From: Bacteroidota bacterium | GTDB lineage: Bacteria > Bacteroidota > Ignavibacteria > UBA10030 | NCBI GenBank assembly: GCA_025454835.1 | Contig: JALONQ010000003.1 | Location: 131,273 to 195,272 of the forward strand | Direction of reading: 5' to 3' | DNA length: 64,000 nucleotides | Shown: in pieces, positions 1 through 64,000 of the stretch | Numbering within the stretch: position 1 is the first letter of the stretch | Layout of the letters: the number at the start of each line of letters is the position of its first letter | The notes under the pieces: model-generated | Databases searched by the model: none | Told to the model about the DNA's origin: nothing | The model's input: the letters and a program-made list of their open reading frames with translations, nothing else | Position numbers and translations under genes: made by a program

Positions 1-2
1 CC

Positions 3-545
3 CCGCTGGCCGTGGCCGGGTCGGTGTTCTATATCGTCCATCATATCATCGTCAAGACGAACCTCTTCCTGGTGGGCGGTGTCGTCGAACGCTTGCATGG
101 CACCGGCTCGCTGAAGTCCCTCGGAGGACTGTACCGGTCGTCGCCGCTGCTGGCAGGGCTCTTCCTTATTCCGGCATTGTCCCTCGCGGGCGTACCGCCG
201 TTGTCGGGGTTCTGGTCGAAGTTCATCCTCATCAAGGCCGGCCTCGACCTCGAGGCGATGCTCGTGACAGGGGTGGCGCTGCTGGTGAGCCTGCTGACGC
301 TCTTCTCGATGACAAAGATCTGGGCCGAGGCGTTCTGGAAGCCGTTGCCCGAAGGAGCGCCGGTTCGCCGGTCGTTGACGACATGGGAACGGTGGACATT
401 GTTGGGTCCCATCGCCGGCCTGGCGCTTATTACGATCGCCATCGGACTGGGGGCCGAGCCGGTCTTCGCCGCCGCCAGCCGTGCGGCGGAGCAGTTGTTA
501 GACCCGCAGGGCTATATTCAAGCGGTCCTAGGAGGTCGTCCATGA
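3..545 (+). CDS. mrpD: Na+/H+ antiporter subunit D, C-terminal part (MrpD/MnhD)
   Basis: The reading frame is already open at the first base, so the 5' part of the gene lies outside the window. The visible ~180 residues hold the C-terminal membrane segments of a proton-pumping NADH dehydrogenase-type (NuoL/M/N-like) subunit. Family landmarks include HHIIVKTNLFLVGG, where the Lys sits in a membrane helix, and LAGVPPLSGFWSKF, which is typical of MrpD and NuoN/M. In Mrp antiporters, subunits A and D form the ion pathway in the cytoplasmic membrane. The stop codon overlaps the mrpE start as ATGA, and E, F and G follow in canonical order, so this is Mrp rather than complex I. Confidence 0.93.
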   Translation, partial: PLAVAGSVFYIVHHIIVKTNLFLVGGVVERLHGTGSLKSLGGLYRSSPLLAGLFLIPALSLAGVPPLSGFWSKFILIKAGLDLEAMLVTGVALLVSLLTLFSMTKIWAEAFWKPLPEGAPVRRSLTTWERWTLLGPIAGLALITIAIGLGAEPVFAAASRAAEQLLDPQGYIQAVLGGRP

Positions 546-1015
546 ATATGCTGGCCCTCAATCTGGCCCTGGCCGTGGTGTGGACGCTCATCTCGGGAGA
601 ATGGAGCGTCTTGAACTTCCTGGGGGGCTTCGTTATCGGCCTCGCGCTCATGCGGCTGACGATCCGTACAGACGCCGAACGGCGTTACTACCGCCGTGTG
701 CCGCAGGTCATCACGTTCGCCGCCTACTTCATCTATGAACTCGTCGTATCGAATCTCCGTATCGCTGCCGATGTGCTGACGCCGAAGTTGCACATGACGC
801 CGTCGATCGTGGCGGTGCCGCTGGACGTCAAGACCGACCTGGAGATCATGCTGCTGGCGAACTTGATCACTCTGACTCCAGGCACGCTCAGCCTCGAGTT
901 GAGCGAGGATTGCACGACCCTGTTTGTGCACGCCGTCTACGCCGCCGACCCGGAGGCGACGGTGCGCGATATCAAACGCGGCTTCGAGCGCCGCGTGTTG
1001 GAGATATGTCGATGA
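542..1015 (+). CDS. mrpE: Na+/H+ antiporter subunit E (MrpE)
   Basis: This 157-residue membrane protein is the E subunit of the multisubunit Mrp cation/proton antiporter. The N-terminus has two hydrophobic segments (about residues 2-35), and the rest carries the family pattern around residues 60-120, including ANLITLTPGTLSLEL. The start is the ATG at 542, preceded by GGAGG at 531-535; frame upstream of it is only overlap with mrpD. The gene overlaps mrpD and mrpF by four bases (ATGA) on each side, so translation is probably coupled. Length and gene order match the family. Confidence 0.93.
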   Translation: MNMLALNLALAVVWTLISGEWSVLNFLGGFVIGLALMRLTIRTDAERRYYRRVPQVITFAAYFIYELVVSNLRIAADVLTPKLHMTPSIVAVPLDVKTDLEIMLLANLITLTPGTLSLELSEDCTTLFVHAVYAADPEATVRDIKRGFERRVLEICR

Positions 1016-1284
1016 CCACGCTGGAACTCTTCCTCGACGGCGCGGCAGTGTTGCTCGCCCTGGCCGTTGTGTTGACGTTCATCCGCATCGTGCGGGGGCC
1101 CTCGCTGGCAGACCGTGTCGTGGGCTTTGAGTTGCTCTCAGCGGCGGCGATCGGCATCATCGCGATCGCGTCGGTCCGGTTCCACGATGCTGTCTTCATC
1201 GACGTGGCCCTTCTACTCAGCCTCCTCGCGTTTGTCAGCACCGTGGCCTTCGCGCGCTTCTTGGACCGGAGGGACGAGGCATGA
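1012..1284 (+). CDS. mrpF: Na+/H+ antiporter subunit F (MrpF)
   Basis: This 90-residue protein has three predicted membrane helices, as expected for MrpF. The signature RIVRGPSLADRVVGFELL lies at about residues 24-41 and contains the conserved R(I/L)xxGPxxxDR pattern after the first helix. The start is taken at 1012, where ATG overlaps the mrpE stop; an ATG two codons upstream at 1006 is also in frame. It is the third gene of the mrpD-E-F-G run and acts in the membrane-embedded antiporter complex. Confidence 0.93.
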   Translation: MTTLELFLDGAAVLLALAVVLTFIRIVRGPSLADRVVGFELLSAAAIGIIAIASVRFHDAVFIDVALLLSLLAFVSTVAFARFLDRRDEA

Positions 1285-1709
1285 TCGAGATCCTCGCCGG
1301 ACTTCTCATCTTTGCCGGAGCCGCGCTGATGGCCGTGGCGGCGGTCGGACTACTGCGGCTTCCGGACTTCTACCTTCGCATGGCGGCGACCACCAAGGCC
1401 ACGACGCTGGGCGTGACGCTGATGACCTTAGGGGCGGCGCTGGTCTTTAACGACGTCTCGGTCACTGCCCGCGTTCTGGCGATTGTTCTGTTCCTGTTCC
1501 TCACCGCGCCGATCGGCGCACATGTCATCGGCAGGGCGGCGTATCTCAACGGCGTTCGCTTGTGGGAGAAGACCGTTGTCGATCAATGGGCCCGCCAGCC
1601 GAAGCCCGCCGAGGCATCGACAACAGCGATGACGACCGTCAAACCACGACAGCGATCGACTGGGCGCCGCCGCCCTTCGACGACGAAGAAACCGCGGCGC
1701 CGCCGATAA
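1281..1709 (+). CDS. mrpG: Na+/H+ antiporter subunit G (MrpG)
   Basis: This 142-residue protein is the last Mrp subunit. Residues 1-105 form three membrane helices and contain the family motif GLLRLPDFYLRMAATTKATT. After about residue 110 comes a hydrophilic, very basic tail rich in Arg and Lys (from PKPAEAST to the C-terminal RRRR). Such tails are variable in the family, and its function is unknown. The ATG overlaps the mrpF stop. A hairpin terminator follows about 40 bases after the stop, so this gene ends the operon. Confidence 0.93.
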   Translation: MIEILAGLLIFAGAALMAVAAVGLLRLPDFYLRMAATTKATTLGVTLMTLGAALVFNDVSVTARVLAIVLFLFLTAPIGAHVIGRAAYLNGVRLWEKTVVDQWARQPKPAEASTTAMTTVKPRQRSTGRRRPSTTKKPRRRR

Positions 1710-1750
1710 CGCCACCTTGTTCACGTAAGGTTTTTTTGGCATCTTGTCCG

Positions 1751-1777
1751 GCCGGGGTGTGAACCCCGGCTTTTGTT
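1751..1777 (+). terminator. Rho-independent terminator after mrpG
   Basis: A perfect 7-bp stem (GCCGGGG / CCCCGGC) with a 6-base loop is followed by TTTTGTTT. It closes the mrp operon. The GTG start of the next gene lies only 7 bases further, so transcription of that gene must start inside or upstream of this hairpin, or depend on read-through. Confidence 0.75.
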
Positions 1778-1783
1778 TCCGCC

Positions 1784-3793
1784 GTGAACGCCGCCCCGTC
1801 CATATCCCTCGCCCCTCTTCAATACTCGACCGACGGCCTTTCAGCCGAGAGGTCCTTCGCGTTGTACGAAGGGATGCTGCTACCCCGGCTGATCGAAGAG
1901 AAGATGCTGATCCTCCTTCGTCAGGGGAAGCTGAGCAAATGGTTCTCGGGCATCGGTCAGGAGGCAATCGCCGTCGGATGCGCCATGGCGCTTCGGGAGG
2001 GAGACTACCTCCTTCCCCTTCATCGTAATCTCGGAATCTTTACGACCCGCGGTGTTCCCCTGCACCGGCTGTTTGCCCAGTGGGAGGGCCGTCCCGACGG
2101 CTACACCAAAGGACGAGACCGCTCCTTCCACTTCGGCGTCCTCGAACATCGCATCGTCGGCATGATCTCGCACTTGGGCGCCATGCTGGGCGTTGCCGAC
2201 GGGCTGGCGCTGGCGAGCGTGCTGGACGGCACGGACGACCTGGCGATGGTCTTCTCGGGAGATGGAGGGGCGAGCGAGGGCGATTTCCACGAAGCGATCA
2301 ATGTGGCGTCGGTGTGGGACTTGCCCGTGATCTTCGTCGTCGAGAACAACGGCTACGGCCTCTCGACCCCGTCTTCTCAGCAGTTCCGGCACCGGTTCTT
2401 CGTGGACAAAGCACCTGGCTACGGCATCGAAGGGGTGCAGGTGGACGGCAACAACATTGTGGAGGTGTATCGGACCGTGAGCGAGGTGGCTGAACGCGTG
2501 CGGGAGACGAGGCGACCGGTCCTGCTCGAAGCCATGACGTTCCGCATGCGAGGACACGAGGAAGCGTCGGGCGTCAAGTACGTGCCGTCTGAGCTGATCG
2601 GGATGTGGAAGAAGAAGGATCCCGTGGAGAACTTCGAGCGACACCTGCTGTCGACGGGAGCGCTCACGGAGGAACAGGCCCAGTCGACGCGCGCTCGGTT
2701 CAAAGCGACGATTGACGAGGCCTGGGACCGTTCGACCTCCGGCCCCGGTGTTCATGCGGAGGTGCAGGTTGAGCTGGCCGACGTCTATGCGCCCGCCTCA
2801 GCTCCGTCGGCGGAGCCCGACCTAACGCATCAGACGCCGAAGCGGTTCGTCAATGCGATCCAGGACGGTCTGCGCCAGGCGATGGAGCGGGACCCGAAGC
2901 TGGTCCTCATGGGTCAGGATATTGCGGAGTACGGGGGCGTCTTCAAGATCACCGAAGGGTTCGTCGAACAATTCGGTCGCGATCGCGTTCGCAACACGCC
3001 GTTGTGTGAATCAGCGATCGTGGGTGCGGCGCTGGGCTTATCCATGGCCGGCCGCCCGGCGATGATGGAGATGCAGTTCGCCGACTTCGTGACGTGCGGG
3101 TTCAATCAGATCGTCAACAACCTCGCCAAGACACACTATCGGTGGGGCCATGCGGTGAACGTCGTGGTGCGCATGCCGACCGGGGCAGGCGTTGGAGCGG
3201 GGCCGTTCCACTCACAGAGTACCGAGGCGTGGTTCACGCGCATTCCGGGGCTCAAGGTCGTCTATCCGTCGACGCCGTTCGACGCCAAGGGCCTTTTGAC
3301 GGCGAGCTTGGCGGAGCCGAACCCGATCCTCTATTTCGAGCACAAGTATCTGTACCGGAGCCTCGAAGGTCCGGTGCCGGATGCGTACTATACCTTGCCG
3401 CTGGGCGTGGCCCGCACCGCCCGCGAAGGCACCGACGCAACCATCGTGACGTACGGTTGGGCCGTCCACTGGGCGCTCGAAGCGGCAGAACGCTGTGGAC
3501 GTTCGGTCGAAGTGGTCGACCTGCGAACGCTCGTGCCGTGGGACCGCGAGACCGTCTTTGCCTCCGTCCGAAAAACGGGGAGGGTGCTGGTCCTGACGGA
3601 GGATACGCTGACCGGATCGTTCGCCTCGGAGGTTGCGGCTTCGATCGGCGAGTCGTGCTTCACCCACCTCGACGCTCCCGTCATGCGATTGGGATCGCTC
3701 GAGACCCCCGTTCCGTTTCATCCGACGCTGGAACAGTCCTTCCTGGGCCGCGCGCGCCTCGCCGACACCCTGGACCGGCTGCTCTCGTTCTGA
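1784..3793 (+). CDS. Fused alpha/beta 2-oxoacid dehydrogenase E1 component
   Basis: This 669-residue protein joins the alpha and beta halves of a thiamine-diphosphate-dependent 2-oxoacid dehydrogenase E1 in one chain. It catalyses decarboxylation of a branched-chain 2-oxoacid or pyruvate and acylation of an E2 lipoyl domain. Residues ~25-330 are E1-alpha, with the TPP/Mg motif starting at GDGGASEGD and ending at VVENN. Residues ~350-669 are E1-beta, including LCESAIVGAALG and MQFADFV. Fused E1 proteins are common in Bacteroidota and relatives, usually assigned to branched-chain substrates. The start is a GTG right behind a terminator; no internal Met before residue 31 would keep the alpha N-terminus. 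No E2 or E3 gene is nearby, so the partners must be encoded elsewhere. Confidence 0.92.
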   Translation: MNAAPSISLAPLQYSTDGLSAERSFALYEGMLLPRLIEEKMLILLRQGKLSKWFSGIGQEAIAVGCAMALREGDYLLPLHRNLGIFTTRGVPLHRLFAQWEGRPDGYTKGRDRSFHFGVLEHRIVGMISHLGAMLGVADGLALASVLDGTDDLAMVFSGDGGASEGDFHEAINVASVWDLPVIFVVENNGYGLSTPSSQQFRHRFFVDKAPGYGIEGVQVDGNNIVEVYRTVSEVAERVRETRRPVLLEAMTFRMRGHEEASGVKYVPSELIGMWKKKDPVENFERHLLSTGALTEEQAQSTRARFKATIDEAWDRSTSGPGVHAEVQVELADVYAPASAPSAEPDLTHQTPKRFVNAIQDGLRQAMERDPKLVLMGQDIAEYGGVFKITEGFVEQFGRDRVRNTPLCESAIVGAALGLSMAGRPAMMEMQFADFVTCGFNQIVNNLAKTHYRWGHAVNVVVRMPTGAGVGAGPFHSQSTEAWFTRIPGLKVVYPSTPFDAKGLLTASLAEPNPILYFEHKYLYRSLEGPVPDAYYTLPLGVARTAREGTDATIVTYGWAVHWALEAAERCGRSVEVVDLRTLVPWDRETVFASVRKTGRVLVLTEDTLTGSFASEVAASIGESCFTHLDAPVMRLGSLETPVPFHPTLEQSFLGRARLADTLDRLLSF

Positions 3794-3806
3794 CGAGGAG
3801 CGCAGC

Positions 3807-4943
3807 ATGTCCCTCTCCACCCTTCCCACCCCGTCGTTGTTGCTCGACAGCGAGATCCTCGAACGCAACCTACAGCGCATGCAGGACCGCGCCGACCGGA
3901 TGAAAGTCCGGTTGCGCCCACACCTGAAAACGCACAAGTGTCTCCAGGTGGCTCGTTGGCAGGAACAACTGGGTGCGCAGGGCGTTACGGTCTCAACCTT
4001 CTATGAGGCGAAGCAATTTGCGGCCGCAGGCTTCAGCGATATCCTGTGGGCTTTTCCGCTCCCGCCGGTCTATGCGACGCGAGTCGCGGAGCTGGCAGAC
4101 GAGGTCACGCTGCGCGTCGTTATCGATAGCGTTGACGCCATGGTCCATCTCGAGCAAGCAGCCCGTGCCGCGCATCGTGACGTCCACACGTGGCTCAAAG
4201 TGGATTGTGGAAATCACCGGGCGGGGGTCGATCCGTCATCGCCCCTCGCGGAGCAACTCGTCCGCACGCTCAACGAGTCGACGGTCCTCTTGTTTGACGG
4301 CATCCTTTCGCACTCGGGCCACGCCTACCACGGAAGGAACCGTGCCGAGATCCTGGCGGCGGCTCAACAGGAGCGTGACATCATGGTGGAATTCGCCGGC
4401 CGGGTGAGGGCCAAGGGCTATCGAGTGCCGGCCATCAGCGTGGGTTCGACACCGGCGGCAAGCGTCATCGACCACTATGAAGGCGTCGACGAAATGCGTC
4501 CGGGGAACTACGTATTCCACGACTACACCATGGCCATGCTCGGTGTCTGCGGCGTGGAAGATTGTGCGCTGACGGTCCTCTCGAGCGTCATCTCGCACCA
4601 GCCCGGTGCGAAGCATGTCATCACCGATGCCGGAGCACTGGCGCTGTCGAAGGACCTCGGACCGACGCACCTGGCCAATCCCATGGGAATGGGTCCGATC
4701 TTCGAAGACTACGACCGCAAGCGGCTGCACGCACATATCCATATGGGGCCCCTTTCGCAGGAGCACGGAAAGCTGGTGGCGGAAGCTCCGGCGTCGCTGG
4801 ACGGGCTCTTCGCCGTCGGCGACCGTGTGCGCGTGCTCGAACATCATTCCTGTTTGGCCGTGCCGAACCACGATGAGTATATCGTCGTCCGGGACGGTGA
4901 GATCGTCGACCGGTGGCCCATCCTGAAAGGACGCAGCGTATGA
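3807..4943 (+). CDS. DSD1/D-threonine aldolase-type PLP enzyme
   Basis: This 378-residue protein belongs to the fold-type III (alanine racemase-like) D-threonine aldolase / D-serine dehydratase family. The PLP-binding lysine is expected in RPHLKTHK near residue 37. The C-terminal domain carries HSC followed by PNHDEY at about residues 350-360, matching the HxC metal-binding pattern known from D-serine dehydratase. These enzymes cleave or dehydrate D-3-hydroxy amino acids; the exact substrate cannot be read from sequence. The start follows GAGGAG at 3795-3800. It lies 13 bases after the E1 gene and overlaps the SDR gene as ATGA, so all three are probably co-transcribed. Confidence 0.86.
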   Translation: MSLSTLPTPSLLLDSEILERNLQRMQDRADRMKVRLRPHLKTHKCLQVARWQEQLGAQGVTVSTFYEAKQFAAAGFSDILWAFPLPPVYATRVAELADEVTLRVVIDSVDAMVHLEQAARAAHRDVHTWLKVDCGNHRAGVDPSSPLAEQLVRTLNESTVLLFDGILSHSGHAYHGRNRAEILAAAQQERDIMVEFAGRVRAKGYRVPAISVGSTPAASVIDHYEGVDEMRPGNYVFHDYTMAMLGVCGVEDCALTVLSSVISHQPGAKHVITDAGALALSKDLGPTHLANPMGMGPIFEDYDRKRLHAHIHMGPLSQEHGKLVAEAPASLDGLFAVGDRVRVLEHHSCLAVPNHDEYIVVRDGEIVDRWPILKGRSV

Positions 4944-5716
4944 CGAGCATTCCACATCTCACGGTCTTGATCACCGGCGCTTCGAGCGGCATCGGCCGGG
5001 CGTGCGCCGAGCGGTTCGCCGCGGCGGGCTCGCGACTCATCTTGACCGCTCGCCGGAAGACGCGCCTGCAAGAGATCGCGGCGGACATCAAGGAGAAGTA
5101 CGGCACGGAGACCTTCCTCATCCAACTGGACGTGCGTGATCCGAAGGCCGTCGCGCAGGCCTTCAACAAGCTCCCGGAGGCCTGGCAGGGCATCGACGTG
5201 GTCGTGAACAACGCCGGCTTGAGCCGCGGGTTGGACAAGCTGCACGAAGGAAAACTGGAGGACTGGGAGGAGATGATCGACACGAACGTCAAGGGTCTCC
5301 TCTACGTCAGCAAGGCGGTGATCCCGGGGATGGTCGGACGGAAGAAGGGGACGATCGTGAACATCGGCTCGATCGCCGGGCACGATGTGTATGTCGGTGG
5401 GAACGTCTACTGTGCCACGAAGCATGCCGTCGATGCCATCACCCGCAGTCTCCGGATGGACCTCGTCGACACGCCGCTTCGGGTGTGCACGGTCGACCCC
5501 GGCCTCGTGCAGACGGAGTTCAGTGAGGTACGATTCCGCGGCGATCAGGACCGGGCGAAGAAGGTCTATCACGGCTACACCCCGCTGGCGCCGTCGGACG
5601 TGGCCGATGCCGTCTACTACTGCGCCGCGGCGCCACCGCACGTGCAGATCGCGGAGATCCTTATCCTCCCCACGGCGCAGGCGTCTCCGAGCATGGTCCA
5701 CAAGAAAACCGAGTGA
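4940..5716 (+). CDS. YdfG-like SDR, NADP-dependent 3-hydroxy acid dehydrogenase
   Basis: This 258-residue protein is a classical short-chain dehydrogenase. It shows TGASSGIG (cofactor loop, residues ~10-17), NNAG, and the active-site series with Ser in NIGSIAG and YCATK. The C-terminal region (VDPGLVQTEFSEVRF) is typical of the YdfG/serine 3-dehydrogenase branch, which oxidises 3-hydroxy acids and beta-hydroxy amino acids such as L-allo-threonine and serine. Translation starts at the ATGA overlap with the preceding PLP enzyme. Together with that enzyme and an E1, it suggests beta-hydroxy amino acid breakdown to a 2-oxoacid or acyl thioester; this pathway link is inference. Confidence 0.9.
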   Translation: MTSIPHLTVLITGASSGIGRACAERFAAAGSRLILTARRKTRLQEIAADIKEKYGTETFLIQLDVRDPKAVAQAFNKLPEAWQGIDVVVNNAGLSRGLDKLHEGKLEDWEEMIDTNVKGLLYVSKAVIPGMVGRKKGTIVNIGSIAGHDVYVGGNVYCATKHAVDAITRSLRMDLVDTPLRVCTVDPGLVQTEFSEVRFRGDQDRAKKVYHGYTPLAPSDVADAVYYCAAAPPHVQIAEILILPTAQASPSMVHKKTE

Positions 5717-5760
5717 GTATGAAGGATAGAGGATGGAGGATAGTGGATAGTGGAGGGAAG
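5717..5760 (+). repeat. Low-complexity word repeat (GGATAGAGGATGGAGGATAG type)
   Basis: Directly after the SDR stop is a purine-rich, irregular short-period tract built from GGATAG, GGATGG and GTGGATAG words. It resembles other word-like tracts in this window at 11090-11142, 12150-12185, 19892-19935 and 29835-29885. It does not look coding. Confidence 0.6.
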
Positions 5761-5796
5761 GGTTCAACGACATCAACCGACTCAGCGTCGCCGGAA

Positions 5797-5835
5797 CAAC
5801 AACGCCCCGTCCGAGATGGATGGGGCGTTCTGTTG
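5797..5835 (+). terminator. Rho-independent terminator after the E1-PLP-SDR operon
   Basis: The stem AACGCCCC / GGGGCGTT (8 bp, perfect; 5801-5808 with 5822-5829) has a 13-base loop and is followed by CTGTTG. The left flank CAAC and the right flank can extend the stem. It is on the strand of the preceding operon and about 80 bases past its stop. Confidence 0.65.
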
Positions 5836-5880
5836 AGGGCCGGGAGGTGTTGGCCGTGTCGGTGTCCGGTCGCCGTCGGC

Positions 5881-6073
5881 GTCCGGTCGGGGACCGGAGT
5901 TGGACGCTGAGTCGCGTCCGGTCGGGGACCGGAGTTGGACGCTGAGTCGCATCCGGTCGGGGACCGGAGTTGGACGCTGAGTCGCGTCCGGTCGGGGACC
6001 GGAGTTGGACGCTGAGTCGCGTCCGGTCGGGGACCGGAGTTGGACGCTGAGTCGCGTCCGGTCGGGGACCGGA
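5881..6073. repeat. 35-bp tandem repeat, ~5.5 copies, hairpin in each unit
   Basis: The units begin at 5881, 5916, 5951, 5986, 6021 and 6056; the last is truncated at about 6073, three bases before the stop codon of the minus-strand hydrolase. The copies are identical except for one G-to-A change at 5951. Each unit contains the perfect inverted repeat CCGGTC-GGG-GACCGG. All copies abut with no unique spacer, so this is not a CRISPR array. A divergent half-unit seems to precede the array at 5868-5880. Confidence 0.93.
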
Positions 6074-6075
6074 CT

Positions 6076-7017
6076 TTACCGCCGCAGGTTTTTCAGGAAG
6101 AGGTCGGCGGCGGTCCAGAAGTCTTTGGGCTTCTCCAGCCACGGGAAGGCGCCGGAGTTGCGGATCTCCTTATACTTTGCCGTCTTCAGGGCCTTCCGGA
6201 TGCGGTCGGCGGTTCGCCGGTCCACCGGGTCCTTGTCGCCCTGGATGATCATCGTCGGCGCTTTGAACGACGGAAGCAGGTCGTGCATGCGGGGCGAGCG
6301 GTCCTTGAACGCGGCCCAATACGTCTCAGCGACTGCGGACACATACGTGCGCTCATTGATGAGAGAGCGCACGTCTTCGAGGGACCGCCGGTCGACGAAG
6401 TACCCCCCCAGCATGGCTCGGAACTGCTCAAGCTTCGCCTTGGGCTTCTGGGGCGACCAGGAGCTGATGTGACGCCATTGATTGAAGAGCGCGGAATCTT
6501 CCTTCGACATCCGGGCGCCGATGTTGCGATGGTAGTAGTCGAGGAATCCGGCATCGACTCCCGTCGGTCCGATCAGCAGCAAACCGCGGATGCCTTCGGG
6601 AAACAGCGAAGCGTACGTGAGAGCAACGCTTCCGCCGAACGCATGTCCCACGACCACCCACCGCTTGATCTGCAGATGCTTTCGAAGCGCCTCGAGGTCC
6701 TCGGCGACGCGCCGTGGTGCGACATTGGCCGTATCGAGCCGGGTGATCGTCGAGCCCCCCGTTCCGCGCATGTCGATCAGAATGGTCCTGAACCGCTTGC
6801 CAAGGTCCTGCGCCAGGGTCGCAAGATAGTCGTTCGAAGCGCCCGCCAAGCCGCCCACGACGACGAGCGGCTGCCCCGACCCGTATTCGCGGTAGAAGAG
6901 GGTCGAGCCGTCCACTGGGAGCGTGGTCGAGGTCTGGGCGGAAACGACGGACAGCGTCGTGCTGAGAAAGGTGACGAGGACGAGAAGGTCTCGGCGAAGG
7001 GTCACATGGATACCCAT
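6076..7017 (-). CDS. Secreted alpha/beta-hydrolase-fold protein lacking catalytic Ser and His
   Basis: This 313-residue protein has an N-terminal signal peptide (LLVLVTFLSTTLSVVSA) and a proline-iminopeptidase-like alpha/beta-hydrolase domain. The nucleophile elbow should read GHSFGG but reads GHAFGG (Ala encoded by GCG). The position of the catalytic His, normally GHFPWLEKP in relatives, reads GAFPWLEKP (GCC). The acid residue in QGDKDP is kept. Both substitutions are clear in the DNA, so as sequenced the protein cannot use the usual triad. The frame is otherwise intact and full length, which points to a binding or regulatory pseudoenzyme rather than decay. The start is the Met before the signal peptide; frame extends upstream to 7113 but without a signal-like start. 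Confidence 0.85.
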   Translation of the reverse strand: MGIHVTLRRDLLVLVTFLSTTLSVVSAQTSTTLPVDGSTLFYREYGSGQPLVVVGGLAGASNDYLATLAQDLGKRFRTILIDMRGTGGSTITRLDTANVAPRRVAEDLEALRKHLQIKRWVVVGHAFGGSVALTYASLFPEGIRGLLLIGPTGVDAGFLDYYHRNIGARMSKEDSALFNQWRHISSWSPQKPKAKLEQFRAMLGGYFVDRRSLEDVRSLINERTYVSAVAETYWAAFKDRSPRMHDLLPSFKAPTMIIQGDKDPVDRRTADRIRKALKTAKYKEIRNSGAFPWLEKPKDFWTAADLFLKNLRR

Positions 7018-7099
7018 CAATGAACGCGCCCGGGACGCGGTGCGCCCGGGCGGTTCAAAGATGCGGAAGAATGGGGAAAAAGGGAAGGCATCGCTCGAA

Positions 7100-7621
7100 T
7101 TATCGCTTTTCACCGTGTGGACGTGCGATCAAGGTCACTCCGCTGGCAGGTCCGTCAAAGTGAAAGACTTCGACAGTCGAGGTCGACGATGTCCAGATAC
7201 GGCGATCTGGACCGGATCCGTTCGCCAACGAAGCTGGACCGTACCGTTGTTTGATTCTCAACCAGACAGAATCATGACGTCCACGCGTCTGCCCTGGAAG
7301 TCCTGCAAATTCGACAACGTTGATCAGCACCCGATGCAATGTTGAGTCCGTTGATCGAATCGCGTACATCACACGAAGCGTTTCCCCAAAGGCAACTTCC
7401 CTGCGGATGAAAAAGATCAGGCCATTCTTTTCGACGACCTCCTTCGTACGAACCGACCGCATAAGTTCCATGGTTGCATCAGTCGACATTGAACGGATTT
7501 GCGCAATGGTCGCACCCCATTGAACTCGTTCAAAGAGATCAACAGGTGCGTCCGTCAATTGGGCGACGAGCGAACCATTACAGGACAGAAACAACCCAAG
7601 GCGAATGAGGAGCGTCTTCAT
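7100..7621 (-). CDS. Hypothetical secreted protein downstream of double-glycine peptide
   Basis: This 173-residue protein has a probable signal peptide (LLIRLGLFLSCNGSLVAQ). I do not recognise the family. The mature part is mixed alpha/beta with no clear cysteine motif and no membrane segment. The base composition is noticeably more AT-rich than that of neighbouring genes, a possible sign of recent transfer. The start at 7621 follows GGAGAG at a good distance. It lies 43 bases after the Cys-rich peptide gene and is probably transcribed with it and the thioredoxin-like gene, so a role in handling or immunity to the peptide is possible but unproven. Confidence 0.7.
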   Translation of the reverse strand: MKTLLIRLGLFLSCNGSLVAQLTDAPVDLFERVQWGATIAQIRSMSTDATMELMRSVRTKEVVEKNGLIFFIRREVAFGETLRVMYAIRSTDSTLHRVLINVVEFAGLPGQTRGRHDSVWLRIKQRYGPASLANGSGPDRRIWTSSTSTVEVFHFDGPASGVTLIARPHGEKR

Positions 7622-7664
7622 AATCTCTCCGGCAGGAATGTCGAGCGAAACCGTCCTAATTCGA

Positions 7665-7982
7665 TCAAGCAAACAGACCAAAGAACCAACTGATCGCACA
7701 GGCAACACCTGAATAGACGCCAACGGTGCCGCATGCGAGCAGATCTGCCAATCCATCGAGTTCTCCCGCCGATTCCAAGGTTCCAATACAACTCTCAAAC
7801 GCCCCCACGCCAACTTCGATACAAGGCGTGTTCCCCCCCACGATGCAGTCCATCTCAGCTTGCGTGAGCCGCACCGAGACCTGCGGCGCCGTTGCCGCGA
7901 CTGTGAGCGGCTGGTCGGCCTGATCGAACCCAAAGGCGACGGCAATGATGGCCGCCAGGATGAACAACGCTGAACGTACCAT
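7665..7982 (-). CDS. Cys-rich double-glycine (bacteriocin-like) precursor peptide
   Basis: This 105-residue protein begins with a hydrophobic segment (SALFILAAIIAVAFGF) that could be a signal peptide. Then comes LTQAEMDCIVGG, which matches the LxxxEMxxIxGG pattern of double-glycine leaders of bacteriocin-type peptides. Downstream of GG are about 60 residues rich in Gly, Ala, Leu and Val with four cysteines and a hydrophobic end (AISWFFGLFA). The ribosome site AAGGAGG lies directly upstream of the ATG. The gene sits between a membrane-anchored thioredoxin-like protein and a secreted protein. A secreted, disulfide-bonded antimicrobial or signalling peptide is the most natural reading; no specific family is identified. 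Confidence 0.72.
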   Translation of the reverse strand: MVRSALFILAAIIAVAFGFDQADQPLTVAATAPQVSVRLTQAEMDCIVGGNTPCIEVGVGAFESCIGTLESAGELDGLADLLACGTVGVYSGVACAISWFFGLFA

Positions 7983-8118
7983 GATGAACCTCCTTCTGCA
8001 ACAATCGGTGAATGGATCGTGAAGCCGCCAGCCGCCCGCTGCGGCCCATCCGCCCGGCATTGCGTGTTGCCGATCCCCGGGGCCGACCGGGAATCGTCTT
8101 CGCGCGCCGCCGCGCGGT

Positions 8119-8769
8119 TCAGCGGACAGAAAGCGGCGCTGTCCTCTCGTTCGTTAAGTTTCGATCATTGACCGCTCTGCCGGAGGCATCGCCGAGTTCC
8201 CCCGGCGTCCCATCCTCCCCAAAGGAATCCACCGCCGAAAGCCCCGACGAGCCCCCGTTGCAGTAGCGGATGATCATGACACTATCTTCAGCAAACGACC
8301 GTCTGCCGACCCGCATCAGGTCGACCCGGTCTGTCTCACTCACGAATAGCACGGTCGGAACCCGGCGAATGCCGAGATCAACGAGCGCATCGTGCGGAGA
8401 TATCGTCCAGATGGGGAACGGCTCGTTGCGGTCGGCCGCGAACGCTGCGGTGGCGGCCGGCTCGCTCAACGACACGACGAAAACATCGCAGCCGGTCGCC
8501 GCATCGCGCACACGCCGGAGATGTTCCATCGTTTCGTGACAATGCGGACACGACACCAGGAAGAAGAACAACAGATGTCGGCGTCCATATGGCGCGACCA
8601 GGCGGATCGAGCGGCCGTCGGTCGCGTGCAAACGTAGGACCGGGCGCGTCGAGCCTTCGATGGTGTACCGATCGAACGCTGCGAGCAGCAAGATGAACGC
8701 GAGGCCGCCGATGATGACGAGCGCCGCGCCGGCGGCAAGCCAGCGGCGTTGGGTGATGCGTCCCCTCAT
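8119..8769 (-). CDS. Membrane-anchored thioredoxin-like (TlpA/redoxin-type) protein
   Basis: This 216-residue protein has one N-terminal membrane helix (about residues 11-32) and then a periplasmic thioredoxin fold. The active site is CPHC in FFLVSCPHCHE (about residues 74-77), and the cis-proline is in RRVPTVLF. The C-terminal ~35 residues are polar and probably unstructured. Proteins of this kind reduce or form disulfides outside the cytoplasm. The gene is first in a transcript that continues into the Cys-rich peptide, suggesting it acts on that peptide's cysteines. A strong promoter lies 70-100 bases upstream. Confidence 0.85.
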   Translation of the reverse strand: MRGRITQRRWLAAGAALVIIGGLAFILLLAAFDRYTIEGSTRPVLRLHATDGRSIRLVAPYGRRHLLFFFLVSCPHCHETMEHLRRVRDAATGCDVFVVSLSEPAATAAFAADRNEPFPIWTISPHDALVDLGIRRVPTVLFVSETDRVDLMRVGRRSFAEDSVMIIRYCNGGSSGLSAVDSFGEDGTPGELGDASGRAVNDRNLTNERTAPLSVR

Positions 8770-8837
8770 GGCGATGTGCTGCGAGCGACATCGATGGGTA
8801 AAGACATCAACGATTCATTCCGTCGCTTCGCTCTGCG

Positions 8838-8866
8838 AATATAATCCAGCCGATAGCCCTTGTCAA
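8838..8866 (-). promoter_or_regulatory. Sigma-70-type promoter for the thioredoxin/peptide operon
   Basis: On the minus strand TTGACA (8861-8866) is followed after exactly 17 bases by TATATT (8838-8843). This is the best -35/-10 pair I found in the window. Transcription would start near 8831, giving a leader of about 60 bases before the thioredoxin-like gene at 8769. Confidence 0.7.
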
Positions 8867-9014
8867 GAAGCGAAGAGGGCGAGCGACGAACTTAATGACT
8901 CTGTGGAGATAGAAGGACGGCAGGCTGGAGCGGACTCAATACGACGAACCAAGGGAACGCTTGGCGCTTGCTCCGCGCTCCGCATGAGACGATTCGCGGG
9001 TTCTCCACCGTTTC

Positions 9015-10121
9015 TTAGTACGCCCGTATGACCAACTCCCCCGCGATGCTCAGCCCCATCCACCAGTATGCCAAGCGCATCCAGTGCTCGTGATGCTTCT
9101 TAAGGTGGCGCCACCATCGTGCAGCTACGGCAGCGATAAGCAAGAACGGGACCACCAGCAGCGAGGCGATCAACGGCGTCAGGTCGCGGCCCAGCCATCC
9201 CGTCACGTTGAATTCCGGATTCAACGCTGAGCCGTAGAGGAATAACAAATGGGCGATGTAGATAAAGAGCGATTCCACGCCCAGCGTCGTGAGCCATCCC
9301 GGCAGCATGTACCGTTCCCCCGCCGTGCCGACGACGCGGTCCTCCGCAAACCACAATCCCCCCATCCCCAACAACAACAAACCAAGACGCATCCAGAAGA
9401 AGATCGGACCCGTCGTCCAGAAATCCATGCCTTCGTGCAGCGTGAACGGCACGAGGTCCATGAGCCATCCTCCGGCGATGAAGGTGGCGCCGATCGCCAG
9501 AAGCCGGGACATATACCGGCGCTCCGCCTCCGCGCGCCGCGCCCGGAGGAAACCCCACGAAGCTACGACGCCGGCCAGCACGAATGCCAAATTGGGGAAC
9601 ACCGGGAATGCGGAGCCATACCGCCCTGTGAGCGCGGTGGACCACCAAAGCGGCCCCCCGTGAACCGCCTCGGAAGCCCAGACGGCGGGGGCCGTCAGCG
9701 CGATCATGGCCCCGGACACGATGACGAGCGCGAGGAACCGCCGGTCGTCGCGTGCCAGCAGGTACAGCAGGCGAAGCAGGACGATCGAGAGCCCTATCAA
9801 CTGAAGGACGTCAAACTGCAGGAACGCGGTCCAGTGCGACGGGTCCGCCGAGCGGAGGGTCTTGCTGAGCGAAAAGAAGGGGAGATGCAGGGCGTAGCCG
9901 ATGAGGACGAGCAGCACGCCGCGCCACAGACGTCGATAGAACGGCCACGACCAGCCCTTCAGTACATGGGCCTTCCGTTGCGTCGCGATGGCGAACGTAA
10001 AACCCGCGCCGAACAGGAATCCGGGCGCGGTCAGGCCGTGGAACAACTCGTGGGCGCGAAAGACCGGTCCCTCCTGCCACGCCATCCCCATCAGCTGACG
10101 GACGAGATGCCCCTCGAGCAT
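9015..10121 (-). CDS. HGSNAT/DUF1624-like multi-spanning membrane protein
   Basis: From the ATG at 10121 this is a 368-residue protein with about ten membrane helices. It is related to the DUF1624 / heparan-alpha-glucosaminide N-acetyltransferase-like group of integral membrane acyltransferases. The conserved start of the family, with a motif like FLDLYRGLIVVFMLEGH, is present, but its first half is encoded upstream of that ATG in the same open frame up to about 10166. No ATG, GTG or TTG lies between 10121 and the in-frame stop at 10287-10289, so either a rare start (CTG at 10181) is used or the start codon has been lost. The substrate is unknown. Confidence 0.75.
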   Translation of the reverse strand: MLEGHLVRQLMGMAWQEGPVFRAHELFHGLTAPGFLFGAGFTFAIATQRKAHVLKGWSWPFYRRLWRGVLLVLIGYALHLPFFSLSKTLRSADPSHWTAFLQFDVLQLIGLSIVLLRLLYLLARDDRRFLALVIVSGAMIALTAPAVWASEAVHGGPLWWSTALTGRYGSAFPVFPNLAFVLAGVVASWGFLRARRAEAERRYMSRLLAIGATFIAGGWLMDLVPFTLHEGMDFWTTGPIFFWMRLGLLLLGMGGLWFAEDRVVGTAGERYMLPGWLTTLGVESLFIYIAHLLFLYGSALNPEFNVTGWLGRDLTPLIASLLVVPFLLIAAVAARWWRHLKKHHEHWMRLAYWWMGLSIAGELVIRAY

Positions 10122-10181
10122 GAAGACAACAATGAGTCCCCGGTACAGGTCGAGGAAGGAATATCGGTGGGAGGAATCCAG

Positions 10182-10433
10182 TGGAGATCCAGGAAGAAGG
10201 CGCGAGGTGATGGACGACCAGTGAAGAGCGAAAGGTGAGTCTGTGGGAAAAGTTGTTTCAGACCTGCCTGATGGACTTCGGCGAGCTCAGTCGAGCCGCC
10301 GGCAGGCTACGTGTGATCTGTAGTGGGCCTCCGGCGGTGAGGGGTGAAATGCAGTCGTGTATCGCGATCTGATGAAGACGTTCGCCAAGGCCGATGCACG
10401 AGTCCCAGCCGAGACCACCTTTGGGACGGTCTG
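10182..10433. other. Intergenic stretch without a recognised gene
   Basis: Between the membrane protein and the thioesterase gene I see no supported gene. A segment near 10265-10312 (GACTTCGGCGAGCTCAG followed by CCGCCGGCAGGC) resembles short palindromic repeat words that recur between genes of many environmental bacteria. This is recognition from memory, not a search. Confidence 0.35.
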
Positions 10434-10946
10434 TCAGATCTGGATCTCCGTCGGGTCCTCTGGACCTCCGTACACCCGCCATTCCTGGGCATCGGCGTCG
10501 AAATCGGCGATCTTGTCGATCGGCATCTTGAGATACTTTCCCACCGCCTCGGCGGCGATGGTGCCGTCAGCCAGCAACAGCTCCCCCGTTCCTTCGAAGA
10601 TCCTTCCGGAATCGCTCGTGATGCGGCCGACCGCCCGTAGATCTTGGTCGTACGGGATCGGTTTGCGGTACTTGATCGAGAACTCGACGGTCACGCCCCA
10701 CGTCGGAAGGTCGCGCGCGTGCATGACGGCGCGGCCGATCGTCTCATCGAGCACGGCCGCTGTGATGCCTCCGTGCGTTCGGCCGGGATACGATTGGTGA
10801 TGCTCCCGGGGACGGAACACGCACACAAGGTCGCCGTTATCGAGCTCGTAGTACGACGCGTGCAGCCCGTACGGGTTCTTCAGTCCGCACACGAGACACA
10901 TGCGGCTGTTCGGTTGCTTACGGTGGACCTTGTGGGCGCGTGACAT
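10434..10946 (-). CDS. PaaI-family hotdog thioesterase
   Basis: This 170-residue protein has a hotdog fold of the PaaI/acyl-CoA thioesterase type. The N-terminal region carries two cysteines in MCLVCGLKNPYGL, common in this subgroup. The key motif is GRTHGGITAAVLDE, where the HGG and the following acidic residue form the active site. It would hydrolyse acyl- or aryl-CoA thioesters in the cytoplasm. Start at 10946 (MSRAHK); an in-frame ATG nine codons upstream exists without a better ribosome site. Confidence 0.85.
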   Translation of the reverse strand: MSRAHKVHRKQPNSRMCLVCGLKNPYGLHASYYELDNGDLVCVFRPREHHQSYPGRTHGGITAAVLDETIGRAVMHARDLPTWGVTVEFSIKYRKPIPYDQDLRAVGRITSDSGRIFEGTGELLLADGTIAAEAVGKYLKMPIDKIADFDADAQEWRVYGGPEDPTEIQI

Positions 10947-11089
10947 CGGGAAAAGGAATAAGTGAACAGGCAAAAGTGAAAGATACGGCGCGAGGGGCGG
11001 ATGGCGATCAGGAACGACCGTTCACGGAACAGCGCCCGGTGCGACCGGTCCTGGAGAAGCTCAGGCTGTCGACGCCCGCCCGGGTCTCC

Positions 11090-11142
11090 GCCCCTTCTTA
11101 CTACTTCATACTTCCTACTCCCTACTTTCTACTTCTTCTCAC
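11090..11142. repeat. Low-complexity word repeat (CTACTTCATACTTCCTACTCC type)
   Basis: A pyrimidine-rich tract made of CTACTT, TACTTC and TACTCC words lies just past the 3' end of pta. Its complement has the same vocabulary (GAAGTA, AGGAAGTATGAAG) as the tract at 19892-19935. No coding sense. Confidence 0.6.
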
Positions 11143-12119
11143 ACCGCTCCGACGACCGCATTGATCGCCGACGTGTTCACAATGTCGTCCACGCTGCATC
11201 CGCGGGAAAGGTCGAAGCAGGGCTTGCGCAAGCCCTGGACAACCGGTCCGACCGCCTCGGCCCCACCCAATCGTTGAGCCAGTTTATAGCCGATGTTGCC
11301 GGCGTCGAGGTCTGGAAAGACGAGCACGTTGGCCTTGCCGGCCACAGGACTTCCCGGGGCCTTTCGCTCTCCCACCGAGGCCACGATGGCAGCGTCGAGC
11401 TGCAACTCACCGTCGACATTAAGGTCGGGGCGCTTCGTTCGGACGATCGACGTCGCGGCACGAACCTTCTCGACGCGCGGGTGCTCTGCGCTTCCCTTGG
11501 TGGAGAACGACAGCATCGCCACGCGCGCGGCCTCGCCGGTCAGCTTTCGGTGATTGTCGGCGGAGGCGATGGCAATGTCGGCCAGTTGCTCGGCGGTCGG
11601 GTCCGGTACGACGGCGCAATCGGCGAACGTAAAGATGGCCTTTGGGAAGATCATCAAGAAGAACGACGAGACGATGCTGATGCCTTCAGCCACCCCGACC
11701 GCCTGAATGGCGGCACGGAGCACATCGCCCGTCGTCGAGATCGAGCCGGCCACGCTGCCGTCGGCGTCGCCGCTGCGCATCATCATGGCGCCGAAGAAGA
11801 GCGGCGAACCCAGCGTGGCATGCGCCTGCTCGAGCGTCACCCCCTTGGACTTGCGGACCTCGGCGAAATCGGCGGCATACGTTGCGCGTCGAGGGTCGGT
11901 TGCCGGATCGATGAGGCCGATGCCGTCGAGATTCACGTTGCTTGCGGCGGCCTTGGCTTTGACCTCTGCGGCCGCACCGATGAGCGACACCCGAGCGATC
12001 TTCTCGTCGACGAGGATGCGGGCCGCCGCGATGGCGCGCTCGTCGAGTGCGTCGGGGAGGACGATATGTTTGTTGAGAGCTGATGCTTTTCGACGGATCT
12101 CAGCAAGGAGCGGATTCAT
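11139..12119 (-). CDS. pta: Phosphate acetyltransferase
   Basis: This 326-residue protein is a short-form phosphotransacetylase, which interconverts acetyl-CoA and acetyl phosphate. The sequence is collinear with the family from [13 protein letters not shown] near the N-terminus through [15 protein letters not shown] (CoA/phosphate site) to [25 protein letters not shown] at the C-terminus. The length is typical for the class without the N-terminal DRTGG domain. No acetate kinase gene is next to it. The start at 12119 is the only plausible Met. Confidence 0.95.
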
Positions 12120-12149
12120 GGTGGTGTCCGGTGGAGGTCAGGAAGAGAG

Positions 12150-12185
12150 AGAATGGAAAATGAAGGATAGGGAATAGAGAATAGA
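12150..12185. repeat. Low-complexity word repeat upstream of pta
   Basis: A short purine-rich tract (GAGAATGGAAAATGAAGG, GGGAATAGAGAATAG words) of the same style as 5717-5760 lies just upstream of the pta start. Confidence 0.5.
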
Positions 12186-12241
12186 GAGTGCGGCATGGTG
12201 CGGGGAGCGCAGGTCGTGGGGCACAGCCCCTCGTGTGGCCG

Positions 12242-12475
12242 TTATCGCTGCTCAAGGATCACCGATTCATGTGCAGGATCATGTTCCAGACGAAAGATCA
12301 CGCCCTGCGTTCGCTGGAACAGCAAGAATGCAGTAGCATGCTTCGGAGAATCGAACGTATAGGCGAACGTGGGTGGCTCGAGGGACCTCACCTCGCACAG
12401 CATGAAGCCCGGGTGCTTCGGACCCTCATGGTGGTTGATGTGGTCGAGCAGCGTGGTGGCTTCATCCATCTTCAT
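12242..12475 (-). CDS. Hypothetical small protein
   Basis: A 77-residue soluble protein beginning MKMDEATTLLDHI. The ATG at 12475 is preceded by GAGG at a suitable distance; the frame extends 13 codons upstream to another Met. It contains many His residues and an FxYTFDSPKHATAF stretch. I do not recognise a family. It is monocistronic as far as can be seen. Real-gene status rests on the ribosome site and protein-like composition only. Confidence 0.45.
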   Translation of the reverse strand: MKMDEATTLLDHINHHEGPKHPGFMLCEVRSLEPPTFAYTFDSPKHATAFLLFQRTQGVIFRLEHDPAHESVILEQR

Positions 12476-12780
12476 GACAAAGACCTCATGCACAATGAAA
12501 TGTCCGGAATGCACTGCGTCTCACTCTTGAGTACGGAACGACGGAAGCGCATTGTCGCCCCAAGGCCGCTAATTCCTAAAGATACCCTTCCGTGATCGCA
12601 ATGGGGATCGCAGGCGCACCTTCCATGCCGAGTCAAATTCGCCCCTTTTCGGCTCTGTTCCCTTGCACACAGGAAATCTACAAAGAATACTGACGTTTTG
12701 ACAAAGCCGGACAGACGCATATCCCGCGGAATTCTTAGAAATCATTAATATTAAAAGGACTTAATGAGATTTCTGTGTAA

Positions 12781-12809
12781 TTGAAGACCTGACAAATCTT
12801 CACTATCTT
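12781..12809 (+). promoter_or_regulatory. Possible promoter upstream of miaB in an AT-rich leader
   Basis: TTGAAG (12781-12786), 17 bases, then TATCTT (12804-12809) followed by more T lies in an unusually AT-rich stretch of about 120 bases (12735-12850). It would give a leader of ~140 bases before miaB, which includes a small hairpin (AGACC-GGAAG-GGTCT near 12868). The rest of 12515-12953 holds no gene I can support. Confidence 0.35.
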
Positions 12810-12953
12810 TTTTAACCTATTTCAATCAAGCCACTTCCATTTCAGCATGTTGCCGACAGGCGAAAAGACCGGAAGGGTCTACGCTGAGACGTATAGCCAT
12901 CGCTCCTCGAATTCCCATCGTTTCGCTCAGGGCAAGCCATTCGGGCTGACACC

Positions 12954-14270
12954 ATGAACGCGACTCGGAAAGTCTACGTCGAGACGTACGGGTGTCAGAT
13001 GAACTTGGCGGACTCTGAGGTCGTGCAGAGCGTGATGCATGCCGCCGGATACGGTCGGGCCGACAGTCTGGCGGAGGCGGACGTGATCTTCGTGAACACG
13101 TGCGCCATCCGCGAGAACGCCGAAGCCCGCATCTATGGCCGTTTGGGCGACTTCAAGCACCTCAAGAAGGAGAATCCGGGCGTCATCGTGGGCGTGCTCG
13201 GTTGCATGGCCGAGCGTCTGCGCATGGACCTGATGGAGACAGAGTCGCACGTTGACCTCGTCGTCGGTCCGGACGAATACCGCCGCCTCCCCGGGCTCGT
13301 GGACCGTGCCTTCGAAGGTGAGAAGGGGATCGCCGTCCGGTTGTCGCGTGTGGAGAACTATGACGACATCCTTCCGCTGCGCACCGAGGGCATCAGCGCC
13401 TGGGTGTCGGTGATGCGCGGCTGCGACAAGTTCTGCACATTCTGCGTCGTGCCGTTCACGCGGGGACGCGAGCGAAGCCGCTCTCTGGCGGGCGTGGTGC
13501 GCGAGGTCGAAGACCTGACGCAGAAAGGCTTCCGGGAGGTGACATTGCTGGGTCAGAATGTCAACTCATACAACGACGGCGGCCATGATTTTGCCGACCT
13601 TCTCGCTGCCGTGGCCCAAGTGGACCGCTCCTTGCGTGTGCGCTTCACGACGTCGCACCCGCAGGATATGTCCGACAAGCTCATCGACACGATCGCCGCG
13701 CACGAGAACCTCTGCAAGTATGTCCATTTGCCGGTGCAGTCGGGTTCCGACCGGATCCTCGAGCTGATGAATCGCACATACACGGTGGACCATTATCGGA
13801 AACTGGTGGAGCGCATCATGACGCGCATCCCCGGCGTCAGCTTGTCGACCGACATCATTGCCGGCTTCCCGTCGGAAACGGATGACGATCACGCGGCGAC
13901 CATGGCCCTGATGCGCGAGATCACGTACGACGGCGCTTTCACGTTCGCCTATTCACCCCGAGAGAACACCAAAGCGTGGGACATGCCCGACTCCGTGCCG
14001 AACGAGGTGAAGCTGCGACGGCTGAACGAGATCATCGACGTGCAGCGGGAGATCTCGTTTCGGAAGAATCAGTCGGAGATCGGACGCGTGGTGGAGGTGC
14101 TGGTGGAAGGAGAGAGCAAACGGTCGGCCGCCGACTACTGCGGCCGGACCGACACGAACAAGATGGTCGTGTTTCCGAGGAACGGCGAAGCACCCGGCCA
14201 GGTCGCACGGGTGGCCATCCGACGCGCCAACGCGGCGACGCTCTTCGGCGAGACGATCGGAGCCCATTGA
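12954..14270 (+). CDS. miaB: tRNA-2-methylthio-N6-dimethylallyladenosine synthase MiaB
   Basis: This 438-residue radical-SAM methylthiotransferase adds the 2-methylthio group to i6A37 of tRNAs. The N-terminal domain carries the three cysteines of the auxiliary [4Fe-4S] cluster (ETYGCQMN, NTCAIRENAE, GCMAER). The radical-SAM motif is CDKFCTFC near residue 157, and a TRAM domain ends the chain. The NTCAIRENAE spelling and length fit MiaB rather than MtaB or RimO. It heads a plus-strand operon; the next gene begins 12 bases after the stop. Confidence 0.95.
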   Translation: MNATRKVYVETYGCQMNLADSEVVQSVMHAAGYGRADSLAEADVIFVNTCAIRENAEARIYGRLGDFKHLKKENPGVIVGVLGCMAERLRMDLMETESHVDLVVGPDEYRRLPGLVDRAFEGEKGIAVRLSRVENYDDILPLRTEGISAWVSVMRGCDKFCTFCVVPFTRGRERSRSLAGVVREVEDLTQKGFREVTLLGQNVNSYNDGGHDFADLLAAVAQVDRSLRVRFTTSHPQDMSDKLIDTIAAHENLCKYVHLPVQSGSDRILELMNRTYTVDHYRKLVERIMTRIPGVSLSTDIIAGFPSETDDDHAATMALMREITYDGAFTFAYSPRENTKAWDMPDSVPNEVKLRRLNEIIDVQREISFRKNQSEIGRVVEVLVEGESKRSAADYCGRTDTNKMVVFPRNGEAPGQVARVAIRRANAATLFGETIGAH

Positions 14271-14282
14271 GCGGAGGTGATC

Positions 14283-15014
14283 ATGCGCATCGTATCCATG
14301 GCTCTCGCAACGGTCGCGCTGGTGACGGCCGCGTGGTCGCAGACAAGTCCGGGCGAACCCGACATCAGGCGACGCCTCGAGATGATCGAGCGTGGCCAGG
14401 CCGATGCCGTCAGCGCGGAACTACCGCAACTGATGACCGCACACCAGAACCATCCGGGCGTCATTTATCTGCAGGGCGTGCTCACGCCGGACGGCACGGA
14501 GGCGGCGAAGATCTACCAGAATATCGTCGACAATTTTCCGAAGGACGAATGGGCCGACGATGCGCTCTACCGGTTGTATCAGTACTACACGTCGGTCGGG
14601 CTCTACAAGACGGCCGAGCAGAAGATCGCACAACTGAAGCTGGAATATCCGTTCTCGACATACGCGTCCGAAGGGACGACCGTGCGTCCGACAATGAAGC
14701 CCGCTCCGGCCGCGGCTGAACCGAAGCGAGACGCCCCCGTGACGATGACGACTCCGGGAACCGTTCCCGTCCCGAAATTCGCGGCCGCGTTCACCGTGCA
14801 GGTGGGGGCCTTCTCGGCCCTGGCCAACGCGGAAGAGCTGAAGCGGAAGTTCGAGAAGGAGGGCTTCACTTCGAACATCTTCACGATCACGCGGGGCACG
14901 ACGAAGCTGCACAAGGTATGGGTCGGCGAGTTCCCGACGATTGATGAAGCGAAGCGCTTCGCCGGCGAGATCAAGAAGCAGTTCGGGCTGGAGGCCATTG
15001 CAGTATCCCGGTAG
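14283..15014 (+). CDS. Secreted SPOR-domain protein with TPR-like region
   Basis: This 243-residue protein has a signal peptide (MRIVSMALATVALVTAAWS), a helical TPR/BamD-like region (about residues 30-120, e.g. AAKIYQNIVDNFPKDEWADDA) and a Pro/Ala linker. A C-terminal SPOR domain begins at FTVQVGAFSALANAEEL. SPOR domains bind denuded peptidoglycan at division sites. The start is the ATG at 14283, set by GGAGG five bases upstream; a GTG at 14277 overlaps that ribosome site. It sits between miaB and a sigma-54-type regulator in one operon. Confidence 0.85.
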   Translation: MRIVSMALATVALVTAAWSQTSPGEPDIRRRLEMIERGQADAVSAELPQLMTAHQNHPGVIYLQGVLTPDGTEAAKIYQNIVDNFPKDEWADDALYRLYQYYTSVGLYKTAEQKIAQLKLEYPFSTYASEGTTVRPTMKPAPAAAEPKRDAPVTMTTPGTVPVPKFAAAFTVQVGAFSALANAEELKRKFEKEGFTSNIFTITRGTTKLHKVWVGEFPTIDEAKRFAGEIKKQFGLEAIAVSR

Positions 15015-15022
15015 AAATCCGG

Positions 15023-15135
15023 GGATCGGTGATTGGGTCTTGGTGAATGGGGAGGGGCGTGGAATTCCCGTGAACAGGCACCCAGCACCCAGCACCCAGC
15101 ACCCGATACCCGTCACCCATTATCCCTTCACCAGT
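15023..15135. repeat. Word-like repeat with inverted arms inside the operon
   Basis: The gap between the SPOR gene and the regulator contains GGTGATTGGGTCTTGGTGAATGG-like words on the left. On the right are CACCCAGCACCCAGCACC-type words, which are their approximate complement. The CACCCAG unit is repeated three times in a row near 15078-15098. It would fold into an imperfect hairpin inside the transcript. Confidence 0.55.
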
Positions 15136-15152
15136 TGTCATTGGCATCACCC

Positions 15153-16280
15153 GTGTCCCCGTCCACCACACGCTCCGACTTCCAGCTTCGCACTGGCCTC
15201 ATCGGTCGCTCGGCCGAGATGCTCGAGATCGTCGATACGATCCGCCAGGTCGCGCCGTCGGACATCACGGTTCTTGTGACGGGAGAAAGCGGCACGGGCA
15301 AAGAGGTCGTGGCGCGAGCACTTCATGCGGCGAGCAAACGAAGCGGCAAGCCGATCGTGACGGTGAACTGCGGGGCGATTCCTGAAGGATTGATCGAGAG
15401 CGAGCTGTTCGGACACGAAAAGGGCGCCTTCACGAGCGCCAACGAACAACGCAAGGGCTATTTCGAGACGGCTGACGGCGGCACGATCTTCCTCGACGAG
15501 ATCGGCGAACTGCCGCTGGCGACGCAGGTGCGGCTGCTGCGCGTCCTCGAGAACGGCGAGTATGTGCGCGTCGGATCGTCGCAGTCCCGGACGGCCGATG
15601 TGCGGGTCATCGCGGCCACGAACCGGTCGCTCGAACTCGAGGTGCAACAGAAGCGGTTCCGGTCGGACCTCTACTTCCGCTTGCGGTCGGTGAACATCCA
15701 TCTGCCGCCCCTGCGCGACCGGAGAGAAGACCTGCCGCTCCTCGTGGAGCAATTCGCGCGTGAGATCTCGGCGCAGCAGGGTGTGAAGTTCGAAGGCTTC
15801 ACCGACGACGCCACCGCATTGATGATGAACTACGATTGGCCGGGGAACATCCGGGAGCTGCGAAACGCCCTGGAAAGCATGCTGGTGCTGGAGGGCGGCC
15901 GGCGGTTGGGGGCCGAAACGGTTGAAAAGTATCTGAAAGGAAGAGCGTCGGTGAACGTGGAACGGAACCTCCCCGTCGTGACGGGAAAAAGCGTGGAACA
16001 AGCGGAGCGCGAGCTCATCTATCGGGCACTTCTCGATATCCGCTCGAACCTGATGGAGCTGCGGGACCTTGTTTCGAACGGCGACAGGGCGTTCTCGCGC
16101 CGACCGACGAGCGAACGTGCTGCCGACACGTCGGCACTGTCGCTCGACGAGATGGAGCGCAAGATGATCCAGACGGCCCTCGAACGCCACGAAGGAAACC
16201 GGCGGCTGGCGGCGCGTGACCTGAACATCAGCGAGCGAACGCTGTATCGAAAGATCAAAGAGTACGGGTTGGCGGAATGA
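15153..16280 (+). CDS. Sigma-54-dependent Fis-family activator without sensory domain
   Basis: This ~375-residue protein consists almost only of a AAA+ sigma-54 interaction domain and a Fis-type helix-turn-helix. It has Walker [15 protein letters not shown] in place of the canonical GAFTGA loop, Walker [14 protein letters not shown], and an arginine-finger region. The C-terminal HTH contains [20 protein letters not shown]. It lacks an N-terminal receiver or GAF domain, so control may be by expression or a partner. The start is uncertain: GTG at 15153 is favoured, TTG at 15141 is possible, and upstream frame is repeat sequence. The stop overlaps lptE as ATGA, an arrangement I associate with FCB genomes. 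Confidence 0.88.
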
Positions 16281-16861
16281 GGATGAACCACGCTGGATTG
16301 CGGATTGCGAACTGCGGATTGCGAGTTCTCAAGGGAAATCTCTGCACGATATTCCGAAATCGACAATTCGAAATTCGAAATCTTCTAAGCATCTCATTTG
16401 TCCTCATCCTGGGCTGCTCCTACTCGTTCAAGGGCGGCACCGTTCCACCGCATTTGAAGACCGTCGCCATTCCAGTGGTGGACGACGTCAGTGGCTACGG
16501 CGACCCTTCACTGCGCGACCAGTTCACCCGGGAGCTGACGCAGCGGTTCATAATCGATGCAACGCTCGAGCTGGCCGATCGCAACACGTCGGACGCGGTC
16601 CTGGAGGGCTCGATCGTGGAGGTGCGTGACGCGCCGAACGTGTTGCAGGGAGGTGAGAATGTCGCCCAGCGGCGCATCACCGTGCGGGTGAAGATGACGT
16701 TCAACGATCTCAAGCTGCGCAAGAAGATGTGGGAGAAAGAATTCTCCAACTGGGGCGATTACCCGTCCGGTGGCGGGCTCACCCAGCGACAAGCCGGCCT
16801 CAGTGAGGCCGTCCGCAAGATCACCGAGGACATCTTAAACGATACCGTCGCAGGATGGTAG
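16277..16861 (+). CDS. lptE: LptE-family LPS-assembly lipoprotein
   Basis: This protein has a lipobox (ILGCSYSF, Cys at about residue 48) and the LptE pattern: [18 protein letters not shown], then [13 protein letters not shown] and [11 protein letters not shown]. LptE plugs the LptD barrel that places lipopolysaccharide in the outer membrane. The first ~30 codons are unusual. They consist of word-like repeats (TGCGGATTGCGAACTGCGG and AATTCGAAATTCG type) translated in frame. No ATG, GTG or TTG lies nearer the signal peptide, so the ATGA-overlapping start at 16277 is kept, but the true N-terminus is uncertain. Confidence 0.8.
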
Positions 16862-16868
16862 GAACCGT

Positions 16869-18383
16869 ATGACCAAAGCGCTGATCCTTCTCTCCCCCTT
16901 TGATATGCTCTCGAGCGAACTGTTCGCCGATGTCGTCCTGACCGTCTACTTCCTCTCGCTCCTGCTGCTGTTCGTGTTCGGAGCGCACGGATTCCTGATG
17001 GTCTATCACTACCTCAAACAGCAGAAGCAGGCACGACGCGTCCAGCCGCCGCTGACCGATACCCCCACCGTGACGATACAGCTGCCCGTCTTCAACGAGC
17101 TCTACGTTGTCGAGCGTCTGATCGACGCCGTGTGCGCGATCGACTATCCGAAGGAGTACCTGGAGATCCAGGTGCTCGACGATTCAACGGACGAGACGGT
17201 GAAGGTCGCCGCCCGCGCCGTCGAGGCCTACCAGGCGCTCGGCTATGACGTCAAGTATATCCATCGCACCGACCGCTCAGGATACAAGGCCGGAGCGCTC
17301 AAGAACGGACTGGCGCAGGCCCGGGGCGAGTTCATTGCGATCTTCGACGCCGACTTTGTCCCCAACCCCGACTTTCTCGAGAAGACGATCCCGCACTTCG
17401 CCAACCCGAAGATCGGACTGGTCCAGACGCGTTGGGAGCACCTCAACAGCGAGTACTCGTTGCTGACCCGCACGCAGGCGCTTGCGCTCGACGGGCATTT
17501 CGTGATGGAACAGAATGTCCGCAATCAGGCGGGCTTCTTCATCAACTTCAACGGTACCGGCGGCATCTGGCGGGCCGAGGCGATCCGCGATGCGGGCAAC
17601 TGGCAGTCGGACACGTTGACGGAGGATCTGGACCTTTCGTACCGAGCGCAGTTGCGCGGATGGCAGTTCATCTATCTCAACGACGTGACGTCGCCGGCCG
17701 AGCTTCCGGCGGAAGTGAACGCACTCAAGTCGCAGCAGTTCCGCTGGACAAAGGGGGCCATTGAAACGGCCCGCAAGATGCTCCCCGCGGTCTGGCGCGC
17801 GAACCTGCCGCTTCGGATCAAGTTGCATTCGACGTTCCACCTGACGAACAACATCGTCTTTCCGTTCATCATCCTGGCCGGCATCCTCAACGTGCCGCTG
17901 GTGTTCATCAAGAACCAGGGAGGACATGAGACGTATTTTGCGCTCATGTCGGTCTTCGTGCTCGCGTTCATCGGCTCATTCTTCTTCTATCTGTATTCAC
18001 AGAAAGCCGTCTATCCCGACTGGCGACGGCGCATCATGCTCTTCCCGCTCTTCATGGCCGGCAGCATGGGATTTGCCGTGAACAACTCGCGCGCCGTCTT
18101 CGAAGGGCTCTTCAAGAAGAAGAGCGAGTTCGTCCGAACGCCGAAGTATGCCATCACCGGCAAAGATGACTCGTGGAAGGAGAAGCGGTACGTCGGCAAG
18201 AAAGCCGATTGGGTCGTCTATATCGAGTTTGGGTTGGCCATATATTGCTTCTTTGGGGTGCTTTCCTCATTATACTATCTCGAGATCGCCGCCCTGCCGT
18301 TTCAGCTGTTGTACCTCATCGGCTTCTCGTTCGTGTCGTGGCTCTCGATCAAACACGCCCTTGAGGCGCGTAAACTGACATAG
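16869..18383 (+). CDS. Processive family 2 glycosyltransferase (cellulose/mannan synthase-like)
   Basis: This 504-residue membrane protein has one or two N-terminal helices, a cytosolic GT-A domain (about residues 55-300) and four to five C-terminal helices. The D,D,D,QxxRW signature of processive beta-glycosyltransferases is complete: DDSTDET, DADFVP, TED and QQFRW, with GTGGIWR before the third Asp. No PilZ domain or BcsB partner is present. Substrate could be a beta-glycan or a glycolipid; sequence alone does not decide. It follows lptE by 7 bases, linking it to envelope biogenesis. Confidence 0.88.
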   Translation: MTKALILLSPFDMLSSELFADVVLTVYFLSLLLLFVFGAHGFLMVYHYLKQQKQARRVQPPLTDTPTVTIQLPVFNELYVVERLIDAVCAIDYPKEYLEIQVLDDSTDETVKVAARAVEAYQALGYDVKYIHRTDRSGYKAGALKNGLAQARGEFIAIFDADFVPNPDFLEKTIPHFANPKIGLVQTRWEHLNSEYSLLTRTQALALDGHFVMEQNVRNQAGFFINFNGTGGIWRAEAIRDAGNWQSDTLTEDLDLSYRAQLRGWQFIYLNDVTSPAELPAEVNALKSQQFRWTKGAIETARKMLPAVWRANLPLRIKLHSTFHLTNNIVFPFIILAGILNVPLVFIKNQGGHETYFALMSVFVLAFIGSFFFYLYSQKAVYPDWRRRIMLFPLFMAGSMGFAVNNSRAVFEGLFKKKSEFVRTPKYAITGKDDSWKEKRYVGKKADWVVYIEFGLAIYCFFGVLSSLYYLEIAALPFQLLYLIGFSFVSWLSIKHALEARKLT

Positions 18384-18398
18384 CGCATCCCGGAGTAA

Positions 18399-19895
18399 AT
18401 GGACGCCGCCCAGCAGGAGATCGCCGCCCTTGAGCGCCTCGTCGGCCCGCAAGGGAACTCGCCCCTCTTTGCCCGGCTAGCCGACCTGTATCTTCTGGCC
18501 GGCCGCCCGGAAGACGCCCTCCGCGTCTGCGACTCCGGCCTGGCCAATTTCCCCTTCTACACCACGGGCCACTTCGTCAAGGGCAGGACCCTCCTGGCCC
18601 TCGAGATGACGAACGAAGCCCGGCGTGAACTGGAATTCGTCCGCGATTGGCTGCCGACGAACCACACCGTCTGGCACTACCTCGACAGTCTCCCGGTCGA
18701 CGACGGACAGTCGCTGACCCTCGCCCCTGAGGATCCGGTTGAATCAGAGCCATCCTACGTGGCGCCCGAGCCATCGGCTCCCGAATCGAACGCCCCAGTC
18801 GCACCCCAGGATTTCTTCAGCGCCATGACGGATGGCACTCCGCCATCGGAGGCCATCGATACCGCCGCGCCCGTCGCTCCAGCAGTCGAAGCCAATGTCT
18901 TTGGGCTTCCATCGGAGGTCCCGTCGGGCTTCGGTGAATTCGGAGCGGACGCGACCGAGACGCCAGCCGTGGAGGCGGAGCCCTCCATGCAAACCTTCGG
19001 CGGGTTCTCGGGGTTCGGCGGTGCCAACGAGACATCGACAGAGGAAAGCGTCTCATTCGTCCCGGAGGAACCTGCGGCGAGCTACGAAGACACGGTGACC
19101 AGCGCAATGGGCGAAGGCGCGCCCGGCTTCGTTCCGACCGAGACACAGGAGTCGTTCGAAACGTATGCCGAGCGCTTGCGTCTCGAACTTGGACCGACCG
19201 GCATCATCACGCTGGACCAGTTCCTCGACGGAGAGGGGATCGTGCCGACGGACTCGTTCGATGCTGCGCCAGCCGTCGAACCCCTCGTGGAGGTTCCAGA
19301 ATTCTCACCGTCGGATGAGACAGCGGCGGTGGCACCCGTGTTCGAGTTGCCGACCCCCACGACCGCGGAAGAGCCGTCCTTGGAAACATCCACGGCTGTG
19401 GATGGATTCAGCTTTGGAGGGTTTCCGTCATTTCCTGGAGCGAGCGAACCGACGGCGTCCGAGACAGAAGAGCCCGGCTCACGTGCGTTCGATCTAAGCG
19501 GCTTCCCGTCAGCTGACGAGCCGGCCCCAGCGGCACCAACGGGCGAGTCGGCACCGACGGCGGACGATGGAGGATTCTCCGGACCGTCGTTTGAAGGCCC
19601 GCCACCGGCCTCGCCCGACACGAGCATCGAGGGTCTGACGACGAAGTTGCAGGCCGCCAAGAAGATCACGCCCGTCATCGATTTTTCTTCGAAATCGTCG
19701 TCGGATGAAAGCTCAACGATGGCAAGCAGCAGTTTCGTGACGCCGACCCTGGCCGAGATCTACGCAAAGCAAGGATGGTTCGACGATGCGATCAAGGCGT
19801 ATCGAACGCTGGCGAAATCAAAGCCGACGGAGCGGGAGAAATTCGAGGCACGGATCGCGGAGCTCGAGGAGGAGAAGAAGAAGCAGGGGGGATGA
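18399..19895 (+). CDS. TPR protein with long acidic disordered region
   Basis: This 498-residue protein has an N-terminal TPR-like part (residues ~1-105, e.g. LFARLADLYLLAGRPEDALRV). A ~330-residue low-complexity centre follows, dominated by Glu, Pro, Ala, Ser, Thr and Phe-Gly motifs (GGFSGFGG, GGFPSF). A second TPR motif closes the chain (PTLAEIYAKQGWFDDAIKAY) with a charged helix. No signal peptide or membrane helix is seen, so it is probably cytoplasmic. GGAG lies five bases before the ATG. It is the last gene of the miaB-lptE-GT operon. Function unknown; a scaffold role is plausible. Confidence 0.8.
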   Translation: MDAAQQEIAALERLVGPQGNSPLFARLADLYLLAGRPEDALRVCDSGLANFPFYTTGHFVKGRTLLALEMTNEARRELEFVRDWLPTNHTVWHYLDSLPVDDGQSLTLAPEDPVESEPSYVAPEPSAPESNAPVAPQDFFSAMTDGTPPSEAIDTAAPVAPAVEANVFGLPSEVPSGFGEFGADATETPAVEAEPSMQTFGGFSGFGGANETSTEESVSFVPEEPAASYEDTVTSAMGEGAPGFVPTETQESFETYAERLRLELGPTGIITLDQFLDGEGIVPTDSFDAAPAVEPLVEVPEFSPSDETAAVAPVFELPTPTTAEEPSLETSTAVDGFSFGGFPSFPGASEPTASETEEPGSRAFDLSGFPSADEPAPAAPTGESAPTADDGGFSGPSFEGPPPASPDTSIEGLTTKLQAAKKITPVIDFSSKSSSDESSTMASSSFVTPTLAEIYAKQGWFDDAIKAYRTLAKSKPTEREKFEARIAELEEEKKKQGG

Positions 19896-19935
19896 AGAAA
19901 GTAGGAAGTATGAAGTAGTAAGCACAAAGCAGGAA
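19892..19935. repeat. Low-complexity word repeat after TPR gene
   Basis: Immediately at the stop codon starts a tract of AAGTAGGAAGTATGAAG and AGTAAGCACAAAG words. It is nearly the reverse complement in style of 11090-11142. Confidence 0.55.
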
Positions 19936-19967
19936 GTCGTCAGACGGCACGGGGTGCCGTACAGACC

Positions 19968-20002
19968 ACAGCCCGGGCGAAGATCGCTCGGGCTGTTCTG
20001 TT
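19968..20002 (+). terminator. Rho-independent terminator of the miaB-TPR operon
   Basis: An 11-bp stem with one G-T pair (ACAGCCCGGGC at 19968-19978 with GCTCGGGCTGT at 19986-19996) has a 7-base loop and is followed by TCTGTTA. The T tract is weak but resembles that of the terminator at 5797-5835 (TTCTGTT). Confidence 0.7.
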
Positions 20003-20022
20003 ACGATCGGCCCCCCAAAGCC

Positions 20023-20096
20023 ATAGCCACATAGAGCACAGAGAACACAAAGAAAAGGATCAATTTCTGTGCGCTCTTTGTGGTCTTTGTGGCTAT
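20023..20096. repeat. Large imperfect inverted repeat (~33-bp arms)
   Basis: The left arm 20023-20055 (begins ATAGCCACATAGAGCAC) and right arm 20064-20096 (ends TCTTTGTGGCTAT) are imperfect complements around an 8-base loop. The arms are built from AACACAAAG/CTTTGTGG words. The 3' gap up to rpsT otherwise holds no gene. Confidence 0.75.
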
Positions 20097-20144
20097 TGTC
20101 TTTCTCTTGCCGAGGCGTGGATCCGGCTCAGGACTTCTTGTCAA

Positions 20145-20172
20145 CGAACCCCCCGACCTTCCTGGGAGTTCG
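20145..20172 (-). terminator. Possible terminator downstream of rpsT
   Basis: On the minus strand CGAACTCCC pairs with GGGGGTTCG (9 bp, one G-T) around a ~10-base loop, 18 bases past the rpsT stop. The following TTGACAAG is a poor T tract. Confidence 0.35.
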
Positions 20173-20189
20173 AAGAGCTCGGGTCTTGC

Positions 20190-20444
20190 TTAGGCCAGCT
20201 TATTGACGAACTTGGCCAGCCGCGACTTCTGGTTGGAGGCCATGTTCTTCTTGATCACGCCCTTCGCACCCAGACGGTCGAGGTACTGGCCGACAGTCTT
20301 CAGTGCGGCGGCCCCGTCAACCTTGGTCTTGGCAGAGCGCACCTTTTTGACGAGGGTGCGCATCTTCGAAATGGCGGCCTTATTGCGCACGGCGCGCTTG
20401 GCACTCTGACGAACTCGCTTCTCAGCGGACTTGTGTTGCGGCAT
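20190..20444 (-). CDS. rpsT: 30S ribosomal protein S20
   Basis: This 84-residue, strongly basic, all-helical protein matches S20 throughout: MPQHKSAEKRVRQSAKR at the N-terminus, SKMRTLVKKV in the middle, and KKNMASNQKSRLAKFVNKL at the C-terminus, where the NxAxxxKSRL pattern is conserved. It binds 16S rRNA in the small subunit. AGGAG lies eight bases before the ATG. It is transcribed alone, from an AT-rich upstream region shared with nothing recognisable on the other strand. Confidence 0.95.
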   Translation of the reverse strand: MPQHKSAEKRVRQSAKRAVRNKAAISKMRTLVKKVRSAKTKVDGAAALKTVGQYLDRLGAKGVIKKNMASNQKSRLAKFVNKLA

Positions 20445-20689
20445 TGAATCGCTCCTGGTTCAAGAATGCCTAAAATTAGCCAGAAATCTAAGGAATTCCA
20501 AGGAGAAAAGATGGCTCACGAAGGGCATAGCCTGAGGCATTCCACGGCGATCGGGGCGCCAGCCCGGGGCAATTTCTTCGTCGGCACACATACGACCAGC
20601 AATGTCTCTGTTGATGATGAGGGAGAGATTGCCGATTTCGCGGCAACGGCGCCGGGCTCCGGCTGATCATTCGCGGATACGCGTCATTC

Positions 20690-21262
20690 TCAGTTGCCCA
20701 AGCCAGCAGCACCCCGCAGCAGCCCCCGGATCATAGCTGCCGTCGCCCCCCAGATCCGGTGCCCTCCGAATTCGTAGCTGTAGACCGGGTGCATTTGTCC
20801 CCGCCATTCCCGTGTGCCCTGTTCTTCGTTTTCGGGATCCAGGAGGAACGACACCGGCACGGCGAACGATTCCTCAACCTCATCGACGTTAAGCACCAGG
20901 TCGGGCATGCCCCGCAGAACCCCGACCACCGGTGTCACCACGAATCCGGTGGGGATTTCGAGGTCGTCGTGTTCCCCCAGAAGCTCGATCACCGATCTGT
21001 CGAGTCCGATCTCTTCATTCGCCTCACGCAAGGCAGCGGCGACCACACCATCGTCACGGGCATCGATCACTCCGCCCGGAAAAGAGATCTGTCCCTTGTG
21101 GTGCTCGACGTGGTCCGTCCGTTTGGTCAGAAGGATGGAGAGGTGCCCGTCGTCGTCGATCAGTGGAATGAGCACCGCGGCGCGAACAGCTCCGGCAGCA
21201 GTCACGTGCCGTGGGCGGTGCGAGCGGAGGTACGCGCGAATGTCTGAAAGGAGAAGAGTCAA
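20690..21262 (-). CDS. NUDIX hydrolase, CoA pyrophosphatase-like
   Basis: This protein of about 190 residues has a NUDIX box of the NudL/PCD1 type: QISFPGG followed by LREANEEIGL. The IPLIDDDGHLSILLTKRTDHV strand pattern precedes it. CoA pyrophosphatases split CoA and its derivatives to 4'-phosphopantetheine and 3',5'-ADP. The start is not certain. TTG at 21262 gives MTLLLSDIRAYL, while the frame continues to a GTG at 21316 that lies inside an inverted repeat and gives an odd N-terminus. No ribosome site is evident for either. Confidence 0.82.
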   Translation of the reverse strand: MTLLLSDIRAYLRSHRPRHVTAAGAVRAAVLIPLIDDDGHLSILLTKRTDHVEHHKGQISFPGGVIDARDDGVVAAALREANEEIGLDRSVIELLGEHDDLEIPTGFVVTPVVGVLRGMPDLVLNVDEVEESFAVPVSFLLDPENEEQGTREWRGQMHPVYSYEFGGHRIWGATAAMIRGLLRGAAGLGN

Positions 21263-21293
21263 GGACCGATGGAACTGTTGGAAGAGGAAAAGC

Positions 21294-21376
21294 CATGAAG
21301 ACACACGAAACGACACGAAGACGACATCTTGCTCAGGTCTCAGCTCTTCTTCGTGTGCCTTCGCGTTCCTTCGTGG
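21294..21376. repeat. Imperfect inverted repeat of CACGAAG words
   Basis: The left arm 21294-21322 (CATGAAGACACACGAAACG) and right arm 21346-21376 (TTCGTGTGCCTTCGCGTTC) are imperfect complements. Both belong to the CCACGAAGxCACGAAG word family often seen between genes of environmental bacteria. It lies between the 3' end of the PLP enzyme gene and the start of the NUDIX gene. Confidence 0.65.
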
Positions 21377-21385
21377 TTCCGATCA

Positions 21386-22618
21386 TCAGATCGTTCTCAA
21401 CGCCTGGTCAAAGTCCGCGATGAGGTCGTCCACCGCCTCCACGCCGACCGAGATGCGGATCATCCCCGGCGCGACCCCGTGGCGCGCCAGTTCGGCGTCG
21501 TCCATGAAGATGTGCGACGAATAGACCGGAATGCTCACCAGCGTTTCAACGCCCCCAAGCGACATGGCGTTGACGGCCACGCGGAGGTTGTCGGCCACCT
21601 TGGCGGCGGCTTCGACCGGAGACAGGCGCTTCGAGGGTTTCACCTCGATCGTGACCATGCCTCCATAGCCCGACATCTGCTTCAGCGCAAGAGCGTGCTG
21701 GGGATGTGATGTCAGACCGGGGTAGAGGACCCGCTTGACGCGCGGATGCTTCTCGAGGGCCGCGGCGAGCGCGAAGGCGTTCACATTCTGCCGCTGCACC
21801 CGCAGTTCGAACGTCTTCAGCGAGCGCCCGAGCAGGTAAGCGGCGAACGGGTCCAGGCAGCCGCCATGATGCTTGGCCAGTCCGCGCACCGTCTTGACGA
21901 ATGACGACGACCCCACGATGACGCCGGCGACGATGTCGCTGTGGCCGCCAAGATACTTCGTGGCGCTCTCCGTGACGACATCCACTCCCAGCTCGAACGG
22001 CTTCTGGTTCAGGATCGAGGCGAAGGTGTTGTCGATCATGACGAGGATGCGGTGCCCCGCCTTCTTCTCGGCGATGCGGGTCTGGCGCACGACCTCCTCG
22101 ATGTCGACGAGTCCAAGGGTGGGATTCGTCGGCGTCTCGAGATAGACGATGCGGGTCCGTGGCGAGACAAGCGCCGGAAGGTCGCTCAAACGCCGGGGAT
22201 CGATCCACGTGACACCAACCTGCAGCTTCGGCAGCTCATCGCGAAACCAGCGATAGGTCCCCCCATACAAAGCCGGCGTGGAGATGATCTCGTCCCCTGC
22301 GTGCGTGACCGACAGGATGGCGGTGGTGATGGCTGCCATGCCCGAGGAGAACAACACGGCTTCGTCGGCCCCTTCCATCAGGGCGATCGTTTCTTCGACG
22401 TCGCGAACGGTGGGATTGTGGTAGCGCGTATAGACGTAGACCGAGGGGTCTCCCTTCGCGAAGCGTACCGCATCATCGGACGATGCAAAACGATAGGTCG
22501 AGGTCTGGTAGATCGGGAGCGCGACCGGACCCTGGTAAGCGAAGAGTTTCTTGCCGTGGATCGACCGGGTGGAGAGTGACAAGGGACGGGTTTGAGTGAT
22601 GGTTTTCTTCTTGGCCAT
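21386..22618 (-). CDS. Cys/Met-metabolism PLP enzyme (cystathionine gamma-synthase / methionine gamma-lyase family)
   Basis: This 410-residue fold-type I PLP enzyme handles sulfur amino acids by gamma- or beta-elimination/replacement. Landmarks are YTRYHNPT (active-site Tyr and Arg), SSGMAAI (phosphate binding), ETPTNPT, and the PLP lysine in SATKYLGGHSD. The C-terminal SLGGVETLVSIP region is typical. The sequence does not decide between cystathionine gamma-synthase, gamma-lyase and methionine gamma-lyase. It is probably monocistronic; no other met or cys genes are adjacent. Confidence 0.9.
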   Translation of the reverse strand: MAKKKTITQTRPLSLSTRSIHGKKLFAYQGPVALPIYQTSTYRFASSDDAVRFAKGDPSVYVYTRYHNPTVRDVEETIALMEGADEAVLFSSGMAAITTAILSVTHAGDEIISTPALYGGTYRWFRDELPKLQVGVTWIDPRRLSDLPALVSPRTRIVYLETPTNPTLGLVDIEEVVRQTRIAEKKAGHRILVMIDNTFASILNQKPFELGVDVVTESATKYLGGHSDIVAGVIVGSSSFVKTVRGLAKHHGGCLDPFAAYLLGRSLKTFELRVQRQNVNAFALAAALEKHPRVKRVLYPGLTSHPQHALALKQMSGYGGMVTIEVKPSKRLSPVEAAAKVADNLRVAVNAMSLGGVETLVSIPVYSSHIFMDDAELARHGVAPGMIRISVGVEAVDDLIADFDQALRTI

Positions 22619-22802
22619 GGCGGATCTCGAGACAGGTGGAGGAAAAAGGTAGGGAAAAAGCTGCAGAGAGGGAAAGCGGAAAGGGAACCGCGAAGGAATT
22701 ATGGAGAAATGGAGGTCCGCGAGAGAACCGGAGATCGGAGTGATGGAGTTCTGCTACACAGAACGCTGAGGAGCGCCCCCCCTGCCCCGCGGAGACCTCT
22801 GC

Positions 22803-24923
22803 CTAGATCCTCCACAGATACGAAGCCTTGAAGAAGAACCCCCGGTTCTTTTCCAAGAAGCCGTCGTCGTTCACATAGCCTGATGAGACCGCATCCCATC
22901 GTTCACGGTGATAGATCGATCCGTAGCCGGCATGGATGACCGTGCCGGGAATGTAGGTGAACGACACGAGCGCGTCGACGGGGAGTCGTTTGCGAAATCC
23001 GTTGTATTCAGCCGTCAGGCGGAAGAAGAGGTACTTGTTGAACTGATAGGCAGCCTTGAGACGGTTGATAGGATAGGAGAAGAGGAGCGAATCATCGGAG
23101 ATCCGGTAGAGGTCCTGGTAGGTGAAGGTGTAGTCGATCCGGATCTCGTCATTCGGCTGAAGCGTGATGATCGATTGTGCACGCTGGCCGACGCCCTGCT
23201 CGAGCAAGGCGTACGCTGGAGCGTTGCCGTACCGATAGATCAAGGTCACGCCAAGCCACCGTGCGAACTGTCCTCCGCCCTGGAAGTAAGCCTGGTTCGT
23301 GATGAACCGGCTTCCGTAAAACACCTCTGTTCCTTGCGTCACGCGCAGCAGCGCCGCCAGATTGCCCCTGAAGAGCAGCATTCCGGAGAGGCTGTTCGAC
23401 ATCTCCCACAATCGGCTGGGCTGGTCGTACGTCTGAGAGGCGTCGGCGCTGAGCGTGATGCGATTCCAGAAGGTCGACGTCGGATACAGGTGACGCTGGT
23501 ACGTGGCCCCGAAGGATGTTACGCCCGTGCGAGCGATGAACCCCATGTCGGCCTGAAAGTCCTTCGAGAGCTCCTCCACCGCGATGCTCAGAAGTCCGTC
23601 CCGGTCCTGCCGGTTGAACGCGAGTGAGAGCGCGTGACCCGTGGACGAGGTGCCACCGAAGCGCGCGTCCGATCCGACGACATGGCCTTCGACCATGGAC
23701 CCTGCCGCGACCCGGATCTGTGCGTCCGCCCCGGCGATGATGTTGCGGTCGCTGCCGACGCTCCGTATGGCGCCGATGCCGCCGAAATACGAATCGTCGC
23801 TGAGGCTGCGTCGATAGCGAGCGATGCCGAACTGTGCATCGGTGGCGTTAGCGATCTCGTCGTTGGCCAGCAGAACGGCGACCGTATTCTTCTCGCCCAG
23901 CTTGCCCGTGAGCCGGAGCCCGACCTTTGGGTCCACCATGGCGCGTGTATACGCAAACGACTGGGCGTAACCACCGCCGCCGCCGAGGTTGAAGAGCTCC
24001 CGTCCCTCCAGGAAGAACGGCCGCTTCTCAGCGAAGAACAGGTTGGTGCGCAGGTTCACATCGACTTGGCCCGCGTCGGCTTCGACCTGGCTGAAGTCGG
24101 GATTGTAGGTGCCGTCGAGCACCAGGTCGGAGGTGATGCCGTATTTCACCGTGAGGCTTCCCTCACGCCGGATGTCGCGCACGCGCATCATATCGTTCAC
24201 GCGGGCATACTGCTGGTTGAAGGTCACGCCGGGCAGCAACTCGAACAGCGTACTGTGCACAAGCCCGGTATAGACCACCGGTGTCATCTGCGAGAAAAAG
24301 GCGTATCCCTTCGACGGGTCCATGGCCGGGTACGACCCATGTTCATTGCGACGACTGATGTACCGTTCAAAGAAGACGCTCATCGTGGTATGATCGTCGT
24401 TCCGGTACCTGATGCTCTTCAGCGGCACCTGGATCTCGACCACATATCCGTCGCTCGTCAACTGCCCAGCGCTGTACCAGACCAGGTCGACACTGAAGTC
24501 CTCGTTTCCGCTCGCATAGCGGCTGTCCATCTGGATCCCGTGCGGATTGACGTAGAGTGCCGTCAATCCCTGCTGATCACCGAACGTATCGAGGTTGATG
24601 CAGACCCAGTCGTCCGAGCGGATATTATCGCGGACAGCGAGCGAGGTCTTCACAACGGCCGGGTCGTCGTAGCAGCGAAACGCAAAGTAGAGATTCGCCG
24701 GGTCGTAGACCATCCAGACGACGGTCTTCTGTTCCTGCGGCTTGCCGAAGTCCGGAGCGAAGGTGATGAAGTTGGAGATGCTCGGTGCGTCCGTCCACGC
24801 GACGTCATCCATCCGGCCGTCAATGATCGGCGGAGAGAGCGTGGCAGCGGGCCGGAGGGATTGAGCGGTCGCGGAGAGCGCAAGCGTCCAAAGGAGGCAG
24901 AAAGTTCGGAAGCCTCGATTCAT
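22803..24923 (-). CDS. DUF5916 outer-membrane protein with CBM9-like N-terminal domain
   Basis: This 706-residue protein has a signal peptide (FCLLWTLALSATA). A carbohydrate-binding-module-9-like beta domain follows (about residues 28-205; PPIIDGRMDDVAW marks its start). Then comes the DUF5916 region, largely alternating beta-strands typical of an outer-membrane barrel, with EKRPFFLEGRELFN as landmark. The chain ends in an aromatic-rich strand (KASYLWRI). Such proteins are abundant in Bacteroidota and relatives; their function is unknown. The start at 24923 gives a normal signal peptide; frame extends 24 codons upstream. Confidence 0.88.
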   Translation of the reverse strand: MNRGFRTFCLLWTLALSATAQSLRPAATLSPPIIDGRMDDVAWTDAPSISNFITFAPDFGKPQEQKTVVWMVYDPANLYFAFRCYDDPAVVKTSLAVRDNIRSDDWVCINLDTFGDQQGLTALYVNPHGIQMDSRYASGNEDFSVDLVWYSAGQLTSDGYVVEIQVPLKSIRYRNDDHTTMSVFFERYISRRNEHGSYPAMDPSKGYAFFSQMTPVVYTGLVHSTLFELLPGVTFNQQYARVNDMMRVRDIRREGSLTVKYGITSDLVLDGTYNPDFSQVEADAGQVDVNLRTNLFFAEKRPFFLEGRELFNLGGGGGYAQSFAYTRAMVDPKVGLRLTGKLGEKNTVAVLLANDEIANATDAQFGIARYRRSLSDDSYFGGIGAIRSVGSDRNIIAGADAQIRVAAGSMVEGHVVGSDARFGGTSSTGHALSLAFNRQDRDGLLSIAVEELSKDFQADMGFIARTGVTSFGATYQRHLYPTSTFWNRITLSADASQTYDQPSRLWEMSNSLSGMLLFRGNLAALLRVTQGTEVFYGSRFITNQAYFQGGGQFARWLGVTLIYRYGNAPAYALLEQGVGQRAQSIITLQPNDEIRIDYTFTYQDLYRISDDSLLFSYPINRLKAAYQFNKYLFFRLTAEYNGFRKRLPVDALVSFTYIPGTVIHAGYGSIYHRERWDAVSSGYVNDDGFLEKNRGFFFKASYLWRI

Positions 24924-25001
24924 ACGGCTGTCTAGGAAGAGATGAGCAGAACGATCTGTGGAGAAGATACGGAAGAGAATCAGAGAAGTTCGCATCCCGG
25001 G

Positions 25002-25658
25002 TCAAGCAGATCCCTCGCCCTGTACGAGCCCGTCGAGCCAGGCGAGGGCTTCATGCTGCGTGGTGGGTGAGGTCCATCCCGCGAACGGGTAGCGCGGACT
25101 CCGCATGAACTCCGCCGATTGGCGCAGAACGATCGTCAGCGACATGCCGCTGAGGTCGGCGTAGTATCGCGAGGAGCGAATGAGAACTGTCAGGTCGTGT
25201 CGGAGTCGCCGCACCAGGTCGATGATCTCTGTCGGTACGGGAGTCTGAGTCGACGCGACGGGCCGGTCGGTCGGCCAGGCCAGCACGGGACCCTCGGCGT
25301 AGAATTCCCACAGCGTGCGCGCCTTCTCAAGGAGCGTTCCGACGTGCAAGGCGTCGGGCTGCGGCACGAGGGGTCCCGACAAGAACTGCTGGGCGCGAGC
25401 GCGCCCGCTGGAACTCATCACCGCACCGATGGTGCGACGCACTTCGAGCAATCGTTCGCGGTCCGCGTCGGCAAGCCGGTCGGCGAGCAGCCACTGGAGT
25501 CCGAACGAGACCTGGAGCGCTGATTGGTAAGCGCAGAAAGCGGAGGACCCAAGGTCGCGGCGCTGGACGCCTTCTTCGGCCGAGGCGAGAAAGGTCGCTG
25601 CCTTGGCCAGGCAGAGGGTCGCTTCCACGTAGTCACGCGTGCGGGGCGCGTTCGTCAT
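25002..25658 (-). CDS. Helical protein of unknown function, HEPN-like (third gene of coupled operon)
   Basis: This 218-residue soluble protein is predicted all-helical. The N-terminal half (CLAKAATFLASAEEGV, then SSAFCAYQSALQVSF) has the Ala-rich paired-helix look of HEPN or four-helix nucleotide-binding bundles, but the RxxxxH motif of HEPN RNases is not evident. The C-terminal half holds LVRRLRHDLTVLIRSSRYYADL. The ATG overlaps the stop of the preceding gene as ATGA. I do not recognise a specific family. Confidence 0.72.
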   Translation of the reverse strand: MTNAPRTRDYVEATLCLAKAATFLASAEEGVQRRDLGSSAFCAYQSALQVSFGLQWLLADRLADADRERLLEVRRTIGAVMSSSGRARAQQFLSGPLVPQPDALHVGTLLEKARTLWEFYAEGPVLAWPTDRPVASTQTPVPTEIIDLVRRLRHDLTVLIRSSRYYADLSGMSLTIVLRQSAEFMRSPRYPFAGWTSPTTQHEALAWLDGLVQGEGSA

Positions 25659-26161
25659 GGCATCGCCCACGGTGCCGGCGTGTGGCCTTCGCCCACCGAA
25701 CGGATGAGGTCACCCATCCGCCGGAATCCTTCCTCACCTTCGACGCCGGCATGTGCGAGCGCGTGACACAGCGCGTCGACGTCGGGTACCATGTCGACGG
25801 CGATCTCGCGCAAGAGATGACGACACTGAAGGGCCACGCTTGGCTCACACGGAGGTTGAAGTTTCGGCAAGACCCGCAACCAGGCTTCCAGGTGGTTCTG
25901 GAGCGACCGCTCGATGAGGAACAGCCGTCGCAGCTCCGGTTCGGGCAAACGAGCCAGGTCGTCGGCCGTGATGAGCCTGACGTGATCGTGCTCAACGGCA
26001 GCGATCGTCCGTTCGTCGGGCAGCAGATGCCATCCGTGCGGACGCGAGGGGGCCGGGTAGACCTCGAAGACGGCGACCATTTGCTGTGCCACACGGTCGA
26101 GGATCTGGGCACTGCTGGCCGTTGCCTTGAGCGCGTCGCGAAGACTGGCCGGGCCGATCAT
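25655..26161 (-). CDS. Unknown protein, middle gene of coupled operon
   Basis: This 168-residue soluble protein, starting MIGPASLRDALKA, has no recognised domain. A short beta-like segment around residues 35-60 (GWHLLPDERTIAAVEHDHVRLI) is followed by mostly helical sequence rich in Leu, Arg and Pro. It contains two Cys-His pairs (LQCRH, ALCHALAH) at about residues 112-137 that could bind a metal. Both ends overlap neighbours by four bases, so the three genes are almost surely translated together. Confidence 0.72.
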   Translation of the reverse strand: MIGPASLRDALKATASSAQILDRVAQQMVAVFEVYPAPSRPHGWHLLPDERTIAAVEHDHVRLITADDLARLPEPELRRLFLIERSLQNHLEAWLRVLPKLQPPCEPSVALQCRHLLREIAVDMVPDVDALCHALAHAGVEGEEGFRRMGDLIRSVGEGHTPAPWAMP

Positions 26162-26358
26162 GAGAGCCGGTACATGAGTGTGATCTCGCACTCGTAGGCA
26201 TTCGTGCCGACCTTGGTCGTCACCGAACCGCGGCCCTCATCGATGATCCGTCGGCCTTCACGCTGTTGGATCGTGATCCAAGCGTCGCACTTCGCGTTGG
26301 CTGTGGTGCGCGCCTCTTCGGGAGTGGGCCCCCGTCCCTCGTACGTTTCCTTCAACAT
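26158..26358 (-). CDS. 66-residue protein with dodecin-like topology, first gene of coupled operon
   Basis: This small protein begins MLKETYEGRGPTPEEA. Its layout is one beta-strand, one amphipathic helix (PEEARTTANAKCDAWITIQQ) and two long beta-strands ending ECEITLMYRLS. That beta-alpha-beta-beta order is reminiscent of dodecin-type or other small oligomerising folds, but this is inference from pattern only. The ATG has a good ribosome site (GAGGTGA). The stop overlaps the next start as ATGA. Confidence 0.7.
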   Translation of the reverse strand: MLKETYEGRGPTPEEARTTANAKCDAWITIQQREGRRIIDEGRGSVTTKVGTNAYECEITLMYRLS

Positions 26359-26537
26359 GGCGGTCACCTCGTGCTGATGGAACAGGAGCGTGCGGAATGG
26401 ACACCGTACATGGCAACGCCCGCGGGCCGGTCCCCAAAGGAACCCGCCGACGGGCGCTGACAAGATGTCACTGTGCGGGAGGGATACATTTCACCACATC
26501 GTGCGTATCCCCCCAATGAGATTGCGCAGTTGCCTGT

Positions 26538-26565
26538 AAGTTAGCCAGTCCCCGGTAAAAGTCAA
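26538..26565 (-). promoter_or_regulatory. Possible promoter for the 26358-25002 operon
   Basis: On the minus strand TTGACT (26560-26565), 16 bases, then TAACTT (26538-26543). The -35 is good, the -10 is weak. It lies in the gap between the secreted hydrolase gene and the operon, about 170 bases before the first ATG. Confidence 0.35.
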
Positions 26566-26592
26566 GAGGCCGTCGCCTGCATGTGCATCAGG

Positions 26593-27609
26593 TCACTTCC
26601 ACTGCCATTGATCGCCGCCTTCCAGCACCCGCGCCGGCCCAGCCCCCCGGAGCCACTCCATGGCTGAAGACTCACCCCGAAGATACGCATCCCAGAACGC
26701 CGTACTGAGCGCAAGAATGACGCGATGGTGATTGGGATTTCGAGGCTCGCGATCACCCGGAAGGGGCCGGTCGGAGAACGCGGAATGCTCTGCGTTGAGC
26801 AGGACCAGTTCATACTTGTCTCCAGGCGGCAAAGCGGGATAGACTGAGAGCCGCGACTCCAGATCGGCGTCGCCGATGACCGCCACATCCTTGGTGCCCG
26901 TCATCAGCATCCAGGGGATGGAGACATGTCCAAACGATTCTTCAGGGGAGGGGCCGCGACGCGGAGCGCTTGGGCTGAAAGCGATCGCGGCGTCGATACG
27001 GTTGTCGGTCAGGGATGAATCCGCTTTGGGAAACCGCTGTCCGCTGACGGCCTGCGTTGTCACGGCTCCGAACGAATGGCCCGACATGCCCACCCGGGAA
27101 AGATCCATGCGATGCGCGAGCTTGTGCCCCTCCTCCCGGTTCCATGCCTCGAGCCGATCGAGAACCGAGCGAACGTCTGACACCCGAAGCATGAAGTTCC
27201 TCACACTTGCGGCCCGTTGCATGGCGAAGTACCGGAGGATCTTCGGTGTATCCTTCCAAACCGATTCATCGCTTCCAGGATGTTGCACAAAGACGGCGAC
27301 ATAGCCGCGCGACCGCCAATGATGGGCCAGATAGGAGGACCCGGAGCGCGCGCCGCCAAGTCCGTGGCTGAACAACACCACCGGCGCCGGTAATGTGTCG
27401 GCTGGAACGAAGACCCGGACCGGGGTCACACGGTCTCGGGCCTCATCGTAGACGTCGAAGTCGGCGTAACTGGTATCAACGGGGAGAGAATGTGCGAGCG
27501 GGTCGTACGACTGGGCAGTCGCCAGCGACGGTATCAAAACGCAACAGTGGAGTACGCGTCGGATGAGGCGTCTCAAGCGTCGCTCCAGGCAACGAGCGTT
27601 CGGGTCCAT
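26593..27609 (-). CDS. Secreted alpha/beta hydrolase, PAF-acetylhydrolase/dienelactone hydrolase-like
   Basis: This 338-residue protein has an N-terminal hydrophobic segment (LHCCVLIPSLATA) that may be a signal peptide, and an intact alpha/beta-hydrolase core. The oxyanion region is VLFSHGLGGARS, the nucleophile elbow GMSGHSFGA, the acid in TGTKDVAV, and the His in NAEHSAFSD. The arrangement resembles platelet-activating factor acetylhydrolase-like and predicted dienelactone hydrolases acting on esters. The ATG immediately follows the stop of the upstream gene (TAGATG), so the two are co-transcribed. Confidence 0.83.
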   Translation of the reverse strand: MDPNARCLERRLRRLIRRVLHCCVLIPSLATAQSYDPLAHSLPVDTSYADFDVYDEARDRVTPVRVFVPADTLPAPVVLFSHGLGGARSGSSYLAHHWRSRGYVAVFVQHPGSDESVWKDTPKILRYFAMQRAASVRNFMLRVSDVRSVLDRLEAWNREEGHKLAHRMDLSRVGMSGHSFGAVTTQAVSGQRFPKADSSLTDNRIDAAIAFSPSAPRRGPSPEESFGHVSIPWMLMTGTKDVAVIGDADLESRLSVYPALPPGDKYELVLLNAEHSAFSDRPLPGDREPRNPNHHRVILALSTAFWDAYLRGESSAMEWLRGAGPARVLEGGDQWQWK

Positions 27610-28119
27610 CTACGGCCTGCGCACGGCCATGTAGCTCGCGAAGTGGACCCAACCTCCATCCGAGCTTTCGGACTCAATGACCAGAGACCAGGTTTCCGTG
27701 TCGCGGAAGAGGAAGGTGTTGCGGAATCGCGCCGACGCGTACGGGTAGATGACCACCATGCTGTCGGCCGCGATCGTTCCGAACCCGACCACTCGCGCAC
27801 CGGCGCCTCCGAAAGAATCAAGCCAATGGGCGACGACCTCGTTCATGGAGCTGTCGACGCCGAAATACACGCTTGCCTCGTACGCCGGTGGCGATGCCGT
27901 GTCGATCATATGAAGGACGAAGAACTGGCCCCCGAGTACGAATGAACCGGTGGTGCGGTATGCCGCCGCCTCGCCCATGACGCGGCCTGACATGGCCCAT
28001 CGTCCTTCGAAACGCTCGAAGGCCGAACGAGCAGAGGTCTGGCCAAACGAAGGCGAAAGCGCCAGCAGCGAAAGAAGGATTACCGTAGAAGAGAAACGAG
28101 CGGGCGATCGTCGAGTCAT
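27610..28119 (-). CDS. Secreted DUF1579-like beta-barrel protein
   Basis: This 169-residue protein has a clear signal peptide (STVILLSLLALSPSFG). The mature part is all-beta and resembles DUF1579/lipocalin-like proteins: FERFEGRWAMSGRVMG at the start, GGQFFVLHM, and VYFGVDSSMNEVVAHWLDSFGG. Such proteins are thought to bind small ligands. A run of G bases precedes the ATG as ribosome site. It is directly joined to the secreted hydrolase gene, suggesting they act together outside the cytoplasm. Confidence 0.75.
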   Translation of the reverse strand: MTRRSPARFSSTVILLSLLALSPSFGQTSARSAFERFEGRWAMSGRVMGEAAAYRTTGSFVLGGQFFVLHMIDTASPPAYEASVYFGVDSSMNEVVAHWLDSFGGAGARVVGFGTIAADSMVVIYPYASARFRNTFLFRDTETWSLVIESESSDGGWVHFASYMAVRRP

Positions 28120-28436
28120 GATCTGTCAGTCCCCCCTGAGGATACCGCTTCATCCGGTGTTCTGCAATCGGCATGGTTGCTGCCGGTCACGGGACAACTT
28201 CAGGCACCTCTTCTGTGTGACGAAGTCGTCGCGATACGCTTCGACGCGTTTCGACGATACCCCGCAGTGTTCCGCCTTGCTGCGGGTCGATCTCCATGAG
28301 CGACGGGAGGGGGACGTAGGAGGCGCGGGCCGCTCCGCCGATTGATAACGCGCTGGTCATAGGGGACAGAACGTCGCCACAGACCCTGCTCGCTCACGGA
28401 TAGGATCGTGACCTGTCACGTTCGGGAAGCGTGCGG
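28120..28436. other. Gap without a supported gene
   Basis: This 317-base gap contains only a 57-codon minus-strand frame (about 28187-28360, ATG start) with no recognised similarity and no ribosome site. GC content matches the surroundings. I see no terminator or promoter that I would defend. Confidence 0.4.
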
Positions 28437-29759
28437 TCAGCTTGCGTCGGACCCTCCGGAACCAACGGGGCCCGAAAGCGGCACGATACGCACCTTGTCG
28501 ATCCGGAGCCCGTCCATATCGATCACCTCAAATTGGTAGCGGTCCCAGATGACGTTGTCGCCTTCGGCGGGGATACGGCCGAAGACCGCCATGACGAGCC
28601 CACCGACCGTTTCGTAATCTCGAGGTCCCTCGTCGGGCCACTGCGTCAGCGAGAGGGCCCCCCTGAACTCGTCGATGTCCAGCATCCCGTCGACGAACCA
28701 AGACCCATCCGATTGGCGTACTGCCCTCGGCGTGTCGATGTACGAAACGTCGCCGAGCAATGCCCGCAACACATCGGTCGCCGTCACCAGTCCTTGTAAC
28801 CCCCCGAACTCATCGAGCAGGAGAGCCGTGTCTTTTTCAGTCCGTCTGAATTCCGCGAACAATTTCCTGCTCGTGACCGTCTCGGGAAGGAACAAGGGTT
28901 GTCGACTCAGCGTACGAAGATCGGCCGTCTGACCGGCAAGGAGGTGGGCCAGCAACTCATGGGTGTGCACAACGCCGAGAACGTTGTCGAGCGATCCCTC
29001 GCAGAGCGGATAGGCCGCATGACCGCTTGCCGAGACCTTGCGGCGGAGGTCTTCGGGTGTATCGGTTGTAAGGAAGACCACGAGGTCACGACGGGGGGTC
29101 ATGAGGGAAGAGCCACGGCGAGCCGAAAGCCGGAAGACGCGGTCGACCATCTCCTGTTCGTCTTCGTGGAAGACGCCCGCTTCCGTTCCCTGCCGGATCA
29201 GGATCCGGATCTCCTCTTCTGAGACAGGCGTCTCAACAGCCGGGCGGATACGGAACAACCACAGGAGGACATTGGACGATGCGGACAGGATCGTTACAAC
29301 GGGCGACGCCAGCCGGGACAGCAAACGCATCGGTCTGGCGACGGCGGAAGCGATGCGTTCCGGGTGGCCGAGGGCGATCCGCTTGGGGACGAGTTCTCCG
29401 ACGATCAACGAGAGATAAGTAATGGCGATGACGACGATCCCCACCGCGATCGATTCGGTGTAGAGGGCGAGCGGCGGAATATCGTCGATCACGGCGGTCA
29501 GGTGCTGGGCCACGGTGGCGCCGCCGAAGGCCCCGGCAAGAACGCCGACCAACGTGATACCGATCTGGACGGTCGAGAGAAACCGCTCGGGGGACCGGGC
29601 CAGGTCGAGGGCCGCCCGGGCCCGCCGGTCGCCCGCCTCGGCCCATTGTTGGAGCCGGGCCTTTCTCGCCGACACAATGGCGATCTCCGACATGGCGAAG
29701 ACACCGTTGAACACCGTCAGAAGCACGATGATGAGGATCTCGTACGTAATAATGGACAT
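28437..29759 (-). CDS. CNNM/HlyC-CorC family membrane protein (DUF21-CBS-CorC_HlyC)
   Basis: This 440-residue protein has the family's three parts. A DUF21/CNNM membrane domain (residues ~1-185) includes FNGVFAMSEIAIVSARK. A CBS pair (about 200-335) includes MTPRRDLVVFL and LLLDEFGGLQGLVTATDVL. A C-terminal CorC_HlyC domain (about 345-430) includes YETVGGLVMAVFGRIP. Members are linked to Mg2+ or other divalent-cation efflux; the older name hemolysin is misleading. No partner gene is adjacent. The start is at 29759 directly before the first membrane helix. Confidence 0.92.
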   Translation of the reverse strand: MSIITYEILIIVLLTVFNGVFAMSEIAIVSARKARLQQWAEAGDRRARAALDLARSPERFLSTVQIGITLVGVLAGAFGGATVAQHLTAVIDDIPPLALYTESIAVGIVVIAITYLSLIVGELVPKRIALGHPERIASAVARPMRLLSRLASPVVTILSASSNVLLWLFRIRPAVETPVSEEEIRILIRQGTEAGVFHEDEQEMVDRVFRLSARRGSSLMTPRRDLVVFLTTDTPEDLRRKVSASGHAAYPLCEGSLDNVLGVVHTHELLAHLLAGQTADLRTLSRQPLFLPETVTSRKLFAEFRRTEKDTALLLDEFGGLQGLVTATDVLRALLGDVSYIDTPRAVRQSDGSWFVDGMLDIDEFRGALSLTQWPDEGPRDYETVGGLVMAVFGRIPAEGDNVIWDRYQFEVIDMDGLRIDKVRIVPLSGPVGSGGSDAS

Positions 29760-29949
29760 GGGCGTTCCGGGGTCGTGAATGAGGTCGACCCTCCAATGTA
29801 CGAAATCCGAGCCGGAGGAGCGGGGGGCTGAACGCAGGAAGGCAGAGGCCAGAGGTCAGGAGCCAGTGGTCAGTGATCAGTGATCAAGGATCTGCAACCA
29901 GCGGAGCACCGGTCCGGTCGCTCTGTCTTGCCGATCAGTCTTGGTCCCC

Positions 29950-30192
29950 CTACCGGACATCGTACCGCACAAATGCCACGAAGGCCCCGGCAAACGCCAG
30001 CAACGTGGCGACGCCCAACCACCCCAAGTCGACAACAGCCGTTTCGAGGATATCACCGAAAGCCGCACGCGGATGCGCAAACTGCGGCATGTCGGAGAGG
30101 TCCAGCGACAATTCCCTGCCCGCATCGATCTTGATGCCCGAGTTCGAGTCGACGCTGATACGGATGCCGCCGCCTCGCCCAACGCTGTCGTG
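29950..30192 (-). pseudogene. 3' remnant of an ABC-2-type permease gene
   Basis: An open minus-strand frame of about 80 codons ends with a membrane helix and a charged tail (LGVATLLAFAGAFVAFVRYDVR, of which the last residues precede a TAG at 29950). Before it stand HPRAAFGDILETAVV and a polar segment. The look is that of the last transmembrane helix of an ABC-2/DUF3526-type permease. An in-frame stop at 30193 and the absence of a start codon with upstream helices show that the 5' part is missing. Confidence 0.55.
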
Positions 30193-30336
30193 TCAAGAAC
30201 CCAGATCCTCAGCGCGGTCTGGGGCGACGCGAGCGATCACACCGGCCGAAGCCCGGACGTGTTCATCTCACGCCTTCGCAAACGGTTCCCTCCCCAGAGC
30301 GGCGTCGAGATTCCTAATGTGCATGGAGAAGGGTAG
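30187..30336 (+). pseudogene. 3' remnant of an OmpR-type response regulator
   Basis: From about 30190 the plus strand encodes VSRTQILSAVWG, GRSPDVFISRLRKRF and a terminal PNVHGEG. This is the second half of an OmpR/PhoB winged-helix domain, whose normal pattern is LLxxVWG, R(S/T)xDVHIxRLRKK and TVRGxGY. No receiver domain or start codon precedes it. It abuts, back to back, the truncated permease on the other strand near 30187, so a rearrangement has removed both 5' ends. Confidence 0.65.
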
Positions 30337-30484
30337 AGGATGATCGTGGGGGAGAGGAATCGGAGGGAGGGAAGATTGGTGATCTTCTGCATGGCTGGAC
30401 CCTTCTTCCTCGCGTAGATATGACCTGTCGCAATCCTGAGAAACAATGAATTCTCGGGACCAACAGCCAACACTGCGGACAAGT

Positions 30485-30865
30485 TCAGGAAAGGGCCACC
30501 AGAAGGGCCGAAACGAGCATCAGAAGGGCCACAGGAGCCCACAGAAGGCGTTCAGGCTTGCTGGGAGTGAAGAGATTGAGGATGGAGGAGACGGCACAGA
30601 AGGCAACAACGACCCAGACAGCAACCACCGACACATCATACCATTCCGACGACCACAGTCTCGCCCGGACAGAAACGACAACGGCAAGCACGACCAGGAT
30701 CGCCATCTGCACAACGGCCGCCATGCGCATGGCGGGAGGAAGCCGACCTGGGAACCGCCCTCCCATTGCCAACGGCCCCCAAGGCGCGCCGAACGCAAGG
30801 GCGACCTGAAAAAGCGCCGCAAGACCGGCGAGCAGGCCGAACACGACGGCGGCAAGTGTGATCAT
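30485..30865 (-). CDS. Small four-helix membrane protein, unknown
   Basis: A 126-residue protein with four predicted membrane helices (LAAVVFGLLAGLAALFQVAL; AAVVQMAILVVLAVVVSV; SVVAVWVVVAFCAVSSIL; APVALLMLVSALLVAL). No recognised domain beyond a resemblance to small integral membrane proteins of Bacteroidota. The start at 30865 is the Met at the first helix; no strong ribosome site. It ends a same-strand series with 30894-34146. Confidence 0.6.
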   Translation of the reverse strand: MITLAAVVFGLLAGLAALFQVALAFGAPWGPLAMGGRFPGRLPPAMRMAAVVQMAILVVLAVVVSVRARLWSSEWYDVSVVAVWVVVAFCAVSSILNLFTPSKPERLLWAPVALLMLVSALLVALS

Positions 30866-30893
30866 GACCAGGAAGCGTTCTTTGACGACAGGT

Positions 30894-31346
30894 TCAACCC
30901 GATTTCTCGTTCCGATCTTCGCCCAGCGCTTGCCACTCAGCTTCCGTGAACTCTGTGATCGCTGAATCGGACCTGACGGCATTCCAGACCGCGTCGCGCA
31001 ATCGGGTGAACGGTCCCTCATCGGGCTTCGAGAACAGACGCTTCAACGGATTGAACCCTTCGAGACGGTCGAGCGACACCACCCAGTGGGCGGGCTCTTC
31101 CACCGGTCCTTCTTCCGCGTACGACAAGGCAACCCAGAACCGGTCATTCCCGTGGGTCACGAGAAATCCGTGACCGTAGTCCTCCATTGATGGCGTGCCG
31201 ATCGTGAAGCCGGCGCTGCGCAGCGGTTCCAGTTGCGCGATGAGCCAGCGGGCGAAGTCTTCGCCGAAGCTGGACGGACCCGCGAAATCATCCCGGACCG
31301 TGCGGTGCTCGAATCGGTCGGTCTTGAGGTAGAGAGCGTTCGACAT
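30894..31346 (-). CDS. Hypothetical soluble protein
   Basis: A 150-residue protein starting MSNALYLKTDRFE, with the ATG set by GGAGATCCCC just upstream. It has a mixed alpha/beta look (YGHGFLVTHGNDRFWVALSYAEE, HWVVSLDRLEGFNPLKRLF) and no signal peptide. I do not recognise a family. It is 30 bases from the neighbouring RAM-domain gene and likely shares its transcript. Confidence 0.65.
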   Translation of the reverse strand: MSNALYLKTDRFEHRTVRDDFAGPSSFGEDFARWLIAQLEPLRSAGFTIGTPSMEDYGHGFLVTHGNDRFWVALSYAEEGPVEEPAHWVVSLDRLEGFNPLKRLFSKPDEGPFTRLRDAVWNAVRSDSAITEFTEAEWQALGEDRNEKSG

Positions 31347-31375
31347 GGGGATCTCCGGTCGTAGCGCATGAGGAT

Positions 31376-31633
31376 TCATGACGATGGTCGAGGCGGTCCC
31401 ACTCCGTCAAGCCAGCGCGCTACCTTTGAATCGGTTGCCGAGACGAGGCGGATCGCGGCGATCCGATCGATCACAGCGTCCATTGATGCGATGTCGCCGC
31501 CTTTCACGATCGCGATGATATCCGGAGACCCAAACAGCGCGTCGGCGTGAATGACGCATCGGATCTTCCGAAGTCTTGCGAGCGTTCGTTTTGGCTGCCG
31601 GGTGGTGATGAAGACGTACGCCCAAGTATCCAT
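31376..31633 (-). CDS. Stand-alone Lrp/AsnC ligand-binding (RAM) domain protein
   Basis: This 85-residue protein starting MDTWAYVFITTRQPKRT corresponds to the effector-binding domain of Lrp/AsnC regulators without the DNA-binding part. The beta-alpha-beta-beta-alpha-beta order is visible, with IRCVIHADALFGSPDIIAIV as the central part. Stand-alone RAM proteins bind amino acids or related ligands and oligomerise. CGGAG precedes the ATG. Its ligand and partner are unknown. Confidence 0.75.
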   Translation of the reverse strand: MDTWAYVFITTRQPKRTLARLRKIRCVIHADALFGSPDIIAIVKGGDIASMDAVIDRIAAIRLVSATDSKVARWLDGVGPPRPSS

Positions 31634-31687
31634 GCGTGCTCCGATGATGACCACAGATGATCGGTTCGCCGCCCGACGGTTCGAGGA

Positions 31688-32788
31688 TCAGGTGCGCGAT
31701 CGCAGCGGGATCCGGTCCTCGAACGGAATTCGGCAACGCCGGCTCAGCCATAGCCCCATCTTGCGTGGCTCCGTCGGATCCTCGGCATCGCGGTGGAGGG
31801 TCATCCGGCGCTTGCCCCGACCTCCTCGGTGGTCCGTGGCTGCAAGGACGACGAGGTCGTACGAAGGACCATTATCGCCCGAGTTGTCTTCTTCCAGCAG
31901 AAGCGCGACCCCGTCGAATCGTTCGGTTGCTGTCGCTCCGAACCGCCGTCGAAGCGACACGCGCCCGGATCCGAGCACCCACTCGTTGCGACCGAACGCA
32001 AGCCAGACGGCTGTCCACACGACCGCGATCGTACCGACCGAGAGCAGAACGGCAACGCCCCACAGAGGGGGATGAACAAAGGACCGCTCGATCAGGTAGA
32101 GCGCAAGCATCGCCATCGTCAATCCGACGATCCACACGACCTGGGCGAGCCGCTGCCGGGGCTTCGGGTCTTTGGTGAGTGCCCGTTCGCTTTCGGGCGT
32201 CGCCACTTCGATCCAGCCTGAGCCGAGGGCCCCTTCCTCGACTGCCGGTTCGGTCAGACGGTAGGCCCGCCGCAATTCGCGCTCGAGTTCCGACCAATCA
32301 TCAGGCGTCCCGAGTCGCGCGACCACCACCGACCCACCAGTGGTCTCCACACAAAGGGCCGGATTGCCCTTGCGTCGATAGAACTTCCGCATCTCACCGA
32401 CGTTCACATGACGGCGGGAGCGGAAGATCCCATTGCGGACCTCGACGTCGAGAGAAGCCGGCCGCACGCGGATCAGTTCACGGCCCGCCAGGAGACGCAT
32501 CATCTCTTGCATGGCGACCAGACCGCCGAACGTCCAGAACGTCAGCCAGAAGAGCAGGAACAGGCCGCCGACGAGCGATCCTTCGAGCGGAAGGGTGACG
32601 TCCGCCCCCGAAGGAGGCTCGCCTGTCAGGAGCGCGCGTGCACCCGCGACGATCATCCACAGCGCAAACGCCTCTCCGCCGGCCCAAAAGACCAGCCAGA
32701 CCGCAAGGAACGCCGCTCCGCCGAACCTCCCAATGCCGGCGATCCTGATCTCGGCTTCAAACCCGTCGGACGTGCGTGTCAGTGTCAT
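31688..32788 (-). CDS. Membrane protein with PH-like domains, unknown
   Basis: This 366-residue protein has two pairs of membrane helices (about residues 25-95 and 225-270). Each pair is followed by a soluble beta-rich segment that resembles bacterial PH-like/DUF2244-type domains (RELIRVRPASLDVEV...; NEWVLGSGRVSLRR...). The start at 32788 (MTLTRTSDGFEAEI) overlaps the 3' end of the next upstream gene by 32 bases. No enzymatic motif is seen. Confidence 0.65.
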   Translation of the reverse strand: MTLTRTSDGFEAEIRIAGIGRFGGAAFLAVWLVFWAGGEAFALWMIVAGARALLTGEPPSGADVTLPLEGSLVGGLFLLFWLTFWTFGGLVAMQEMMRLLAGRELIRVRPASLDVEVRNGIFRSRRHVNVGEMRKFYRRKGNPALCVETTGGSVVVARLGTPDDWSELERELRRAYRLTEPAVEEGALGSGWIEVATPESERALTKDPKPRQRLAQVVWIVGLTMAMLALYLIERSFVHPPLWGVAVLLSVGTIAVVWTAVWLAFGRNEWVLGSGRVSLRRRFGATATERFDGVALLLEEDNSGDNGPSYDLVVLAATDHRGGRGKRRMTLHRDAEDPTEPRKMGLWLSRRCRIPFEDRIPLRSRT

Positions 32789-33209
32789 GCGTGAGAGCGG
32801 AGCGGAGGCGGTCTTGCCCGGCCAGATGGCCGTGCAGAAGGAACGACAGCGACGTTTCAGCGACGCCGATCCCGAAGTAGGCATATTGCAGAAAATGGCC
32901 TCCGCCGATGATGCTCACCTGCACGAAGATCCAGATCATCAATCCCAGGCCGAACACCGCACCCGTGAGCCCGGCGCAGCGATGACGACGGAATGTCAGA
33001 AAGGCGGCGACCGCCTGACCGACGCCGTTGACGAGAAACAGGATGAGGCCCGGAATCAGGAAGTCCCGGAATGGCGATCCGGCCAGGGCGTCCGTCGAGA
33101 TCTGCAGGAGGTCACCCGAAGGCGCCAGAAAGAGCATCAGGCCCGAAATGAGGGCGCCGAGGGCGACGAAGAACTGAAACGTTCCCAAGGTGCGAATGAG
33201 GGTCAACAT
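32757..33209 (-). CDS. Small four-helix membrane protein, unknown
   Basis: A 150-residue protein with four predicted helices (IRTLGTFQFFVALGALISGL; FLIPGLILFLVNGVGQAV; GLTGAVFGLGLMIWIFVQVS; YAYFGIGVAETSLSFLL). It resembles small integral membrane proteins of unknown function. The 3' end overlaps the PH-like protein gene and the start is 20 bases after the stop of the MDR gene, so it is probably part of that transcript. Confidence 0.65.
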   Translation of the reverse strand: MLTLIRTLGTFQFFVALGALISGLMLFLAPSGDLLQISTDALAGSPFRDFLIPGLILFLVNGVGQAVAAFLTFRRHRCAGLTGAVFGLGLMIWIFVQVSIIGGGHFLQYAYFGIGVAETSLSFLLHGHLAGQDRLRSALTHDTDTHVRRV

Positions 33210-33228
33210 GGTTGCGTGAGGTTAGAGG

Positions 33229-34146
33229 TCACATGGACGCGGGACCGATCGCGACCACCACATTCCCCTTCTTCCTTCGCGACTCCACATACCGGTGCGC
33301 CTCAACGATCTGATCCAGGGAATAGCGACGGTCGACAACGGGCTTGATCGATCCCTTGGAAGCAAGGAGGGCATTTCGTTCGAGCTGCTCCAGCACCTCC
33401 TTCGTGGGGTACTTCACCGACACGTACCGGGCACCCGAAGCCATGACGGGCTTGGCGCGCGATCGGGAGATCTTGCCAACCGCGTCGAAGACGACATCGA
33501 ACATCATGGCCGTCTTTGCGAAATCCTCGCGGGCGTAGTCGACAACCGACGCTGCCCCCAACGAACGCACAAGTTCCAGGTTGGCCGTACTGCACACCCC
33601 CGTCACCGTGGCACCAATCTGCAGCGCCAGTTGAACGGCATACGTACCGACAGACCCCGACGCACCGTAGATGAGCACCCGATCTCCCGACGTCACACCG
33701 GCTTTGTCCAGCAACTGTGTCGCCGTCATGCTTCCGACCGGAAGGACGGCAGCGTCCTCGTACGAAAGGCCGGCCGGTATCTTCGACACCACCCCCGCCT
33801 TCCACCGCTCTGGAATACAGAGATACTCGGCGTTGCCTCCGGTGGTCAGTCCCGTCGTCGTACCGAAGACGCGGTCCCCTTGGGCGAATCGGGTCACCTG
33901 CGGACCGGCCTCGACCACCTCGCCGGCGAACTCAACACCGGCGATGTCCTTGGGTTTGAACCCAACCAGAACGCCAACGACGGTCAGCAGTGCCCGCGGC
34001 AGCTTTCTCAGCATGACATCCCCCATCGTCACCGACGAAGCGTGAACACGGATGAGGATCTCTCCAGGGCCCGGTGAGGGCATCTGGATGTCGGCCATAC
34101 GGAGGACTTCCGGCGGACCGGAACGGGAAAGAAGAACGGCTTTCAT
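33229..34146 (-). CDS. MDR-family NAD(P)-dependent quinone oxidoreductase/alcohol dehydrogenase
   Basis: This 305-residue zinc-independent medium-chain dehydrogenase starts MKAVLLSRSGPPEVL. The GroES-like domain occupies residues ~1-115, and the Rossmann domain has GASGSVGTYAVQLA as cofactor motif and LGAASVVDYAREDF. The substrate is probably a quinone, enal or similar carbonyl. A second member of the family is at 52123-53106 and remnants of a third at 38727-39131. It is first in the minus-strand series 34146-30485. Confidence 0.88.
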   Translation of the reverse strand: MKAVLLSRSGPPEVLRMADIQMPSPGPGEILIRVHASSVTMGDVMLRKLPRALLTVVGVLVGFKPKDIAGVEFAGEVVEAGPQVTRFAQGDRVFGTTTGLTTGGNAEYLCIPERWKAGVVSKIPAGLSYEDAAVLPVGSMTATQLLDKAGVTSGDRVLIYGASGSVGTYAVQLALQIGATVTGVCSTANLELVRSLGAASVVDYAREDFAKTAMMFDVVFDAVGKISRSRAKPVMASGARYVSVKYPTKEVLEQLERNALLASKGSIKPVVDRRYSLDQIVEAHRYVESRRKKGNVVVAIGPASM

Positions 34147-34326
34147 TGGCTCACCGAGTCATGACGGATCATACGTTCCTTGAAATGGGTCCAGTGGGGC
34201 GCGGGAGATGCTTCATGCGGGGTCCGTCGTAGGACATGTGCTCACACTCGCACAGGTCATTGAATCATCATGGGCAGGCGAGCTCGCGATGCTTGAATCT
34301 GACCACATTGATCGCTGAGACGGCTC

Positions 34327-35082
34327 CTACCGCCTGGCCACGACCAGCATTTCATAGTCGTCCGGAGTGAGCGTGTGCTGCCGGCTGAACTGACCGATCC
34401 GTGCTCCGAAGATGTCGACGGTGGAGAAGCCGAGCGACCGCAATTGCCAGCTGATCTCGGGCGGAACGTAGTAGCGTTCGTCACACGTCACCGTCTTCGT
34501 TACGCCGCTGTCGTCGGTGAACGTGAATTGCGACCGGTCGCGGAAGGTCATGAGGTCGAACGTGTTGGCTTCGCTGTTCGACTGCGGCTGGCCGGCATTG
34601 ATGAAATCTCTCACGGAATGGTAGAGTGGAAACAGGCCGTTGAGCGTCGTGAAGATGAAGGTCCCTCCGTTGCGCACCGCGTTGGCGGCCGACCGGAGGA
34701 TCGCGTAGTTCATCTCGTCGGTCTCCATCAAGGCAAAGCCACCTTCGCACAACATCACCGCCAGATCGAACTCCTGCCGAAAGGTCAGCGTGCGCGCATC
34801 GCCTTCGAGAAACGTTGCGCGCACGCCCGCTGATTCGGCCTTCGCGCGTGCGGCGGCCAGCATGTTGGCTGACAAGTCCACGCCGACGACGGAATAGCCG
34901 CGGCGAGCCATCTCGATGGCGTGGCGTCCGGTTCCGCAGCCGATGTCCAGAATGCGCTTCGAACGGTCTCCGCCGATCTCGGCTTCGATGAAATCACATT
35001 CGCCGATCGTGCCGGCGGTGAAAGACTCGTTGTCGTAGCGGCGGGCGTAGTTAGAGAAGAGTTCCTGGTACCAGGGCTTCAT
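34327..35082 (-). CDS. Class I SAM-dependent methyltransferase
   Basis: This 251-residue protein has a standard Rossmann methyltransferase core. Motif I is ILDIGCGTGRHAIEMA (residues ~40-55), the ribose-binding acidic residue follows in VVGVDLS, and LEGDARTL comes next. The post-core contains MNYAILRSAANAVRNGGTFIF. The small-molecule acceptor is unknown. The start overlaps the 3' end of the cupin-like frame by 32 bases. Confidence 0.87.
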   Translation of the reverse strand: MKPWYQELFSNYARRYDNESFTAGTIGECDFIEAEIGGDRSKRILDIGCGTGRHAIEMARRGYSVVGVDLSANMLAAARAKAESAGVRATFLEGDARTLTFRQEFDLAVMLCEGGFALMETDEMNYAILRSAANAVRNGGTFIFTTLNGLFPLYHSVRDFINAGQPQSNSEANTFDLMTFRDRSQFTFTDDSGVTKTVTCDERYYVPPEISWQLRSLGFSTVDIFGARIGQFSRQHTLTPDDYEMLVVARR

Positions 35083-35566
35083 GGCGCTTCGGGCCGGGAG
35101 TGACGAAAAAGTTCAACACCGCCAACGTACGGAGATTTTCCAACAACCAACTGAGGCGCGGGGCATCCTGGACCGTTCGCTCGTTCCGCACATTGCCGGT
35201 ATTGAGCGTTCCGGCCGGCTCGAACAGAAGCACGTGCGCCTCGCCGTCAGCCACCGGCTTGTGTTCGACGCCTCGCGGGACGACGATGCACTCGCCTTCG
35301 TTGACGGTCACAACCCTGTCGCGGAAGGGCATTGTCAGCGTTCTGCGCAGAACGAGAAAGAGCTCATCTTCGGTAGCGTGGTGATGCCAGATGAACTCGC
35401 CGAAGAACTTGGCCAGCTTGACCTGCTGACCGTTCAGGTCCGCGATGATATGGGGCTTCCAACGAGCGGGCACGGGCTTGGAGGCAAGGTGGCCGCCAAG
35501 CCAGCCCATGGGCAGGTATGCCACAACCAGGCCGAGGACGATGAACCAAGTCGGACCGCCGAGCAT
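35051..35566 (-). CDS. Cupin-domain protein fused to a membrane segment (possible chimera)
   Basis: The 171-residue frame has three parts. Residues ~1-30 form a membrane segment (WFIVLGLVVAYLPMGWLGG). Residues ~40-125 are a single cupin with the metal motif WHHHATEDELFLV and the second motif VPRGVEHKP. The last ~35 residues read through into the methyltransferase gene. Ordinary relatives start near KPHIIADLNGQQVKL and end near NERTV, so both ends look foreign. No ribosome site precedes the ATG at 35566; the bases there (CCTCC) are anti-Shine-Dalgarno. A rearranged or decaying gene is likely. Confidence 0.55.
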   Translation of the reverse strand: MLGGPTWFIVLGLVVAYLPMGWLGGHLASKPVPARWKPHIIADLNGQQVKLAKFFGEFIWHHHATEDELFLVLRRTLTMPFRDRVVTVNEGECIVVPRGVEHKPVADGEAHVLLFEPAGTLNTGNVRNERTVQDAPRLSWLLENLRTLAVLNFFVTPGPKRHEALVPGTLL

Positions 35567-35623
35567 GAAGACAAGGAGGTCAAAAGGAGAGCGGAGGAGA
35601 GAATCGGCAGTGGACAGGGGAGA

Positions 35624-36919
35624 TCAGGGTTTCCAGGCGATCCCGATCGCAACGAGCGGAGACGCGGCCATGGGGAATCCCTCGACGAAACCGCCGCTCT
35701 TGTAGCCGACCTCTCCGACGATGCGAACCGACGAAGAGAACGCATCGAGGGCTCGGTAGGCTCGGACTGTGAACCCAGCTCCGAGGCCGCTTCCGACGAC
35801 CTTTGAAGGGGCCCAGCCGCTCTTCAGGCCGGGTTGTCGCCACATCATCACGCTTCCGTCAATTCGTAGATCGGGGTCTTCGAAGATGCGTCGCACTTCG
35901 ACGCCGAACCCTCCCCATCCCGAGTGGAATGTCCTGTCCCCCGCCCGGAGGTCGACAAGAGCGGTCCGGCCGCCCCACCGAAGATAGGTCTCGAAATGGT
36001 ACTCAATTCCAAACGGCGTCCACCCGCTCCGAAGTGTGGGGAGGAGGTCCACGGGTCCGACGCGCAGCATGTGCAGCGGACCGTACGCGTTTCCCGACCA
36101 CAGGTAGGAGACCAGGGCCACCGAAAGTGACATGTAGAGAAACGGGTCAACGAGATTCAGATGAGCGGCCGATTTCAGGTCGGACACTGTCACCCGGAGC
36201 GGCGTGGCCGGAGTCAGTGGAGTGAAGCCTGCGTTGAGCAGCCGAACGTACGCCCGTGGGTCGTCGTCGGAGCGGCCATCGAGCAGGTCGGGACGTGAAT
36301 CCTGGATATAGGCATAGGCGATCTTGAACGACCAGAAGTAGAGGAGGGCCTCTCGGTAGTGAATCCGTTCCTGCTCGATCCACCGGAGCGCCAGCCCCTG
36401 TTGCAACCGCGGATGCGCCTCCACGCCGCCCGACCAAATGGCGATCAATTCATCTGCGCTTTGCCCGCTTGCCCGTGTCGATGCTTCTCCGCCTCCCTTG
36501 CCATACGGAGGGGGCGCATCGAAGGCGTAGTGGATGTTGCTCATCTTCAGCTCGCGGTAGCGGGACCCATGGCCGGCGTACTCGTGGGCGAGCACGACGG
36601 CAAAATAGTCGAGGGGCACATCGATGATGGCGTACTTTCCGAAGCGCAGCACGATGCCTCCAACGGTTCCCGCCATGCTCTGCTCGTTGAACCATTGTGT
36701 GCCGAGCAAGCGATCTTCAGCTTGAGTCATGACGGAGTGGAGTGTCAGCAGGTCTTCGGTAGCCGACCGCATCGACAACCTCGGATCGGCCGACAGGGAG
36801 AGGAAGAGCGGCAACTGTCGCTCGTCGGGAGGTCGGACCTGAAGAGAATCAGAGGCCAACGCCGGGATGGCCAGCAGGACGACGAGTCCCGCCGCGGATC
36901 GGAGATGGGCGGGTTTCAT
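35624..36919 (-). CDS. Secreted protein with HExxGH motif and barrel-like C-terminus
   Basis: This 431-residue protein has a signal peptide (AAGLVVLLAIPALA). A helical region contains VVLAHEYAGHGSR (about residue 110), which fits the HExxH zinc-binding pattern. The C-terminal half (from about residue 270) is beta-rich and aromatic, ending VAIGIAWKP like an outer-membrane strand. I do not recognise a described family. A membrane-associated metalloprotease-like protein is possible. An alternative Met is five codons upstream at 36934. Confidence 0.65.
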   Translation of the reverse strand: MKPAHLRSAAGLVVLLAIPALASDSLQVRPPDERQLPLFLSLSADPRLSMRSATEDLLTLHSVMTQAEDRLLGTQWFNEQSMAGTVGGIVLRFGKYAIIDVPLDYFAVVLAHEYAGHGSRYRELKMSNIHYAFDAPPPYGKGGGEASTRASGQSADELIAIWSGGVEAHPRLQQGLALRWIEQERIHYREALLYFWSFKIAYAYIQDSRPDLLDGRSDDDPRAYVRLLNAGFTPLTPATPLRVTVSDLKSAAHLNLVDPFLYMSLSVALVSYLWSGNAYGPLHMLRVGPVDLLPTLRSGWTPFGIEYHFETYLRWGGRTALVDLRAGDRTFHSGWGGFGVEVRRIFEDPDLRIDGSVMMWRQPGLKSGWAPSKVVGSGLGAGFTVRAYRALDAFSSSVRIVGEVGYKSGGFVEGFPMAASPLVAIGIAWKP

Positions 36920-37019
36920 GACGTTGATTGCCATGACGAGCGGACCCAGCTTGTTGTTTCATCCGTCAGAGGAACGCCATTCTGAGAGCCATGGTCCCGG
37001 TCGTCCGGCTCGCGGCGGT

Positions 37020-37418
37020 TCAGCCAACAGCTGTTGCCAGCAGCCGGCGGCAGATCAGGGCGGCCACGAAGGTCTCGAGAAGGCTCAGCGGCACGGCGAT
37101 GGGCAGGATCGAGAGAGGCAACACGCCCAGATTCCAGGTGACAAGCCACATGAGGACGAAACCGGCCACCCAAGATACGACGGTGGTCTGAAGGAGGTTG
37201 AGGCGGAGATGCAGATAGTAGATGGCGGATGCGTACATGAAGCCCCAGAGGCCCCACACGGCGCCGTTCACGGGAGCTTCGGGGAAGGTCATGCCGAGTG
37301 AGCGGAAATGCGCGATCCAAGTATCATGGAGCAACACCTGATTGCGAAAGAACTCGGAGGCGTTGATCCAGACACCGGCGGCGAAGATCGAAAGGATGGG
37401 GCGGAGGCGGGGATGCAT
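37020..37418 (-). CDS. Small membrane protein, unknown
   Basis: A 132-residue protein starting MHPRLRPILSIFAAGVW with about four membrane helices (e.g. NGAVWGLWGFMYASAIYYL; VVSWVAGFVLMWLVTW; LPIAVPLSLLETFVAALI). The pattern resembles small membrane proteins of Bacteroidota with no known role. The frame continues 18 codons upstream to another Met at 37472. Confidence 0.65.
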   Translation of the reverse strand: MHPRLRPILSIFAAGVWINASEFFRNQVLLHDTWIAHFRSLGMTFPEAPVNGAVWGLWGFMYASAIYYLHLRLNLLQTTVVSWVAGFVLMWLVTWNLGVLPLSILPIAVPLSLLETFVAALICRRLLATAVG

Positions 37419-37640
37419 GGGAATCACCAGAATGTTCTTTATCAGTTGTCCTGGGCGACTGCGATTGAGCACCGATCGATCAGAGCCTCATAGCCGTATT
37501 GACAGAGCGCTTTCGTGTTGCGCCAATCTTTGTTCAGTTTGATTCCTGTCCGGTGTGGATCTGCTCCTGCCTGTATGGCGGGGGCGTCGCGGTGCCCGTT
37601 GCTCGGAGGTCGCGCCCGGCCACCGTTCCAACCCAATCTG

Positions 37641-38162
37641 TCAAAACCAGGTCGTCATCCGATACTGCTCATATGCATCTCCAAACTGTATGCGAAGCCT
37701 CGCTTCCTCCAAATGTCTCCACCAAAGCACGCTGACGATTCCCACCACACCGACCGCTAGGCTCACGATCGCACCGTGAAAGAGACTCCATCCAACGATC
37801 CATGCGATGAAACCAGCGTACATCGGATGCCTGACGTTCTTGAAGAAGCCGGTCGTCACGAGATGATCGATATTCTCTACTCCTCGGAGTTGTATGAGAG
37901 CCCCAAAGGCGAGCACCAATCCGGCAAGGAACACGACGAGGGCAAGCCACCGAATGAGAGGTGGCAATTCGATCTGAAATGGATCCCGCGGACAAAGAGC
38001 GAACCAAGACAGCCAGAGGATCAGCATCACCGTCAGAATTACGGCGAAGATAGGTTTGCTCTCTGGATTGATCTTGTGGGCCTCCTTGAGGATTTCATAT
38101 GCGCCTCGAACCGCCAGGCAAGACACAAAGACAATGGCAAGGATTGTATGATCGACACTCAT
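37641..38162 (-). CDS. Isoprenylcysteine methyltransferase (ICMT/PEMT)-like membrane protein
   Basis: This 173-residue protein has five predicted helices. The catalytic C-terminal region is shared by ICMT, PEMT and NnrU-like enzymes: TTGFFKNVRHPMYAGF, then LEEARLRIQFGDAYEQYR. The RHPxY and E-E...Y-Y pattern marks SAM-dependent membrane methyltransferases. The start at 38162 is fixed by AGGAGG upstream. The acceptor is unknown. No neighbouring gene suggests a pathway. Confidence 0.85.
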   Translation of the reverse strand: MSVDHTILAIVFVSCLAVRGAYEILKEAHKINPESKPIFAVILTVMLILWLSWFALCPRDPFQIELPPLIRWLALVVFLAGLVLAFGALIQLRGVENIDHLVTTGFFKNVRHPMYAGFIAWIVGWSLFHGAIVSLAVGVVGIVSVLWWRHLEEARLRIQFGDAYEQYRMTTWF

Positions 38163-38216
38163 TGAGACACACCTCCTATCACAGGTGGGTGGGCATGCCG
38201 CCAAAGTAGATTGTTG

Positions 38217-38882
38217 CTATAGAGTCCTTCGGGGGACGCAATTGTCCAAGCCCTCATTCCGGGCTATAGCCTGAGCGAGTCTGTCCAGGTCCTTCGCTCC
38301 TACAAGCCGCCTCATCTCCTGCCTCGCTCTAGCCACGAACGCTCCCGTGCCATAGGGCAGCATCGCCTCGATCACCGTTCGAACTTCGCGACTCAGGTCA
38401 GGCTGGTCCTGACACAGCCTCGTGAGGACCGTCATTGCGAAGACACGCATGGCGATCGGTTGAGATACGTCCTGCAGCGCGTCGAAACTCACCTGCGCGA
38501 GGCGGCCGGCAAGCCGGGGAGCGATGGCGACGAACTGAAACACCCACATCCCCATCCGCCGGACGGCGTCGTGCACATTCTTCTCCTGCATCCTTCGCAG
38601 CATCTTCGACAGCCAGGGGTCCGCCAGTGGGGGATGGTGTTCGACACAAACGGACACTGCGCCTGCGGCAAGTTGTACCTCGCGCAGGGCACCGTGCAGA
38701 TATTGCTCCATCAGGTCAGCGAACCGCGGGTCGATGTGAGCAAGGAGCACTCCGGCATCGAGCAGCCGTCCCACCTCCCTGACGACTTCAGGGCCTTTGG
38801 CCGCCAGGGCGCAGATCACGCGCCGTCCATCCCCGCGCGAGGTCCGCACCATGCACCACACGTGCTGCATCTTGAAGCTCAC
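38217..38882 (-). CDS. HEAT-like helical ORF fused in frame to an MDR remnant
   Basis: The first ~50 codons of this 221-residue frame (MSFKMQHVWCMVRTSRGD... to GRLLDAG) are the C-terminal part of an MDR oxidoreductase pseudogene. From about residue 52 the sequence is all-helical (FADLMEQYLHGALREV, VRRMGMWVFQFVAIAP, PIAMRVFAMTVLTRLC) and looks like HEAT-type repeats. The native start of the helical protein cannot be identified; an internal Met lies near 38711. It may be a gene that lost its own 5' end by recombination with the MDR remnant. Confidence 0.5.
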   Translation of the reverse strand: MSFKMQHVWCMVRTSRGDGRRVICALAAKGPEVVREVGRLLDAGVLLAHIDPRFADLMEQYLHGALREVQLAAGAVSVCVEHHPPLADPWLSKMLRRMQEKNVHDAVRRMGMWVFQFVAIAPRLAGRLAQVSFDALQDVSQPIAMRVFAMTVLTRLCQDQPDLSREVRTVIEAMLPYGTGAFVARARQEMRRLVGAKDLDRLAQAIARNEGLDNCVPRRTL

Positions 38883-39131
38883 ATACAGACAACGCCCATT
38901 CGCCGTCAGGACAGATGTACAGCGGTCCGGCGTCGTCTTGCCGAGGACATCGATGACGAGGTCGTATTACTCGCTCCACGTCGTTAGGTCTTCGCGCGTG
39001 TAGTCGATGACGCGATCAGCGCCGAGGGATCAGACATGGTCGGCTCGAGACATTCCGCAGATACCCGTGACATGCGCGCCGGCATTCTTGCAGAGCTGCA
39101 GCGCAGCCGCGTCGCATACCGACCCCTGCGC
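38727..39131 (-). pseudogene. MDR oxidoreductase remnant with two in-frame stops
   Basis: One continuous minus-strand frame encodes the pieces of an MDR Rossmann domain: AALQLCKNAGAHVTGIC, then stop (TGA near 39030), SLGADRVIDYTREDL, then stop (TAA), YDLVIDVLGKTTPDR, and GRCLYVSFKM. The order and spacing match the intact MDR genes at 33229-34146 and 52123-53106. The N-terminal GroES-like half is absent. Confidence 0.8.
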
Positions 39132-39210
39132 AAAATCATCACATTGCCGATCAGCAGGACTAGACGCCAACGGGCTGATCTTGGACGAGCATTCATCGTG
39201 CAGACAGCAT

Positions 39211-39318
39211 TCAACTCTTCCAGTGTATGCTCGACGTGCCGCCATCAACACCGATGATCTGCCCGGTCTTGCATAACGCATCGGGCGACCAAATGATATG
39301 GGCTAGCGCTCCGGTTCA
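39211..39318 (-). pseudogene. 3' remnant of an SDR gene
   Basis: The minus strand encodes about 34 residues ending at a TGA at 39211. They include HIIWSPDALCKTGQIIGVDGG, the typical C-terminal TGQxxxVDGG end of short-chain dehydrogenases. An in-frame stop precedes it by a few codons. It lies just upstream of the MDR remnant, so this ~1 kb region is a small gene graveyard. Confidence 0.6.
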
Positions 39319-39375
39319 GCGGCCGGCTGCTCGGCTGACCCTATTCGCCCCTGCCTCGGGATTCCATTTAGGCGC

Positions 39376-42120
39376 TCACGCTCCCTGTTGCTTAAGGTTG
39401 ACCAGCCACTTCTGAAATTCCACCAGCAGCACCACAATCAGACCTGCGCCCAGGATGCGCGGCCACTCGTCCCATCCGATGGGGGCGGTCTGGAAGATCG
39501 CGTTCAAGAACGGCATGTAGGTGATGCCGGCTTGCAGGAGCAGCACCGCTGCGAGGCCCAGCCAGAGCCAGCCATTGCGGAACAAACCGAGGGACCAGAT
39601 TGAATGGCGCAGGGAGCGGCAATTGACCAAGTAGAGGGCTTGAATCACGGCCACGGTGTTCAGGACCACCGTGCGTGCGGCCTCGAGGCCGGCTCCACGA
39701 GCCAACTCCCATTGAAACAGCCCGAAGGCGGCGATGAGCACGAGTAGGCCGACGACAACCACCTGCGCCAGCATCCGGCTGGTGAGGATTGGCGCGGCGG
39801 GCGCACGCGGCGGGCGCTCCATGAGGTCGCGCTCCTTGGGTTCGAGCGCGAGAAACAATCCCAGCACGCCGCCGGTGGTCATGTTGATCCAAAGCACTTG
39901 AATGGGGAGGATGGGCAAGGTGGCACCGACCAGGGCGGCAGCCAGAATCACCAGACCCTGCCCCAGATTGCTCGGCAGCGCCCAGGTGATGATCTTGGTC
40001 AGGTTGTCAAAGACGTTCCGGCCTTCTTCCACCGCCGCTTGAATGGAGGTGAAGTTATCGTCCGTCAGCACCATGTCGGAGGCTTCTTTGGCGACCTCGG
40101 TCCCGGTGATGCCCATGGCCACCCCGATGTTGGCCTGCTTCAACGCAGGGCCGTCGTTGACCCCATCCCCCGTCATGGCCACGACGTGCCCGCGCGCTTG
40201 CAGCGCCTTGACCAGCCGCAGTTTCTGTTCGGGGGTGACCCGGGCAAAGACTGAGACATTGTCTGCAACCTCGATCAATGTCTCATCCGAGAGTACGGCG
40301 AGCTCCTTGCCCGTCATTGCGGGCGGGCGGCCCGGCGCCATGATGCTCTTGACGAGGCCCAACTGCCGCCCGATCGCCACCGCCGTCCCGGCGTGATCGC
40401 CCGTGATCATCTTGACCTGGATGCCGGCGCGGTGACACGCAGCCACGGCCTCGACCGCTTCCGGCCTCGGCGGGTCTATCATCCCCTGCAAGCCGATGAA
40501 GGTGAAGTGACGCGGCAGGTCGTGGACACTAAGGCGTTGCGTTTCCGCGGGAACTTCCGCGCGGGCGAAAGCCAGCACACGCAGGCCTGCGGAAGCCAGT
40601 TGGGCGACCTGTTGTTGGACGCGCTCGCGATCGAGTGTGGTCGGCTGCCGATGCGCATTGAAGGCGGCAGAGCACCGGTCCAGCACCACCTCCACCGCAC
40701 CCTTCAAATACACCAGCTTCCTGTCCGCGCCCGCGTCATCATGCAGCGTAGCCATGAACTGGTGCTGGGATTCGAATGGAATGGCGTCCACCCGCGGCAG
40801 GCGCAACCTGACCGCAGCGTCGTTCAGACCGGCCTTGCGCGCGGCGACGATCAACGCCACCTCCGTCGGATCACCTTGGGCGTCCCAACGGCCATCCTTC
40901 TGAACCAGTGCGCTGTCATTGCAGATCAGCCCGGCCAGCAAACACTCCGAAATTCCTGGAGCGTCACCCGGCGACAACCGATTGCCGTCGAGCGCCAACT
41001 CACCTTCCGGTTCATAGCCGTTGCCGCTGACGTCATAAACACTATCGCCAACGACCACGTGTCGCACGGTCATCTGGTTCTGGGTGAGCGTGCCGGTCTT
41101 GTCGGAACAGATCACCGTGGTGCTGCCGAGCGTTTCCACGGCGGGTAGTTTCCGAATAATCGCGCGGCGCTTCGCCATGCGGGCAACACCGATGGCCATA
41201 GTGACCGTAACGGCGGCAGGCAATCCCTCCGGAATGGCGCCCACGGTCAGCGCGATGGCCGCCGAAACGATTTCCACCACCGCTTCACCTCGTGCCAAGC
41301 CTATAGCCAGGACGAGGGCGCTGAGGCCCAGGATCACGATCAAGAGTTTGTGGCTGAACGCGGTCATCTTGCGCGTCAACGGGGTTTCCAGGCTGGGGGC
41401 GGCGGAGATCATTTCAGAAATGCGCCCGATCTCGGTATGATCGCCCGTTCCGACCACAACACCGCGACCCTGGCCGTAGGTCACCAACGTCGAGGCGTAG
41501 ACCATGTTGGCGCGGTCGGAGAGAAGCGTTTCCTGGGTGAGTTGGGCCTCGGCGGTTTTTGCGACCGAGGTGGATTCGCCGGTGAGCGCAGCCTCAGCAA
41601 CTTGCAGGTCGCGAGTGATGACGAGGCGCAAGTCCGCCGGCACTTTGTCGCCCGAGGCCAGCAGCACCACATCACCGGGGACGAGGTCGGTGGACGGAAT
41701 GCGCACGATTCTGCCCGCGCGCACCACATTGGATTCCGTGACAAGGCTTCTCGCCAGCGCCTCGATCGCACGCTCGGCTTTCGCCTCCTGAAGGTATCCA
41801 ATCCAAGCATTGATGAGTACGACCCCCATAATGACGGCCGCGTCCACGAAGCCGCCCATCACGAGCTTGATCACCCCGGCAGCGAGCAGGATGTATATCA
41901 GCGGATTGTGGAACTGAAGGAGGAAGCGCACCCACCGACTGCGGCCTTTCCGGGGCGTAAGTTGGTTGGGACCGAACTGTGCCTGGCGATGGTTCAGGGC
42001 AAATCGGTCAAGGCCGAACTCGCTATTCGTCTCCAGCAGTTGCATCACCTCGTTGGTCGGCAAGTGATGCCAGTGGCGACCCAGCAGACTCTGGAGGGCG
42101 TCAGACGGTGGTTGTTTCAT
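39376..42120 (-). CDS. P-type cation ATPase (PMR1/SERCA/MgtA-like)
   Basis: This 914-residue transporter has an N-terminal cation-ATPase domain and the actuator motif LTGES. Membrane helix 4 contains AIPEGLPAAVTVTMAIG. The phosphorylation site is SDKTGTLTQNQMT, with KGA in the nucleotide domain, then ITGDHAGTA and TGDGVNDGPALKQANIG, and six C-terminal helices. The PEGL motif favours Ca2+, Mn2+ or a related cation. AAGGAG precedes the ATG, and a 6-residue leader frame lies 19 bases upstream. It would act in the cytoplasmic membrane in cation efflux or uptake. Confidence 0.93.
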   Translation of the reverse strand: MKQPPSDALQSLLGRHWHHLPTNEVMQLLETNSEFGLDRFALNHRQAQFGPNQLTPRKGRSRWVRFLLQFHNPLIYILLAAGVIKLVMGGFVDAAVIMGVVLINAWIGYLQEAKAERAIEALARSLVTESNVVRAGRIVRIPSTDLVPGDVVLLASGDKVPADLRLVITRDLQVAEAALTGESTSVAKTAEAQLTQETLLSDRANMVYASTLVTYGQGRGVVVGTGDHTEIGRISEMISAAPSLETPLTRKMTAFSHKLLIVILGLSALVLAIGLARGEAVVEIVSAAIALTVGAIPEGLPAAVTVTMAIGVARMAKRRAIIRKLPAVETLGSTTVICSDKTGTLTQNQMTVRHVVVGDSVYDVSGNGYEPEGELALDGNRLSPGDAPGISECLLAGLICNDSALVQKDGRWDAQGDPTEVALIVAARKAGLNDAAVRLRLPRVDAIPFESQHQFMATLHDDAGADRKLVYLKGAVEVVLDRCSAAFNAHRQPTTLDRERVQQQVAQLASAGLRVLAFARAEVPAETQRLSVHDLPRHFTFIGLQGMIDPPRPEAVEAVAACHRAGIQVKMITGDHAGTAVAIGRQLGLVKSIMAPGRPPAMTGKELAVLSDETLIEVADNVSVFARVTPEQKLRLVKALQARGHVVAMTGDGVNDGPALKQANIGVAMGITGTEVAKEASDMVLTDDNFTSIQAAVEEGRNVFDNLTKIITWALPSNLGQGLVILAAALVGATLPILPIQVLWINMTTGGVLGLFLALEPKERDLMERPPRAPAAPILTSRMLAQVVVVGLLVLIAAFGLFQWELARGAGLEAARTVVLNTVAVIQALYLVNCRSLRHSIWSLGLFRNGWLWLGLAAVLLLQAGITYMPFLNAIFQTAPIGWDEWPRILGAGLIVVLLVEFQKWLVNLKQQGA

Positions 42121-42138
42121 AACTGACTCCTTCTCGAT

Positions 42139-42159
42139 TTACGCAAGCGGTTCGGTCAT
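42139..42159 (-). promoter_or_regulatory. Possible leader peptide (6 codons) upstream of P-type ATPase
   Basis: The minus strand has ATG ACC GAA CCG CTT GCG TAA with AAAGGA eight bases before the ATG, ending 18 bases before the ATPase start codon. The peptide would be MTEPLA. Glu-Pro-containing leaders regulate Mg2+ transporters in enterobacteria (mgtL); any such role here is speculation. Confidence 0.35.
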
Positions 42160-42274
42160 AGCGGTTGTCCTTTCGATCGTTGAGCTTGGGCGCATTGCTC
42201 CGGATCGGACGGAAGTCGGCAATCACCGCGGCGGCTTCCTGCGTTGCGCAATCAGCGTGACGACCGCTACAGCG

Positions 42275-43297
42275 CTAATGCAAGCGTCCCATGATGCCTT
42301 CCGCGAGGTTGCGGAAGACAGCTCCGGCGTTGGTCATTTCGGGCGGGACCTGCGCAAACGTGTATTCGCCCGGACGGTTTTCGTCGGGTAACAACTCCCA
42401 GGTGAAGATGTAGACACGGGGATTGTCGAGATCGACGTCCAGCTCACCGAAGCGAATGTCAGAGAACATCAATCTGCCGTCAAGCTGATGGACCGTGTAC
42501 CAACCCTGCGAGAACCACATCAGAACCTCGTGCGCCCTGCTTCCGCGCACCGCGTCGAGCAGGCTGTCGTTACGCGCGACGAACTTGAACGTGAGGCCAT
42601 CGTGCTCATCGAGCAACGAATGGTACCCGACCCAGTAACCGTCTTCCACTTCACCCGTGATGCGCCAAAGCACGGTGTTGAAAATCGTCGGCGCGGTCAT
42701 GGTGCGTTCGACGCTGATACCCTGTTTCGCGAAAGCCTCCGCGGCCACCGAGTTGATATGGGCCTTGAATCCGAGCGTCGCTGCGAGGTAGATCGCACAA
42801 AATGTCAGGGCGATGCCATTGATCCGCCGGCGCTTGGCATCCTCGCGGCGCAGGAACAGTGCCGAGATGACCGCGGCCAACAACGGGAGGGTAAAGACCG
42901 GATCGACGATCGATATCGAGTTGAAGCCGACCGGATACTCGCTGAATGGTTGCAGCAATTGCGTTCCATAGACCGTGAAGGCATCGATCCAGATGGCGGC
43001 CTGCAACGCCATCAGCATGAAGATCAGCCACTGTTTGAACTCCGTTCGGTCTCGATACAGTCGATGCATCAGCCAGGCCAGAAGCGGTGCTGCGACGAGG
43101 TTGATAAGGACCGAATGCGAATACCCGCGATGCCAGGTGAGCTTGGTGACTTCGTCGAACAGCGGGTTGGCGAGAACATCGAGGTCGGCGAGGGTTCCGA
43201 ACACACCGCCCAATACAATGGCCCGATTGCCGAGCTGCCGCCCAAGGCAAACCTCGCCAATCGCGCAACCGATCGTGACTTGCGTTATGGAGTCCAT
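42275..43297 (-). CDS. YdjM-family membrane-bound metal-dependent hydrolase
   Basis: This 340-residue membrane protein starts MDSITQVTIGCAIGEV and carries the YdjM/DUF457 landmarks DLDVLANPLFDEVTKLTWHRGYSHSVL in pieces: GTLADLDVL and HRGYSHS, whose Asp and His residues are thought to bind metal. About five helices fill the N-terminal 190 residues, and the C-terminal 150 residues form a soluble domain. In E. coli the family includes an SOS-regulated member; no LexA box was recognised here. Substrate unknown. Confidence 0.85.
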   Translation of the reverse strand: MDSITQVTIGCAIGEVCLGRQLGNRAIVLGGVFGTLADLDVLANPLFDEVTKLTWHRGYSHSVLINLVAAPLLAWLMHRLYRDRTEFKQWLIFMLMALQAAIWIDAFTVYGTQLLQPFSEYPVGFNSISIVDPVFTLPLLAAVISALFLRREDAKRRRINGIALTFCAIYLAATLGFKAHINSVAAEAFAKQGISVERTMTAPTIFNTVLWRITGEVEDGYWVGYHSLLDEHDGLTFKFVARNDSLLDAVRGSRAHEVLMWFSQGWYTVHQLDGRLMFSDIRFGELDVDLDNPRVYIFTWELLPDENRPGEYTFAQVPPEMTNAGAVFRNLAEGIMGRLH

Positions 43298-43375
43298 AGC
43301 CTAGCCCCATGGTGAAACCGGGATGTCCCGGAAACGCGCGTAGAAAGCATGAATTGTTCCTTGATGCGGGTGGAT

Positions 43376-43624
43376 TCAGTCAATTCTGGTGTCGTTGTTC
43401 CTGCGGCCGATGTCTTCGCCCGGTGCTCTCTTCATCTTGTCTTTCATCCGCTTAAGCAAGTTTCTGGCCCAGACAAACTCAGCAGCGAGAATCGTAAGTC
43501 CAGTCGGAATAACTATGAAAGCAGGGCCCGGCAAGACGATCATCGCCACGCCGATGGCCAGCACTGTGAAACCGACCACCACCACGATCATTCGCCTCAA
43601 TTGCTGGAGCGTCTTCATGAGCAT
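43376..43624 (-). CDS. PGPGW-type transmembrane protein
   Basis: This 82-residue protein (possibly starting at the second Met, 43618) has two helices separated by VLPGPAFIVIPTGL. That matches the PGPGW family pattern (PGPG.....G) of small bacterial membrane proteins. The C-terminus is basic and hydrophilic (LLKRMKDKMKRAPGEDIGRR). Role unknown. It is separated by only 79 bases from the YdjM-like gene and lies on the same strand. Confidence 0.75.
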   Translation of the reverse strand: MLMKTLQQLRRMIVVVVGFTVLAIGVAMIVLPGPAFIVIPTGLTILAAEFVWARNLLKRMKDKMKRAPGEDIGRRNNDTRID

Positions 43625-43789
43625 GACTGTCGTTGCCTTCCCAGTAATTGGAACATGCGAGAGGGTTCGCTGTCATCAGGAACCCATGTTCATACATGAA
43701 CTGTCTCGTCAGAGTTCAGCCTCACAATAATCGTGCAGGACCATTGTTCGTAGGGTCTTGCGTTGCTCAAGCTCACAACAGCACACACC

Positions 43790-44311
43790 TCAGAGGGTAA
43801 TCCCTACACCGAGCAGCGCATAATGGAATAGAGAGAAGTTGTAGACCGTTTCATTGTCTGCCCCACCCTCGAGTATCCGGTATCCCGCTCGGATGGTGGT
43901 GCGATCGGTCAGATGGAGAACAACAGCGGCAAGCACATCTTCGGCCCTTCCCTGGGGTGCGGCCAGCGCATCGGCCTCAACGAGCACTCCAACAGAAGAA
44001 CTGGCCTTCCAGAGGAACCTCACATTGATCAGCGGAACGAAACCCACATTGGTCTTGGTGGACGACACACCGCCGCCCGAGAGGCTGATCGTCGCATCGC
44101 GGATCTTGGCGGAGAGACCGTGATCAGATTCGATCTCTTCTGACGTTGCAACGCCATATCGATTGGTCCGTCGGTATGAATTGAGATCCCATTCTGCATT
44201 GAGCGATTGTTCGCCGACGGCTCGTTCTCCCGCCAGAGGTCTGCGGAACCAGGCGCCGGCGCCTTTTGTCGTGCCCAAGGCCGCCACGCGACACATGACA
44301 TCGAGCATCAT
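43790..44311 (-). CDS. Beta-rich protein coupled to the SDR/DUF2867 gene
   Basis: A 173-residue frame starting at an ATGA overlap with the preceding gene. No signal peptide is visible at this start. The sequence from about residue 40 is beta-rich (LSAKIRDATISLSGGG, VGVLVEADALAAPQGRAED, TTIRAGYRILEGGADNETVYNFSLFHYALLGVGI) and resembles the last strands of a small outer-membrane barrel. If so, the gene may have lost its signal peptide, or the true start is elsewhere. Family not recognised. Confidence 0.55.
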   Translation of the reverse strand: MMLDVMCRVAALGTTKGAGAWFRRPLAGERAVGEQSLNAEWDLNSYRRTNRYGVATSEEIESDHGLSAKIRDATISLSGGGVSSTKTNVGFVPLINVRFLWKASSSVGVLVEADALAAPQGRAEDVLAAVVLHLTDRTTIRAGYRILEGGADNETVYNFSLFHYALLGVGITL

Positions 44312-45816
44312 GCTGCAGCCGGTCGATCTCGCACGCGGGCATCATCACGCAGGCCGGCATCGACGATCCCCCGCAGCATGCCGCCAAAGACCAATCCATG
44401 GAGCGGAGAGATCGCATACCAATATATCAATCCGAACAGTCCCACCGGGTCAAATATTGCCGTCTGGCGGACCGTTGCTGATGCATCGTCGCCGTCGACG
44501 TCGAACTGCAACCACGCCCGCCCGGGCAGCTTCATCTCCGCGACAAGACGAAGGCGGCGGTTGGGCTCAATGGACTCGACTCTCCAGAAGTCAATGGTGT
44601 CTCCAACGCGCAGCGTATCCGGAGACAGACGGCCGCGCCGCATGCCGACGCCCCCCACCAGTAAGTCGAGAAAGCCTCGCACATGCCACAGCCAGTTCCA
44701 TGCGTACCAACCCGTTTGACCGCCGATGCGCTCGATCGGCCTGAAGACGACGGCCGGAGGCCTCGCGACCTGCGCCGTCCGCGAGTCGACCAGACGCTTT
44801 CTGAACCGCACGCCATCCCAGGATGGCATGTCGCCCGATGAAGACAGGGCATCGGACCAGCGGGTGGCGGCAAACGGCCGTTCTTCGTTTGTGACGGCCT
44901 GGCGAAGCGCCTCTTCGATCCCCATCGGCCGGATGTCGAACGCCGTGAGCGCGGCGTCGTCGCGGACGATCGTGGAGTGAACGATACTCTGGATCAACTT
45001 GCGTCCGATGCGAGCGTACAGGGGCGTCACCAATCCCAGCCATAAACTGGAGACGAAGGGGGTGAGGACCGGCACGGGGATCATCCGGATGCGAAGGCCG
45101 CGGGAGCGGGCATATGCGCGCATGATGTCTGCGTACGATACGACATCAGCGCCGCCGATCTCGTAGATACGGTACTGTGAAACGGGGAGACGAAGCGCCG
45201 CATTGAGATACGCGATCAGATCTCCAATGGCGATCGGCTGCGCAGGCATCGAGACCCACTTGGGCGTCGTCATGATCGGCAACCGCTCCACAAGAGAGCG
45301 GATCATGTCGAACGACAGGCTGCCCGAGCCTATGACAATGGAGGCCCTGAACTCAAGGACCGGCACGCCAGATCCGCGCAAGATCTGCCCTACCTCCTGC
45401 CGACTGCGCAGGTGTGGGGAGAGGTCCTGTCGATCGTCGCCCAGCCCACCAAGGTAGATGATGCGCTCCACGCCAGCCTCCTTTGCAGCTTCGGCGAAGT
45501 TGTGCGCGGCTCGGCGGTCGTTGTCCTCGAACGACCCTGTGGCGCCCATCGAATGAACCAGGTAGTAAGCAACGCGCACCCCTCGCAGAGCAGGATCAAG
45601 GCTTTTACGGTCGAGCACGTCCCCCGCGACGACCTCCGTCGACGGTGCGATCCTCGGTCTGAGGAACTCAGGACGGCGCGCAAGGCAACGCAGATGAAGA
45701 CCCTGGCTCTCCAACGAGTGGAGCAAGCGCCCGCCGACGTATCCTGTCGCACCTGTGACAAGGATGAGGAAATCATCGGGGCGCTCAACTTCTACAGGAT
45801 CAGACTTCGACTTCAC
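44308..45816 (-). CDS. SDR-type NAD(P)-binding protein with DUF2867 domain
   Basis: This ~502-residue protein has an atypical extended SDR domain first. VTGATGYVGGRLL is the cofactor motif, with GDVLDRKSLDPAL and YYLVHSMGATGSFE; relatives are NmrA-like. A C-terminal DUF2867 domain begins near residue 340 (TGWYAWNWLWHVRGFLDLL, PDTLRVGDTIDFWRVE). The start is the GTG at 45816, preceded by GAGG at 45823-45826; the frame upstream lacks a good start. Function unknown. No stress regulator is adjacent, but KatG is next. Confidence 0.87.
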   Translation of the reverse strand: MKSKSDPVEVERPDDFLILVTGATGYVGGRLLHSLESQGLHLRCLARRPEFLRPRIAPSTEVVAGDVLDRKSLDPALRGVRVAYYLVHSMGATGSFEDNDRRAAHNFAEAAKEAGVERIIYLGGLGDDRQDLSPHLRSRQEVGQILRGSGVPVLEFRASIVIGSGSLSFDMIRSLVERLPIMTTPKWVSMPAQPIAIGDLIAYLNAALRLPVSQYRIYEIGGADVVSYADIMRAYARSRGLRIRMIPVPVLTPFVSSLWLGLVTPLYARIGRKLIQSIVHSTIVRDDAALTAFDIRPMGIEEALRQAVTNEERPFAATRWSDALSSSGDMPSWDGVRFRKRLVDSRTAQVARPPAVVFRPIERIGGQTGWYAWNWLWHVRGFLDLLVGGVGMRRGRLSPDTLRVGDTIDFWRVESIEPNRRLRLVAEMKLPGRAWLQFDVDGDDASATVRQTAIFDPVGLFGLIYWYAISPLHGLVFGGMLRGIVDAGLRDDARVRDRPAAA

Positions 45817-46106
45817 CAGAGACCTCGTCGATAGAATTGTGAACGGCAACAGGTGAATGATGGCGGAGAAACTTCCGTATTGGAGCTGGAAGCTTCCCGT
45901 CGATCTGCTGGCCGCAACTCGCCACGCTGGCGCGAAACGACCGAGCACACCGCCGGTGCGGGCGCTGGCGTGCATCCGGTTCCCTCGCCGGGCCAGATAC
46001 GGTCATCCCGCCCGGGAGCAACCCGGCGTGGTCCGATCGGCGTAGAGCCAACGACGTCGCCAGCCGCACAAGATGTTGCTGCCGCACGACCCTCCCTGCA
46101 CGACGG

Positions 46107-48927
<2,821 letters not shown>

Positions 48928-49004
48928 ACCTCCTCCTCTGCATTCCTTGCGCGATCGAAACCGGGTGCCGGACGGCAGGAGTTCTGCCTGCGAAGCGTCG
49001 GGCG

Positions 49005-49748
49005 CTAGTCGATACCGATCTTTCTTGTCGCCCTCTTGATGATCCACTGTGTGTCCGTGTTGCCCGATCTTCTCCACCTCTTGATCAGTGCCACGGTAGG
49101 AGCTTTGTTGACCCTCAGCCAATCTGTCAGATGGTTCGCCACGGATTTCTTCACAAACATCACTTCATCTTTCTTGAGGATCTCCAAGATCGCGAATACT
49201 GGTTCTGGACGATCATTGAAGGTGTCGAGCTTTGTGGCCCACGGGAGCTTCGGTCGTAACCCCTCGCTCGCCAGTCTCCTTAGGTGGAAGTTCGGAGAAT
49301 GCGCCCAGTCAGTGATCCTGGCCAAAGCTCGCTCGGGATAGAGGCGAATGAACGGGCGCACAGCGTATTCGCCCGTATTTCGCTTGGTGATCTCCTCAAC
49401 GGCATTCATTGATGCGTCAAAGTACGCTATCCCGTATTTCTCGACGAACTTTCCAATTGGCATGACCCAGTAGAACTCGGAGAACATCCCGGTTTCGTTC
49501 TTGTTCTCTTCACCCAGAGCCGCCACAAGGATCTTTGAGGCTTTGCGAAACCCCTTTGGCAGGCTATTGTGGAGTTCGTCAGCATGCAATTCTATTCTTT
49601 GCGTGTAGCCGGCGTTCCGGCACTTACGCCTTATGGCATTGACATACGCCCTCTTGGGGAAACCGCTGTACACCTGAAGGATCTTGTCTGCCAGCAGTTC
49701 CGCCAAGTTGGCGCCAAAGTGCTGAGTGATGCCTTTGTCGTTCGCCAT
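49005..49748 (-). CDS. DNA alkylation repair (AlkD-like) HEAT protein
   Basis: This 247-residue protein is all-helical with the ALK-motif style of DNA alkylation repair proteins: HFGANLAELLADKI at the start, PFIRLYPERALARITDWA, HLRRLASEGLRPKLPWATKL, and VKKSVANHLTDWLR. AlkD-type glycosylases remove bulky alkylated bases without base flipping. Catalytic residues cannot be assigned with certainty from this reading. AAAGG precedes the start. It is more AT-rich in codon use than the neighbouring genes. Confidence 0.85.
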   Translation of the reverse strand: MANDKGITQHFGANLAELLADKILQVYSGFPKRAYVNAIRRKCRNAGYTQRIELHADELHNSLPKGFRKASKILVAALGEENKNETGMFSEFYWVMPIGKFVEKYGIAYFDASMNAVEEITKRNTGEYAVRPFIRLYPERALARITDWAHSPNFHLRRLASEGLRPKLPWATKLDTFNDRPEPVFAILEILKKDEVMFVKKSVANHLTDWLRVNKAPTVALIKRWRRSGNTDTQWIIKRATRKIGID

Positions 49749-49790
49749 CGTATCAGGGCCTTTCTATCAATTCTATCGGATGAGCATCGC

Positions 49791-49979
49791 TCACATCCCC
49801 AACTGCGACATCAGCCGGTACATCAACATCGCCGGCCAGACCATCGCCTTGAGGACGCCAAGAACGCCATCCCAGAATCCTGTCGACTGCTGAATGTAGT
49901 AAACGGCTGCGCCAACGAAGGCGAGAAAATAGACGCCTCCAAAGGGTCCGTGGTGAACGATGGTCTTGTCATTGGACAT
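49791..49979 (-). CDS. 62-residue membrane protein
   Basis: A small protein starting MSNDKTIVHHGPFGGVYF with one to two helices (VYFLAFVGAAVYYIQQ; VLGVLKAMVWPAMLMYRLMSQL). AAGGAG lies at a good distance before the ATG. Similar short proteins of the form ...GPWGFVFFLAYIGAAVYF... are common and uncharacterised. A 3' copy of the gene survives at 48431-48475. Confidence 0.75.
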   Translation of the reverse strand: MSNDKTIVHHGPFGGVYFLAFVGAAVYYIQQSTGFWDGVLGVLKAMVWPAMLMYRLMSQLGM

Positions 49980-50105
49980 CGGAGCGCTCCTTGAGGAGAA
50001 GGTGATCACGACATGCTTGTTGCTGATGAACTTGGTCTACGCTTCCCGCAACCGCCGCCACCCTTCGTTGAGTGGTCTTCCGCTTGAGATCAATGGCACA
50101 CCGCG

Positions 50106-50495
50106 TCATCTTACCAACCTCATTGCACGAACCTGCACGACATCGCCACCTTCGAGCGTGAAGTAGTACACGCCAGCCGAGAAACCAGATCCGTCAAACG
50201 AGATCGCGTAGTTTCCGGGCTGCCTCACACCATCCAGCAGAACCGCGGCCTCTTGCCAGTCTTCCGTATAGACCCGCAGTCGAAAGTGCTGAGTGGTTGC
50301 TGCCGTGAACCGAATCGACGTCCAAGGACCGAAGGGATTTGGTTCATTCTGGTAGAGAAGAAAAGGTACAGGCGCTCCCTCGGGCAGTTCCTCATTCCCC
50401 CGAATGGCGGAGACGACCTCATTGTCGGAGGAGCATCCGGCCAGTGTCAGGAGAAGAAGGGCAGGGGCAAGGAACCAACGTTCGAGAGCTTTCAT
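50106..50495 (-). CDS. Small lipoprotein consisting mostly of a por-type C-terminal domain
   Basis: This 129-residue protein has a lipoprotein signal (LLLLTLAGCSS, Cys at about residue 21). After ~25 residues comes a full beta-sandwich of the type IX sorting/FlgD-like kind: LYQNEPNPFGPWTSIRF, then GNYAISFDGSGFSAGVYYF and a basic end (VRAMRLVR). Normally such a domain ends a large secreted protein; here there is almost no cargo. It is coupled to the PorV-like gene by an ATGA overlap at 50492-50495. Confidence 0.8.
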   Translation of the reverse strand: MKALERWFLAPALLLLTLAGCSSDNEVVSAIRGNEELPEGAPVPFLLYQNEPNPFGPWTSIRFTAATTQHFRLRVYTEDWQEAAVLLDGVRQPGNYAISFDGSGFSAGVYYFTLEGGDVVQVRAMRLVR

Positions 50496-51526
50496 TGGAA
50501 TGTCCACGAAAAGGACCCATCGAAATGCCATGAGGGAAGAAGCGCTCGCGTATAGCGCGCGACATTGAGATGGAGGAATCGAGATCGAAGTCCGGCCCCC
50601 CACGTTGAGTACGATGTTCTGGGGCCCGAAGTATCCTGAACGTAGCCGGCCCGGAGCGCCAGGAGGTTGTATACGACCAATTCTCCGCCCCAGCGGAGGT
50701 GATCGACCAGCGAGCCTTCAAATAGCTGGTTTTCAACATCGGCGGTGACCATCAAGCCCAGAGGAGTCGTACGGACCGGAGAATACGCCACGCCAATGAC
50801 GAGCATCCATGGAAGTCGCTCGGCGCGGCCTGCACGAGCCATGGTGACGTTGGGTCCGATGTTGGCGAGCGAGAGACCGATCGAAATCCCGTTGTGGCAG
50901 GAGGTATCTGCCAGGGAAGAAAGAGGGTTCTCTCCTGTCGTGGCTTCATGGATGTAGCTGGCTGACAGGAATTGGTTGCGCAACATCACGCCGCCGTCAA
51001 AAAGTACCGATGTTGACTTTGCCGCGTCTCCCTCTGTCGCGACGCCGAAATCCGACAGTTGCAGGCCCACTACGCCGAGACTGATACCGGCAGCCGCATC
51101 AGCCGACAAACTCCGGGCATAAGACAACTTCACATGCCAATCCATCAGATCCTCGCTCGGCGAAATGAAACTGGCCGGTCCCACCATGAGATGACGTCCC
51201 TTCCCGTAGAGGTTCGCACTCAGGGCAACGGTGCCAAGGTCGCCGATGCGGGCGAGCCCCGTCATATACGAATGCGTGACGTCTTCAAAGAAGGGAAGCG
51301 GCCTGACAAACGACCCCCCCAGACTCACCGACGGCGAGAAGGCCAAACCAGCGGCGTTGAAGTAGCTGGCGAAAGGAGAGACATCCAAGGCAACGCCAGC
51401 GCCTCCCATGCTGGCCGACACGGCCGATGGCCGGAACAGCAGGAACCTCCCTGTCGTCGACTGAGCAGACGCCATCGCAAAGATCCCGAGGAACAGCCCG
51501 GTGAGTTGACTCGTTCTGAGATACAA
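50492..51526 (-). CDS. PorV/PorQ-like outer-membrane barrel protein
   Basis: This 344-residue protein has a signal peptide (LTGLFLGIFAMASA) and the start typical of the PorV/PorQ family: FLLFRPSAVSASMGGAGVALDVSPFASYFNAAG, seen here in parts. The rest is an all-beta, FadL-like barrel. PorV shuttles type IX secretion cargo with C-terminal domains to the attachment complex. The start is TTG at 51526, with AAGGAGGAG just upstream. The stop overlaps the CTD lipoprotein gene. Confidence 0.78.
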   Translation of the reverse strand: MYLRTSQLTGLFLGIFAMASAQSTTGRFLLFRPSAVSASMGGAGVALDVSPFASYFNAAGLAFSPSVSLGGSFVRPLPFFEDVTHSYMTGLARIGDLGTVALSANLYGKGRHLMVGPASFISPSEDLMDWHVKLSYARSLSADAAAGISLGVVGLQLSDFGVATEGDAAKSTSVLFDGGVMLRNQFLSASYIHEATTGENPLSSLADTSCHNGISIGLSLANIGPNVTMARAGRAERLPWMLVIGVAYSPVRTTPLGLMVTADVENQLFEGSLVDHLRWGGELVVYNLLALRAGYVQDTSGPRTSYSTWGAGLRSRFLHLNVARYTRALLPSWHFDGSFSWTFQ

Positions 51527-51621
51527 TGTCTCCTCCTTACACCCTGTCGTTCATCTACGGTCGCCCCGTGATTTCGCCCGATCGGCGTCGCCCACGATCC
51601 TATGGGAGAGGCACAACACGG

Positions 51622-52002
51622 TCATGAGAACAGCCTCACGTTCCAGAATGGAAACATGAATGTCCAGCCAAACACCGACGACAATACCACATGGAAGAAG
51701 AGGTACGCCGCAAAGCCAACGATCCAGTAGAGAAGAAGCTTCGTCGGCGTCGGCTTGAAGAAGTAGGTGGACAGCAGGAAGAACGCCAACGTCGGGAGCG
51801 CGTATGAAACGGCCGCAGGAAGATGGAGAAAGGAGACGAAGAGCTTCCCCAAGAGATTGCTCACCGCAGCGATGATCAGGGCTTTGAGGAAGGGCTGCGG
51901 CTTGATCTGGAGGACGACAAGATTCCCGATCAGGATCGTTGTGGCCATCAGAAGGATCGAGATGATGATCCCGATCGTCGGATCGAGTTCCCTGTGGTTC
52001 AT
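51622..52002 (-). CDS. Four-helix membrane protein, unknown
   Basis: A 126-residue protein starting MNHRELDPTIGIIISIL. Four hydrophobic segments cover most of it (IIISILLMATTILIGNLVVL; ALIIAAVSNLLGKLFVSF; ALPTLAFFLLSTYFF; LLLYWIVGFAAYLFFHVVL). No soluble domain and no recognised family. It is isolated between the PorV-like and MDR genes on the same strand. Confidence 0.68.
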   Translation of the reverse strand: MNHRELDPTIGIIISILLMATTILIGNLVVLQIKPQPFLKALIIAAVSNLLGKLFVSFLHLPAAVSYALPTLAFFLLSTYFFKPTPTKLLLYWIVGFAAYLFFHVVLSSVFGWTFMFPFWNVRLFS

Positions 52003-52122
52003 TCCTTCGTATGCGATAGCATGCGTAGAAACCCGGTCAAGTGCATCGACCCGCGATGCTTGGCAACGTTGTGCGTTGCTGTCTCTCGCGCGCGCTGTTC
52101 ACCCTGCGACAAGCGGGGCGCA

Positions 52123-53106
52123 TCATGCGGGATCGTTTACGACGATCACGACCTTGCCCCGGGCATGCCCGTCTTCAAGATACCGGAGAGCGTCAGCTGA
52201 TTCACGCAGCGCGTAACGTCGATCGATGATGGGCACCATCTGGCCCTTCTCGAGAAGCTCCTTCAAAACGTCCAAGTCCGCCTTGTTGATGTTCGCCATC
52301 ATGGTGGACATCGTCTTGCCGCCGATCAGCGAACGGAGCCACTGCGCGAGCATCTCCAGGAGAATGGCAGGGATACTCTCACCGCCTCCCCCGCCGGTGC
52401 CCACATAGACCCCGCGCGGGTTCAAGGCGCACCAGTAATCAATGATCGAATGATAAGCGTTGGCGCCAAGGATCAGATCGTAGCGCTTTCCGGTGCGCGT
52501 AAAATCTGTCCGGGTGTAGTCGATGACATGGTCCGCCCCGATGGCTCGCGCCGTTTCCATTTTGCTTGTGCTGCACACGGCGGTCACTTCGGCTCCGAAC
52601 GATCTTGCGATCTGAACCGCAAACGTACCGACACCACCAGAAGCGCCGTCAACGAGGACCTTCTGACCCCTTTGGATCCGCCCCTTGTTGCGGAGTCCCT
52701 GGAGGGCAGTGATGGCTGCCACGGGCACGGCCGCCGCGTGCTCGAAGGAGATGTTGGCCGGCTTCAAGGCGAGCCGATCTTCACGCGCACAGACGTATTC
52801 GGCAAAGGTCCCCTGGCACGCACCGAACACGTCATCGCCCGGTTTGAACTGCGTCACCTGTTTGCCGACGGCCTCAGCCTGACCGGACACATCCCGACCC
52901 AGTCGCGTGCCTTTTGGTTTCCTTAATCCCCCGAACATGAGCCGAATGACAAACGGTGCGCCTCTCATGAGGTGCCAGTCAATTGGATTCACGGACGCCG
53001 CGCGAACGCGGATCAGAACCTCATTTTCCGCGGGGGTTGGCTTCTCAACCTCTTCATACCTGAGAACCTCGGGGGGGCCATAGCTGCGGTACACAATGGC
53101 TTTCAT
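52123..53106 (-). CDS. MDR-family NAD(P)-dependent alcohol dehydrogenase/quinone reductase
   Basis: This 327-residue zinc-independent medium-chain dehydrogenase starts MKAIVYRSYGPPEVLRYEEV. It has a GroES-like domain with SVNPIDWHLMRG, a cofactor motif DGASGGVGTFAVQIA and IGADHVIDYTRTDF. The C-terminal part has IIDRRYALRESADALRYLEDGHARGKVVI. It is a paralogue of the gene at 33229-34146. Substrate unknown. Upstream is the gene-fragment region 53279-53771. Confidence 0.9.
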   Translation of the reverse strand: MKAIVYRSYGPPEVLRYEEVEKPTPAENEVLIRVRAASVNPIDWHLMRGAPFVIRLMFGGLRKPKGTRLGRDVSGQAEAVGKQVTQFKPGDDVFGACQGTFAEYVCAREDRLALKPANISFEHAAAVPVAAITALQGLRNKGRIQRGQKVLVDGASGGVGTFAVQIARSFGAEVTAVCSTSKMETARAIGADHVIDYTRTDFTRTGKRYDLILGANAYHSIIDYWCALNPRGVYVGTGGGGGESIPAILLEMLAQWLRSLIGGKTMSTMMANINKADLDVLKELLEKGQMVPIIDRRYALRESADALRYLEDGHARGKVVIVVNDPA

Positions 53107-53278
53107 GAGATCCGTCCAGGAGTTCCGCCATATCTCACCTTCGTCCAGACGGCGCTCAGAGAGTGGGGCTCTGTTGACCGCCCGGAGGTGTTGTTGCGTT
53201 CGTCGGCAGTTGCTTCCATGCGAAGATATCCTCCCCTGGGTGTGAACAGGTCCCGATCCTCTGGGACGCAGCACCGAC

Positions 53279-53470
53279 CTACGCCTCTCGGATCCATTTC
53301 CACACTTCCCGCATCGTCGGCTCCTTGCCGTACATCAAGATGCCGAGATGAAAGACCTTCCCCGCCCCCGTGCGCATCAGCCCGATTGCTCCCGCAAGGA
53401 GCAGAAGGGAAGCCAGCGCGTGCCACGACGGAACGTCTCCCATCACCAACCGTCCGGCCATCGCGGCCGA
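53279..53470 (-). pseudogene. Duplicated 3' fragment of the ABC-2 permease gene
   Basis: About 63 codons ending at a TAG at 53279 encode MAGRLVMGDVPSWHALASLL, RTGAGKVFHLGILMYGKEP and a final WKWIREA. This is a close copy of the last ~63 residues of the permease at 61218-62414 (MAGRLVLGDVPSWHVLASLL and so on). The DNA agrees at roughly nine of ten positions across 53320-53466 versus 61251-61397. No upstream membrane domain is present. Confidence 0.88.
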
Positions 53471-53771
53471 AGCCTTGAACGGCGGACATCCAGCCTTGGG
53501 CGTACTTCGGCGCCTCCGACAATCGCACCGTAGCCATCCCTCCGTCAAACCGAAATCCCCGCTCGACCTTTCCTTCGGCAGATACGGCGCCTCCTGCAAG
53601 GACGGCCTTACGCTCCGAGAGAGTGTCCAACGGCGAGTCGTTCGCCGTCAGCCACGCGACCGCTCCCTCCGGCAGATCGACCGGAACGTTTTCTGTGCCG
53701 CAGGAGGCAGGCCATGCAGTGAGAACGAGAGCCAGACAACCCATCAGCGATCTGTGCGATGCGGCGATCAT
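53471..53771 (-). pseudogene. Chimeric fragment: lipoprotein N-terminus joined to a CMD-gene piece
   Basis: From an ATG at 53771 the minus strand encodes a lipoprotein signal (LMGCLALVLTAWPASCGTE) and a short mature part (GFRFDGGMATVRLSEAP). At about 53515 it passes into KYAQGWMSAVQGFG, matching HAQAWMSAVQGLG of the CMD-family gene at 59230-59550. The reading then runs out of frame into the copied ABC-permease tail. The lipoprotein part looks like the start of a LamG/concanavalin-type surface protein cut short. Confidence 0.75.
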
Positions 53772-53855
53772 GGACGCGTCCTTCGATCGTCGGCTAGCCC
53801 CAAGAGCCGACCGTGACACTGGAAGGGATCTTTCAGCACCATACTGGGGTCTCCC

Positions 53856-55868
53856 CTAATCTCCGTACCGCACCCTGCCGTACCGGTCGGTCTTGTAGAC
53901 CCACATGCGGTTGCTGAAGTTCGACACGGTCGTCCCTCCGACAAGATATCCCCCGTCCGAGGTCCTGCAAAGACTCCGAGCATACGCATTACCGCTGCCG
54001 CGTACGCGCATCCATTCCTTGTTCCCGAAACCATCAATGGACAGCAGAAAGGAGGTCTCAGGCGACCCATCGACATGATGTCCTCCGGCGGCCGCATACC
54101 CGTCCGAAGGCCTCGCAACAGCCGCCGCGGCGAAATGATACCCCGCTTCTCCGTAGTCCTTCACCCATTCGACATCACCGCCCGTCGAGACCTTCGCCAG
54201 GGAGATGGTGGCTCCCATGCCCGTTTGACGACTGCCGCCGAGAATGTACGCTGACGCCGGCGTCATCGACATCGATCGCACGTCCCAGGGGAATTCCCGA
54301 TACCAAGCCGTGTCTCCGGCGGCGCCAAGATCTGCGAGCCACGATGTCTGCGGAGCGAACACAAGCGAATCGCCGATGGGAGTGTATGCCCCCGCCAAAG
54401 AGACCGAGCCATCCGACCGCAAGCCGATCGACCCGATCTGCAGGTCTCCGGTGCGTCGGAAGATCTGGGTCGAGACCGTGTCGCCCGAGCTCGTGAGTCT
54501 GACCAACCAACCTTGCGGGAAATTTGCCATCGGGGGAGGGTCATGCTGAGGAATAACAGAGCCGGCGGCGAAGATGGACCCGTCCGACGCCACGGCGACA
54601 CACGAAAATCCCTGTGCCACATAGGGGGCGAACACCCTTGACCAGAGCAAGCTTCCGTCGGCCCCCAGCTTCACCGCGGCCGCTCCGTTGGCTTGCGTAA
54701 CGCCAACGACAACAAAAGAACCGTCCGGCGACTCAACACCCCGCCCATCGTACATCGGCACTGCCCGCTCCCACTCGATCGCCCCCGATCCACTCAGACG
54801 GGTCACACGCACTTCATTGGAGGCGCCGAACGATTGACCGACAACGACGTATCCTCCAGCTGATGCCTCTAGAACGGAGTGGACCAAGCCCGCGTCGTTC
54901 GGCGCAATGATGCGCTCAAACGTCTCGACCGTTCCAAATTCTGCTGCGGAACTCCATCCGCTGTGTCTTCCAAGAGAATTTCCAGCGCGCACTCTCCAGG
55001 AAAAAAGAGATGTAGGCGGATGGTCCCACCGGACAGACGTATCGGCCGTAGAAAGGAGTGTTGGAGGTGTGTCGGGAAACTCAGAGATCTCGACGTCGTA
55101 CGATACCGCTTCCGGCAGAGCACGCCAGGTGAGGGTGGCCGAGGTTGTTCCCACGATGGCGCCGCCCAGCGGGCCGACGGGCACAGGGTAAATGGAGGCG
55201 CTCGTCGGTACCACAACCCGGATCTCCTCGGACCTTCCAGTCCGTCCTGAGCTGTCGAGCGCCACGGCCGAAAGTGTGTGAGCTCCCCCATCGGCCCAGT
55301 AACCGGCCGACCACGTCGTGGTGAACGGCGCAACATTCGTCGACACCAAGGCCTGACCATCCACAAAGAACGTGACCAGCCGGACACCGGTAAGGTCCGA
55401 CGGCTCGAGCGAGAGCGTGACAGGTCCGCCGATCGTCCCACCATTTCGAGGGTACGAAAAATGCAGGGCCGTTGCGGATGTGTCGACGCTGACCTCCACG
55501 GGCGTGGATGTCGCTTCGTTGGCGTTTTCGTCAACCACCCGTGCCGTTAGCGCATGCACCGATCCATCGGCGAAGAACCCCGGGCTCCAGCGAGACTCGT
55601 ACGGCATCGTCGTCGCTATTCCCACCAGGACGGAATCGACGAAAAACTTGACCGACACGATGGGCCTGGTGTGCTGCACAGACGCCTGGATGCGCGTCGA
55701 GTATCGAAGGGTGTCTCCGTGCGTAGGAGCGACGATCCGGATGGAGAGGGCATCGGCCACTGCGACCGGAACCTCAGTCTCTTCGCAAGAGGCAATGGCG
55801 AGGATCAACGTGGTGGCCGTGATCCTTGCCCAAGCGAGACGCGTCTTCGACATCATGGGATCATTCAT
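53856..55868 (-). CDS. Large surface lipoprotein with Ig-like, FN3-like and propeller regions
   Basis: This 670-residue protein has a lipoprotein signal (LILAIASCEET). Two similar ~95-residue Ig-like modules follow (VSVKFFVDSVLVGIATTMPY and VRLVTFFVDGQALVSTNVAP), then one FN3-like module (SATLTWRALPEAVSYDVEIS). The last ~350 residues are repeats of the form GGYVVVGQSFG / DGSFVVVGVTQ / DGSIFAAGSV, which suggest a beta-propeller. No catalytic motif seen. The start overlaps the stop of the upstream gene as ATGA; MSKTRLAWA at 55853 is an alternative start. Probably exposed on the outer membrane. Confidence 0.82.
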   Translation of the reverse strand: MNDPMMSKTRLAWARITATTLILAIASCEETEVPVAVADALSIRIVAPTHGDTLRYSTRIQASVQHTRPIVSVKFFVDSVLVGIATTMPYESRWSPGFFADGSVHALTARVVDENANEATSTPVEVSVDTSATALHFSYPRNGGTIGGPVTLSLEPSDLTGVRLVTFFVDGQALVSTNVAPFTTTWSAGYWADGGAHTLSAVALDSSGRTGRSEEIRVVVPTSASIYPVPVGPLGGAIVGTTSATLTWRALPEAVSYDVEISEFPDTPPTLLSTADTSVRWDHPPTSLFSWRVRAGNSLGRHSGWSSAAEFGTVETFERIIAPNDAGLVHSVLEASAGGYVVVGQSFGASNEVRVTRLSGSGAIEWERAVPMYDGRGVESPDGSFVVVGVTQANGAAAVKLGADGSLLWSRVFAPYVAQGFSCVAVASDGSIFAAGSVIPQHDPPPMANFPQGWLVRLTSSGDTVSTQIFRRTGDLQIGSIGLRSDGSVSLAGAYTPIGDSLVFAPQTSWLADLGAAGDTAWYREFPWDVRSMSMTPASAYILGGSRQTGMGATISLAKVSTGGDVEWVKDYGEAGYHFAAAAVARPSDGYAAAGGHHVDGSPETSFLLSIDGFGNKEWMRVRGSGNAYARSLCRTSDGGYLVGGTTVSNFSNRMWVYKTDRYGRVRYGD

Positions 55869-57379
55869 GGCGCTCGCTTGTACCTCCAGACCTCTCTTCC
55901 GAACGCACAGACGATCTCCAGGGGGGACGTTGAAACGATCTCCGCCCCCACGGCGGCGCCGGCGGCGAACGGCTCCGGCGATATGTCAAACCAGGCTTGG
56001 CCGCCGTTCGTTGAGACGGTAAGCATCGCCGAAGAAGCGATGCAGACGCAGGACGCGGTTTGCCGGTGAGACGTGTAGATGAAAGGATATCCTGCAATGC
56101 CGTACGCCCGCAATTGCGACCACGTCTGACCGTGATCAAGGGACCGCATCATGCGCAGTCGCAGCGACCCGTCCCAGTTATAGTCCTGGAGATAGACCTT
56201 GCCCGCGTTGTCGACATGCATGACAGCGTTCTCGGGTCCTCGACCGGTCCACGTGATCTCATTCCAGCTCGACCCCGAATTTACCGAGACGTACGACCCG
56301 TGAGCACCGATATAGAGGACCGACGGTAGTGCCGGGTCAATGAAGAGCCGGGGTGACAGCCCGACGATCGCCGGGGGCGATGGAACGGGGGCCCAGCTCG
56401 CGCCTCGGTCGGTGGTCTTGTATAGCGTGTTGTACTCCTTCGTGACATACGCTGTCATGCTTTCTGTCGGATGCATGACGATCGACGCGATCGAGTCTCC
56501 CGTAATGCTCGTCGGGCTCCACGAGAGACCCCCATCCGTGGAAACAGAGACGCCGTTGGCCGACGTCATCACGATGTTGGGAGAAGGCCGGAATCGCGCA
56601 AATTCTCGGACGATCGTGGAGGAAGAGATGGACATTCCCGCATTGGCCTGGCTCCACGTCGACCCTCCGTCGCTCGACGCCTTGATACCGATGCCGGCTT
56701 TGACGCCGACGAGGATCGATGCAATATCAGGGCTCGCGGAGAATGCGGTAATGTCCGCAGCGACCGAGAGAAGGCGCCACCATTCGACGACGACCGTGCA
56801 AGTGTCTCGATCGAGCACAACGTTCGAGCTGTCGCGCACTTCGGCGATGATGTTCGTCTTCCCGAGTCCCGTCACTTCCACGAGCCCGGTCTGTGTAACG
56901 GTGGCGACCGCACCGTCGGTGGACGACCACTGTGTGGGAAAGGTGGGCGAATAGTAGAGCTGGTATGACTGGCCGGAAGCCAGACGAAGCTGGCGGGGGG
57001 CAAGAGAGAGAGCATACTGACCCACAAAGACCATCGCTGTGTCGCGGTCGAGCGCGGCGCCGTCCTGGTCGGTCACGGTGACAACCGCGATCGTCGCTCC
57101 GCTGGCCTTCGCCGTGCAGACCCCGTCCTGATCGATGGACGCAATAGCACTGTTCACGACCTCCCAGCGAACGGGAAGTTCAGACGACGTACCCGCGACC
57201 GTCAGGTCGAAGGAGAAGGCCGTCCGCTGGCCCACGTACGCCTGCACGATCCGTGGATGGATCTCGATGGAAGCCGTAACTCTCGGGCCGGTCGGGTCCT
57301 CTTTGCACGAGAGGCTCAACGCAATGAGAATGGAGAATGCGATGGGGATCAGAGGTCGCGTGGGCATCATGTGAACCAT
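55865..57379 (-). CDS. Surface lipoprotein with BIG2 domains and BNR/Asp-box propeller
   Basis: This 504-residue protein has a lipoprotein signal (FSILIALSLSCKEDP). Two bacterial Ig-like (BIG2-type) repeats follow, ending SIDQDGVCTAKASG and TVTQTGLVEVTGLG. A propeller then carries about six Asp boxes (SSDGGSTWSQ, STDGGLSWSP, TTDRGASWAP, VNSGSSWNE, SLDHGQTWSQ, STNGGQAWFD). Asp-box propellers occur in sialidases and photosystem-assembly-type proteins; sialidase catalytic residues are not evident. It is coupled to the next lipoprotein gene, so the two probably act together at the surface. Confidence 0.83.
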   Translation of the reverse strand: MVHMMPTRPLIPIAFSILIALSLSCKEDPTGPRVTASIEIHPRIVQAYVGQRTAFSFDLTVAGTSSELPVRWEVVNSAIASIDQDGVCTAKASGATIAVVTVTDQDGAALDRDTAMVFVGQYALSLAPRQLRLASGQSYQLYYSPTFPTQWSSTDGAVATVTQTGLVEVTGLGKTNIIAEVRDSSNVVLDRDTCTVVVEWWRLLSVAADITAFSASPDIASILVGVKAGIGIKASSDGGSTWSQANAGMSISSSTIVREFARFRPSPNIVMTSANGVSVSTDGGLSWSPTSITGDSIASIVMHPTESMTAYVTKEYNTLYKTTDRGASWAPVPSPPAIVGLSPRLFIDPALPSVLYIGAHGSYVSVNSGSSWNEITWTGRGPENAVMHVDNAGKVYLQDYNWDGSLRLRMMRSLDHGQTWSQLRAYGIAGYPFIYTSHRQTASCVCIASSAMLTVSTNGGQAWFDISPEPFAAGAAVGAEIVSTSPLEIVCAFGREVWRYKRAP

Positions 57380-57427
57380 ACCAAGTGTGCTGCACTGTCG
57401 AAATTGACCGTGTCCCGGAACGCAAAG

Positions 57428-57465
57428 ACCCGCACGAAGCTCTCTCGAGAGATCTCTATGCGGGT
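57428..57465 (-). terminator. Possible terminator after the GT39 gene
   Basis: ACCCGCA (57428-57434) pairs with TGCGGGT (57459-57465), with a second small palindrome (CTCTCGAGAG) in the loop. On the minus strand it is followed by CTTTGCG, a weak tail. It lies between the GT39 gene and the propeller lipoprotein gene; the rest of that gap holds nothing recognised. Confidence 0.3.
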
Positions 57466-57603
57466 TTCATGGTCCTGGGGCTCGGCCTCGTGTGCGGACG
57501 TATGTCGCCGCCGGCATCCCCCCATAGGATGAATGTAATGACTCGGGAATTCCCGAGGTTGTCAAGGAGAACGTCCCGAGAGGAATCTCGAAAACGCGAA
57601 TCT

Positions 57604-59148
57604 TTAGTTGAAGATCTTGAATTGCGGCCAGGCGGCCGTGAGATCGACGCGCGGCCGGTGAGCAACGTAAATGGGGATGCGCTGCTGAGGCCGGGTGCAG
57701 AATTCGCACTCATGCACAGCCACTTCCTCCACAGACTCAAACAGCCGTTCCAATCCGGGCCGGTCGACGTAGACAGCGATGAAAACCGTTGCCGAGGCCT
57801 GCGGCGGTCCCCACATGTGATAGCTGTTGTGCGTGGCGTAGACCCGTGGCAGTGGGAATTCGCGCGCATACACTTCCAGTGCACCCGCCTCGCCGTAATT
57901 CGTGCTGACAATGACAGCCCCACTCCGTTCGTCCGGCGGCAGGGACGAATAGATCCGGCTCACCTCTTGTGCAAGCTCACGCCATCCCAGCCGGTCGCCG
58001 AGCCATTGCGGCAGCGGGTCCCCCACCTTGCCCGACTCGACGCTGAAGTTCCAGCCGATCGCGCGGAGATACGACTGCGTCGACTCGGGGGAAAGGGCCG
58101 GTGTTACGACGGGAGCCGCCGCGACAGCGCCCGCGAGGAGCACCACGATCAACGATGCCTCGACGGCCAACCGAGGTCCGCGTCGGCCGATCAAACTCAC
58201 GGCCGCGGCACCGGCAGCGAACAGCACCGGATAGATCGCCATGATCCGGTCCGGTCGGCTCGAACCGCTGACGATCATCACGAGCAACAGGAATACAAAG
58301 GCCCAGCCGAAGCATCGCAACGGTCGCAACCGCGGCAGTCCGAAGAGCGCCGCCCCCCCGATCATCCAGAGCGGCGCGGCCGCCGGACCGTTGAACAGCA
58401 ACTGGCCCGCCAGAATGCCACCCGCCGACGTTGGGATGTTCTTGTTGGTCATCGCATTGCGGTAGAACTCGAGCGATGGAAACCCGTGCGCAAACTGCCA
58501 CACGAGATTCGGGAGCACGATCAGCGCCGCGGCAAGCGATCCCAGGGCGAACCATCGGTTCCACAGCAGTCGTCGCGCGGACGAGGCGAGCACACCAAGC
58601 CCGACGGCAACCACGTAGAGCACCATTGTGTGCTTCATCTGCAGTCCGAGCCCGACGAGTGCGCCGATCCAGAGCCAATCACGCGTCCGCTCCTCCTGCA
58701 GCAGCCGCACCAGCAGAAGCACGACCCCAGTACAGAGGAAGATCTCGAACGCGTTCATCGAGTAGAAGCTCCCAAAGAGCAGGAAGACCGGCGATGCGAC
58801 GGCCGCAAGCGCGGCGATGATCATGGACGTTCGTCCGCCTCCAAACCGCATGGCCAAGCGCCCGGTGAGAAACACCGTGCCTGCGATGGCCATGGCCGGG
58901 AGCAGCCGGAGGGCCGGCAGTGAATCACCAAGGACCCCGCGAACAAACGCCAGCAGGACGATCGAGAGAGGAGGATGGTCCACATATCCCCAGTCCAGTC
59001 GGTCAGCGCAGGCGACGTAGTACACTTCGTCGATGAAGTACCCATAGTGCCCGAGGGAACTGGTGACGAGATGATAGACAACAAGCGTCAGGGAGATGGC
59101 ACTCAGAATGAGGACATCGGTGCGCCGGAATGGTTGGGTCTGTGTCAT
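57604..59148 (-). CDS. ArnT/PMT-type family 39 glycosyltransferase
   Basis: This 514-residue membrane protein has ten or more helices. The first periplasmic loop carries the acidic catalytic pattern YGYFIDEVYYVACADRL followed by GYVDHPPLS, characteristic of GT39/ArnT-like transferases that use polyprenyl-linked sugars. The C-terminal ~130 residues form a periplasmic domain with two cysteines (CEFC). Acceptor could be lipid A, another lipid or a protein. Start at MTQTQPFRR; an in-frame Met eight codons upstream is less likely. Confidence 0.88.
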   Translation of the reverse strand: MTQTQPFRRTDVLILSAISLTLVVYHLVTSSLGHYGYFIDEVYYVACADRLDWGYVDHPPLSIVLLAFVRGVLGDSLPALRLLPAMAIAGTVFLTGRLAMRFGGGRTSMIIAALAAVASPVFLLFGSFYSMNAFEIFLCTGVVLLLVRLLQEERTRDWLWIGALVGLGLQMKHTMVLYVVAVGLGVLASSARRLLWNRWFALGSLAAALIVLPNLVWQFAHGFPSLEFYRNAMTNKNIPTSAGGILAGQLLFNGPAAAPLWMIGGAALFGLPRLRPLRCFGWAFVFLLLVMIVSGSSRPDRIMAIYPVLFAAGAAAVSLIGRRGPRLAVEASLIVVLLAGAVAAAPVVTPALSPESTQSYLRAIGWNFSVESGKVGDPLPQWLGDRLGWRELAQEVSRIYSSLPPDERSGAVIVSTNYGEAGALEVYAREFPLPRVYATHNSYHMWGPPQASATVFIAVYVDRPGLERLFESVEEVAVHECEFCTRPQQRIPIYVAHRPRVDLTAAWPQFKIFN

Positions 59149-59229
59149 GCATGCGTTCCGTAGGCATCGCATCCGAGCCGGCTAGGCCCGGAAGTGCGTC
59201 GATGGTGGTTCCAATTGACCTGATGCGAG

Positions 59230-59550
59230 CTATTGAGCGTCGTAGGCAGCGAGGGCTGCCGGGAGGACCTGAACGACAACATTGCCGGCCGCCGGAAGCC
59301 CGACGAGAACGGCGCTGATGATCTCCTCGCGCGAGGCACCGGCCCGTTTGGCAAGACCGACGTGGAACGGAACGCCACCCTCGAGCCGCATCGCTGCCAG
59401 CACCGCCAGGTAGGCGAGCGCTTCGGTCTTCTTGTCCAGCGCGCTGGCGCCGCCGAGGCCTTGAACGGCGGACATCCAAGCTTGGGCGTGCCTAGGGGCT
59501 TCATTGATAAATGCTTGAAACGAATGGCTGACGCCAGAGATGTTTGACAT
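59230..59550 (-). CDS. Carboxymuconolactone decarboxylase (AhpD-like) family protein
   Basis: This 106-residue helical protein starts MSNISGVSHSFQAF, with CCGGAG upstream. The family pattern is visible in KKTEALAYLAVLAAMRLEGGVPFHVGLAKRAGASREEI, read in parts, and the hydrophobic ending PAAGNVVVQVLPAAL. The CxxC redox pair of AhpD is absent: the position reads GVPFH. So it is not a peroxidase reductant. Part of this gene is copied at about 53471-53515. It is followed on the same strand by the GT39 gene. Confidence 0.83.
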   Translation of the reverse strand: MSNISGVSHSFQAFINEAPRHAQAWMSAVQGLGGASALDKKTEALAYLAVLAAMRLEGGVPFHVGLAKRAGASREEIISAVLVGLPAAGNVVVQVLPAALAAYDAQ

Positions 59551-59702
59551 GACGGCTCCGGTTCGTTGTGTCACATGTTGAAGTGGGACATGCGTCGGTA
59601 CATCAGCTGAAATGATGAAAACTCCTCTCAAAAACACCTCTCGCAGCGACGCAGTGACCGCGGCGGAAGATTGGAATTGGATAGAGGCCCTTGTCGCATC
59701 AA

Positions 59703-61130
59703 TCACGTCATTTCATTGTGAGCCTTCGTGTTCCGCTCTTTCGCTTGGAGGACATCCACCACCACCAATGTCATGTCGTCGTCGAGCGGGTCTCCCGGCC
59801 GCTTGCCCGACCAAGAGAGCACGCCGTCGATGATCGCCGTTGCGGCGGACTTGGCCGTAGCGGGATTCTCTTGGCCGACCAACTCCAGCAGTCGCTCATC
59901 GCCAAAGAACTCTCCGCTGCGGTTCCGCGTCTCCACCAGCCCGTCCGTGAAGAGCACCAGGCGGTCTCCCGACGCAACGGGCTTTTCAGCGTTCTTGAAC
60001 GTGAGTCCCGCGAACGGACCCAAGATCGTCCCGCCTCCGGTGAGGACGGAGGGCGTGCCCTTCGAGCGTCTCCGGAGGATCGGCGCCGGATGTCCGGCAT
60101 TGGCATACCGAAGTCGCTGACGCTTGGTGTCAAGGAACACGGCGCACGCCGTCACAAATCCGTCCCCCACTTTTCCATGCAAGATCCGGTTGAGTTCTCC
60201 CAGCACCCGTGCCGGGTCGTCGACATGATCGGCCTGCGCTGCGAACGCTATCTTGAGCATCGACCCGATCAGCGCCGCTCCCACGCCATGGCCGGAGACG
60301 TCCGCGATGAGAATGCCGGTGCCGCGGCCGTCGATCACGTGGATATCGTAGAAATCCCCGGCGATTGCCGTCATCGGGAGATACCGGGCGGCGAGGGAGA
60401 GGGCCTCCGGGGCCGTGAGGTCCGTCGGCAGGTTCGACTGCTGGATGCGCCGCGCGATCGAAAGCTCCTGTTCGACCGCCAGGAGGTCCCTCTCATTCGA
60501 CACGAAATGCCGCACGGCGACGAACCCAAGCCCAAGACACAGCAGGAGAAATCCACCGTTCGAAAGATTGACCGACCAAGGGAGCAGATGGATGCTCATG
60601 AGGTTGTCATGCGAGATGGCCAGGAACAGGATCAGCAGGCCGCCGCGCACGACGAGCAGGTCGGTCGCTTCACGCTTCTGCGGAAAGGCGAGATTGACGA
60701 TCCCGACGAGGCACCACGCAATGACAAGGGCAATGGAGATGCTGGCGTCCGAAAAGGTGGCCCCGGTGGCGACGTCGACAGCGACAAGAACGATCGCATT
60801 GACGACCGACGACCAGAAGACCAGCCGCATCGACTGCCAGAGTCCCGGTCCGAAGATCTGCAACAGAAAGGCGGCCAGCGGAATGGGGAGGACGTACGTA
60901 AGGACCGCGTGCACGTAGGGGAGGTCGAACGGAAAACCCAGGACCGACCGCATGGTCTCTGTCTCTATCAGCCAGCGCAGTCCGTAGATCAGGCTGAGCG
61001 CGCCGAAACTGGACAACGATCGGTCTCCGCCGGTTCGGCGGAAGAGGGACACGATGATCGACGCCGCTCCGACGAGCGCGACCGCGAACGCCCCGGCGAT
61101 GCCGGCGAATTCTGATTGGAATGTGGACAT
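59703..61130 (-). CDS. Membrane-bound PP2C-type (SpoIIE/RsbU) phosphatase
   Basis: This 475-residue protein has about seven N-terminal membrane helices (residues 5-215), a short coiled linker (EQELSIARRIQQSNLP) and a SpoIIE/RsbU phosphatase domain. Metal-binding acidic motifs are AGDFYDIHVI and LIADVSGHGVGAAL, followed by YANAGHPAPIL and FTDGLVETRNR, and a final DDDMTLVVV. Such proteins dephosphorylate anti-anti-sigma factors in partner-switching systems. No STAS-domain or anti-sigma kinase gene lies next to it, so the partner is elsewhere. Confidence 0.92.
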   Translation of the reverse strand: MSTFQSEFAGIAGAFAVALVGAASIIVSLFRRTGGDRSLSSFGALSLIYGLRWLIETETMRSVLGFPFDLPYVHAVLTYVLPIPLAAFLLQIFGPGLWQSMRLVFWSSVVNAIVLVAVDVATGATFSDASISIALVIAWCLVGIVNLAFPQKREATDLLVVRGGLLILFLAISHDNLMSIHLLPWSVNLSNGGFLLLCLGLGFVAVRHFVSNERDLLAVEQELSIARRIQQSNLPTDLTAPEALSLAARYLPMTAIAGDFYDIHVIDGRGTGILIADVSGHGVGAALIGSMLKIAFAAQADHVDDPARVLGELNRILHGKVGDGFVTACAVFLDTKRQRLRYANAGHPAPILRRRSKGTPSVLTGGGTILGPFAGLTFKNAEKPVASGDRLVLFTDGLVETRNRSGEFFGDERLLELVGQENPATAKSAATAIIDGVLSWSGKRPGDPLDDDMTLVVVDVLQAKERNTKAHNEMT

Positions 61131-61217
61131 GCGCGCTCGCTAATTCATTTTCGACATCTGCCTTGGCGTTCTTGACGGGACACCTACCAGATCCAGATGT
61201 CTCTTTTGCGCGGCTCG

Positions 61218-62414
61218 CTACAGCCGGCGCATCCAGCGCCAAAGTTCTTTCATCGAAGGCTCCTTCCCGTACATCAGAATGCCAAGCTGGAAGACCTTCC
61301 CCGCCGCCGTGCGCATCAGCCAGATTGCTCCCGCAAGGAGCAGAAGGGATGCCAGCACGTGCCACGACGGAACGTCTCCCAGCACCAACCGTCCGGCCAT
61401 CGCCGCCGGCGCGGTCGCCGGGAAGAACGACAGCGCCAGTGATACGGTCGATCCTGCATCCTTGACCACCGCGATCGCCGCGATGACGGTCACGACGATG
61501 GGCAACAGCATCAAGGATCCCTTGGCCGACGTGTTCGGGTCGTTGATCGTGGCGGCGAGCCCGGCGAAGAACGTGTTCCACATCAAGTAGCCCCCAAGCC
61601 CGAACAGAGCCAGTTCCGCCACGAGTAACGGGTCGGTGATGCCCGCCGGGATCTCGAGCATGTCGCCGAAGGCGCCCGAGATGCCGATGAACAGAAGCGA
61701 GGACACCACATAGGTCACGGTCGAGGCCATCGCCAACGCCGAGAGGCCCAGGATCTTTCCGTCGATCCATTCCTGTGGCGACACGGCGGAGATGATCTGC
61801 TCTGTCACCCGCAGCTGCTTCTCGCCCGTGATCGTCACGAACTGATACGCAAACCCCACGAACAGGCCGATGATCATCAACCCGATGATGATGCCCGCGG
61901 CGATCTTTTCCGCGACACCGGCCGGCCGGCTTCCCTTTGCGTCGTAGGCCACCCGCAGGTCGAACGGCCGGAACGTGTCGGCCACATTGTCCGGCGTCAG
62001 ATTCAAAGCACGGACCTTCGTCTCGGTTCGGGCCTGAGTCAGCCGCCGCTCCACCTCCTCCGACCAAGAGGGGGGCCGAAACACCGTCAATTCAGCCTGG
62101 TCGACGCTCTTGATGACGAGCAGTCCGTCGATCACCTGTTGTCCTACGGCCTCACGCATCACCTGTTCACTGTCGGGAGGGACAGAGCGAAAGACCAGGC
62201 GGCTGTCGGCCGGAACAGTGAACGGGAGCAGGTCGGCGTGCACGATGGCGATCGCCACCGGTTCGCGGTCCGACCGGTCGAGCCACGCCTTGCCGCCCCA
62301 GACCAGAAGTCCGATGCCGCAGGTCACGGCGAGGGCCAAGATCTGGTCCTTGAGCTTGAACCAACGGCGGAATTCCCACAGCGCGATCTCGAACACCGTG
62401 CGCGAGCGGCTCAT
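61218..62414 (-). CDS. ABC-2 transporter permease (NatB-type)
   Basis: This 398-residue protein has one N-terminal helix, a large extracytoplasmic domain (residues ~45-180) and five to six C-terminal helices, as in NatB/ABC2_membrane_3 permeases. Landmarks are KLKDQILALAVTCGIG at the start and QLRVTEQIISAVSPQEWIDG before the second helix. The last ~63 codons are duplicated at 53279-53470. The ATG overlaps the stop of the ATPase gene, so the two form one exporter; in Bacillus, NatAB exports sodium. Confidence 0.9.
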   Translation of the reverse strand: MSRSRTVFEIALWEFRRWFKLKDQILALAVTCGIGLLVWGGKAWLDRSDREPVAIAIVHADLLPFTVPADSRLVFRSVPPDSEQVMREAVGQQVIDGLLVIKSVDQAELTVFRPPSWSEEVERRLTQARTETKVRALNLTPDNVADTFRPFDLRVAYDAKGSRPAGVAEKIAAGIIIGLMIIGLFVGFAYQFVTITGEKQLRVTEQIISAVSPQEWIDGKILGLSALAMASTVTYVVSSLLFIGISGAFGDMLEIPAGITDPLLVAELALFGLGGYLMWNTFFAGLAATINDPNTSAKGSLMLLPIVVTVIAAIAVVKDAGSTVSLALSFFPATAPAAMAGRLVLGDVPSWHVLASLLLLAGAIWLMRTAAGKVFQLGILMYGKEPSMKELWRWMRRL

Positions 62415-63361
62415 GATCGCCCCTCCTGGTGTTGACGCGCAGAATCGGCCCTGACCGTCTGGACGTAGATCTCGTGCAGCGTCACGGGCTGCGAATGGAC
62501 GGCGGTGATGGTCACCTTCGACGCGACCGCCGCCAGAAGTTCGTTGAGACGCTCTCCCTTCTTCAGATGGAGCGCGAGCCGGCCGTCGGTCATGCGCTCG
62601 GCCTCCACGACCGCCGGGAACACCCTGATCGCATCGAGATCGGCCGGACCGTCAACCGTGACCAGCACGGTGTGCGTCGACCGGGCCTTCTCCTTGATCG
62701 ACGTGATCGTTCCCTGCAGCACTTCGCGGCCGTGATTCATGAGCAACACCCGGTCCGCGAGTCGCTCGACCAGGTCCATCTGGTGTGCGCTGAGCAGGAC
62801 CGTCGTGCCGCCGTCGCGAAGGGAACGGATGACCTCGACGAAGAAGTCCTGATTGATCGGATCGAGTCCGGAGAAGGGCTCGTCGAGAACAGCGAAGGCG
62901 GGGGCGTGGAGGATCGACGAGACGAACTGGACCTTCTGCTGGTTTCCCTTCGAGAGAGTCTCGAGTTTGTCGGAGGCGCGATCGTGAAGGCCGATCTTCT
63001 CAAGCCACGTTCCCGCCGCAGCGGTCGCCGCCTGACGCGTCATGCCGCGCAGGATGCCCATGTAGACAAGTGTCCGCTGGATCGGCATGTCCTTGTAGAG
63101 GCCGCGGTCCTCCGGCAGGTAGCCAAGGTCGCCAGCGCGCACGCGGCCGTTAGCACCTTCGGCGAGAGCGTACCGTATCGAACCGGAATCAGGCTTCACG
63201 ATCCCGAGAAGCATTCGGGCGGCAGTCGTCTTGCCCGCGCCGTTCGGTCCCAGGAGCGCGAAGATCTCGCCTTCGTGTACCTGGAACGACAGGCGGTCCA
63301 CTGCGCGAACGCTTTGGAAGTCCTTCGTGATGCCATCCACCTCGAGGATCTTGGAGAGCAT
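62411..63361 (-). CDS. ABC transporter ATP-binding protein (NatA-type)
   Basis: This 316-residue ATPase has Walker A (GPNGAGKTTAARML), a Q-loop region, the signature LSKGNQQKV, Walker B AFAVLDEPFSGLDP and the H-loop SAHQMD. A C-terminal extension of ~90 residues (DUF4162-like, e.g. LHLKKGERLNELLAAVA) is typical of NatA/drug exporters. Start at MLSKILEV, set by GAGG upstream; an in-frame Met lies six codons earlier. It is coupled to the permease gene by a four-base overlap. Confidence 0.92.
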   Translation of the reverse strand: MLSKILEVDGITKDFQSVRAVDRLSFQVHEGEIFALLGPNGAGKTTAARMLLGIVKPDSGSIRYALAEGANGRVRAGDLGYLPEDRGLYKDMPIQRTLVYMGILRGMTRQAATAAAGTWLEKIGLHDRASDKLETLSKGNQQKVQFVSSILHAPAFAVLDEPFSGLDPINQDFFVEVIRSLRDGGTTVLLSAHQMDLVERLADRVLLMNHGREVLQGTITSIKEKARSTHTVLVTVDGPADLDAIRVFPAVVEAERMTDGRLALHLKKGERLNELLAAVASKVTITAVHSQPVTLHEIYVQTVRADSARQHQEGRS

Positions 63362-63457
63362 GCGATTCCTCTTTTTCATTCACGGTCCCAATGACGAGAG
63401 ATACACGGAGCCGGTGACTCTGCAGCCGATCAGACTCCAAGGGGGTGACAAATGGCC

Positions 63458-64000
63458 TTATTTGATGAGGATCATTTTCCGCATCTGCACCCGGCCCCCG
63501 GTGTGGAGTCGGCAGACATAGACGCCGCTCGGGAATCGCGTGGCATCCCACGTCGCCCGGTGCATCCCGGGTGGTCTCTCCTCATCCACCAAGACCGCCG
63601 CCTCGCGGCCCAGAAGGTCATCAATACTCACCCTCACCCTCCCGGCAGTTGGCAACTCAAATTCCACGGTCGTCGTCGGATTGAACGGATTGGGATAGTT
63701 GTGAAGAAGCAGAAACTGCGTTGGCGGCTCGTCGTCGGAATGCACGCTGGTCGTTCTCTCAAGGTGAACGACCAAGGTCATATCGGACGTCAGAGCCACC
63801 GAATCGACCCTAAAAGGACGAAATCCGCTTCCCTCCGGTGGAGAGATCCGGAGGTCGGCCACGGTCGGGAACATCCAGAAGACGGCCTGCCCCGCGCTGT
63901 CGGACACGACAGAGCCTCCGATGCTTCCATGAAATACGGCAGGCCCCGCGCCAAACGTGGTGGAGGTCATCGCCATCTCCGTGCTGATGGTGGCTCCAGG
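63458..64000 (-). CDS. C-terminal part of a secreted protein with type IX sorting domain
   Basis: The frame is open to the end of the window, so the gene continues beyond it. The visible ~180 residues comprise a beta-rich region resembling a carboxypeptidase-regulatory/transthyretin-like module (VVSDSAGQAVFWMFPT). Then comes a type A por-secretion C-terminal domain: LHNYPNPFNPTTTVEFELP, GREAAVLVDEE, GMHRATWDATRFPSGVYVC and a basic end MRKMILIK. This domain directs export by the type IX system and release or anchoring at the surface. Confidence 0.87.
   Translation of the reverse strand, partial: PGATISTEMAMTSTTFGAGPAVFHGSIGGSVVSDSAGQAVFWMFPTVADLRISPPEGSGFRPFRVDSVALTSDMTLVVHLERTTSVHSDDEPPTQFLLLHNYPNPFNPTTTVEFELPTAGRVRVSIDDLLGREAAVLVDEERPPGMHRATWDATRFPSGVYVCRLHTGGRVQMRKMILIK

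Follow-up and report, generated by a model that had tools for sequence, protein, structure and literature searches.

The window, the whole stretch of 64,000 nucleotides that was analysed, carries on its minus strand a three-gene cluster that probably makes a disulfide-stapled peptide through a two-step extracytoplasmic route. In this route the precursor would be exported through Sec, cut by a C39 peptidase in the periplasm and oxidized by a thioredoxin-like protein, giving an antibacterial product. The architecture of the system is well supported, and we infer leader cleavage, the disulfides and the antibacterial activity. The cluster contains the following elements:

8838..8866, minus strand: promoter TTGACA-17-TATATT; hexamers and spacing are the same upstream of the congeneric thioredoxin-like gene
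8119..8769, minus strand: gene of a membrane-anchored CPHC thioredoxin-like protein, 216 residues, Pfam Redoxin/AhpC-TSA; proposed oxidase or isomerase for the peptide
7665..7982, minus strand: 105-residue peptide precursor with signal-peptide-like N-terminus, double-glycine leader and four-cysteine core; syntenic homologue at L030:6033-6338
7929..7982, minus strand: signal-peptide-like N-terminus of the precursor, residues 1-18, assigned from hydropathy, with residue 18 as a guessed end
7833..7868, minus strand: double-glycine leader motif LTQAEMDCIVGG, residues 39-50, hydrophobic at -12, -7 and -4, Gly at -2 and -1
7668..7832, minus strand: 55-residue core with twin CX10C (cysteine gaps 11, 19, 11), predicted by AlphaFold2 to form a two-helix hairpin
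7100..7621, minus strand: secreted 173-residue accessory protein, candidate immunity protein or chaperone, conserved in operons

All elements of the cluster are present, and they are not a product of chance, because the gene order, the exact promoter and five peptide cysteines recur at 27–37% protein identity; chance resemblance is ruled out by this conservation in a congeneric genome together with the enrichment of such peptides near C39 genes. The promoter scores 11 of 12 and is the sole such match in 5800-10200 (shuffle mean 0.7); when the 250 bp preceding the thioredoxin-like gene were shuffled 200 times, no match of equal quality arose. At the same position in other operons, a perfect or near-perfect promoter was found in L034, L073 and L075, and the match in L039, L036, L082 and L176 is no better than chance. 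The thioredoxin-like protein, which the earlier note had described as membrane-anchored with CPHC, has an N-terminal hydrophobic segment and the CPHC motif, and matches Pfam Redoxin with an E-value of 9.1e-8. The third protein, reported as secreted, more AT-rich and of unknown family, has no Pfam family and indeed lies in a GC dip: GC is 51–54% in 7000-7749, compared to 61–65% in 6500-7249 and 7750-8749. An Rfam scan of the window gave no match.

The peptide, described before as a 105-residue protein with LTQAEMDCIVGG and four downstream cysteines, was found at 7982-7665. It is built of three modules: the hydrophobic, signal-peptide-like start, with a mean hydropathy of 2.82 over the 15 residues from residue 5; the leader, which ends at residue 50; and the 55-residue core. 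Double-glycine leaders were defined by hydrophobic residues at -12, -7 and -4 and by GG, GA or GS at -2/-1, and the window peptide agrees at every one of these positions. The presence of such a leader behind an apparent signal peptide had been called an odd combination; it turned out to be a trait of the family, seen across relatives. One fifth cysteine, absent from the earlier note, is located at leader position -5; it is common to the window, L030 and L031, and is not general in the peptide family. Searched against Pfam and NCBIfam, the peptide gave no match up to an E-value of 10, hence no match to a curated bacteriocin model.

The congeneric genome G001 has these three genes in the matching neighbourhood, with the short-chain dehydrogenase gene again close by; the three-gene order is conserved. 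The hexamers and the 17-base spacer of the G001 promoter are identical to those in the window. The cluster proteins of the two genomes are 27–37% identical, compared to 55–78% for five neighbouring genes; at 27% identity, the peptide keeps all five cysteines and their symmetric spacing. According to the earlier note, homologues lacking the GG motif or the cysteines would speak against the peptide reading, and G001 fits this only in part: its peptide has GA instead of GG, and no cysteine is lost. GA is given in PMC10885120 as a variant accepted by C39 peptidases.

Homologue search with the peptide only gave weak matches, with 6 of 150 genomes, own genome included, at an E-value of 0.1 or better; therefore, the thioredoxin-like and third genes, and then C39, were used as search anchors. 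Outside the genus, the thioredoxin-like protein was found in six of the 150 relatives, at seven places in all, and six of the seven lie in C39 operons of one plan, which contain a thioredoxin-like gene, a stand-alone C39 peptidase and a small exported double-glycine peptide. Frequent additions are a relative of the third gene, a Yip1-like membrane protein, and a MauE/DoxX protein or ABC genes. The name Yip1 comes from a Pfam match in one of the four proteins scanned (L073, E-value 4.2e-14; none for L034, L039 and L161), and the label 'permease' was assigned by eye. In L161, three small exported ORFs stand in a row. Outside the phylum, the Acidobacteriota loci L092 and L094 contain a thioredoxin-like gene, C39, a small exported candidate peptide and ABC genes; a third one, L093, is cut by the contig end.

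The C39 profile finds matches at an E-value of 1e-10 in 45 of the 294 genomes that were sampled from the class. Matches at 2e-32 or better occur in 18 genomes (19 places) and lie in short frames; among the weaker places, 27 of 31 lie in frames of more than 700 residues, as in peptidase-ABC transporters. The stand-alone C39 frames are 163–224 residues in length, and their genomes, as far as records are named, include Ignavibacteria and other Bacteroidota; a phylum sample added at least two further loci (G387 and G428). The Gln, Cys and His are invariant in 19 aligned sequences, and the Asp is nearly so. Each of the 22 stand-alone C39 proteins checked has a hydrophobic segment within its first 60 residues. 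Lys/Arg residues are in excess before this segment in 12 of the 22, with four ties and six showing the reverse, the copy of the window's genome being among the six. It is moderately supported that the C39 domain faces the periplasm, as these segments and charges suggest.

The two partner genes were also traced by profile. One profile of thioredoxin-like genes, built from stand-alone-C39 operons only, matches the window copy at an E-value of 3.9e-23; the same profile matches a G118 protein outside any C39 operon at 2.7e-19, so the link is not exclusive, and the apparent tie of the thioredoxin-like gene to C39 operons is the weaker evidence. The third gene belongs to the peptide operons. With the window and G001 left out, a profile of 11 operon members matches the third gene of the window at 2.5e-6 and that of G001 at 3.1e-12, and no unrelated match appeared up to an E-value of 0.1 among 2967 non-redundant ORFs, taken from the fetched loci and from the window. 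The third-gene family is present in 14 and stand-alone C39 in 18 of the 294 genomes, with both in 12; these are counts given without a significance figure, and the overlap is in part circular, since operon members went into both profiles. Beyond the genus of the window, the third-gene search added only G070 and a second G076 locus, both of them double-glycine-peptide operons. The AlphaFold2 model of the third protein has a mean pLDDT of only 60.5, and its best Foldseek match, 4ygt (YjgB, DUF4309; E-value 7.5e-3, TM 0.40), is a hint only of a possible likeness to that family.

The statement that no C39 peptidase/ABC exporter is present stood in part: no C39 gene lies in the window cluster, and the genome has one stand-alone C39 elsewhere on the same contig. 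This peptidase (L071:6351-6842, ∼47 kb from the cluster) is the single C39 found in the genome; it is 163 residues in length and matches PF03412 with 89.4 bits (cut-off 22). It keeps the catalytic residues, and its nearest solved structure is 6MPZ (E-value 4e-7), a double-glycine protease domain from a peptidase-ABC transporter. No C39 fused to an ABC transporter (PCAT) was found in the genome. A broken peptidase-ABC system is ruled out, the only C39 found being stand-alone with intact catalytic residues. No candidate peptide lies within 3.5 kb of this gene, and the peptidase is a putative partner of the window peptide.

The gene has dnaX on one side and, on the other, a gene that matches PorV weakly (E-value 0.0084, below the cut-off). 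Five genomes of genus g10 (G010, G022, G025, G027 and G031) carry the whole operon adjacent to dnaX; in the sixth, G029, the contig ends after dnaX. Because the C39 gene of the window's genome adjoins dnaX where the g10 relatives keep the whole operon, the operon most likely broke up beside dnaX, leaving the protease to act in trans here. In G001, no C39 was found in the genome, and dnaX and the next gene are adjacent. Two other genomes show similar arrangements: G076 has one operon without its own C39, the only C39 of the genome being located elsewhere, and in G070, which has a double-glycine-peptide operon, no C39 was found in the genome.

The same history could have left the window copy as a decaying remnant, with C39 staying at dnaX and the three genes making no processed peptide. 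We regard this as unlikely. All ORFs are intact in both genomes, the five cysteines and their symmetric spacing persist at 27% identity, the promoter hexamers are exact, and G076 also has an operon with C39 elsewhere; however, decay would agree with the unlinked C39 here and its absence in the congener, with the change from GG to GA, with the Yip1-like component, which was found in neither the window's genome nor G001, and with the faster divergence of the cluster proteins than of the five neighbours (27–37% versus 55–78% identity).

The association between stand-alone C39 and peptides of this type was scanned for in 26 C39 loci, which are those fetched and not a random sample. The motif combined the classical leader rule with an N-terminal hydrophobic stretch, and was searched on the C39 strand within 3.5 kb. 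The regular expression matched in 23 of the 26 loci, and 21 of the 26 hold a real candidate on inspection. In total, 29 matches were obtained in 166 kb of C39 strand, compared to 3 in the 44 control loci, which amount to 347 strand-kb; the scan is not blind, because the first peptides were already known when the motif was composed, and the control loci were scanned with this motif too. Of these 29 matches, closer reading kept 22 as real candidates; the other seven are membrane-protein fragments, among them the sole matches of L093 and L094. L036 was counted as a candidate though its motif reads VVAG. No match was obtained in L074, L092 or L071; the L074 assembly puts the part with the signal peptide and the part with the double glycine in two separate reading frames, and the Acidobacteriota motifs are degenerate and are missed by the scan. 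On both strands of the window, the scan finds the peptide and one membrane-protein fragment.

The double-glycine rule at -12, -7, -2 and -1 holds in 20 of the 26 C39 loci. In these 20 loci, position -12 is always Leu or Met and -7 always Met, Leu or Ile; -4 is Val, Ile, Leu or Ala in 16 and Ser, Thr or Asn in four; -1 is Gly in 17, Ala in two and Ser in one. This regularity, with -4 hydrophobic or small and the ORF lying near a double-glycine peptidase gene, makes it very improbable that the double glycine of the window peptide is coincidental and that the product is a secreted Cys-rich protein, cut by signal peptidase only, with Cys -5 in the mature protein. Conservation of Cys -5 in the window, L030 and L031 and the GA of the congener would fit such a protein, but this cysteine is not a general feature of the family.

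The cysteines of the cores are frequently arranged in mirror symmetry. Equal outer gaps (7,n,7 or 11,n,11) occur in 10 of 17 four-cysteine cores. Because related sequences are not independent, the count was also made with one core per genus: six of nine are symmetric, compared to a chance mean of 0.45, and none of 200000 random placements reaches six, in a test restricted to four-cysteine cores and designed after the pattern had been noticed. The asymmetric four-cysteine cores are five of genus g10 (gaps 14 or 15,1,9), G104 (13,16,15) and G021 (13,14,14). Among three six-cysteine cores, one is symmetric (7,4,31,4,7), and those of L038 and L076 are asymmetric (8,1,1,9,2). The cores are heterogeneous as a whole: 9 of 24 are without four cysteines, and some have two or three.

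Cysteines separated by 4, 7 or 11 residues lie on the same face of a helix. Gaps that keep to one face, combined with mirror symmetry, suggest a hairpin of antiparallel helices held by nested disulfides, and the symmetric cores may well be hairpins stapled in this way. For the window core, AlphaFold2, run with a 4-sequence alignment, gave helices at 4-22 and 28-50 (mean pLDDT 83.4, pTM 0.59), in which the two proposed cysteine pairs are symmetric about the turn; AlphaFold2 proposes helical hairpins readily, and the model is to be read with that caveat. Foldseek with the hairpin model found nothing at an E-value of 0.001. If it folds as predicted, the symmetric cysteine scaffold offers a compact way to build stable helical hairpins.

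Taken together, these observations suggest the following route. The precursor would cross the inner membrane via Sec by means of its N-terminal signal peptide. A membrane-anchored, periplasm-facing stand-alone C39, as its conserved association with such peptides implies, would then cut after the double glycine; the protease is presumably the only C39 of this genome, ∼47 kb away by dnaX, and in most relatives examined it is encoded within the operon. The released core would fold into the antiparallel hairpin with disulfides C54-C95 and C65-C84 (precursor numbering), which cysteine symmetry and the model favour, and the thioredoxin-like protein would form these nested disulfides. More tentatively, the product may be an antibacterial, bacteriocin-like peptide, and the protein encoded at 7621-7100 may, like the ABC and Yip1-like membrane proteins of the relatives, help in immunity or release. 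Counting against this explanation are the unlinked C39 of the window's genome, the lack of C39 in G001 and G070 and the heterogeneity of the cores.

An antibacterial function is our best guess, because of the leader type, the small and diverse cores, the trio of ORFs in L161 and the rapid divergence. The peptide could instead be a structural or signalling product, such as a surface fibre subunit or a quorum peptide, matured by a periplasmic C39 in the manner of FapD, though we consider this distinctly unlikely. The precedent exists in FapD, a Sec-exported periplasmic C39 (PMC5557850). The C39 of the window's genome matches the NCBIfam models of FapD and FilB with 27.1 and 30.6 bits, which is weak and, for FapD, far under the cut-off of 330; among the NCBIfam models it matches best, with 62.1 bits, the peptidase part of an NHLP bacteriocin exporter. 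The short, Cys-rich, diverse cores and the three ORFs of L161 are also more like bacteriocins.

Beyond the window, we lean, by a little, toward a Sec-dependent extracytoplasmic double-glycine pathway shared by Bacteroidota and Acidobacteriota. It would serve exported peptides of a large and varied class that includes many helical hairpins with nested disulfides (CX6C, CX10C and CX6CX3C twins); leader cutting would not be coupled to transport, and the protease could act in trans. The suggestion of a new secreted peptide system holds for the double-glycine leader behind a signal-peptide-like start, the thiol-disulfide protein and the gene order, and needs amendment in that the systems of relatives include a C39 peptidase. 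A double-glycine leader is usually read as the mark of a peptide that a peptidase-ABC transporter exports and cuts, so a peptide whose leader follows a signal peptide, with no such transporter nearby, is easily overlooked. If the pathway is real, uncultured Bacteroidota and Acidobacteriota make a class of secreted peptides that has so far gone unnoticed, and the C39 fold also serves independently of transport. Among the open-access matches listed, we recognised no description of a signal peptide, a double-glycine leader and a stand-alone C39 together.

Three known systems resemble parts of this one. The cysteine spacing of glycocins is CX6C..CX6C. Glycocins have two helices nested by two disulfides, as is predicted for the window core, and thioredoxin-like genes in their clusters, as in the window, and in those described (sublancin, glycocin F, pallidocin and thermoglycocin) the leader is cut by C39, usually at a double glycine (PMC6405829, PMC12457901). 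The twin CX10C symmetry and the AlphaFold2 hairpin fit the nested hairpin of the glycocin type, with disulfides that are predicted only. Different from glycocins, the window peptide has a signal-peptide-like extension before the leader, and CX10C and other spacings occur. Glycocin clusters also encode a fused peptidase-ABC transporter and a glycosyltransferase, whereas the window system has a stand-alone C39, and Pfam identified no glycosyltransferase among the three cluster genes and eight flanking genes of the window (operons of relatives were read by eye). Assignment to the glycocins was rejected, with neither a fused exporter nor a glycosyltransferase among the genes scanned.

The system is also like the PCAT-exported class II bacteriocins and microcins in its canonical leader, small core, C39 catalytic residues and nearest structure, 6MPZ. 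Weak matches of relatives' leaders lie in the same direction, to Bacteriocin_IIc in L038 (E-value 0.12) and to the ComC and lichenicidin models in L080 (0.004). Unlike those bacteriocins, it has a leader behind a signal-peptide-like start, and no PCAT was found in its genome.

In the Pseudomonas Fap amyloid system, the exported C39 peptidase FapD is required for secretion (PMC5557850); its substrate is described as unsettled, and the Fap proteins as being without canonical C39 sites. Assignment of the window's peptidase to FapD or FilB was rejected, its scores being far below the family cut-offs. Like FapD and FilB, it is a stand-alone C39 with an N-terminal export or anchor segment. Different from FapD, a canonical leader peptide is encoded near the C39 gene in relatives, and if the proposed route is correct, the substrate question of FapD-type periplasmic C39 peptidases gains a tractable model with a canonical substrate.

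The core of one peptide precursor contains six cysteines in mirror order, with gaps of 7, 4, 31, 4 and 7; this core is a candidate for a three-rung disulfide ladder.

L077:126-542, peptide precursor with GA motif and six-Cys core
L161:5977-6949, three consecutive small exported ORFs (Bacteroidota, genome G387)

The three small ORFs of L161, two of which carry double-glycine motifs, have a MauE gene on one side and a gene for a membrane protein on the other; farther along the locus come genes for C39 and ABC ATPase. By its gene content, L161 looks like a multi-peptide bacteriocin cluster. In the peptide of another locus (L074:3045-3529), the half with the signal peptide is in a different frame from the half with the double-glycine motif in the assembly as given, reflecting either a broken gene or an assembly error.

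In the window itself, a tandem array (5879-6073; 5.6 copies of a 35-base unit, 98% matches) is flanked by short-chain dehydrogenase and alpha/beta-hydrolase genes.

Short C39-like proteins are also present in Patescibacteria (L095, L096 and L097). No obvious hydrophobic segment was observed at their N-termini, and they lie among other neighbouring genes.
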